Source of the DNA: Parietichytrium sp. I65-24A
Taxonomy: Eukaryota > Sar > Bigyra > Thraustochytrida > Thraustochytriidae
Direction of reading: 5' to 3'
NCBI GenBank assembly: GCA_012862575.1
Contig: BLSF01000139.1
Span: 1-39,392 of the forward strand
DNA length: 39,392 bases
Within the stretch, counting starts at the first letter, position 1, and each line of letters starts with the position of its first letter. The notes beneath the pieces were generated by a model that saw nothing but the letters and a program-made list of their open reading frames with translations, made no database searches and was not told the origin of the DNA. A program made the position numbers and the translations under genes. This document shows, one piece after another, positions 1 to 39,392 of this stretch.

Positions 1-1220
1 CTAGTCGAGGTGCTGACGAACGTGTGCCGGCAACGCAAGGGCGGGAGCGATACGTTGTCCGCCTTTTGCATTTGGCCAATAGGAGGGAACAAAGGGAAAT
101 GGAGGAAAATACATAGCACTGCAAAAAGTGTCCGTGATGTAGATGTGACCATCCAGCGTCACAATTGAAGGGAGCTCTTCAAATGACGATGATGCGCTTG
201 GAGCGTTGAAAATTATTTGTTACAAAGATTACTTCGAAAGGCTCTCCAATCTATGTGTGAAGGCTCCTCATCATCAGGCCCAGATAACTTGTTGGAGGAT
301 GCACATAGGGAATATGTTCAACTTATTTGCAAAATTTCTTCTCGGAATTTCGCCCCGTGGCGAGCTCTCCGCCAGCTCAAGTTGATGGCAAATCATGCAA
401 CAGTTCTCTTCTCAACTCGAGCCGCAGCTCGCGATCCTCATGCAGTGACCAGAGTCATCCAGCGATTGCACTTCAAAACAAAGCAGCCCATCGGCTTCGG
501 TAGCGGCGAAAGAAGTGAGGAGTGTAGCGACGCGCTTGAAAGTGGCTGCAAAGCGGCGGTCTGAAGAGAAAAAATGAATTGAGGTACATTGATTCATATT
601 CATTCATTGAACAGAGTCCGTGAAGGTTCTTCTCATTACTGTCATAGGTAGCCGAGGTTAATTACTCTGTCTCCACTTCAACGGTTTAACTTGGTCAAGA
701 ATTTCAAGTTCAAACCTGAGGATGGGCTTGTTGGTCCAAGGTTTTTGGCCCACCGTCTCCGTCACGGTCATCGGTCACGGGAACACCTTCATGATAGTGC
801 AGTGCCGGTGCCACAGTGTCACCAGTTCAACTTGAAATTCAAGTTCAAGTTGCCTGCTTCAAAATATTAGATTGTATACATAACATAATTTCTAATTATA
901 TTTTGAATTTGGGATTGTATTTTTCAAACACCGTAGTCAAGATTATAAGTGATCTTATGGTTCTTGGGTTTCTTCATTTTGAAGAGAAACGCAGAAGCTG
1001 CCCGGCAAACCCGGATCTTCACGCCACAGTTACGAAGTGCGCAGCCAAGGCGAGCACAACATGCACGAGCCTTGCGATGCAGGGCTACACTGATAGGAGG
1101 GAGGTGGCGCAGGATCTCGCGAAAGTAAGTTTTCAGCCACTTGCAGTGCTCCAATAAATTTGAGTTGTGTTTCTCCTTATTCCTTTTTCGTCACGATGCC
1201 TGGGCCAAGACGGAGTTTGA
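1..1220. other. Non-coding or unassigned leading stretch
   Basis: I find no supportable gene here. Short open frames exist (for example plus strand 217-564, which has a TTG and not an ATG at its head, and plus strand 816-1157), but none shows a recognisable motif. A GTAAGT at 1124 could be a splice donor of an upstream exon of the gene that follows. I could not find a frame-compatible acceptor that also gives convincing coding sequence, so I do not call an exon. Short AAGTTCAA-type motifs recur near 700 and 840. Confidence 0.4.
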
Positions 1221-1349
1221 GACGGGGGGCAAATAGCAGCGAGTGACCAGAATCACTCGGCAGCCCAGGCGGAGGGGATTCCTGGAATACCAGAGCGTGC
1301 GAATACAGTTGAAGATGACGAGCACTCTATTCCCGGTGAACAGCGAAGT

Positions 1350-2496
1350 ATGAGGAGATTCCACAGCTCGGACTCGGACTCGGCCTCTGCTCTGGATTTC
1401 AGTGACCTCGTCGCGGACGGCCTCTACCGGGATAGCGATGATAATGGCAATCTGGAAACATATGCGAGAAAATCGCGATTTGCCAACGACACCGTGAGTC
1501 ACGTGCGCTACCTGCGACTCAATGTCTTTGCTGGCGAACGAAAATTGGAATTGGTTTCTTCGGCGAAAACGCCTCTGGAGAAATCTGGAGTCCAGTTTTC
1601 GGTTTATCAAGAGATCTTGGAGAAATGGTTTGAGTCCCAGAGCTCTCAACATCGATACGCTTTGAACCCCGAGAAGCGCTTTTGCGCTATTTGGAGAAAA
1701 GCATTCCCAAGAGTCGAAGACAAACCCACGATGGTGAAGAAGATTTTCTCTCTGCTTGGCTGCAAGGCAAACGATATGCCATGGCTTCCGAGCTCCAGAT
1801 TCTTGCCAATCTGTAAACTGGCCGACTCAGTCGCAAGCACCGGCACGGGCATGGATGAAGAGGAGGTCACATTCTGTTGTGATTTGGACATCGACCCCAC
1901 CGAATTTGATTCTCGTCGGCCAAATCTGTGCAACTGGGCAGCATACCCTTGTAAGTTTACTGCGTGCTCGAATTACCACGACGAATGACTGACAACAACT
2001 CACTTCACTTGTTGTGAAAACAGCGAATGTACTTGACACCCTTTTGTCATATATTTGGATGATCTTCCTCAAATGCGGGAAGTACGAAAGCGAGGGGCCA
2101 AAGCGGTTTTCCATCGAAGATTTTGAGGATCGAATCACTCCTGAAAGACTCGCGATGACTCTAGCAGACCTTCTTCTGCACTCGTTTCAACAGGAGCCTG
2201 GATCCATGGAATTACCAACAGAAGGTGGGAGCCCCTCCCGCTCACGCAGCAACTCCCGCCTTATGCGTAAAGGAATCTACCAACGTGGAGAGTTATTTCA
2301 ACGCTTGTATTTGTGGAGGGAACACTACCGATCCAAAGAGTCAGCATCATTTCGTCGAGCAAGGAGATACCTTGTGGAAGTCGAGGCTCGAGAAGCCAGA
2401 AAAGATACCGACCGGAACTCCGGGCCACCGAAGAAAAGGCAAAAGGGCGGTTTTTCCCTCGCGGGTGTGAGGACAATGAAAACTCCATTGCGATGA
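1350..2496 (+). CDS. Unrecognised two-exon protein
   Basis: Two open segments, 1350-1950 and 2024-2496, join in frame across a 73-nt intron (1951-2023) with a GTAAGT donor, a CTGAC branch-like motif at 1989-1993 and a CAG acceptor. The spliced product is about 357 residues. Its N-terminus is Ser/Asp-rich (SSDSDSASALD), the middle has Trp- and Phe-rich stretches, and the C-terminus is basic (PPKKRQK, a possible nuclear localisation signal). The frame stays open upstream to about 1221, in Ala/Glu/Gln-rich sequence, so coding may begin in an unseen upstream exon; the ATG at 1350 is only the first methionine visible in this exon. No family is recognised. A domesticated transposase or chromatin protein is conceivable, but no catalytic motif is visible. 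Joining of the frames across consensus splice sites is the main support. Confidence 0.5.
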
Positions 2497-3462
2497 TTGT
2501 TCTTCTTGTCGCACTTGGCGATTCTCAATACTGCTATTCAACAACAAATTAAAATGACAAAAATATATTTTCCGCAGTTCAATCTATATCAGGCATTTTT
2601 TCCCTTCGTCTCTGACGTGTCAAATTTGGCTCATTCAGGCGAAATCTAACCAACTCATCGCTCTAAAATTTTTCCAGATTCGGACAAATCGGAGGTTCTT
2701 TTTCGGGCAAATACACCAGGTCTCTGCTCTACATCTCGGGAAAATTTTGATCGGACTAGGACAAGCTATAGCCTTGGAACAACCTGGATTTTGTTTAGAT
2801 GTCTCCTCGCATTTCGAGGTGCAGACGTACCCCACTAACCCCACTAGACTCTCACTCCGTCTCGGACTTGGACTACTTAGTTCAACGAGATTGATTGACT
2901 CACTGCTAGTACCGGTGAAGATGGCGTACAAAGGTGCACAAACCAATCAAGTGTGGCTGGATTATGGAGACTTACAGAGAGGCACATAGGTCCGGCTGGA
3001 AAAGCTCCGTTGAACAAGCATGGGTGGGATAAAAGCAGCGATGATCTGCAGTCTCTATGATCTGCAACGTGCTTATCAGCGTCTCGAGAAACAGCCGCTG
3101 ATCTCAAGATAAAGAAGGGGATGTGGCGCGAGCGGCCAATAGTTGGCATTTGAGGGCCAAGGAAATATGCCACGGAAGACGAGGGTAGCAAATGCCCAAA
3201 GTGTTGTGCATGCTTGTGAAATCTGGCAATATTTCCGACAACTACAGGAAGCCAGCCGGAGGCGCGATGTGAGACTGGTTGGATGAACTGACGGATGACA
3301 TAGACTAATGTTAAGTTGCCAAGTTTGACCAAGCAAGTTCACAAATTCAATCCAAACTCCAAACCCCAAACTCCAAACCCCAAACATCGAACACCACAGC
3401 TCAGAGCCAGGCAAAGAGAAAAGTTACAAAGTTCGGGACCCAAGCTTCCGCAGAAGCCAGCA
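2497..3462. other. Intergenic region and 5' flank of the surface-protein gene
   Basis: Nothing coding is supported. At 3350-3390, just before the next gene, there is a run of CCAAACTCCAAACCCC-type repeats, which is probably untranslated leader or promoter. An in-frame reading from a TTG at 3316 crosses this run and gives Pro/Asn/Lys-rich sequence that looks non-coding, so the ATG at 3463 is preferred as the start. Confidence 0.5.
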
Positions 3463-5937
3463 ATGAAGCTCCCTCAGTCGCTGGCAGTCCTTGCCGGAGC
3501 GCTCCTGCTCGCAAGTGATGCGACAGAGGCCCGCAGGCTTGGCGAAGTCGACCAGCCGGTATTCGCCATCTCTGAGCCAGACGACGAGGCGGTTGCTTAC
3601 TCTGGTGATGAGGAATCGGACGAAGTTGAGGAGCGCAAGAAAAATGGCAAATTGATTGAAGAAGGCGACGACGACGACGACGACGATGATGATGATGATG
3701 ATGATGATGATGACGATGACGATGACGATGATGATGATGATGATGACGATGACGATGGAAAGAAGAGCAAGGACAGCGTTTTTTGCAGCTCGGTCAACAA
3801 GAAGACCGTTGCCAAGCTTTTGGAAGCTGCCAACAATGTTGTCAGTGAGTGCACTACGTTGGACCTGCCTGAAATCTCTTTGAGTACTCTCAGCGTCGCT
3901 GAAGTAAGCTCTTACCTTGCAGACCCTGCGAGTGCCTTGAACGAGTCATTGATCTGCAGCGATAATTGCTACAGCGCGTTGAACGACGAGGATGACGGGT
4001 TCATCGTTCTAGCAGCGCAGATCTTTCAGTCCTGCGGCGGCAAGCTGAGCTCCAAGAAATCTGACTTTTACGACGAAACGGGATTCAACGGGCTCACATG
4101 GGACCAGATCAAAACAAATTACGAGAGCCTGTCGGAGAGTCTTGAGGAATGCATGCCTCCTTCTGAAGACGGCGAAGACAGCAGTAGCGAGAAGCGACAG
4201 CGATGCCAGGGTTTGGTGGACTCGTTGAATGACGTCCTGGATGGGGTTTCTTATGGAAGCTACTGCGAGGCCCTTCGTTCTGATTTGAGCAATTCTACCT
4301 CGCTCAAGTCCTTTTGCGAGGACGCAATTCCAGACATGAGCACCACGTGCATTGAAGAGTACAAATCCGCATTGAAAGGTTTGAAAGAGGACAAGTGTCA
4401 GTCTGCTCCAATTTACAAGAGTCTCTCCAAGGAGCTGGCCGGAATTTGCAAAACAAGCAAGACCGATGGATACTGCTACGCCAGGTACCTCGAGCTTCAG
4501 TCATCTGGGTTTGAGGAGAAAGTTGCTGAGCTAGTGGCCGACGGAGACCTGGAACAAGCCAATGAGATGACAAAAGAGGTGTGCGACTCGAAATGCTTGC
4601 GCAAACTTTTCAGAACCCAATCCGCCTCAGGAGAAAGCAGCTATGAGCTATATTGTCAAAAGAGCAACAACGGATACTGCTACACTCAATACCTCGCAGC
4701 CATGCAGGAAGAGGACGAAGTGAAGCGCATCCAGATGCTCTGTGAGAACCGTTGCTTTGGACGCATGGCTCGCTTGTTGGTCGAAGAGGTCGGTCTTCCA
4801 CAGGATATGCGCGACAAGTGGATCAAAGCCGTCAAAAACATGTGCGTGATTCCGCCGTCTGAGGGAAATACCACTACACCAACTGATCCTGAGGTGCCGC
4901 CTTCCGATGGAAACACCACTTCACCAACTGATCCTGAGGTACCGCCTACCGACGAAAATACTACACAGCCAGACGATGGCGGCCTCATTCTCGTCCCAGG
5001 GAACGACACCGAGACTCCTGACGACGATGGGGAAGACGAGGAAGAGGATAGCGGAAGGTACTGCGTAGACTATGTCGTCGAGCTTGAGAACTCGCTGCTC
5101 GGGGATTGTGACTCTGCGTTTGCTGGCGAATCCTGCTCGGAGGCATGCAATGCAAAGCTGCAGGCTTTCGTGGAAGGCAACTTTTCTTGCTGCTTGAATG
5201 CCACGATGGAATATCGCTCCGCACTCTGGGACGAAGCCGATTATGCTGCGATCGAGAGCGAATGGCTGAATGCCAGCGCTACATGCTCAAACTTTGTTCT
5301 TCCAGAGACGTGCCCATTGGGTTCTACTAAGAAGCGCACTGGAGTCCGCATTTGCGGGCTCGATGCAGACTTTTTGGAGGATGAGGCGAACCAGGAAGCT
5401 GTGATGGAAGATCTTCTCGTTGGATTTGGAGCTTCAGAGGAGAACTTGGTGAATTTTACTTTCGGAAATGCCACGGAAGATTGCGAGTCCGAAGAATCCG
5501 GCGACGTGGTTGACAGCAACAGCACTACCCCAACCAGGCGAAGATTGGGCACTGGCGGCGTGGAGGTCTACTTTGACGTAGTCGCCTCCTCCGATGACGA
5601 GCTGAACGCAATTTACGAGAGCACAGATTCTGATGATCTTTCGTTTACCAACACTCTTGCTCGCGCAATCTCGATTGACCCCGATTTCGACGGAGACTTG
5701 AGCACCTCTCGCATCACCGGAACAGGGCCTGTGGAATCGAACACCGGGTCTGGCTCTAGCTCTGACTCTGACTCTGGAAGCGGAACCGGCACAGAGGATG
5801 GCACTGACAACGGCAACACAGGCACGACTGGCGATGATGGCGAGGATGGGGAAGGCGGAACCACCAGCCACGCGGTTACTTTTGGCCCATCGACCTTGAG
5901 CTTTCTCGTGGTGGCAGCTCTGGCGCTTCGTGCGTAA
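3463..5937 (+). CDS. Secreted Cys-rich, Asp-rich surface protein, probably GPI-anchored
   Basis: 824 residues from an ATG at 3463. This start gives a typical signal peptide (MKLPQSLAVLAGALLLAS, then a likely cleavage site near DATEA). After it come an acidic segment with 30 consecutive Asp (residues about 69-98), then a Cys-rich region with recurring modules: a Y-C-x3-Y-[LV] motif (GYCYARYL, GYCYTQYL, RYCVDYV) followed by a C-x2,3-C pair (CDSKC, CENRC, CSEAC; the CSDNC earlier is similar). A Thr/Pro-rich spacer repeats TDPEVPP. There are many N-x-S/T sites. A Ser/Gly/Asp-rich stalk leads to a hydrophobic C-terminus (LSFLVVAALALRA) ending within a residue of the stop, as in GPI-attachment signals. 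The family is not recognised. A cell-wall or extracellular matrix role, possibly calcium binding through the acidic tract, is inference. Confidence 0.8.
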   Translation: MKLPQSLAVLAGALLLASDATEARRLGEVDQPVFAISEPDDEAVAYSGDEESDEVEERKKNGKLIEEGDDDDDDDDDDDDDDDDDDDDDDDDDDDDDDGKKSKDSVFCSSVNKKTVAKLLEAANNVVSECTTLDLPEISLSTLSVAEVSSYLADPASALNESLICSDNCYSALNDEDDGFIVLAAQIFQSCGGKLSSKKSDFYDETGFNGLTWDQIKTNYESLSESLEECMPPSEDGEDSSSEKRQRCQGLVDSLNDVLDGVSYGSYCEALRSDLSNSTSLKSFCEDAIPDMSTTCIEEYKSALKGLKEDKCQSAPIYKSLSKELAGICKTSKTDGYCYARYLELQSSGFEEKVAELVADGDLEQANEMTKEVCDSKCLRKLFRTQSASGESSYELYCQKSNNGYCYTQYLAAMQEEDEVKRIQMLCENRCFGRMARLLVEEVGLPQDMRDKWIKAVKNMCVIPPSEGNTTTPTDPEVPPSDGNTTSPTDPEVPPTDENTTQPDDGGLILVPGNDTETPDDDGEDEEEDSGRYCVDYVVELENSLLGDCDSAFAGESCSEACNAKLQAFVEGNFSCCLNATMEYRSALWDEADYAAIESEWLNASATCSNFVLPETCPLGSTKKRTGVRICGLDADFLEDEANQEAVMEDLLVGFGASEENLVNFTFGNATEDCESEESGDVVDSNSTTPTRRRLGTGGVEVYFDVVASSDDELNAIYESTDSDDLSFTNTLARAISIDPDFDGDLSTSRITGTGPVESNTGSGSSSDSDSGSGTGTEDGTDNGNTGTTGDDGEDGEGGTTSHAVTFGPSTLSFLVVAALALRA
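3667..3756 (+). repeat. GAC/GAT codon repeat encoding 30 Asp
   Basis: Thirty Asp codons run without interruption inside the surface-protein gene, as a mixture of GAC and GAT in short blocks. The mixed codons mean this is not a single freshly slipped trinucleotide tract, although sub-blocks of GAT and GATGAC look slippage-prone. Confidence 0.95.
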
Positions 5938-6120
5938 ACATTTATGACTGAATTAGGTCAGTTCAGAGCGAAGCAACGCAGCGGGAAATATATGGACCGT
6001 GACGGCGCACGAACTCGCACAACAATGGTGTAATAACATGATATAGGAAAATAGAAACCAATTTTATCACATTTGTTTTTCGTACCATTGGATTTCTCAA
6101 CTTTTGCATGAAGAACCGAA

Positions 6121-6262
6121 AGCTTGTGGTGGTTGCTCTGGCGCTCCGTGAGAAAACCGTCAACCGTAAACATAAATGACCGAATTGGATCGGTTCAGAG
6201 CCAAGCAACGCACAGTGTGTCGGGGCATCAACTCGCACAAGCATGCTGTAGAAAAACATGAA
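6121..6262 (+). repeat. Diverged duplicate of the surface-protein gene's 3' end
   Basis: This stretch resembles 5899-6045, which covers the last codons and 3' flank of the preceding gene. Shared pieces in the same order include CTCTGGCGCT(T/C)CGTG, CGTAAACAT, TGAC(T/C)GAATT, GGTTCAGAG-like sequence, AAGCAACGCA and AACTCGCACAA. Its reading frame is broken and has extra bases before the stop-equivalent. It lies between the surface-protein gene and the convergent transporter gene, and looks like a decayed tandem duplication or the remains of a second gene copy. Confidence 0.75.
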
Positions 6263-6281
6263 GGATCAAGTTGAGGAGGTG

Positions 6282-7727
6282 TTATTCAGCTGTCCCACAA
6301 TAGAAGGGCGGTTGGTGGGTAAATGATTGCCCAATAGAGAGAATACTTTGCGCGGACCCAACTGTTGTCAGCGAAATCCCGAATGCAACAAGGTACGCCA
6401 CCAAAAGCAGTTCCAGCTTGGAGGTTCGAGCTCCCGAATGGCGCCGGCATGCAATTAACAGTGCCGGGGGCAGAATAAAGCCAAGAGGCGCTGTTTGAAA
6501 AGACGCGAGCAGATCTATCAAAGCATTAAAGTTGGGAACGCTGCTGCTGATGAGGAATGCAAAAAGTGCCAAGGAGGCGGTGCAAATCAGCCAGTGTACA
6601 GTCCCTGCAAAGCCGGGATCATTGACGGTCTTCTTGAAAAAACGGACGTGCATGACCCTGGCGATGATTGTGCCCTTCACGAGGTAGGCGCAGATCATGT
6701 GCAGAAAAAGGAGGAAGGCGCAGATGCCATAGAGAGGGTTCTCCGTGGGGATCGCCTTGAAAATATCCGCACCACTGTTTTGAGAGTCTCCATAATAGCT
6801 GTACTGCGTGAAAGCAGCCAACATATACATGAAGAGCTGATATGGGCCAGAAATGTAGAACGCTTTATAAAAAGTTTCAGGCTCCTCCATTTCGGCGAGA
6901 AATTCGAGGTAGACAGTGTTGCCATTGAAGGCAAAGACAAATTTAGAGAGGGACGAAAAAACCTGTTGCCAGGTGACCTGTGTGTTGACGAGCACGGTAG
7001 TGCCCTTGCGCTGATCCATGTGCGCAAGCATGTAGACCACGCTGATCACCACGACCAGCGTGATCGAAATAGTGTTAATGAACTGTAACGCTGAAGACTC
7101 ATTTAGTGTGCGGAACTGCAGAAACGGCAGCAGAATGAAGACACTGATGAGGACATATTGCCAATTGCACAGTTCGACCTCCACGAGGATCGCCTTGAGA
7201 CAAGAGGCGAGGACTTGGACGTATTGCCCTAGGACACCCACCATAAAGCTGTAGTAAAGTCCCCTCACCAGCTTGGTGAGCCATCTCTTCCCGATGGCGT
7301 AATGGGCCATCTTATGCAAGCTGGTGCCGCCAGGGAACGTGAGGAAGGCCTCCTGAAGAATATACCCGGCATAAATATTCATCGGCAAGAACACGATCAT
7401 GAACACGAACGCGGGGATATACCCAACCTGGGCAACAGCAGATCCAAGCGCCAAGATCCCTGTACCAACGATGTCCCCGATCTGCAGAAGCCCAGCGCCT
7501 CGCCAGTTGAGCCCCTTCACATGCGCCACATCAAACTCATCCGCACCGTCTTTCTTCACCTGTTTCCAACCGCCTTCTCGCTGCCCTTCCACGTCCTTGC
7601 ACATCGATTGCTTGCTCCCATTATTACTATTATTGTTATTATTACTCCGCCGCACCAAGCTTCCGCCATTCTGCGAGCCCAAAGACGACGCACTCAACAG
7701 TGGCCTGGCCTCTTGCGAGCCCCGCAT
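6282..7727 (-). CDS. Amino-acid transporter, AAAP (Aa_trans) family
   Basis: 481 residues. A soluble N-terminus with an Asn run and charged residues is followed by the family's entry motif (NWRGAGLLQIGDIVGTGIL with LGSAVAQVG) and then about ten or eleven hydrophobic segments spread to the C-terminus, the usual layout of the amino acid/auxin permease family. Such proteins carry neutral or other amino acids, usually with protons, at the plasma or vacuolar membrane; the substrate cannot be read from sequence. The start is the ATG at 7727 (MRGSQEARPLL). The frame continues 49 codons upstream to a GTG, but that part is encoded by TC and TA microsatellites (a Tyr/Ile run, then alternating Arg/Glu), so it is more likely 5' UTR. 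The gene is single-exon and convergent with the surface-protein gene; the 5' flank beyond 7767 is duplicated at an assembly join. Confidence 0.88.
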   Translation of the reverse strand: MRGSQEARPLLSASSLGSQNGGSLVRRSNNNNNSNNGSKQSMCKDVEGQREGGWKQVKKDGADEFDVAHVKGLNWRGAGLLQIGDIVGTGILALGSAVAQVGYIPAFVFMIVFLPMNIYAGYILQEAFLTFPGGTSLHKMAHYAIGKRWLTKLVRGLYYSFMVGVLGQYVQVLASCLKAILVEVELCNWQYVLISVFILLPFLQFRTLNESSALQFINTISITLVVVISVVYMLAHMDQRKGTTVLVNTQVTWQQVFSSLSKFVFAFNGNTVYLEFLAEMEEPETFYKAFYISGPYQLFMYMLAAFTQYSYYGDSQNSGADIFKAIPTENPLYGICAFLLFLHMICAYLVKGTIIARVMHVRFFKKTVNDPGFAGTVHWLICTASLALFAFLISSSVPNFNALIDLLASFQTAPLGFILPPALLIACRRHSGARTSKLELLLVAYLVAFGISLTTVGSAQSILSIGQSFTHQPPFYCGTAE

Positions 7728-7782
7728 CTCTCTCTCTCTCTCTCGATATATATATATATAATATATATATGTATATATTATT
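7727..7782. repeat. TC and TA microsatellites in transporter 5' region
   Basis: A CT run (7727-7744) is followed directly by TA-rich repeat (about 7747-7782), immediately upstream of the transporter start on the minus strand. The tract runs into the first copy of the duplicated segment, and a shorter version of the TA part opens the second copy. It may be the reason the assembler failed to merge the two contigs. Confidence 0.85.
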
Positions 7783-8193
7783 GTATACGGCGATTCGTCT
7801 CCGAGAACACCTCCACGTGTAATCGCGCTGTCCGTGCCTTGGCCCCTCACTTGGCGTCTGGCGTACGCGGGCACGAAACTTCTCCACAGATTTCCCGCCT
7901 TTGTTCTCTCTGTCTCTGTCTCTTGTCTCTGTCTCTACTGCCCGTCTCCTTTGGCTGGCGGCCTAGCTAAGCGAAATTAGTAAGAGTGCACTACCGATTG
8001 TCCCCTTCCAAACGTGGAGACCCAGCCAAGGAGACAGCGCGAACAAAACAGAAAGTTTGGGTAAATTTTTGCAGAAGTTCAGAGTTTTCAGTAAACTTGG
8101 TACCACGCATTTACCAGCATCTTCTGTCTATTGCCGGTAGTCAGTACTGGGTAATAACACTGGTGGTTGTAGCTGTTGTAGCCTCGCGAATTG
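7767..8193. repeat. Duplicated segment, copy 1 (ends at N)
   Basis: 427 bases, nearly identical to 8195-8622. By eye the only differences are a swapped TA/AT pair near the start, one G/A change and one single-base indel. Copy 1 ends on CGCGAATTG directly before the N at 8194. It contains the upstream flank of the transporter gene and no gene of its own. Confidence 0.95.
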
Positions 8194-8194
8194 N
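8194..8194. other. Single undetermined base at an assembly join
   Basis: One N lies exactly between the two near-identical copies. This pattern is expected when two contigs with overlapping ends are placed next to each other without being merged. Confidence 0.9.
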
Positions 8195-8622
8195 ATATGT
8201 ATATATATTTGTATACGGCGATTCGTCTCCGAGGACACCTCCACGTGTAATTCGCGCTGTCCGTGCCTTGGCCCCTCACTTGGCGTCTGGCGTACGCGGG
8301 CACGAAACTTCTCCACAGATTTCCCGCCTTTGTTCTCTCTGTCTCTGTCTCTTGTCTCTGTCTCTACTGCCCGTCTCCTTTGGCTGGCGGCCTAGCTAAG
8401 CGAAATTAGTAAGAGTGCACTACCGATTGTCCCCTTCCAAACGTGGAGACCCAGCCAAGGAGACAGCGCGAACAAAACAGAAAGTTTGGGTAAATTTTTG
8501 CAGAAGTTCAGAGTTTTCAGTAAACTTGGTACCACGCATTTACCAGCATCTTCTGTCTATTGCCGGTAGTCAGTACTGGGTAATAACACTGGTGGTTGTA
8601 GCTGTTGTAGCCTCGCGAATTG
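8195..8622. repeat. Duplicated segment, copy 2 (starts at N)
   Basis: 428 bases, matching copy 1 from its first base (ATATGTATATAT) to its last (CGCGAATTG). After 8622 the sequence continues into unique DNA. Together with copy 1 this is most simply an overlap between contig ends and not a real tandem duplication. Confidence 0.95.
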
Positions 8623-11600
8623 TGTCACACAATGGAACACAATGGCGCACACCAACAATCACCATGCTGTGTAGGTGAGTAGTGGAAATGCGTAGTACTC
8701 GTACCTTCTTGACCAGTCAGACAAACTCAAACTTTGAACTCGAGAGCGAAGAGGAAGTTGAAATGAGTTGAAGTTGACGAAGGCTTCTTTCTCTTCCTGC
8801 GTTAGTTAGGTCATGGCAATGCGAACGCGAATGCGAACATGAATGTAATTGATTGTGAATGCGAATGCGAAGAATTGTCATGGTCGTTGAGATTGTGAAC
8901 GCGAATGCGATGCGAACGTGAAGATTGTGGTTGTGAATGTGATTGTAATCGTATTGTGAACGTGAAGTGAATGGGAACGGCGAGAACGCGAGCGAGAGAG
9001 CTGTTTGCCAGACGGAGAGAGCGGGCCTCGGGCTCCTCGGATGGAGCGTGTTTCCCCGACTGACTTGATTCACGTGCTTTGAGGGTTGTCCATCGGATTC
9101 GCGGGGCAGTGCAAGTGATTGACTTTGAGATGAGGTTGACTACGAACGTCTCTTGCAACCCAACTTGAGCTACTGTTAGCTTGCTTGAATTCTGCAAACC
9201 AGCGAGGCGCTGATATGGATTCCAGGGTCGCTCAATTTTCGGAGTTGGGATGGTCGACGCCGAGAGCGCTGCCGCTATGGCCGGGCTGCCGCAACCGTTG
9301 CTTTGTACACGTTGTCGTGTTGACCCGCGAAGGACCTGTCCACTGTTTCGGAGCTCTCTGCCGGTGCGTTTCTCGAGTGGCCAATGCTGTGAAATTGAAT
9401 ATTCGCAGTGCGCTACGACACCGGGCATTGGGGACATGCCCGTGGTCCACGCCTTCTCCGTTCTCTCCGTTGCCGCCGTTCAGGAAAGCACCCCAACAAG
9501 TCAGAGCCTCCTGATTACATCACCGACGGCGAGTTCCGAGCAGACTACCTCCCCACATTCGTTTTCAGCGGCCATGTCAGGTGTCCCATGAAACTTGGCC
9601 AATTTTGTGTTGCGCAGGTCGTGCAAAAGTGCACTATTTAGCCCGAGCAACGTGCGGGAGATAGGCCCTCAAAGCATAAGGCCCGTTGGCCCGTTCCGGA
9701 GGCCATCATGGGTCATGGCCGAGTACCTTGCAAAATGGACCTTCAACGGTGGGATGAAACCATCGGAACCGGTGACGCCGAGAGTCAAGTTCATGTACCC
9801 CTTGTCTCTTCTCTTCTCTTCTCTTCTTATATTATTCATATGCTCATATGCTCCACGAAGAAAGGGGCCATGCAAGCCACGGGCTCATGGCGAAACACTT
9901 TTGCTGTTGACACTAGACCACCATGACTGTTCTGCTCATAATGATTTTTATTTGCAATTATTATCATTATTTAGTTGTTTGAATGAAGAGTGACTTACAT
10001 GTCAAGTCATTTATCTGCAAATTCTTTATCTTTGTTTCGATGTTCTCTTTAGTTTTTCAGTTTTTCTAATTTATAATGAATACCTTCATCGTGAACATCG
10101 TCAACAAGTGACTTGACTGTCGTCAATCAAAAAGAAGAAAGACCCGGAAAGGTCAATCAATCTTCTCATTCACCGAATTATCAAGCTTTTCACTATGTAT
10201 GCCTAAGCGTCTTTTGATCCCGCCAGAGCCCTATTTTAGTACTAAATTCATAGTAATAAATGCCGAGGCATACTGAGGATAAACTTTTGCTAAGTAATCC
10301 TATGTGCCAGGCCTTAGATCAAGGTGGGAGAATCTTATAGTGGCTCGTGTGCTGAGGAGGTCGGGAGAATCGGGGAAACCTTCTGAAGAAGGCTAATATG
10401 ACGTCATTCTAACAATATTCGCCATTATATATCTCTGGTGAGTAGTGGCGTCATTGGCTTGCAACCAGTCGTTGCAGTTCACAAAAGTAAAAAAAACAAC
10501 GAGATGTCGTTTCGTGAGAGTACTGAGTATCGTCGGCTAGCTAATCTAGTAGAACCCCGATAAACTCACACGGCTCGTGGAGTATCTTCCTGAGTCTCTC
10601 ACATGAACACCTGGTCCGTCTCATCAACCAGCTCGGATTTTTTTCTCTCGAAAATTCCTCTTACCTCCCTGGCGCTGACGGACTGCAAACGAACTTTGGA
10701 TCGACTACCCAAGCACCTAACCGGCGTACTACGCTTCCTTACCCGGCCAGTATTGATATCTAGCCAGAATAACTTATCGCTAGAGGACACTAGGAGGCTA
10801 TCTTCGTTTTCACAAACAATTTTTTCCTTGGGAGAGAAAAGAATTGCCAAGAAATCACGTGCAAAAAGATTGTGCAAAAAATGCAAAATAAAAGCCACGA
10901 GTGCTGAAAAGTGTGATGGCTTATTCACTCGATAATAGTTATTTTAGCCTTTCTGTGCGATCTATCTGGGAAAACAAACTTCTGAGCGTGCTCGAGCGTG
11001 CTATCGTTCATCATAGAGCCGGGGTAAGAGTGTCTGGAATCAGTTAGATTCTTTAAAAACTTTCACTAATTTGGGATCTTCGAAAGAAGTCCCTTCTTTT
11101 TTTCGCTCTTCTATCTTTTGAAACTTTTAATTAAATGTCTTAAAATTTCATAAACTACCCTCATTCTTTTCAATAGTCAATAAAGGTGAGTTGATTCGCA
11201 GCTGATCGTTGTTGTCAATGAATTGAAACTGATTTTCATTTATTTCAAGGAAAGCTCGCGGGAAAAAGAAGCGAAAGTTGTTTTTCCGAGAGGAAGACTC
11301 TTCTTCTCGCTATTTAAATTATTTCTTACGAACGCCATTGGTGAGATCGGAGAAACGCCGACTTGACTAGCCACAGAGTTAACACTTTTACCTCTTGCCT
11401 ACCCCGCCAGTCGACAGAATGGTGAGTAGTCTGTGACTACCTGATACGGTGGAAGTCAGCTGACGGGATTGTGAGGGGAGCTTCGATAGTTCCAGCGCCC
11501 TCTCATCTTCCCGGCCAGAATTTGTGAGCGGGAACAGCGGTCCTAATCCATAGATACATACATCACTAGCAAGCCGTTCCAAAAGGAGCTCAGAGGCTCA

Positions 11601-12219
11601 CGCTAGTGAACAGACTGTAAATCCATAAGCACTCCTACTCGACTACGGAAGAAAAGTCACCTGCAGGAAAAGGCGGAAGGTGGGGGAGAAAAAAGTTTTG
11701 TGTATCCTCTTCCCACCTTCTCCCCGACCAACAAATCACAACCACCAACTACCAATTACTGCTATCTCTATCTAGCTAGTAAAAGCAAGCTCTACGCTTA
11801 CCTCCTTCCTTTCCATCCAAAAGCCCCTCCCAGCCCCTTCTTTCTCCTTATCAGTCCTTCACTCTCTCCCTCTACCCGTCGCTCTTATATTCCCTTCCGC
11901 GCATCCCACTCACCCACACAGCCAACAACAACACACAAAAACCCCAAAGCGGGAGAAAAGCAAACGAAACACGGAAAGAAGAAGGAGAATTTCCCGACGC
12001 ACCGTTCCGCGCACGTGCGCAGCATCCCGCGTAGTCCCCTCATCACAAGCTCAGGCTCACTGACGGGCGGGGGACAGCAAACGAGGACCACTGTCGAGCG
12101 GAAGACAGACAGACGTACGTACGTACGCGGCGGGGTACGCGCGGACCTGCAAGAGGAAGGAGGAAGGAGGAAGGAGGTGTGTGACTGTGTAACTGTGGGA
12201 CTTGTGGGACTGTGGACAT
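8623..12219. other. Gene-poor stretch of 3.6 kb
   Basis: No gene is supported. Frames of 60-208 codons exist on both strands but lack motifs, start at non-ATG codons or overlap repeats. 9790-9830 holds a TCTTC-type repeat. 9950-11340 is AT-rich with many stops. 10599-10935 is open on both strands at once (about 110 codons each), with no recognisable product on either. 11700-12100 is CT- then CA-rich and probably belongs to the promoter or leader of the PX-domain gene; a palindromic ACGTACGT run lies at 12113-12127. Confidence 0.5.
8816..8975. repeat. Degenerate GAATGCGAA/GAACGTGA tandem repeat
   Basis: Variants of GAATGCGAA, GAACGCGAA, GTGAATGTG and GAACGTGAA recur along about 160 bases. No strict period holds. 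It is a degraded minisatellite with no coding value. Confidence 0.7.
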
Positions 12220-13548
12220 ATGGCGGCGTTGAATGGGCGCTGGCGTCTGCTGGAGAGCAGTGGTAAGGTGAAACGCGGGTCAGTGTCGGTGTTTTTGGAC
12301 GACGATCAGAGTATAGAAGTGGGCGATGGCGGCGTAATTGTGACTGGGAAAGATGCGATGAGCGTGCAAGCTGCGTTTGGACAGACTGGTGGCGCGTTTA
12401 AATGCTCGAGTGAAAAGGCGGACGAGCTGCGACTGGAGTACGGTTGCGAAGGAGGGAAAATCATTGATGAGAGACGGGTGTTTCAGAATGGAACAAGGCT
12501 CGAGCAGAAGCTGATGATGGTCCCGATGGACAGTGCGCGGCCGTTGATTGTGGAGAGGAGGTACTTTAGAAAACGAGGCAGCGGCTTGAGGTCACTCGCG
12601 GCCGTGTGGGTGCAGCTGATGGAACAGCAAAAGGTGCGCATACTTGGGTATCTGCTTGTCTCTCAGGTCGTTCTGCTGGGAGCCTTCCCTTCAAAGCTCT
12701 GGGGATCATTTGTTTGCGCGTTCCATGCCATTGCTCTCTGCCTCATCTTCTTTTGGTCACCCTCGCAACCGGACACCCCCACTATTTCAGTTCATGACTG
12801 CTCTGAGGGTTCGCTCACAGCAGTGGCCAAGCAGCTTGGATCTCCGCGCGACGAGGTGTCTAAAACTGCATCAGAGCTTTTGCCAGCGAGTCCACTGACG
12901 CCCGATCTCGCCCAACGCAAACTCAGCTTGATGTCCAAGTCTTCGTATGACCTTGTAAGAGATCAATCTTGTGACGCTCACGAAACGTCACGCTCACTGA
13001 AAAGGGCTGCCACTGTGGGTCCCCAGCTTTCCTCATCCTCAAACTCTTCGTTGCCCATCGCCTTTGCAACCCCTGTACAGCAGCCACGCCCGTTCGTCAG
13101 GGATGTTTTTGTCACCGTCTCCCGGGTAAGAACCCGAAAGAGCGGATTTACAAGCTTTTCTGAATTCGAGCTTACCATTCGCACGAATCCAACTCGCCGC
13201 GGAGAGGTTCCTCAGGAATGGACGGTGTGGCACCGCTACTCCAAAATTCAGGAATTTCACAAACTTTTGGAGGAGCTGCTGGAGACGAGTGAAAGTAAGC
13301 GCTCGCTATTCACCCGCATGGTACCCGCAATTCCAAAGCGCACCAAGAGCTCTCGTCTGCTGTCTTTCTCCCGGTCCAAGAAAAGCCAGGACGACCGATT
13401 ACAGAGGCGCCATGCTGGACTAGACGAATTCTTTGTTAGAATATTTGGCCCTGAAAGTGACGAAGAGACTCGTCGCTTTGCGCTGATGGATGAGCGTGTG
13501 CAGCGATTCCTCAACATCAACTCGAACGATGTTGACGAGTACCAGTAG
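12220..13548 (+). CDS. PX-domain membrane protein with lipocalin-like N-terminus
   Basis: 442 residues. The start is the ATG at 12220 (MAALNGRWRL); the frame reaches back to a TTG at 12202, which is unlikely. Residues 1-125 resemble a small lipid-binding beta barrel (opening NGRWRLLESS, alternating strands, ending LIVERRYFRK); this is a weak similarity. Two hydrophobic segments at about 139-157 and 163-183 suggest a membrane hairpin. A Ser/Thr-rich linker follows. Residues about 294-430 look like a PX phosphoinositide-binding domain: a VFVTVSRV strand, the basic WHRYSKIQEFHKLLEEL motif, a Pro-containing VPAIPKR loop, then the helix RRHAGLDEFFVRIF. The basic insert after the Pro loop (RLLSFSRSKKSQ) is long. 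It probably acts at endosomal, vacuolar or ER membrane contacts. The domain combination is unusual. Single exon; neighbour on the opposite strand is convergent. Confidence 0.78.
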   Translation: MAALNGRWRLLESSGKVKRGSVSVFLDDDQSIEVGDGGVIVTGKDAMSVQAAFGQTGGAFKCSSEKADELRLEYGCEGGKIIDERRVFQNGTRLEQKLMMVPMDSARPLIVERRYFRKRGSGLRSLAAVWVQLMEQQKVRILGYLLVSQVVLLGAFPSKLWGSFVCAFHAIALCLIFFWSPSQPDTPTISVHDCSEGSLTAVAKQLGSPRDEVSKTASELLPASPLTPDLAQRKLSLMSKSSYDLVRDQSCDAHETSRSLKRAATVGPQLSSSSNSSLPIAFATPVQQPRPFVRDVFVTVSRVRTRKSGFTSFSEFELTIRTNPTRRGEVPQEWTVWHRYSKIQEFHKLLEELLETSESKRSLFTRMVPAIPKRTKSSRLLSFSRSKKSQDDRLQRRHAGLDEFFVRIFGPESDEETRRFALMDERVQRFLNINSNDVDEYQ

Positions 13549-14385
13549 CCTTTTTAGCGGCTCTGCTCGGCTTTAGAGCGAGTAGACGACGTCTGATAGT
13601 CAGTTCCATACCTTCGTTATGCTTTTGATAATTGATTTATATGTTTTGCCATCCCGCCGCAATTCCTCTTGGAACGCGGCTTCTTTCGTTTTGAAGTAAA
13701 GGTGAACCCATTGGTGCGAAGAGCAGCGAGGAGAGGGAGAGGTGACAGCTGCTGGCCGTGGGTGTGGGGCTGGGGGTGCCAAGCGTTTGCTGGAGAGCTC
13801 GCGATGGTTCGGCGATCTGAAAGCTCCCTGCACATCCTTGGCTGATGCAAAAGTCACTTTTCTCGAAAGTGGATCCACTGCAGCCGAGGATGTAGTCGGC
13901 CACCGTGGAAATTAAGTATTCGGCGCGATAGGAGGTGCGTTTTCAAACATCTACGTGAGAGAGTCTTACTTGGGGAGAAAATGATTTTTACGAGGTAAAA
14001 GTCGGAGAGCAAGGGCGCCTACGTCAACTCGTGCAGTGCCCATGACGCATTGGAAGCTATTCGACATAAAAACGTCCAGACATCAAATTGTTTAGTGTCC
14101 ACCTATTAGTTTGTTGAAGAGCTATAATTCCTCAAGACTCGTTCTGAGCGAGGTGCACGTGCACGTGCACGTGCGAATCCTGGACGCCGTCACAGGCGAG
14201 CACATAGGGCGCCCTGCCCCTTTACGTCTGCGAATGAGAGTAGAAAGCTCAGCCGCAATTTACGTGCTCGCACCCGCACACAACAAAAACGTAACTCTTT
14301 TCTTGCAACAAAAGAGAAAAAAAATGCCAAGTAACCACAGGGCGAAAAGGCATGTACAAAGACAAAGGTCCCAGCACCAAAGCAA
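13549..14385. other. Intergenic region between convergent genes
   Basis: About 840 bases hold the 3' flanks of the PX gene and of the minus-strand coiled-coil gene. No gene is supported; the frames at 13600-13900 have no motif and overlap each other on the same strand. A perfect GTGCAC palindromic repeat lies at 14153-14174. Confidence 0.5.
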
Positions 14386-16416
14386 TTACGCAGATCTTTC
14401 CTGGATCAAATTCTCCCTCAACGCGCGGTTCAGATCTTCCAGCTCAGCGATGCGATCAAGCGCCTCGTCTAGGGTTTTGGGTGGTTCAAGTGTCGGCATT
14501 GAGCCAGTGGCACTTCTCCGCTGTTGGTTCGCCTCAGCCTTCTTCAGCTTGACTTCGAGAAACTGAATCTTCGTCTGGAGAATCTTCGTGATCTCTGATA
14601 GCTTGTTACAATCGCGCTGCAGCTTTTTATTATCCTCGTGTATTTCCTGCATTTCTTCTAGATTTTCTTGTCGCTCAGTGGTGAGATGCATCACTTGCCG
14701 CTGAAGGGCGACTGTCCTGCCCTTCAGGTCAAGGTTCTCGTTATCCAGATCCTCCAGCTCTTTCTCCAGCTCTTGTGCAGCGCGTTCCTGCTCAAGTTCC
14801 TCTTCCAGCTCGGCGATACGATCTTGGGAGTTTCCAAGTTCTTCTGTAAGCTGGGAGATGATCTGAACATATTTTGCGGTCATGGCCCTCGAAATTCGCT
14901 CCTCGGTGTCCTCCTGGTCTGCCTCATCTTGCTCGTCAGCCTCTTCGTCCTCGCTCTTTTCGGGTCCTTCGTTTACCCCTTCATCTTCCGAGAAAGCGCT
15001 GCCTTCCCTGTCACTGTGGGCGTCCACCTCCAAGTTTGTGACCCCTTGATCGTTGCCGTCGTCATCGTTGTTTAAGTCGCCTTCACTGTTTCCATCGTCG
15101 AAGCCGTCTGCGGCTGGCTGCCCCTCGCCGTTGCCAACATCCAAATCTTCCTCGTCATCTTCCTCGCCATCGTCATTGTCAGCATGTTCGTCGTGGTCAT
15201 CTTCCTGGGAGGAGTTGTCCTCCTCCTCCTCGCTAGGATTCGAGCCGGACTGATTGTCGTTGACGAAGGCTGGATCGTAAGCGTTCTCGTCCTTCTCCTC
15301 TCCGTCGGAAGCAAAGCTGCCTCTCTTGCTGCTGCCGTCAGTGTCAGCGTTTACGTCAGCGTCGGCGTCGGCGGAGCGCTTGGACTCCTTTTCCTCCTCA
15401 GATGCGAGAGAGATGTCTCTGTTTTTCTTTTTGCGGCTCCGTTCACTCTGGCCTTTCGACGCCTGCGAATGCGAGAGTGAACTTTTCTCACTCTTCTCAC
15501 TCTTCCGAAGCTGGTCTTCGTAAAGCGAGGGCGGAAGCTCGTCATCTTCGGCGTTGCTGGGAAACTGAAAGTACGGCGTGGCGTTTGAGCTGTACGCCTG
15601 ATACCCGTTTACGTCTTGCCCGTTTCGGTTGCCGCTGGTGGGACCGAGTCCCTGATGGGAGTGAATCCTCGGTCCAGACTGAGAGGGGGCGCGGCTGTCA
15701 AAGTACTCAGCCTCTCCCTCTCCAGAGGCGGAATAAGGTGAGCTGCCGATATTGTTACCAAAGACGACGGGGTCCAAGACCTCGCGTTCGTAGTTGTGCG
15801 GCGGGCGTTTCATGCCTCTGGGAACGATGCTGACCTTGTACTTGCTGAACAGCGGATTGGCCGGCTTTGGAGCCTTTGCTGGCTGGTGCATTGCACTCAG
15901 CTCCGCGGCATTCCTCACTACTCGAGGCTGGGCCGCAGCGAGCTCCTCCAGGCCGTCGTGTGCGCTTTGGAGAGTGGAGGAGGCGCGGTCCGACCGCTTG
16001 GCATCGCCATTCCCCGCGAACAGCAGCGCCCTGTAATGTTCCGCGATTGCGTCCTTCGTCCTGGGCGATGGCGACCCCGCGGCGCTATTTCCAATCCCGT
16101 GCCCATCGCTACGACCAAGTCCAAGACCGCCTCCGTGGCCGAAGCCATTGCCAAGGCCGTGGCTGAGCCCAGCCGGAGCCCTGAGCAGCAGCGACTCTGC
16201 GGCGAGAGCGTTTCCCATGCCGACATTCGCGGAGGAGGCGATGGTGCCGGTCTCCCATGCATCGGGTCGCTCCAAGATGCGCTTCGTGTGTCTATTCAGC
16301 AAATTCACCGGCACTTTGTCCCTGCCTGACTGGCTGTGCGCCGACGACGAGCTCATCTTTAGCCTGCCCGGGCCACCGTCCGCGTACCTTTGCTGGTACC
16401 GCCACCCGTCTTCCAT
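14386..16416 (-). CDS. Acidic, low-complexity protein with C-terminal coiled coil
   Basis: 676 residues. The start is the ATG at 16416; the preceding in-frame GTG is ignored. Layout: a Gly/Ser-rich N-terminal half including a Gly/His-rich patch; a short, better-structured stretch (PANPLFSKYKVSIVPRGMKRPP) near residues 185-210; a basic Ser/Lys patch (RSRKKKNRD); a long Glu/Asp-rich region at about 335-500; and a coiled coil from about 505 to the end, with heptad-like Leu/Ile spacing (QDRIAELEEELEQER, ENLDLKGRTVALQRQVMHL). No known domain is recognised. A cytoskeletal, centrosomal or scaffold role is the usual reading for such architecture, but is inference. Single exon. Confidence 0.75.
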   Translation of the reverse strand: MEDGWRYQQRYADGGPGRLKMSSSSAHSQSGRDKVPVNLLNRHTKRILERPDAWETGTIASSANVGMGNALAAESLLLRAPAGLSHGLGNGFGHGGGLGLGRSDGHGIGNSAAGSPSPRTKDAIAEHYRALLFAGNGDAKRSDRASSTLQSAHDGLEELAAAQPRVVRNAAELSAMHQPAKAPKPANPLFSKYKVSIVPRGMKRPPHNYEREVLDPVVFGNNIGSSPYSASGEGEAEYFDSRAPSQSGPRIHSHQGLGPTSGNRNGQDVNGYQAYSSNATPYFQFPSNAEDDELPPSLYEDQLRKSEKSEKSSLSHSQASKGQSERSRKKKNRDISLASEEEKESKRSADADADVNADTDGSSKRGSFASDGEEKDENAYDPAFVNDNQSGSNPSEEEEDNSSQEDDHDEHADNDDGEEDDEEDLDVGNGEGQPAADGFDDGNSEGDLNNDDDGNDQGVTNLEVDAHSDREGSAFSEDEGVNEGPEKSEDEEADEQDEADQEDTEERISRAMTAKYVQIISQLTEELGNSQDRIAELEEELEQERAAQELEKELEDLDNENLDLKGRTVALQRQVMHLTTERQENLEEMQEIHEDNKKLQRDCNKLSEITKILQTKIQFLEVKLKKAEANQQRRSATGSMPTLEPPKTLDEALDRIAELEDLNRALRENLIQERSA

Positions 16417-18200
16417 CACTCCTGTTACTCCTGTTGCTCCTGTCGCTCTTGTCTCGCTCTTGTCTCTCTGTGAGTGCGTGAAACCTGGACGACGTCGAGG
16501 AATGTCGAGGACGTGAAAGTGAAAGGTGAAACTATGTGTTCACTGAAGATGGTGAAAAGAAGACAGGTGGAGAGAGATGGTGCAGAGCGGAAAAGGAATG
16601 TAAAGGACGGCGGCGTGTGCTTTGATTCACAGTCAAGTGGACGGAGAATGTAACTCCTTCAAGTCAATTGTCAATTGTCAAGCAGCAACCAGCGACCAGC
16701 AAGCATTCGTTGCGAGGAAGAACATGGTGAAAACGCTTGTGTTGTACATTTTGTAGAAATAGAAAAACAGGAATTCTAATTACACCAAGGGTCATTCACG
16801 GGTCGCAGTGCATTTATTTACCAATGTGACATCTTCTGATTCTGAATTTTGAATTCAAATGGGAAACATTTTTCAACAAACTTGGACGAGCCTTCTTCTT
16901 TTTTGTTGACCTTGGTGTCTTCTTTGTTGCTTTCGTCTTTCGTTTTCTGTCTTTTGTCACTTGATGTGTTCAATGAATGAGTGCATGAGTGAGTGAATGA
17001 GTGAAGGAGTGAAGGAGTGAGAGTACTAGTGCCCACTACTGCGTAGCTACGCCACTGTCTACGCTGTGCAAAAGGAAAATGTAACGCTTTGTGGACTAGT
17101 ACCACCTACTACTTCGATTTTAATTAAAGTCTACTAGCTTGTTAGCTAAAGTATATCGCCATTAATAGGTACTACAAGTGTGCGCAATAGTTTAGTTAAG
17201 TCGACAGCTTAGGGCGGCTTCTAATCGAGGATGTAGTCTCGAGACTCGAGAGTCTTATTGTGAGGCGCTATAAAAATGGGTGAGAGTGCAGGTAGTGAGG
17301 GTGTGCATCTAGCGGGCGTTACTTTGTAGTAGAGGGGAGTAGTGGGTAACTAGTGAAGTGCTAGTTTGCTGGTGATAGGCGAGAGTCCCTGTCGAAAAAT
17401 TTCTTTCCCAAAAATAGGTTATTCACAGTCAACAAACATACACCGAATTCAAAATAAAACTTGACGAGTGGCGGGCTCAAATGGGATGATAGGATGTCTG
17501 AATCTGCGATGAGGAACCGGCAGCACTAATAAACAGACTGTCAAATGCCGCGACCGTGGGAGTTCGGCGTTCATCTTTATTGTCCAACGGATCGCGTTCT
17601 CTGCTAACAGTAAATGCAGATTAACTTATGCAGATTCAGATAAATGCAGCACAGAAGAGAAACGCCTGTTACGTGCCATGGGGCCAACGTTACGAAAAGC
17701 CAGGTCTTACTCCCTATCTACCCTCCAGCAGTAGGCCTCCGCCTCCAAGAGAGCGGAACACCCCTCCGTTACGCGCTTACGGGATATAAAACGTATTTTT
17801 CAAGTAACAAACGTTCCCCTTCACGTCACATCTTTCATTTCACGTAACAAAAGCTTTGACGTGACTACGTCGTTGCTAAACAAACCTACATTTTTACGTA
17901 ACGTGGATCCCAAACACGTCACTCTGACGGTCCGTCTTCCCCTCCAGCGCTCCTCTCCGCCATAGATTTCCCGCCACTCTTACCCTACACCTATACATTA
18001 CCCTAATCCCACCCCCTGCCCGCAGCCCAGCGCCGCACCAACCACGCACTTGTCCTCGCGCACCCCTTCCCCCAAGTACACACCCGCAGGTACGATCTGA
18101 ACCCTACCCGTATTTCCTATCACCCTTAGGCGAAGCGCCGTAGGGCCAGCGAGGACGGACAGACAGACAAGACACACAGGAGTACATTGAAGTGGGAAGG
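16417..18200. other. Intergenic region with promoter-like elements
   Basis: No gene is supported. 16975-17020 is a GAGTGAATGAGTGAAGGA-type repeat. A TATAAAAA lies at 17269-17276, next to a CTCGAGACTCGAGAG palindrome, but no recognisable gene follows it. From about 17670 to 17925 the sequence is dense in ACGT cores (listed separately) and becomes C-rich toward the bL34 gene. Confidence 0.45.
17788..17925 (+). promoter_or_regulatory. Cluster of ACGT-core motifs upstream of the bL34 gene
   Basis: About nine ACGT cores fall within roughly 135 bases, including CACGTCAC twice, CACGTAAC, GACGTGAC, TACGTCG and TACGTAACGTGG. Chance would give less than one. CACGTCA/TGACGTG is the core bound by bZIP (CRE, G-box type) factors in other eukaryotes. 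The cluster ends about 275 bases before the ATG of the bL34 gene. A regulatory role is inference from motif density and position. Confidence 0.5.
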
Positions 18201-18731
18201 ATGCTGCGCACATCGTTGCAAGTAGCGTCGCGTACGGGATTGCTAGGCCGCGGAGGGGTGTCCCCGCTGGTGGCGGCAGGTGTCCGCGAGGACACATTCA
18301 AAGTCGCGCGAAGATGCGTTCGCGGAATGGCGTGCTCGGCGCAGCAGCAGCAGCAGCAGCAGCATCAAGAACAGGCGCCTCTCCAACTTGAACTCCATCT
18401 CCATCTTTGGGACAATGGGCAAAAGGATCTCCTCATGAATAATGATGAGCTCAATGCGAACGCAGCAGCGAACAACGCGAACGACGCGAACAATGCGAAC
18501 AATGCGATCGCGCAGACGGCCGAGCTGCTGAGAGCGTTGTCGCTGATAGCAGAGCCAGCGCAGGAGACGGCGGAAGGCTTGCCGCTGTTCGAGATGCCAA
18601 AGAGAGAGTACATTCCGAGCTTCTGGAAACGCAAGAAGAAGCATGGGTTCCTCAAGAGACTGTCCAAGACTGGCGGCAGGAATGTCATCAACCGAAGAAG
18701 GAACAAAGGCCGCCGGAGGATCGCTGTGTGA
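18201..18731 (+). CDS. MRPL34: Mitochondrial (or plastid) large-subunit ribosomal protein bL34
   Basis: 176 residues. The C-terminal 46 or so residues form a full bL34 domain: KREYIPSFWKRKKKHGFLKR, then TGGRNVINRRRNKGRRR at the end, the family's signature of an N-terminal K-R-x-Y-x-P-S motif and a closing Arg-rich helix. bL34 sits near the exit of the large ribosomal subunit. The N-terminus (MLRTSLQVASRTGLLGRGG) is rich in Arg, Ser and Leu and poor in acidic residues, as in an organelle transit peptide. Between them lie a CAG-encoded Gln run (QQQQQQQHQ), a His/Leu stretch and an Asn/Ala-rich low-complexity block. The start is the ATG at 18201; an in-frame GTG at 18192 is ignored. Bacterial homologues are about 45 residues, so three quarters of this protein is extension. 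Mitochondrial is likelier than plastid targeting but not proven. Confidence 0.9.
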   Translation: MLRTSLQVASRTGLLGRGGVSPLVAAGVREDTFKVARRCVRGMACSAQQQQQQQHQEQAPLQLELHLHLWDNGQKDLLMNNDELNANAAANNANDANNANNAIAQTAELLRALSLIAEPAQETAEGLPLFEMPKREYIPSFWKRKKKHGFLKRLSKTGGRNVINRRRNKGRRRIAV

Positions 18732-19070
18732 AGTATTGATTTGTTTCTTGATTGGAGGTGGGAAATTCGTTTGAAAGAACAAGGGCGACTCGATGCGGCT
18801 CGATGCGAACGATGCAAGGCTGATGCGATGGTGGTGCAGATGAGACGATGCGGTTGCTGGATAGTCGTCAGCGAGGAGAGGCCTGGGGAGAGAGATAGTG
18901 GGATAGAGAGTGGAGGATCTTTTGGGACGCCTTGATTTGCTGTTTTGGCGATGCATAAACGCGTGCATGTGCACCTCTTTTTTCGGTGTGTTTATCGTGA
19001 GGAGCTAAACTAACTATAAGCAAGACAAAATAGAACAAAGCAAAACAAATATGAGGAGTTCGTCTACTTG
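18732..19070. other. Intergenic region between convergent genes
   Basis: 339 bases of shared 3' flank with no gene, no tRNA-like cloverleaf and no clear repeat. Several ATGCGA/CGATGC words recur (about 18790-18850). Confidence 0.5.
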
Positions 19071-22000
19071 TTATCTATGCGAGGTCTTGTCCGTATTCTT
19101 CTGCTGTTTGTACAGGTGGTCAAATATCGCCGGCCGATTGGACCACGGAGCGCCGTTGCCGTCCTGCTCGTCCCTTTTGGCCTGCTCGGCGAACTGCATG
19201 AGTGCACGCTTGTAAGCGCTGAGCTCGTCCTCGGCCTCAAGGCGCTGGGCCTTCTCGACCTGCACCTGGACGAGAAGGTCATTCTTCTCAGCCATCACCT
19301 CGTCAAGCTGAGCAGCTCTGGCAACTTCCCCGCTCAAGCTTTGGACCTTACTTTTCAGCGTTTTGACTTGTGCGCGAAGCACAGCGTTGGCGCCATTCAT
19401 TTCCTCAAGTTTAGCCTTGTATTCTTCACTCGCGAGAGCGTCACCACCCCCCGCCTGGGCAGCTCCGCCTTGCGCAGCCGCGGAGCTCTGCAAGCGAAGG
19501 CGCTCCTGAAGCTTGCTAAGCTGCTCCAGCAGCTCTGCGGACTTGTTCTTCTCCGAGTTCAGACCCGCCTCTGCTTCTTGTCGCGCAGCACTCGCTTCTG
19601 CGGCGCGCTTCTCCGAGCTCTCGCTTGAGTCCTTGAGCGCATCCACGTGTGCCAGAGAAGCCGCGAGTTGGTCTTTTGCTTTGGCCAGCTCCTCACGGGC
19701 CAACTTCGCTTCGTGCTCTGCACGCGCTACAGCAACTTCAGCCTCCTCTGCTTCGGAGCGAATGCGCGAAGTGAGTCGATCAGCCTCCTTGTTAAAGTTC
19801 TCGACCTGCTCAACCTTGATGCCAAGCTCTTCCTGAAGAGATTCTATTCTCTGGTCCTTCTCCTCCAAAAACCTTTTCAGGCGCGAGCGCTCCTCGCTCG
19901 AGGCGTCGTGCAAAGCTTGCAAGTTTTCATACTTGATTGTTTGCGATTTCAGGTCTGTCTCAAGCGCCCGCAGGGCATCCTCTTTGGTCCCAATAGTGTT
20001 CACCCACGCCTCGCCCTCGTGTGCCATGTCGGTCATGCTTGCCTCCAAACGCCGAACGCGTTCCTCCACAGCGAGCTTTGCGGCTTCCAGCTGGGCGCTT
20101 TTTCTCTTCTCCTCCGCTAGTTCTTCGCTGAGGGAGGCAATTTTCGCTTCTAAAGCGCGCTGGATTTCCTCCACTTTGTCTCTGAAAGATTCAAGCTGCT
20201 CCGTGGCAAGCATCTTTTCCACGACGGCGGCTTCTGCAGTGGTACGATGGGCCTCCGCAAATTCGCAGTACTTGCGCATTTGTGCGCCGTTCCTCTCCAG
20301 ACGTCGCTCACAATTAGTCATGACTGTGCTCAAACGCGCGTTAGCCTCGTACAGCTTTTGCTTGAGCGAACTAACGCTTTCTTTAAGTTTATTCTGGTTT
20401 GCGACAAGTTTCGCCGCCCCTGATTTAGTCTGAGCGAATCGAAAACGCATCTTTCCAGCCGGGTTCTGTTGGCGCTCCTCACCTTCCTCAACCCCTCGAG
20501 CGTGCTTGACTAAGGCCGCAACATGGGACAACGAGCAAGGTTTGTACGTCTTCAGGTCGGCCCTAATTCGGACGGGAGCAGGCTCAACATTCATGCCGTT
20601 TATCGCGACGAGTGCATCACCTGGCCGGATAACTTGGGACTTTTCGAGCTGCCCCATGCACTCTTCGCCATTTACAACCGTCGGGCAAAAGCCACTGACA
20701 CATACGCAAGAGCAGTTGCAGTCTGGCCAATTCACACCGCGTTTCTGGTCCGCAGTTTCCACCAGCTGGAACAAGGCGAGCGTTATCCCTAACCCTTCAC
20801 CTTCCACCAGATCTATCTCGACGTCGTATTCTTGGCCAAATCCAGCAACCTCATAAAGTTTGAATTCAAACTTGTCTTGCGCTGGATCAAGCTTTGTGGT
20901 TTTCTTGGCAGTAGAGTCTTTCTCCTTCGGTTTGGCTAGAGCATCGCCTCCAAGTGGGTCCAACGCGTTGGACAAAAGCGAAGACACAGATTTAAGCATG
21001 CTTTTGGAGCGCTCGGTACTACCACCCAAGGAGAGTGAAGGCATCCGAAACTTGTACTGCCCCGGTGTGCTTTGGGCGCCCAAGTCCTGCTCTTGAAATT
21101 TGTAACCAAGCTCAGCCCAGACTTCTGGGTACGCGCAATCCACTGCGCGAGGCTGCCAAGCCGTAGAAAAGACCGTCACTTCTGCCTGAGAGTCCGCAAC
21201 GGATGAGCTGGACACCACCTCCTCTGTGCCTTCTCCCGCTGCGGAGGTCTTTGATGCCGAATATTTACTACTGCGCTCGTCCTCCATTGCCACCGCCGCA
21301 AATGCCTGTCTAGATAATTGCGCGTCTAGTTCAGAGCGTAGAGGCGTTTCGTGGCTCGCAGTTTCCGCTCGCGCACGCCGCAGCGCAAGTATGATGGTGT
21401 CACGTTCGACATTTGAAAGCGCAACAAGATCCGCGATGCTAGCTTTGCCTGCCTGATTGATAGTGGCTACCTTGAACACGGTGTCCGCGGATGGATCGGC
21501 AGCAACAGCCAAGTTTGATTTAGTGGGCACGGATGCCATGAATGTGAACAGAGTGCTGGAAGATTCGCCCATAAACCCTGGGGTAGCCACGGTGTCAGCA
21601 CCGTCCTCAGAACCAGGCTCGCTGGCCTCGCTCACAGTGTCCTGGTCGTCCTCAGGCGCAGACTCTTGCGCTGCCTTGTTATTTGTGCGCCGTAGTTCAA
21701 GTCTCAACACCTTTTGTGCGGCTTTGTCACCGTCAACTGCCTTCTCCACCACTTCCCACTCCAATGCGTGGCGATGCACCGGGTCAAATTTGTGCTGCAC
21801 AGCGAAATGCGCCTTCCCTGAGGATGTCGCGCTCATGCTCGCCTCCACTGCTTCGCTCGGCCGGATCACGCCCTCCTTGACGATGAAGAGCGGCTGGCGC
21901 ATCTCCTTCTGTGCTGCATTCTTTGCTTCGCCGAGTGTGCTCTCCTCAGAGGAAGCGTTCGCCTTCTCTCGTGGGCTCTGGGGAGCTTGACGCGAGCCAG

Positions 22001-22616
22001 TAGTCGCTGATGCAGCATGGGAAGATGCTTGGCTCTTCACAGGAGCGCCCGCCGCAGGTGAGCCGGAAGCGTTCGCCGGGCTTTTTGCGGAAGCTTTGGC
22101 CATCTCCTCAGCCCTTGCCTCGTCCAAGAGTTTGTAATAAAGCTCGCTAAAAATCACTTCGGCCTTTAGCCGACAGCCGACGTCGTCCGCGCTCGTTCTG
22201 TAGAAGCCTCCATTCGCCCCTTCTACCAGCTGCCATGCAGCCCCAGCCTCGGCCGATGTATCGTCGGCGCCATTCACATCTCTTCTATCGCTCGCATCAT
22301 CGACAGCCGCATATCTCCTCCACCAGCGTATTTTGAGGAGCTTGGAGTCCGATTCGGCGCCAATCACGACGGCACCTTTGGCGCCGCGAAGGACCTGCAA
22401 AGCGCCGGTGACCGCGAGCCCGTGCACGAGAATGCTGTCGCCATTCGCATTCTCCTCGTGCGATGCCGTCATGGCCGCATGTAGCTCGCGGCATCTCCTG
22501 CGAAGAGGACCACTGTCTCCGTCGCTGCTGAGGGATTGGTACGTCTTCGCGGGAAGCGCCAGCAGCTCGCCCAGCTGCACCTGCGCCTTCCGTTTCCAGC
22601 TGTCCACCCACGACAT
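19071..22616 (-). CDS. PDZ-domain protein with long C-terminal coiled coil
   Basis: 1181 residues, single exon, ATG at 22616 (MSWVDSWKRKAQ). The N-terminal 250 residues are mixed and then Ala/Ser-rich. The middle (about 250-580) is largely low-complexity with acidic patches. Residues about 588-715 contain a PDZ-like fold: strand EYDVEIDLVEGEGLGITLAL with the GLGI carboxylate-binding-loop equivalent, and QVIRPGDALVAINGMNVEP, the classic PDZ turn. Between these is a Cys-rich insert (CNCSCVCVSGFC). From about 730 to 1150 the chain is almost continuous coiled coil with heptad repeats. Such proteins usually act as scaffolds for vesicles, cytoskeleton or signalling complexes. The specific family is not recognised. 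The C-terminus (KNTDKTSHR) is polar. Confidence 0.8.
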   Translation of the reverse strand: MSWVDSWKRKAQVQLGELLALPAKTYQSLSSDGDSGPLRRRCRELHAAMTASHEENANGDSILVHGLAVTGALQVLRGAKGAVVIGAESDSKLLKIRWWRRYAAVDDASDRRDVNGADDTSAEAGAAWQLVEGANGGFYRTSADDVGCRLKAEVIFSELYYKLLDEARAEEMAKASAKSPANASGSPAAGAPVKSQASSHAASATTGSRQAPQSPREKANASSEESTLGEAKNAAQKEMRQPLFIVKEGVIRPSEAVEASMSATSSGKAHFAVQHKFDPVHRHALEWEVVEKAVDGDKAAQKVLRLELRRTNNKAAQESAPEDDQDTVSEASEPGSEDGADTVATPGFMGESSSTLFTFMASVPTKSNLAVAADPSADTVFKVATINQAGKASIADLVALSNVERDTIILALRRARAETASHETPLRSELDAQLSRQAFAAVAMEDERSSKYSASKTSAAGEGTEEVVSSSSVADSQAEVTVFSTAWQPRAVDCAYPEVWAELGYKFQEQDLGAQSTPGQYKFRMPSLSLGGSTERSKSMLKSVSSLLSNALDPLGGDALAKPKEKDSTAKKTTKLDPAQDKFEFKLYEVAGFGQEYDVEIDLVEGEGLGITLALFQLVETADQKRGVNWPDCNCSCVCVSGFCPTVVNGEECMGQLEKSQVIRPGDALVAINGMNVEPAPVRIRADLKTYKPCSLSHVAALVKHARGVEEGEERQQNPAGKMRFRFAQTKSGAAKLVANQNKLKESVSSLKQKLYEANARLSTVMTNCERRLERNGAQMRKYCEFAEAHRTTAEAAVVEKMLATEQLESFRDKVEEIQRALEAKIASLSEELAEEKRKSAQLEAAKLAVEERVRRLEASMTDMAHEGEAWVNTIGTKEDALRALETDLKSQTIKYENLQALHDASSEERSRLKRFLEEKDQRIESLQEELGIKVEQVENFNKEADRLTSRIRSEAEEAEVAVARAEHEAKLAREELAKAKDQLAASLAHVDALKDSSESSEKRAAEASAARQEAEAGLNSEKNKSAELLEQLSKLQERLRLQSSAAAQGGAAQAGGGDALASEEYKAKLEEMNGANAVLRAQVKTLKSKVQSLSGEVARAAQLDEVMAEKNDLLVQVQVEKAQRLEAEDELSAYKRALMQFAEQAKRDEQDGNGAPWSNRPAIFDHLYKQQKNTDKTSHR

Positions 22617-24194
22617 GCTGCTCCTCTCCGAGCCACAGGGCGAAGCTTCAAAGCTTCAAAGCCTCCGCGAGACACTCTCCAAACCCAAACCCAAACCCAA
22701 ATTCAAACTCAAACTCCAAATCCAGACTGCGAACCGCGAACTGCGGACAGCAAACCCGAGACCGAGATGAATGAAACCAATGAAACCAACGAAACCAGTG
22801 ACACCAATGCGACCAACGACTCAATGAGAGACCACTTCAACGCGAGGTATTGACAGTCAAGACCGCACTCCAATTGACTCGACTCACCTCACGTGAGACC
22901 CTCTTCCCACTTCCCACTTCCCTCTTCCAGCCTTTTGCAACAATCAGTCGCGCAGACCGCAATTAACAGCGCTGTGCCACCGTACCACCGTATCAACGTA
23001 TTAAAGTATCACCGTAGTAAAGCGTCGCGCGCTCTTTTTTCCTCCACGTTCGCCTCACAGCGCGCACTCTCCGTCCCGCCTTTTGGTGATTTCCGTGTCT
23101 CTCTGACTCTCTCTGTCTATAACTTTGTCTCTATCTCCGTCTGCTGACACTTTCACTATGGGCTCTATGGGCTCTATGGTTGCTGTGTGCGCCGTTCCTT
23201 TGTTCCGTGCTGTCCTGGACCTCATTGATCTCATTGATCTCATTGATCTCATTGATCTCATTGATCTCATTGATCCCATTGATCTCATTGATCTCATTGA
23301 TCTCATTGATCTCATTGATCTCATTGATCTCATTGATCTCATTGATCTCATTGATCTCATTGACCTCATTGGAACCATTTGGGAGCTAATGGACCCGTGG
23401 GGATCGTGGAACTCGTGGATTATGGAGATTATGGCGTGCTTGGTCTTCACAGTCCCACAACCAATCCATCCATCCATCCAACCACCAACAACCCAAATCG
23501 AACTCGAATAAAAGCAAATCGCAACCAGACAACACATGCCTGCTCTGCTTTGTGGTTTGGTCTTGTCTGGTCAGGCACTCGGTCTTGTCGAGGTAAACGG
23601 AACAGTGAATGAAAGTAATCTCTCAAAAGCTGTGGGTGGAAAGATTCCCGGTACCACATTGTTCGTGCACCGATGCGTCTCCGGTCGTCGATGCTTTCTT
23701 GCGAGTTGTTCTTGATTGATTGGTCAGTTAAAGTGAATGAATGAATGGTTGTTTGTTCTCATGAAAATCGGCTGAGATACGCCGGAGATGGATGATCGAG
23801 GTGGATGATCGAGGTGGCGCGCGGCCCGAGGCCGAGAGAGACAGGGATTGCACCCAGTATTCGCTCTCGCGGAGAAAGGAACGCGAGAAGCCTTTGGTGT
23901 GTTTGTTTATCTTCCGACGTGATTCGTTAGTTGAATGTGAGAACTGAGTGGAGACAGCTTCCGCTCACGGAGAAATCGCCAGAACAGCTGACGGAGGAAC
24001 GCATGGCAATTGTGAGGTTCAACAATGCTGTTGAAACTGTGAGTTGGAATACTGTCGAAGATTGATCAAGTGAAGTCCAAACCTTAAATGGTTTCCAAGT
24101 GTTAGCGCGGAAACTGCTACTGAGCATTTATCAAGTACTTTGACCAACAAATGGGTCTCTCAGAATCGTGATGTGTACACTCTGAGCATCGATG
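22617..24194. other. Repeat-rich intergenic region
   Basis: No gene is supported. It contains AAACCC/AAACTC runs at 22680-22725, GAAACCAA(T/C)-type repeats at 22767-22818, the CTCATTGAT minisatellite, a CATC repeat at 23463-23480 and, from about 23560, sequence related to 29470-29850. From about 24030 the 3' flank of the adjacent zinc-finger gene is also shared with 26028-26183. Confidence 0.55.
23221..23369. repeat. CTCATTGAT 9-bp minisatellite, about 16 copies
   Basis: Sixteen or so head-to-tail copies of CTCATTGAT, with one T-to-C change near 23276 and slight decay at the right end. Because the unit is a multiple of three, every frame stays open across it (Leu-Ile-Asp on one strand, Met-Arg-Ser on the other), giving false coding signal. 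Confidence 0.95.
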
Positions 24195-25733
24195 TTAGTC
24201 GGAGTCATTTATCGAAGACGCTGGATTGCCCTTTAAGCGTTTACTCTTCGTCAACATGCAAAGCGCCGATTCGTCCTTGCAGCAAGAAGAAGTATTGTCT
24301 AGAGATCTCTTCTTCACACGCGGAGAAACCACTTCTAAATCCATCGCCTCGGACTCTTCCAAAAGCCCGCACTCCACCACAATGACATCGCGCTCGGCAG
24401 AGAGGCCCAATGCCCACTCTGGACTGCATTCTGATTTGCCTAGCCCAGAAAGACTACAATCCGACACAAACATCAAGCTATACAAGTTGGGGTCCCCTTC
24501 ACATTTTTGGCTCAAGCTAGAGTCTTTGTGTGGCAGTTTGGCTTCATCGCCACGCCTCGCTGGGTCTGGACAGTTGGCCCTCAACACTCGAGCACGGGAA
24601 GAAGATGTCGTGTTTTCCTTGCAGCGTCTCACCTTCCGCTTCAAATGAGCTGTTTTGATGTGCCTTCGGAGATCTCCAGGTGACGGAAATGCTTTCCCAC
24701 ACTCGCTGCACTCAAAATCTTTCTGCTTTAAATGAACTGTTTTGATGTGCTTTCGAAGACTTCTAGCTGCTGCAAATGTATTGCCACATTCATCACACTC
24801 GAAATCTTTCTGTTTCAAATGAACTGTTTTGATGTGAGTTCGAAGACTTCCAGCTGCTGTAAATGCATTGCCACATTCATCACACTCGAAATCTTTCTGC
24901 TTTAAATGAACTGTTTTGATGTGCTTTCGAAGACTTCCAGCTGCTGTGAATGCATTGCCACATTCATCACACTCGAAATCTTTCTGCTTTAAATGTACTG
25001 TTTTGATGTGAATTCGAAGACTTGCAGCTACTGTAAATGCATTGCCACATTCATCACACTTGAAATCTTTCTGCTTCAAATGAACTGTTTTGATGTGAGT
25101 TCGAAGATTTTCAGCTAACGTAAATGCTTTCCCACACTCGCCGCACTCGAAATCTTTCTGTTTCAGATGAACTGTTTTGATGTGAATTCGAAGATTTCCA
25201 GCTGACGTAAATGCTTTCCCACACTCGCCGCACTCGAAATCTTTCTGCTTCAAATGAACTGTTTTGATGTGAGTTCGAAGATGTCCAGCTTTTCCAAAAG
25301 CCCTCCCACATTCGCCGCACTCGAAATCTTTCTGCTTCATATGAACTCCTTTGACGTGCTTTCCAAGACTCCCAGCTGTTGTAAATGGTCTTCCGCAGTC
25401 CTCGCACTCAAACTCTCTCTGCTTTGTGTGAACTGTCTTACGGTTTTCCCGAACGCGTCTCGCTCTCCCAGACGCTTCGCCACACTCTTCGCGCCGGCGC
25501 CTTCTCTCCCTCGGGTTTGCGTGCAGCCCCATTCTTAATCTTCCCAGCCCGTTTGCGCGATCTGACTTTGGACTTCGTTGCACCTTCCTCCTTGTCCTCG
25601 CAACTCCTGCGGTCACTGCGTTGTGGAGTTCATCTACGTGTACACGCCAAAATTCAATTGACAAGCTGTGCGAAGTGTACATTTGTTCTACCAGCGCTAC
25701 GGACTCTGTTACCTGAATTCTGAAGTCAATCAT
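24195..25733 (-). CDS. C2H2 zinc-finger protein, nine fingers (paralogue A)
   Basis: About 512 residues if started at the ATG at 25733; ATGs at 25682 and 25532 are also possible. The frame is open to 26057, but the segment above about 26028 matches the 3' flank of the neighbouring paralogue and cannot be coding. Nine fingers follow C-x2-C-x12-H-x4-H with linker LKQKDFE, a 29-residue period. A tenth, N-terminal finger (EECGEASGRARRVRENRKTVH) is degenerate and lacks its first Cys. Finger consensus is FECDECGNAFTAAGSLRKH. The C-terminal tail, after a basic stretch, ends with a motif shared with paralogue B (PHKD-SLS; SPR-x-KKR; NPASSINDSD). Probably a nuclear DNA-binding protein. The tail may recruit a partner; that is inference. 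An N-terminal exon could be missing. Confidence 0.85.
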   Translation of the reverse strand: MIDFRIQVTESVALVEQMYTSHSLSIEFWRVHVDELHNAVTAGVARTRRKVQRSPKSDRANGLGRLRMGLHANPRERRRRREECGEASGRARRVRENRKTVHTKQREFECEDCGRPFTTAGSLGKHVKGVHMKQKDFECGECGRAFGKAGHLRTHIKTVHLKQKDFECGECGKAFTSAGNLRIHIKTVHLKQKDFECGECGKAFTLAENLRTHIKTVHLKQKDFKCDECGNAFTVAASLRIHIKTVHLKQKDFECDECGNAFTAAGSLRKHIKTVHLKQKDFECDECGNAFTAAGSLRTHIKTVHLKQKDFECDECGNTFAAARSLRKHIKTVHLKQKDFECSECGKAFPSPGDLRRHIKTAHLKRKVRRCKENTTSSSRARVLRANCPDPARRGDEAKLPHKDSSLSQKCEGDPNLYSLMFVSDCSLSGLGKSECSPEWALGLSAERDVIVVECGLLEESEAMDLEVVSPRVKKRSLDNTSSCCKDESALCMLTKSKRLKGNPASSINDSD

Positions 25734-26183
25734 GATCTGACTGTGAGTGAGTTTGCATAAGATACACGCTGTGTGGACCTTCATCCCATGCCATCTCGCA
25801 GGGACCATGGGTATCCATTTGACAAGACAAGAAAGACAAAGAAATGAGAAGCACGACGAATGCCTCGATGCACGAGCGACCGTTCCAGTTTTCTGACAGG
25901 TTTCAATGGAATACATTTTCCTTTTGTTAAATTGCGAGTCATGATTCTGTGTCTGATAAGCTGAGGGAAGCTCATCAACAAACAGCAACCAAAATGAGAA
26001 GAGAAGACAGAAAAAATGTCGAAACTGTAAGCTGGAATACTGTCGAAGATCGATCAACGGAAGTCCAAACTTCAGTAGCTTCCTAAAGCGTGAACGCGGA
26101 AACTGCCTGTGAGGATGATTCCAGGATGCTGACCAACAAATGGATCTCTCAGAACAATGATGTATACACTCTGAGCATTGATG
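25734..26183. other. Spacer between tandem zinc-finger genes
   Basis: 450 bases: 5' flank of paralogue A and 3' flank of paralogue B. 26028-26183 is closely related to 24030-24194 (GTCGAAACTGTAAGCTGG against GTTGAAACTGTGAGTTGG, and ACCAACAAATGG in both), which shows that the duplicated unit included the downstream flank. Confidence 0.7.
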
Positions 26184-28622
26184 TCAGTCGGAGTTACTCA
26201 TCGAAGACGCAGGATTGCCCTTTATACGTTTACACTCGCTCACAATGCAGAGTGCCAACATGTGAAGCGCCGATTCGTTCCCGTCGCAACATTGGGGATT
26301 CTCCCGGGGTCTCTTCTCCCCTCGCGGTGAGGACATTTCGCTCAAGCTAAAGTCTTTATGCGGCGGTAGGGCTTTATCGTCACCATTGTAGCTTTTCTCT
26401 TTCTGCTTCAAATGAATTGTGTTGATGTGAGTTCGAAGACTTGCAGCTCTTGTGAACACTTCACCACACTCGCCGCAATGATAATCTTTCTGCTTCGGAT
26501 GAACTGCTTTGTTATGCCTCTCAAGGTGTCCAGCCGTCGTAAATTCTTTTCCGCATTCGCCGCACTCGAATTCTTCCTGCTTCGGGTGAACTGCTTCGTT
26601 ATGCCTTTCGAGGTGTCCAGCCGTCTTTAATTCTTTTCCGCCTTCGCCGCACTCGAATTCTTCCTGCTTCGGATGAACTACTTTGTTATGCCTTTCAAGG
26701 TGTCCAGCCGTCCTATACTTTGTCCCGCATTCGCCGCACTCGAATTCTTCCTGCTTCGGATGAACTGCTTCGTTATGCCTTTCAAGGTGTCCAGCCGTCT
26801 TTAATTCTTTCCCGCATTCGCCGCACTCGAATTCTTCCTGCTTCGGATGAACTACTTTGTTATGCCTTTCAAGGTGTCCAGCCGTCTTTAATTCTTTCCC
26901 GCATTCGCCGCACTCGAATTCTTCCTGCTTCGGATGAACTACTTTGTTATGCCTTTCAAGGTGTCCAGCCGTCCTATACTTTTTCCCGCATTCGCCGCAC
27001 TCGAATTCTTCCTGCTTCGGATGAACTACTTTGTTATGCCTTTCAAGGTGTCCAGCCGTCCTATACTTTTTCCCGCATTCGCCGCACTCGAATTCTTCCT
27101 GCTTCGGATGAACTACTTTGTTATGCCTTTCAAGGTGTCCAGCCGTCCTATACTTTTTCCCGCATTCGCCGCACTCGAATTCTTCCTGCTTCGGATGAAC
27201 TGCTTTGTTATGCCTTTCAAGGTGTCCAGCCGTCGTAAATTCTTTCCCGCATTCGCCGCACTCGAAGTCTTCCTGCTTCGGATGAACTGTTCTGTTATGC
27301 CTTTCAAGGTGTCCAGCCGAAGTATATTTCTTCCCGCATTCGCCGCACTCGAAGTCTTCCTGCTTCGGATGAACTGTTCTGTTGTGCCTTTCAAGGTGTC
27401 CAGCCGAAGTATATTTTTTCCCGCATTCGCCGCACTCGAATTCTTCCTGCTCCAGGTGAACTGTCTTATCGTGCTTTTGAAAATGTTTACATTTCCCTAA
27501 TGTCTCCCCACACTCGCCGCACTCGACATTTTTTTTCTTCTTCCAATGAACTCTTTTAATGTGAGTTCGAAGATTTCCAGCCGTTGTGAATGATTTCCCA
27601 CACTCGCCACACTCGCAATCATTCTCCTTCAGATGGACATTTTGGACGTGAGTTCGAAGATTTACACGTGTTCCAAACACTTTCCCACACTCGTCGCACT
27701 CGAAATTTTTCTGCTTCAAGTGAATTGTTTTGGTGTGAATTCGAAGATATGCAGCTGATGAAAATGCTTTCCCACACTCGCCGCACTCGTAATTTTTCTG
27801 TTTCAAATGAACTGTTTGCACGTGAATTTGAAGCTGGCTAGCTTTTACAAATGGTTTCCCACACACGCCGCACTCGAAATCTCTCTGCTTCAAATGTACA
27901 GCTTTGACATGAACTCGAAGGCTTCCATTTTCTCCAAACGCCTTCCCGCACTCGTCGCACTTGAAATCTTTCTGCTTCAAATGAACTGTTTTGATGTGAG
28001 TTCGAAGATACGCTGCTGTTGTAAATGAATTCCCGCACTCGTCGCAATGAAAATTTTTCTGCTTCAAATGAATCGTTTTGATGTGAGTTCGAAGACTTCC
28101 AGCTGTCGTAAATACATTCTTACACTCGCTGCACGTGAAAACTCTCTCCTTCAAATGAGCTACTTTGACGTGAATTCGAAGTTTTCCAGCTGTTAAAAAC
28201 GCTTTTCCACACTCACCGCACTGGAAATCTTTCTGTTTCGAATGCGCTGCCTTGCTGTGAGTTCGAAGATGCGCAACTGACGGAAACGCTCTCCCACACT
28301 CGCCGCACTCGAACTCTTTCTGCTTCCTATGCTTCGAATGAGCCATTGCAGTGTGTCTCCGAAGAGACTCAGCTGTCGCGAATGGCTTTTCACATTTGTC
28401 GCACTCAAACTTCTTCTTCTTCTTCTTCCGATGAACTTTTTCCTTGTGATTTTCAAGACTTGCAGCTCTTACATATTCCACCCCGCACTCGTCGCACTTG
28501 AACCCGCCATTACCCTTCTTCTTATTATTATTATTCTTATCATTCTCTTGGACTGATTCCTGCTCTCCATTCACGCTAACTTCCCCTCCTTCTTCGCGCT
28601 TCCTCTTCACTTGCCGCACCAT
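26184..28622 (-). CDS. C2H2 zinc-finger protein, 24 fingers (paralogue B)
   Basis: 812 residues from the ATG at 28622; the frame continues to a TTG at 28685 that is unlikely to be used. A basic N-terminus (VRQVKRKREEGG, then an Asn/Lys run) may be a nuclear signal. Twenty-four fingers follow, C-x2-C-x12-H-x4-H with 7-residue linkers LKQKDFE or PKQEEFE in place of TGEKPF. Fingers 1-12 are diverse. Fingers 13-23 are near-copies (ECGKKYRTAGHLERHNKVVH and close variants). Finger 22 has Gly for its second Cys (GEGGKELKTAG) and should not bind zinc normally. The tail carries the motif shared with paralogue A (PHKDFSLSE; SPRGEKR; CC; SECKRIKGNPASS) and ends SNSD. Likely a nuclear DNA-binding protein; targets are unknown. 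Confidence 0.9.
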   Translation of the reverse strand: MVRQVKRKREEGGEVSVNGEQESVQENDKNNNNKKKGNGGFKCDECGVEYVRAASLENHKEKVHRKKKKKKFECDKCEKPFATAESLRRHTAMAHSKHRKQKEFECGECGRAFPSVAHLRTHSKAAHSKQKDFQCGECGKAFLTAGKLRIHVKVAHLKERVFTCSECKNVFTTAGSLRTHIKTIHLKQKNFHCDECGNSFTTAAYLRTHIKTVHLKQKDFKCDECGKAFGENGSLRVHVKAVHLKQRDFECGVCGKPFVKASQLQIHVQTVHLKQKNYECGECGKAFSSAAYLRIHTKTIHLKQKNFECDECGKVFGTRVNLRTHVQNVHLKENDCECGECGKSFTTAGNLRTHIKRVHWKKKKNVECGECGETLGKCKHFQKHDKTVHLEQEEFECGECGKKYTSAGHLERHNRTVHPKQEDFECGECGKKYTSAGHLERHNRTVHPKQEDFECGECGKEFTTAGHLERHNKAVHPKQEEFECGECGKKYRTAGHLERHNKVVHPKQEEFECGECGKKYRTAGHLERHNKVVHPKQEEFECGECGKKYRTAGHLERHNKVVHPKQEEFECGECGKELKTAGHLERHNKVVHPKQEEFECGECGKELKTAGHLERHNEAVHPKQEEFECGECGTKYRTAGHLERHNKVVHPKQEEFECGEGGKELKTAGHLERHNEAVHPKQEEFECGECGKEFTTAGHLERHNKAVHPKQKDYHCGECGEVFTRAASLRTHINTIHLKQKEKSYNGDDKALPPHKDFSLSEMSSPRGEKRPRENPQCCDGNESALHMLALCIVSECKRIKGNPASSMSNSD
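26490..27445 (-). repeat. Eleven near-identical 87-bp zinc-finger units
   Basis: This block encodes fingers 13-23 of paralogue B. Each 87-bp unit covers one finger plus linker. On the plus strand the units share GCATTCGCCGCACTCGAA and AAGGTGTCCAGCCG. Differences are confined to a few codons (KKYRT, KELKT or KEFTT; HNKVV, HNEAV or HNRTV). This indicates recent unequal crossing-over or conversion. The array also creates long meaningless antisense open frames. Confidence 0.93.
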
Positions 28623-29129
28623 TCTCTCTCTCACGCACTCCGTCCTTTCCGTCCCGGCCACTCCTGTTCCGGTAATGCCAAACAAAGCGTCCCCGCCTCA
28701 GATTCGTTCCCGCGTTTCCCGCGTTCGCGAAAAGATCGAGAGGGAAATAGGGAAATGCCGGTCTGGATTTCGTTCCGCTCGCAGCGCGTACAGTCTGCGT
28801 ACTGAGGACTAGTACGACACTTGAAGGGACAAGAGAAGGGCAGCGACGCACCACAGCCAGTAGAGAAATGAGAGAGAGAAAGAAAGGGGATCTTGCTGTT
28901 CGTTTTTGTTCGTTTTTGTTCGGTTTGCTAACTGAAATTTTTCTGTTCAGTGGAATTCTGGAAAATGTGGGAAATATCTCTGCGAAGAGCGCTCCCTGTT
29001 CGTCGAAAGTTTTTTCCCCTCCCTCAACATCCCTCAACGCAATCGGGTTTTACGGTAAACATTGGCAAATTCTATTCTGCGACAGGGGCTTCGATGTCCA
29101 CTGTAATGCAATTTTAGTATCTTCGACTG

Positions 29130-29277
29130 ATTGATTGATGAGATTGATACACTTGACTGATTGACTGATTCACCGATTGACTGATTGACTGAATGACTGA
29201 TTGACTGATTGACTGAATGACTGATTGACTGATTGAAGATTGACTGATCGACTCAACTCATTGACTGATTGATCTAC
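29130..29277. repeat. TGACTGAT/TGACTGAA microsatellite
   Basis: Repeats of TGATTGAC and TGAATGAC run for about 150 bases. On the minus strand they read as Ser-Val-Asn-Gln-Ser-Phe-Ser-Gln, a repeat artefact and not a protein. Confidence 0.85.
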
Positions 29278-29469
29278 TGAATTAATTTTGCTGATTTTGG
29301 ATTTTACCCCAGCTAATACCGGGTTACCGGGTACCTTATCCCGCTCAAAATGGACATTTTCCAAAAGTCTCATCCCTAGCAAGCTTTTGCCAAAACTTTT
29401 TGGTTGACTGATTGATTGGTTGATTGTGAAGTGCAGTGCATGCGTATCCGCGGTGCGCACGCCTGCCTT

Positions 29470-29850
29470 GTCTTGGCTTGTCAGTGTCAGTCTTGTGGGG
29501 TTGAACAGACTGACAGAGAATGAAAATTATCTGTCTGCGGCTGTAGATGCCTCCTTGCGAGTTGTTCTTGATTGATTGAATGCATGATCGGTATCGCGAA
29601 GAAGCCGTCGGTGTGTTTCTTTGTCTCCCAAGTTGATTCGTAATTCAAATTTGCGAATTTAGGTTTACCAAGCTCCCTTGGTTGCTTGTTGATTGACTGA
29701 GGAGAAAACCTTCCGGAGCCCAAGTTCTAAGCTTCACAACTGCTCCTGAGCATTTTTACGTTGACCAACAAATGGGTCTCTCAGAACCATGATGTATACA
29801 CTGTGAGCATTGATGTCAGTCGGAGTCACCCATCAAAAACGCAAACGCAC
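29470..29850 (-). pseudogene. Relic 3' end of a third zinc-finger gene copy
   Basis: 29760-29850 matches the terminal codons and 3' flank of paralogues A and B: GACCAACAAATGG, TCTCAGAACC, GATGTATACACT, GAGCATTGATGTCAGTCGGAGT. On the minus strand it keeps the closing Asp-Ser-Asp and stop but nothing of the fingers. Further left, TTGCGAGTTGTTCTTGATTG, GGTGTGTTT and TGATTCGT occur in the same order as at 23690-23930, beyond paralogue A. So a segment covering the flank and the last codons of an A-like gene was copied here, with the breakpoint just inside the coding end. Confidence 0.75.
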
Positions 29851-30776
29851 TTCAGTTGTAGTTGCCGCCAAAGTCTTGTTTCGTTCATTGCACGTTGGGA
29901 CATTTTTAGACGTGACTTTGCGAATTCAGGGTATGGATTTTTCCATTTGAATGAACATGTTCTCATTAGTTGATTGATTGATGAACGAAATGAATGAACA
30001 GAGATGGATGAACTGAAATGTAACGTGGCACGAAACAGAGCTCGAGCAGCGGAGTCGCCCAAAAGAGCAAAGTGTACAATGCGCAAAGAGAGCAGAGCAA
30101 ATTGGATGCAATTCAGTTTGCCGCGTTTTACTAACAGTAAAGTTAGAACTCCTGACATTGCTCGTTTCTTCAGTCCAGAGGTTTTCATTGAGGTCCACCG
30201 AGGCCCAGGGCCAAAATGAAACTTGGACGAGAGTTGCATTTTAATTTGTTCTTGGCAAATCAGACCGCCTGCACCTTTGTGCAGAAAGCTTTCTTCGAGG
30301 TCTATACATTCCGGCTCTTATCGCTGCACCCCCATCACCGTGTCCATCGCTGCAGGATGTCGATCAAGAGCGGAGCTCCGTTTGATTGCCCAAAACATGC
30401 AGGGCTTCCAGATTATTGATGATGAGCTCACTCCTTCAACGCTCTCCAATGAACGGCGTCAACCAGCTAGATTTCGCGGCCAGAAAGCACACAAAAAAAG
30501 ACGGAGCAATTTTATTCATCCTTTGACCAACTCGACAACCTTGCAAACTTGCAAAAATTCCAAACCTGCAAACTCAATGTCTCTCAATCTATCAAAATCC
30601 AAAAACAAATGAACAGCTCCTTGCTCTTCCAAGGATCTTTACCCAATGTAGATCTACTCGCTACTAGATATCATGCACCAAGAAACCTAGTCCTCATAAT
30701 AATCCGCGCCGCCTGTCCTCGCCGCGGACCCTTCCCCAGCCCTAAGTACATAGTATAGATAAACGCTAGCAAACCC

Positions 30777-30793
30777 ACACGTGTCACACGTGT
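30777..30793 (+). promoter_or_regulatory. Twin ACACGTGT palindromes upstream of XPD
   Basis: Two ACACGTGT palindromes (30777-30784 and 30786-30793), spaced by one C, form a direct repeat ACACGTGTC about 250 bases before the XPD start. CACGTG is the E-box/G-box bound by bHLH or bZIP factors. Whether it is used here is inference. Confidence 0.5.
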
Positions 30794-30935
30794 CACAGTC
30801 GTGAAGAGAAGAACAGTCAAGGTTGCAGAGAGGATTTAGAACTGCGAACAGTAGCGGATCATCACTCTTCAGTCTTCACTGTTCTGTGTTCTATGTTGTG
30901 TGGCGTGAACTTCATTCATAGTCAGTGCGCGAGGT

Positions 30936-30973
30936 AAAGGCAGAAGGCAAAAGGCAAAAGGCAAAAGGCAATA
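30936..30973. repeat. GGCAAAA short tandem repeat
   Basis: Four to five copies of AAGGCAA/AAAAGGC lie about 70 bases upstream of the XPD start, probably in the leader. Confidence 0.8.
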
Positions 30974-31040
30974 GATATAAGTCATAAGACAAAGGAGTGC
31001 CGCTGGAGAGGGTAACGCGTTCGCGTGCGAGAAAGGAGCG

Positions 31041-33684
31041 ATGAAGTTCATGCTGGACGGGCTGGAGGTGTTCTGGCCGTATCCGAGCATCTATCCGGAG
31101 CAGTATGACTACATGCTGGAGCTGAAGCGCGCGCTGGATGCTCGGGGAGGGATCTTGCTGGAGGTGAGTGGCGAAGGTTTTTCGGTGGTGGGAGGTCGCT
31201 GCATGGTGTGCCCTGAATATCTGCATCTGTGGAGGGTGTTGCTTCGAACTGCATGCATGGTTTTGCCCATCTGGTGTGATGATTTGTGAGGTGCTGACTC
31301 GTTGGGTTGGCCGTTTTTGATTGTTCAGTCGCCCACTGGGACAGGAAAGACGGCGTCGCTGCTGTCGCTCATCACGTCCGTAAGTTGTTTGATGCTGTGA
31401 TGTTGCTGTTCAATCTGAACCGAAACCCGCGAGGCTGACGGTTGGCGGCTGCTTGTTCGAATAGTACCAATATGCGCATCCGGAGTGCGGGAAGTTGATC
31501 TATTGTACACGGACGGTTCCGGAGATGACAAAATGTATTCAGGAGCTCAAGCGTGTGATCGGCCATCGAACGGAAATGCTGGGTGGCGCCGACAACGCTC
31601 CGCCTTTCCTCGGCGTTTGTCTTTCTGCCAGGCGAAACATGTGTGTGCATCCCGAGGTGATGGAGTCCAGCGACCGTGAGCAAGTTGACTCGCTGTGCAG
31701 GAAGAGGATCGCACCGTGGGTGCGCCAGCGTGCGGGCAGGCCTTCAAGACACGCAGATCCTACTGTTGATGGTGCGCCACCTCAAGAACCTATGGCAGTG
31801 GACAGCATGCTGCCAGATATTGAGGACATGGAGTCGAACGGTCTGTGCTCGTACTATGAGCGCTACGTTTCAGCTGGGAGTGACGTGCCTTTGACCTCTG
31901 GGATTTACACGATCGATGAAATGCAGCAGGTGGGGAGAGAGAACCACTGGTGTCCTTACTTTGTGACGCGGCACGTCCTGACCTTTGCGAACGTAGTAGT
32001 GTATAACTACCAGTACATGCTTGACCCCAAAGTGTCTCAGATGGTTTCCAAGGAGATTTCACGTGACTCGATCGTCGTCTTTGACGAGGCGCACAACATA
32101 GACAATGTATGTATCGAAAGTCTTAGTATCAACTTTAATCGGCGATCGCTTGAGGCTGCCACTGCGAACGTGCGTAAGCTGAACAACATGATCTCGTCAC
32201 TGAAGGAAAGCGACGCAGAGCGGCTGAGGCAAGAATACGAGAGACTGGTTCAAGGTCTTTCCGCCGATGGCATGATAGGCAATCCGGAATCGGAGCCAGA
32301 TGTTCTCTCCAATCCAATTCATCTTCCGGAAGAAATTTTGAACGAGGCCGTTCCCGGCAACATCCGCAAAGCCGATCACTTTGTAAAGCTTTTGGACCTG
32401 GTGGTGAAGCATCTCAAGCAGCGCCTTCGCGTAGAACGCGTCGTGAAGGAGACTCCGATGGCATTCTTGCATGAAGCACAAAACAAACTTGAGGTGGATC
32501 CCAAGACGCTGCAATTCTCGTATTCACGGCTCTCCTCGCTCATGCGCACACTCAAGGTGGTGGACCTGGAGGAGTTTGTCCCCATCTCTCTGGTCGCTGA
32601 TTTCCTCACCCTGGTGGCGACACCAAAGTACAAAGACGGCTTTTTGATAGTAATTGAGCCGTACGACCAGCGTACCCCACAGTTCTTCGATCCCGTATTC
32701 CAGTTTGCGTGCCTGGACGCCTCCCTCGCCATCAAGCCGGTGCTTGACCGCTTTGCGACCGTCGTTATTACCAGCGGGACGTTATCTCCAATCGACCTGT
32801 ACCCGAAGTTGTTGAACTTCAAGCCCGTTGTATCTCGCTCGTTGAGTATGAGTATCATCCGCCCTTCCATCTGTCCCATTGTGGTAACTCGTGGAAGCGA
32901 CCAAACGCCAATTACATCGGCTTATAGCGCTCGGGCTGACAAAAGTGTGATTATAAATTACGGAGCTCTTCTCGCGGATGTTGCCCGAACAGTGCCTGAC
33001 GGTATTGTGTGCTTTTTCACCAGCTACGAATACATGGAGAACGTGGTCAGTGAGTGGTACAAGCTCCAAATCTTGAACCGAATCTTGGACCACAAGCTGC
33101 TGTTCATAGAAACCAAGGATATTGTCGAGACCACTCTGGCGCTTGACAATTACCGTCGCGCTTGTGATTGCGGTCGTGGTGCAATTTTCCTCTCTGTGGC
33201 TCGAGGAAAGGTGTCAGAGGGCATTGATTTTGATCGTCACTACGGACGATGTGTGATTCTCTTTGGTATCCCTTTCCAGTACACAAAATCACACATTCTA
33301 CTTGCTCGTCTAGAGTACTTGCGGGTGAAGTTTCAGATCCGAGAGGACGAGTTTCTCGCATTTGATGCTCTCCGGCAAGCTGCCCAGTGTATCGGGCGTG
33401 TTATTCGCAGCAAAACGGACTATGGTCTGATGGTTTTCGCGGACAAACGCTACAACAACGCAAACAAGCGCAGCAAGCTTCCTCCGTGGGTCACGCAGTT
33501 CATGAAAGATCAAAACCTCAATCTGTCTACAGAGGAAGCTGTCACGGTTTGCCGCGAGTTTCTCAAAGAAATGGCACAGCCGACGCCTCCTGATGCGCTG
33601 CTCAGCACGATGCTTACAGAAGACGACTTGCGCCGCCTTGCCAAATCGGGGGAGCCGGCATCCATGATGGATGTCGATAATTGA
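31041..33684 (+). CDS. ERCC2: XPD/ERCC2 (Rad3) 5'-3' DNA helicase of TFIIH
   Basis: 797 residues in three exons: 31041-31163, 31329-31379 and 31465-33684, all phase 0. Introns are 165 and 85 nt, GTGAGT-CAG and GTAAGT-TAG, each with a CTGAC branch-like motif near its 3' end. XPD is the Fe-S helicase of TFIIH used in nucleotide excision repair and transcription initiation. Seen: N-terminus MKFMLDGLEVFWPYPSIYPE; Walker A SPTGTGKT (residues 42-49); four Fe-S cysteines C118, C136, C186, C221; DEAH box at 265-268 (VVFDEAHNID); motif V ARGKVSEGIDF; motif VI QCIGRVIRSKTDYGL. The start matches the family's usual N-terminus. The human protein is 760 residues; the extra length is mostly about 29 residues between the second and third Fe-S cysteines, an acidic Pro-rich loop. 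No motif is broken, so it should be active. Confidence 0.97.
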
Positions 33685-33851
33685 TTTCATGTGCCCTCTC
33701 AAGCACTTGCCCAAAGAAACCAACTATGTTCCAGTCTTTATTTTCGCTTCTGTCATTTCTGTCTCAGTAGTACGTAAGAGGGAATGTGCTCGTGAATGTC
33801 AACTACGCTCATATGTGCAGCAATCTCATGTAGACATTTGGGGTATTACAA

Positions 33852-34395
33852 ATGTGCGAGTCGAGCGCTGCAAATAGCGGGGAAGTGGACGTGAGCAATT
33901 CATCTGCAAGGGCATCCAAACGGGAAATATCTTTAGAGGCTAAGTTTTCCTCGAACGAAGAAATCACCAAACTTGGTATCACTCCCACCTGTCATGAAAG
34001 TGATTACTTCCCAGTGATTGCCAATGTCGCGCGGCATTCATTCGAGACCCGAGAGCCAAAACGCATGGGGAATCGCGCTCATTTGATCGGTCTCGTCATC
34101 GGAGATGTATCAGCAGGGAAGAGCTCGTTCGTGTACTCGTGCAGGGTATATCGGCTTCGGATCATCTCAAGCCCGCATGGTGAATGGGAAGCTTCCTCCA
34201 ATGATGCGGATTCGAGAGCTCGACGGGGGTCAACATGACAGAACAATGGTGGAAAAGTTTCGCCAGTACGAGCTCCGGCAACGAAGGCAGCAAACTGAGC
34301 GATCCTCGATGACGACAGTGTTCATGGTGCGTGTAAACGTAGCAGCAAACCACCCAAGCTGGGCGTCTGGGCGTCGGCAGAGATCAGCTTCATGA
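33852..34395 (+). pseudogene. Possible GTPase gene fragment with a frame break
   Basis: From an ATG at 33852 the frame reads Ser/Glu-rich sequence into HLIGLVIGDVSAGKSSFV (34078-34131), a good G1/P-loop (GxxxxGKS) after a hydrophobic strand. About 35 residues downstream, but in a different frame, is RIRELDGGQ (34207-34234), which resembles the G3 motif DxxGQ, and later MTTVFMVRVNV, which could be the next strand. The spacing fits a small or Ras/Arf-like GTPase. The frame change falls near 34130-34150. This may be a decayed gene, a sequencing indel or an unrecognised splice. No G4 (NKxD) motif is seen. The identification is tentative. Confidence 0.3.
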
Positions 34396-34472
34396 AACAC
34401 TTGCACGCCACATTCTGTGCACCTGAACACCTGCAGCTTGCGCCCTTGTCTTCTCGTGAGCAAGTAATCCAT
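34230..34472 (-). CDS. Small frame with Cys pairs, doubtful
   Basis: 80 residues from an ATG at 34472. It contains FRCTECGVQVFHEADLC and, further on, CCLRC, so two C-x2-C pairs about 30 residues apart, as in many zinc ribbons. It overlaps the possible GTPase fragment on the other strand, and both cannot be well conserved. The frame runs further upstream to 34634 without an ATG. The Cys spacing is the only support. Confidence 0.2.
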   Translation of the reverse strand: MDYLLTRRQGRKLQVFRCTECGVQVFHEADLCRRPDAQLGWFAATFTRTMNTVVIEDRSVCCLRCRSSYWRNFSTIVLSC

Positions 34473-35218
34473 CGCCGCCTCAACGCCTTCTTCCTTGGAA
34501 GGCCTAACGCGAGGATCCCCCACGAATCGCGAGCGCCATGCCCCAGCTTGCGACGAACTGTCCAGCGGCGAGGCTAATGGATGCAGCCACAGCTCAGGAA
34601 GAAGCAGCCGAAACGAAATATCCTCCGATGTCAAGACGGAGTTCTCTTAAAGAGAACCGGGCCCTCGAGTTGATATTCACGTGATGATGAGTTACAAAAT
34701 ATGCAACCCCGACTTTACAGACGAGTCTGACTCAGTCTGGGCGCGGGTTTCTGCAACTTACAAACGCACCGAGACCATCCTTGAGAATCTGCGCTCTGGT
34801 CTTGCTGCTATTGTACCTCAACATCATTGCAACCCTCTCTCAATGAGCCGATGTTTCGGGCCAATTCTTCCTCCCCGGGCGTCCCAGCCACTTGCCCGGG
34901 GGCCATACTGGCAGCTGGCCTGCATTTCGTTGTTTAGTGACTGTGTGGCAGGCTAGGTGTGGGACTTGTGGGATTGAGGGGGCGCGCACATGGGTGTGCA
35001 CTATTGCACAAGTTGCAATTGTGTACAGATCGATGAACAACATGAGCACGATTATGATCATTGAAAACCCAAAGTTAAAAATGAACAAATTTAATCGGCC
35101 TTGGATGGGAGAATGTCGTAAGTAGATGGGGCTGATGCCTCGTGACACAACCTGCCTGGGAGGAAAGTGTACTAGTACAGAGCAATTGACCTCGAAAAGC
35201 TTTGTCTTGAACGCCTCG

Positions 35219-35440
35219 TTTGAGCCAGAAGCACGCGCAGAACAGCTCTTTGTTCCAGCGTGGGAGCCACAGCAACCCAGCAGTTCTAGGGTATAGACTG
35301 GGAGGCCGAATAGAAACCCGTGCACAAGTTTTTTGCATTTTGAATTTTGCAGATTCAGAATGATCAACATTTTGTGCGTGTCTTGACAGTCGACCGATTG
35401 AATTTGGAATTAAAATCAATCACTCAATCAATCAATCAAT
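35219..35440. repeat. 220-base repeat, copy 1
   Basis: Matches 35669-35890 at a constant offset of 450 bases with no visible indel and about ten base differences up to the terminal CAAT microsatellite. It starts at TTTGAGCCAGAAGCACGCG and ends in the CAAT repeat. No coding content is recognised. Confidence 0.9.
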
Positions 35441-35662
35441 CACAATCAATCCATCAATCTATCAATCACAATCAATCAATCAATCGACCAATGCTCATTC
35501 GAGGTTTCTTCTCAGTTGTCTTCGAAACACCTCTGCTTCTTTCGCCTCCACACACCTACGCATTGCTATATGCAAGTGCTACTCGGCACTACCATTGACC
35601 ACCCTAGCACACACCAACTCATAGTACTTCAGGAACCATCACTTACTTCAAATTGGCTCACA

Positions 35663-35663
35663 N
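35663..35663. other. Second undetermined base
   Basis: A single N six bases before repeat copy 2. Unlike the first N, the repeat does not abut it on both sides: about 220 bases of unrelated sequence separate copy 1 from the N. Confidence 0.8.
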
Positions 35664-35668
35664 GCCAT

Positions 35669-35890
35669 TTTGAGCCAGAAGCACGCGCAGAACAGCTCTT
35701 TGTTCCAGCGTGGGACCCACAGCAACCCAGCAGTTCTAGGGTATAGACTGGGAGGCCGGATAGAAACCCGTGCTCAAGTTTTTTGCATTTTGAATTTTGC
35801 AGATTCTGAATGATCAACATTTTGTGCGTGTCTTGACAGTCGGCCGATTGAAATTGGAATTAAAATCAATCAATCAATCAATCAATCAAT
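35669..35890. repeat. 220-base repeat, copy 2
   Basis: Diverged copy of 35219-35440. Differences include GGGACCC for GGGAGCC, GGATAG for GAATAG, CTCAAG for CACAAG and TCGGCCG for TCGACCG. It ends in the same CAAT-type microsatellite, which then differs in length and interruption. Confidence 0.9.
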
Positions 35891-36356
35891 CAGTCAATCA
35901 ATCAATTACTGCAGCGTTGCTGCGTTGCCGCGGGTATCCAGTTCCCTCTTCCACTGTGTTTTCGCCCGACTTTACGAGTATGCAGAGTATGTGTTCGAGC
36001 TAGCCAAAAGTGTGCACTAGCAATTTTTACTCCAGTCATAGTATAGCAACACACACATAGTGCTTCCATAACTCTAGTGCTACTCTAGAGAAACATAGAG
36101 AAAAACACACTGGACCCGCATGAGACACACATAGACATATAGACACACAGACAAGAAGACAAGGTTGCACACGTTTGATTTCAATTGAGAGAGACGGAGC
36201 GCGTACCACGGCCAGTCTTCCAACCCGAATTGCGAAGCGTTCGATCAGCAGGGAAACGCGGAAGGCAAGCAAGTACGGGAAGGAGAGAGGCGAGCAAGAG
36301 CTGCGAGCGGGAAGATATATAGATAGATATATAGATCGAGATCAAGATATAGAAAA

Positions 36357-39300
36357 ATGAGCAAACAAACGAGCCGGCCAAGTGTGTTCCTGTCGCACGG
36401 CAACGTCTCCAGCGATATCGCGAAAGTGCTTTGCAAATTGCTCGAGGAGAAACACGGCCTGGCTGTGTCTGCCTCATCTACGTTTACCGAGGGTGCAGAT
36501 GGCGGACGCAAGTCTCTGACCAGATCGAAGGCCGACACCATCACCGCCGCAGACATGGTGTTCGTACTTGTGGACGAAGAGTACAATCAGAGCGTCGGCG
36601 GCGGGGGTTCCAGCCGGAACAAGGCCTGCTTGAGTGAGTTTGATCTCGCAGTGCAAGAAAAGGGTACGCTCCGGATGCTGCCGGTTGTCACGAGTGCAGG
36701 AATGGGGAGCCAGGCGGCTTGGAGCCCACGACTCAAGATGGAGCTCGGAGAGATGCTGTACATTGATGCAACCTCCGCCGGCAGGGAGTCTAAAGTTGCC
36801 AGCGAGATGGCCTCACGTCTCGCATTGCGCGTAGGGTACCAAGACGACCAGGTCTGGGATGTGTTCCTGTCACATGACTGGGGTAAAGACAGCATCAACC
36901 ACAGAAAAGTCGCTTCCATCGCCGTCCGACTGGAACATTTGGGACTCAAAGTGTGGGTGGATGCCGGAGAGAACGGGAAAGGTGAGATGGCGAAAGGGTC
37001 TGGCATTGGTCAGGCCATGGCTAATGGGATCAAGAAGTCCAGGTTTGTTGTCGTCTGCGTGACCGCCAATTACAGTAGCAAGGTTGATATGGACTGGATT
37101 GACACCAGGACGAATGACAACTGCCTTCGCGAGTTCAACGGATCAGTGATGGAGAAAGGCATCACTGGAATGATTCCGCTGGTGATGGAGCCAGAGATGA
37201 AGGCCAAAGGGCGGTGGGGAGACCGGCTCAAGATGGATCTTGGCGATCTCGAAGTCGTGGACGGGTGCCACGACGAACATTCGCAGGGGAAAGACTTGGA
37301 GGAGAGAAAAAGCAGCATTGCTCGTGCGTTGAAAGAGTATGTGGAGAAGAAGCGTGATGACAAGTACTATGGACTGAGTTCTTCGGGCAGATCACGTGTC
37401 AATTTGTTTCAGGTTCAGCTTCCGAACCCAGCGAGCGAAGCCATGTCGAGGGCAAAGGAGTTTGCACCTGGTACACGGCAGTGGATCCTTGACGCGGTCT
37501 ATCAATGGTACACAAGACCGGAGGACGAGTGGACAAGGGCTTTTGCACTTCTTGGCGGCCCTGGAGTGGGTAAGTCCACCCTAGCCGCAGAGCTGGCGAG
37601 GCGAGGTGGATTGTATGATGGGAGCCTGGTGCCACTCGTTGGGCTCGAAAAAACTAACAATATACCAAGTGACTCCCTTAGAAGCAAGGAGTATCTCTTG
37701 CCTGTAAAAGAAGCGACGTTGAGTGTAAACAGCATGACAAGTAAGAAGCTCACCGAGTCAAAAACGACTAGCCTCCTGAAAGTCTTCCAAACTTTCACCA
37801 ATCAACTAATCAGCGCCGTGCCTGGCACGTATCGTAAGGAGGCGTGGCTGGCAAAGAATCTGCAGAGGTCGAGCGAAACATCAGTGGAACCAACAGACGC
37901 AATTCACGTTGGAGCATACCACTCCTTCAAACATGACGACTCCAGAACGAGTGACCTGCTCCAAGTATTCAAATCCATCGCCAACCAACTGAGTCGCGTC
38001 ATTCCTGGTTTCAAGAAGGAGTTGACCACCAGCTTAGAGAACCTTGCAAAGGCTGAGGATGGCACGTCAGACCCAGGTAAAATGTTGATCAAGCTGACGA
38101 AAATGTCAATCCCCGAAGCCTTTCAGGTTTTGATTGCAACCCCGTGCAGAAGTGTTTCGGGCCCTTACGTTCGGATTTTGGTCGTTTTTGATGCTCTGGA
38201 CGAGTGCGAGGAAGAGTCTCTGAAGAAACTTTTTGCTGTGCTTCACAACAAATGGATGAAAGACACACCAAAATGGCTTGGGACAATACTCACTTCTCGC
38301 CCGGAGAGCTACATCCCAGACAAGCTGAGAAAATTTAACCCTACAATAATCGAAGCCGAGGTGAAGAAGAATAACGAGGATATGGCTATCTACCTCCGGT
38401 ACCGCTTATCTGGCCTCGTTCAAGAATCAGAGATGAACACGGTCGTGGATGAGCTGGTGAAGCGCTCGGAAGGAAAGTTCATATACGCTCGATTCTTGGA
38501 CGACATGCTCGCAAACACGGCCTCGCTCTCACTGAAGTCCCTTGAAGATTACGACAGATTCCCGTGTGGTCTGGATGATCTATACGCGGAGTATTATGAG
38601 CGCCTCAGTGCGAAACTCGGAAACAAGTTGTACACTGAGCTGCTTTCGCTCATGGTGGTAGCTCGCGAGCCTTTGCCAGAGTCGCTGGTGCGCAAGGTGC
38701 TTGCTAGGCACATCCTGAAGGAGAGCAGCGATTCTGACTCCGATGACAGCGATGATGAGAAGGAGCGAAATGCGGCCACGAACAGATTGCTCGGAAAGGC
38801 AAAGAATATGCTATACTTGAGTCCAGAGGGACGCTTGCAGTTTGTGCACAAGTCCATGGCAGATTGGCTTGTCAATAGCGAACTCGAGGGTCGACCCCCA
38901 GAATTGGTTATTAGACGTAAGGGGGCGCTGAAGGTCATGGGAAAGGTACTGGCTGAAGAAGAGGGTGACCCCTTTTCCCTTCGACATTTACTCTTTCATC
39001 TGTGCAAGGTCAAAAGGTTTGCTGAAGTTGACCAACATTTGTTGGACTTTGAGTGGCTCTTGCGTTCACTGTCGAGCGGCGTCCAAGCGAGCCAGCTGGT
39101 GGCGGACATGGACGAAGCGTACGCAGAAGAGAAGCGCGATCAGAATGCGGATGACGTGCTTCGGGTTCTCGATATGGCCTCAAACATCCTGGCTCGCGAC
39201 CCGCTCGAACTGGCCTCCCAGCTGTGGGGCCGGCTTCCGCGCGACCATGTGATGCTCGAACGAGACTTTGAGGACGCGATGCCAAAGCCGTGGCTCAAGT

Positions 39301-39392
39301 TTCTCCAGCCCACACTCACGCCTGCGCGGTCCGCACTTCGCAAGGTGCTCGTCGGTCACACTAGTAATGTGACTAGCATCGCTAGCGACGGG
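36357..39392 (+). CDS. Tandem TIR-NACHT-WD40 protein (partial, runs off the end)
   Basis: 1012 codons open from the ATG at 36357 to the window edge, with no intron seen. Residues about 9-150 form a TIR-like domain (PSVFLSHGNVSSDIAKVLCK, then ADMVFVLVDEEYNQS and ACLSEFDLAV). Residues about 166-300 form a second, clearer one (VWDVFLSHDWGKD, LGLKVWVDAGENGKGEM, RFVVVCVTANYSSK, NCLREF). The NACHT ATPase starts near 395: Walker A LGGPGVGKST (399-408), Walker B ILVVFDALDEC (607-617), then GTILTSRPE. A helical region with an acidic insert (SSDSDSDDSDDE, near 785) follows, with a winged-helix-like HKSMADWL. The last codons (VLVGHTSNVTSIASDG) begin a WD40 repeat. This is STAND architecture: TIR effector, NACHT switch, WD40 sensor. 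TIR domains can cleave NAD or act as adaptors. The second TIR keeps a Glu (GKGEM) in the right area for catalysis. Cell-death or immune signalling is inferred. Confidence 0.9.
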   Translation, partial: MSKQTSRPSVFLSHGNVSSDIAKVLCKLLEEKHGLAVSASSTFTEGADGGRKSLTRSKADTITAADMVFVLVDEEYNQSVGGGGSSRNKACLSEFDLAVQEKGTLRMLPVVTSAGMGSQAAWSPRLKMELGEMLYIDATSAGRESKVASEMASRLALRVGYQDDQVWDVFLSHDWGKDSINHRKVASIAVRLEHLGLKVWVDAGENGKGEMAKGSGIGQAMANGIKKSRFVVVCVTANYSSKVDMDWIDTRTNDNCLREFNGSVMEKGITGMIPLVMEPEMKAKGRWGDRLKMDLGDLEVVDGCHDEHSQGKDLEERKSSIARALKEYVEKKRDDKYYGLSSSGRSRVNLFQVQLPNPASEAMSRAKEFAPGTRQWILDAVYQWYTRPEDEWTRAFALLGGPGVGKSTLAAELARRGGLYDGSLVPLVGLEKTNNIPSDSLRSKEYLLPVKEATLSVNSMTSKKLTESKTTSLLKVFQTFTNQLISAVPGTYRKEAWLAKNLQRSSETSVEPTDAIHVGAYHSFKHDDSRTSDLLQVFKSIANQLSRVIPGFKKELTTSLENLAKAEDGTSDPGKMLIKLTKMSIPEAFQVLIATPCRSVSGPYVRILVVFDALDECEEESLKKLFAVLHNKWMKDTPKWLGTILTSRPESYIPDKLRKFNPTIIEAEVKKNNEDMAIYLRYRLSGLVQESEMNTVVDELVKRSEGKFIYARFLDDMLANTASLSLKSLEDYDRFPCGLDDLYAEYYERLSAKLGNKLYTELLSLMVVAREPLPESLVRKVLARHILKESSDSDSDDSDDEKERNAATNRLLGKAKNMLYLSPEGRLQFVHKSMADWLVNSELEGRPPELVIRRKGALKVMGKVLAEEEGDPFSLRHLLFHLCKVKRFAEVDQHLLDFEWLLRSLSSGVQASQLVADMDEAYAEEKRDQNADDVLRVLDMASNILARDPLELASQLWGRLPRDHVMLERDFEDAMPKPWLKFLQPTLTPARSALRKVLVGHTSNVTSIASDG

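What the first reader, a model, noticed from the sequence alone, without database searches (positions are those of the whole stretch)
36357..39392. Two TIR-like domains in front of a NACHT-WD40 switch
TIR, NACHT and WD40 in one chain is a STAND/NLR-like arrangement known in bacteria, fungi and some animals and algae. Two consecutive TIR-like domains in an apparently protist protein is unusual. The first looks more divergent (loop rich in Gly, no clear catalytic Glu by eye); the second is the better candidate for NADase activity. One may be a regulatory pseudo-TIR. This is the best candidate in the window for an undescribed immune or cell-death system.
Basis: partly seen in the sequence, partly recalled or inferred. 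Interest (0 to 1): 0.8.

Follow-up and report, generated by a model that had tools for sequence, protein, structure and literature searches.

The report
Protist two-TIR immune-type receptor family
The gene belongs to a family of at least 14 loci in a microbial eukaryote that look like intracellular nonself sensors: two enzyme-like TIR domains, a molecular switch, and a sensor made of near-identical repeats that vary at a few exposed positions, a design best known from fungal self/nonself recognition.

Summary
Confirmed and extended. ORF 36357-39392 encodes TIR-TIR-NACHT-helical linker plus the first 13 residues of a WD40 array, where the window ends. Both TIRs are predicted TIR folds (TIR1 Z 15.5 to a SPARTA TIR, TIR2 Z 14.7 to SARM1). 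Fourteen places in the genome, some partial or broken, carry a TIR1 match; two paralogues were read full length (1413 and 1484 aa). The unexpected part is the sensor: 40-residue WD40 repeats with a near-fixed backbone and five hypervariable positions (4,5,7,21,23) beside conserved V6 and D22, matching positions under diversifying selection in fungal het-d/het-e allorecognition receptors (PMC1805685). EF-1alpha lacks the opisthokont insert (recalled signature), so the host is probably neither fungus nor animal. Best reading: a repertoire of nonself sensors diversified by shuffling and selection, signalling through paired TIRs. NADase activity and ligands are untested. New variant of a known kind (TIR-STAND).

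The parts
36357..39392 (+). ORF of the two-TIR NACHT-WD40 receptor, 1012 codons, open at the window end
   Evidence: continuous frame, upstream in-frame stop at 36324
36381..36830 (+). TIR1 (residues 9-158)
   Evidence: Pfam TIR_2 E 6.5e-6 alone, just under the cut-off; AlphaFold2 strand/helix order; VIA Z 15.5, 2.5 A over 134 to a SPARTA TIR
36636..36638 (+). E94, candidate catalytic glutamate of TIR1
   Evidence: invariant 11 of 11; same column as the TIR2 Glu, 14 of 14
36852..37361 (+). TIR2 (residues 166-335)
   Evidence: Pfam TIR_2 best stretch 169-295; VIA Z 14.7, 2.6 A over 138 to SARM1 TIR
37131..37133 (+). E259, candidate catalytic glutamate of TIR2
   Evidence: invariant 11 of 11; profile alignment puts this column on the Glu of Cat1 SDWCWDEL and Roq1 STWCLEEL
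37467..38591 (+). NACHT/STAND P-loop NTPase (about residues 371-745, edges approximate)
   Evidence: NPHP3_N 60.2 bits, NACHT sub-threshold
37554..37580 (+). Walker A GGPGVGKST (residues 400-408)
   Evidence: sequence; a GGPGxGKS match in 11 of 11 family loci scanned (window, L001-L010); GRS in the broken copy L042
37647..37886 (+). insert of about 80 residues (431-510) not aligned in paralogues; holds a degenerate second copy of the SLLxVFxxxxNQL segment (by eye)
   Evidence: nucleotide identity to the paralogues that align there is 37-43% at residues 450-509
38175..38204 (+). Walker B ILVVFDALDE (residues 607-616)
   Evidence: sequence; ILVVFDALDE or ILVIFDGLDE in 9 of 11 family loci by pattern; L004 and L008 read ILVIFDALDE
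38592..39353 (+). winged-helix/helical linker (residues 746-999)
   Evidence: sub-threshold TANC1-type HTH (808-895) and APAF1_C (867-950) hits only
39354..39392 (+). first 13 residues of the first WD40 repeat; window ends here
   Evidence: GHTSNVTSIASDG lies where repeat 1 of the paralogues begins

Best explanation
It is one member of a recently expanded, recombining family of cytosolic STAND/NLR-type nonself receptors in a microbial eukaryote that is probably not an opisthokont. The C-terminal WD40 propeller is the sensor: its blades share a backbone but differ at five positions on one face, so each gene displays a different binding surface. Ligand binding is inferred to release the NACHT switch to exchange nucleotide and oligomerise, bringing 2N TIR domains together; the TIRs then cleave NAD+ or make an ADP-ribose-type signal that kills or alarms the cell. 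Shown here: two predicted TIR folds with conserved Glu, NACHT motifs, full-length architecture in two paralogues, family expansion, hypervariable sites, mosaicism between paralogues. Inferred: ligand sensing, oligomerisation, NADase activity, death or alarm output, and whether the nonself is a pathogen or a conspecific.
For: Architecture and full-length paralogues of 1413 and 1484 aa. TIR folds and Glu. Purifying selection, dN/dS 0.26, 0.26 and 0.22 for TIR1, TIR2 and NACHT core. 14 places with a TIR1 match in one genome. The window gene is mosaic: 100% identical in nucleotides to C45 at residues 210-309 but 69-79% over 570-789, and 94-96% identical to C30 over 530-669. WD40: in 42 repeats of seven loci entropy reaches 2 bits only at positions 4,5,7,21,23; pN at these codons over pS at the other 35 is 2.95 (60 bootstraps, 2.37-3.51), pN/pS of the rest 0.40, and 38 of 42 five-site combinations are distinct. 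A re-count anchored only on W28 and G33 gives 57 distinct repeats, the same five sites at 2.6-3.8 bits and no other site above 1.5, V6 in 54 and D22 in 52. Of 16 pairs of distinct repeats with 0 or 1 difference over the 105 backbone bases, 12 differ at variable codons. The WD40 model puts the sites at the d-a junction and b-c turn, as reported for het-d/e. Repeats of six other WD40 proteins of the genome are 12-34% identical among themselves, three family arrays 60-77%.
Against: No functional data. Measured at the variable codons themselves pN/pS is about 1.0 (saturated), and in pairs of 97% or more backbone identity one-nucleotide changes there are N:S 69:15 (4.6) against 4.46 expected at random, so dN/dS above 1 at the site is not shown. 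Four of the 16 near-identical-backbone pairs share all five codons. The nearest repeat lies in the same locus for 13 of 42, against 15% expected from free exchange. Of the family loci read, only L003 and L006 are complete and uninterrupted; the rest have N, stops, or contig ends. TIR1 lacks the WxD and has an unusual BB region.
Confidence: 0.72

Rival explanations
1. TIR1 is a catalytically silent regulator or assembly surface and only TIR2 works as an NADase.
For: TIR1 is 30% identical to TIR2, scores just below the Pfam cut-off, has no WxD after strand B and a longer BB region of varying length; a TIR1-only profile finds no credible solved relative.
Against: Glu94 invariant 11 of 11 in the TIR2 Glu column; dN/dS equal to TIR2; fold match as good as that of TIR2.
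Confidence: 0.35
2. The family serves allorecognition (self/nonself of conspecific cells) rather than pathogen defence.
For: The variable-site pattern equals that of het-d/het-e, whose WD40s read HET-C alleles of the same species (PMC1805685 and PMC10197012 passages, PMC12222747 section 17).
Against: Nothing is known here about cell fusion in this organism; the same WD40 design could sense pathogens.
Confidence: 0.3
3. The variable codons are made by a targeted mutator (for example retroelement-based) rather than by ordinary mutation, shuffling and selection.
For: Two repeat pairs with 0 of 105 backbone differences differ at 4 of 5 variable codons (one of the eight changes is synonymous); synonymous and nonsynonymous change are both high there; third-base C 7% against 38% in the repeat backbone (Fisher test of C- against T-ending codons, variable sites against the TIR-NACHT part, 4.7e-30; codons are not independent).
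Against: In a recent array copy (L006 against L046) 2 of 45 variable codons and 6 of 311 others changed, not the more than tenfold excess a mutator would need. All three codon positions vary and adenines of the backbone are spared, unlike adenine-directed DGRs (recalled rule). Missing T-to-C with frequent T-to-A/G at third positions can also come from selection.
Confidence: 0.08
4. A non-immune repeat-bearing signalling family whose repeat identity reflects only recent duplication and neutral homogenisation.
For: Some copies are recent, with a near-identical array side by side on C24.
Against: Neutral homogenisation does not leave 5 of 40 codons saturated while the others are near-identical.
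Confidence: 0.07

Closest known systems
HNWD (het-d/het-e/het-r) NACHT-WD40 receptors of Podospora anserina
   Same: NACHT plus WD40 array; near-identical repeats; variable pairs around a conserved residue (codons 7,9 around 8 and 25,27 around 26 there; 5,7 around V6 and 21,23 around D22 here) at the d-a loop and b-c turn; exchange between paralogues; varying repeat number
   Different: N-terminal HET domain there, two TIRs here; 40-residue repeat here against 42 there (recalled); host probably not a fungus by EF-1alpha; an extra variable position 4; repeat identity lower here (means 66-88% in eight loci)
Plant TIR-NLR resistosomes (RPP1, Roq1, RUN1)
   Same: N-terminal TIR with helix-C Glu, STAND switch, C-terminal sensor
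   Different: NB-ARC and LRR, and one TIR per chain, there (recalled)
Bacterial TIR/NACHT defence STANDs and Cat1/SPARTA TIR effectors
   Same: TIR_2-type domain; best sequence match of the TIR2-type profile is Cat1 (E 9.7e-14), best fold match of TIR1 is SPARTA
   Different: no relative of the tandem region or of TIR2 found by pattern scans of the 84,980-species collection, nor of P0001 in phages or residues 1-341 in plasmids
Dictyostelium TirE (two diverged tandem TIRs, RCC1 repeats)
   Same: two tandem TIRs in a protist protein (PMC13142454, passage)
   Different: RCC1 repeats reported there; no NACHT or WD40 mentioned in the passage
Brown-algal NB-ARC-TPR and LRR-ROCO families
   Same: candidate receptors with shuffled sensor repeats outside fungi and animals (PMC11378527, passages)
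   Different: exon shuffling of TPR/LRR units there; WD40 arrays in one uninterrupted ORF here
APAF-1
   Same: switch, helical linker, WD40 order; weak APAF1_C hit (E 0.0036, below cut-off)
   Different: CARD and NB-ARC there (recalled); TIR-TIR and a NACHT-type P-loop here

Membership tests
TIR domain (NADase-type) | TIR fold | tested here: met
   both domains in the predicted model
TIR domain (NADase-type) | catalytic Glu in helix C | tested here: met
   E94 and E259 invariant 11 of 11; TIR2-type column aligned to the Cat1 and Roq1 Glu; TIR1 by the joint alignment
TIR domain (NADase-type) | WxD after strand B / regular BB loop | tested here: inconclusive
   VWVD in TIR2; absent in TIR1 (VSAS), BB region longer; meaning unknown
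TIR domain (NADase-type) | NAD+ cleavage | not testable with these tools
   needs an assay
STAND/NLR receptor | effector - P-loop switch - repeat sensor in one chain | tested here: met
   full-length paralogues P0002, P0003
STAND/NLR receptor | Walker A and Walker B | tested here: met
   GGPGVGKST and ILVVFDALDE
STAND/NLR receptor | NACHT by Pfam PF05729 cut-off | tested here: inconclusive
   20.8 bits against 26.7; related NPHP3_N passes at 60.2
STAND/NLR receptor | ligand-induced oligomerisation | not testable with these tools
   needs biochemistry
HNWD family | N-terminal HET domain | tested here: not met
   two TIR_2 stretches instead; so not filed as a member
HNWD family | hypervariable sites at the same propeller positions | tested here: met
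   against PMC1805685 passages
HNWD family | within-gene repeat identity over 80-85% | tested here: inconclusive
   means 0.66-0.88 over 8 loci (L004 holds two genes); pairs at 0.85 or more 17 of 129 in all

The most novel reading that the evidence does not exclude
Outside fungi and animals, a microbial eukaryote has independently evolved, nearly site for site, the hypervariable WD40 recognition surface of fungal allorecognition NLRs, and wired it to a two-TIR effector in which the TIR1 and TIR2 of each chain supply the two unequal halves of a composite NADase site, giving 2N TIRs per resistosome: a germline-shuffled nonself receptor repertoire in a protist.
Probability: 0.35. Interest if true: 0.85.

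Novelty: new variant of a known kind. Interest (0 to 1): 0.68.

Why it matters
Receptor repertoires with near-identical repeats and hypervariable contact residues are known from fungi, where some mediate self/nonself recognition. Finding the same positions varying in a TIR-STAND of a probably non-opisthokont protist would mean that a WD40 propeller is a recurrent solution for fast-evolving recognition, and that such repertoires exist beyond fungi. The tandem TIR offers a test of whether the TIR pair that plant resistosomes build between chains can be built within one chain. A preprint TIR atlas (PMC13142454, section 5 read) says that six purely eukaryotic TIR clades are uncharacterised; whether this family falls in one was not tested.

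Tried and rejected
Targeted mutator such as a diversity-generating retroelement: looked for adenine-only change and for a hot spot in a recent copy; not supported. Origin of TIR1 by duplication of TIR2: each forms a 100/100 (TIR1) or 97/94 and, against TIR1, 100/100 (TIR2) group, but their sister relation is unresolved. TIR1-only profile against solved structures: no credible hit, best E 0.099 to an unrelated protein. Whole-protein phmmer against PDB: none at E 1. Prokaryotic, viral, phage and plasmid relatives: none found; these are pattern or tblastn searches, and no eukaryotic collection is on hand, so absence elsewhere in eukaryotes is not shown. PADLOC gave partial hits to the TIR2 part (E 1e-6 to 1e-8) and, in the two full-length paralogues, to the WD40 part (HEAT-ARM_XIII, best 1.2e-24); NCBIfam gave none for P0001 and one far below its cut-off for P0002. 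Organism: no chlorophyll-binding protein found, no pfaD-type PUFA synthase over cut-off, EF-1alpha without the opisthokont insert (signature recalled); an 18S search failed twice, so no name is given. First repeat sets used a pattern that itself fixes G1, H2, V6, V27 and W28; one search repeats the count without fixing G1, H2, V6, D22 or V27 (57 distinct regular repeats after setting 11 last-type repeats aside; one of the 57 is an out-of-register stretch of L004). Literature: no paper holds 'TIR-NACHT-WD40'; 'two TIR domains' with NACHT and WD40 gave one paper, whose passages concern plant TIR proximity; the repeat-conservation search with 'protist' gave four papers, none about protist NLRs by title and start of abstract. 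Other listings. The library lacks most subscription papers; Zambounis 2012 was seen only through citing passages.
Full report
WHAT IS THERE. The window is C139:1-39392 of a 42.54 Mb, 172-contig genome. The ORF at 36357-39392 is open to the window end. Its neighbours include C2H2 zinc-finger ORFs and a DEAD_2 helicase of XPD type, so the contig is eukaryotic. EF-1alpha (L051) reads PWYKGPYLLEALDQI, without the insert of animals and fungi (signature recalled), and no chlorophyll-binding protein was found.

DOMAINS. TIR_2 matches twice. TIR1 alone scores 27.1 bits against a cut-off of 28. The AlphaFold2 model of residues 1-341, from 11 sequences, has mean pLDDT 72.6 and pTM 0.54: both domains are fair, their mutual orientation is not to be trusted. 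VIA aligns 6-161 to SPARTA TIRs (Z up to 15.5, 2.5 A, 134 residues) and 166-330 to the SARM1 TIR (Z 14.7, 2.6 A, 138), with plant TIRs close behind. A profile of 17 TIR2-type domains finds Cat1 (9.7e-14), AbTir, Roq1 and SARM1, and puts the family Glu on the Glu of SDWCWDEL (Cat1) and STWCLEEL (Roq1). A TIR1-only profile finds no credible PDB match.

CATALYTIC GLU. In the family alignment (11 rows, two of them partial) E94 and E259 are invariant. In a joint alignment of 14 TIRs they fall in one invariant column. By NG86 across pairs, dN/dS is 0.26 for TIR1 (35 pairs), 0.26 for TIR2 (44), 0.14 for linker and P-loop (41), 0.22 for the NACHT core (45) and 0.34 for the region after it (36). In two distant NACHT-WD40 paralogues with one TIR-like N-domain (L032, L033) the aligned residue is Q and D; that these N-domains are TIRs rests on alignment alone, and their tree branches are very long.

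FAMILY. P0001 matches 52 places in its genome (a lower bound); 14 of them, window included, cover all or part of TIR1 (C139, C45, C30 twice, C10, C123, C49 twice, C24, C112, C128, C144, C65, C95). Some are fragments or carry stops (one C49 copy, C144, C65, C95). Complete uninterrupted genes were read at C10 (1413 aa) and C24 (1484 aa). Others carry N (1906 in the C45 piece), a stop, or contig ends. Three of the WD40 tails without heads were fetched and end at or within 8 bases of a contig end (C37, C126, C113), as expected if assembly breaks inside near-identical arrays. The window gene is a mosaic of paralogues and has an insert at residues 431-510 that those compared lack.

SENSOR. From seven loci 42 regular 40-residue repeats were taken (49 found, seven last-type repeats dropped); entropy reaches 2 bits only at positions 4,5,7,21,23. 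That pattern fixes G1, H2, V6, V27 and W28 in advance. A count anchored only on W28 and G33 over eleven loci gives 57 distinct regular repeats: the same five positions at 3.0, 3.75, 3.3, 3.4 and 2.6 bits, no other above 1.5, V6 in 54 and D22 in 52. pN at the five codons is 2.95 times pS at the other 35 (60 bootstraps of repeats, 2.37-3.51) and the rest has pN/pS 0.40. Against my reading: at the five codons themselves pN/pS is about 1.0, and among the 53 pairs with 97% or more backbone identity one-nucleotide changes are N:S 69:15, as at random (4.46); the codons are saturated. Of 16 pairs of distinct repeats with 0 or 1 difference over 105 backbone bases, 12 differ at variable codons and 4 share all five; the two pairs with no backbone difference differ at 4 of 5 codons each, one change being synonymous. 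Repeats are no more alike within a locus (81.6% nt, 126 pairs) than between loci (82.7%, 735 pairs) (L004 holds two genes), though the nearest repeat is in the same locus for 13 of 42 (15% expected). Repeats of six other WD40 proteins of the genome are 12-34% identical, against 60-77% in three family arrays. The model of the C10 array (mean pLDDT 87 or more in each ten-residue block from 61 to 380, low in the last 68 residues) places positions 4 and 5 in the d-a loop, 7 at the start of strand a, and 21 and 23 in the b-c turn. Paoletti et al. 2007 (PMC1805685, passages) report codons 7, 9, 25 and 27 under positive selection around conserved 8 and 26, in the same loops, on the top face of the propeller.

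HOW THE VARIATION ARISES. A mutator aimed at these codons predicts a strong excess in young copies. In the array copy next to the C24 gene, 2 of 45 variable codons and 6 of 311 others changed. Ordinary mutation with diversifying selection, while exchange between repeats keeps the backbone uniform, fits better; this is the model proposed for het-d/e. The depletion of C at third positions (7% against 38% in the backbone) fits retained T-ending codons with nonsynonymous change, but is not fully explained.

MECHANISM. Sensor binding, nucleotide exchange, oligomerisation, TIR pairing and NAD+ use are inferred from known STAND and TIR proteins. A review passage states that NADase activity of a plant TIR-NLR resistosome needs two TIR domains in proximity (PMC10487714); a tandem TIR could provide such a pair within one chain. 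This is a hypothesis.

NOVELTY. TIR-STANDs are known, and a preprint reports tandem diverged TIRs in Dictyostelium TirE (PMC13142454, passages and section 5). Hypervariable near-identical WD40s are known in fungi (PMC4986451 and PMC12222747, passages and one section). I found no report of the combination, or of such WD40s in a protist, in searches, which cover open-licence papers only and were judged by listings except where passages are cited. Hence: new variant of a known kind.

Noticed in passing
L044 (C98:42500-48500), L045 (C58:3500-9000): Large ORFs with a diverged WD40 array followed by a hydrophobic multi-pass region that looks by eye like a TRP/ion channel.
   Followed up: no
L040:547-3246 (C2): CHAT domain, AAA_16/NPHP3_N-type P-loop and an SH2 domain in one ORF.
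   Followed up: no
L012, L014, L017, L019, L022, L025, L026, L029; L018, L023: Several ROC-COR-type ORFs ending in TIR domains and two ankyrin-TIR ORFs (Pfam run on L012 and L018 only; the others by eye): a wider TIR repertoire, 38 TIR_2 matches in the genome.
   Followed up: partly
L011 (C1:345000-348500): Another ORF with two TIR_2 stretches behind a long N-terminal region; not part of the family.
   Followed up: partly
L034, L035, L036, L041 (C18, C14, C9, C123): A second set of close paralogues with a NACHT-type P-loop and no TIR seen in the pieces read.
   Followed up: no
window 24195-28685 (-): Two adjacent C2H2 zinc-finger ORFs, 8 and 15 finger matches.
   Followed up: no
window 37647-37886: Insert in the NACHT of the window gene with a degenerate second copy of the SLLxVFxxxxNQL segment, absent from the paralogues compared; origin unknown.
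   Followed up: partly
WD40 repeats of L003-L009, L046-L049: Variable codons avoid C at the third base (7% against 38% in the repeat backbone).
   Followed up: partly
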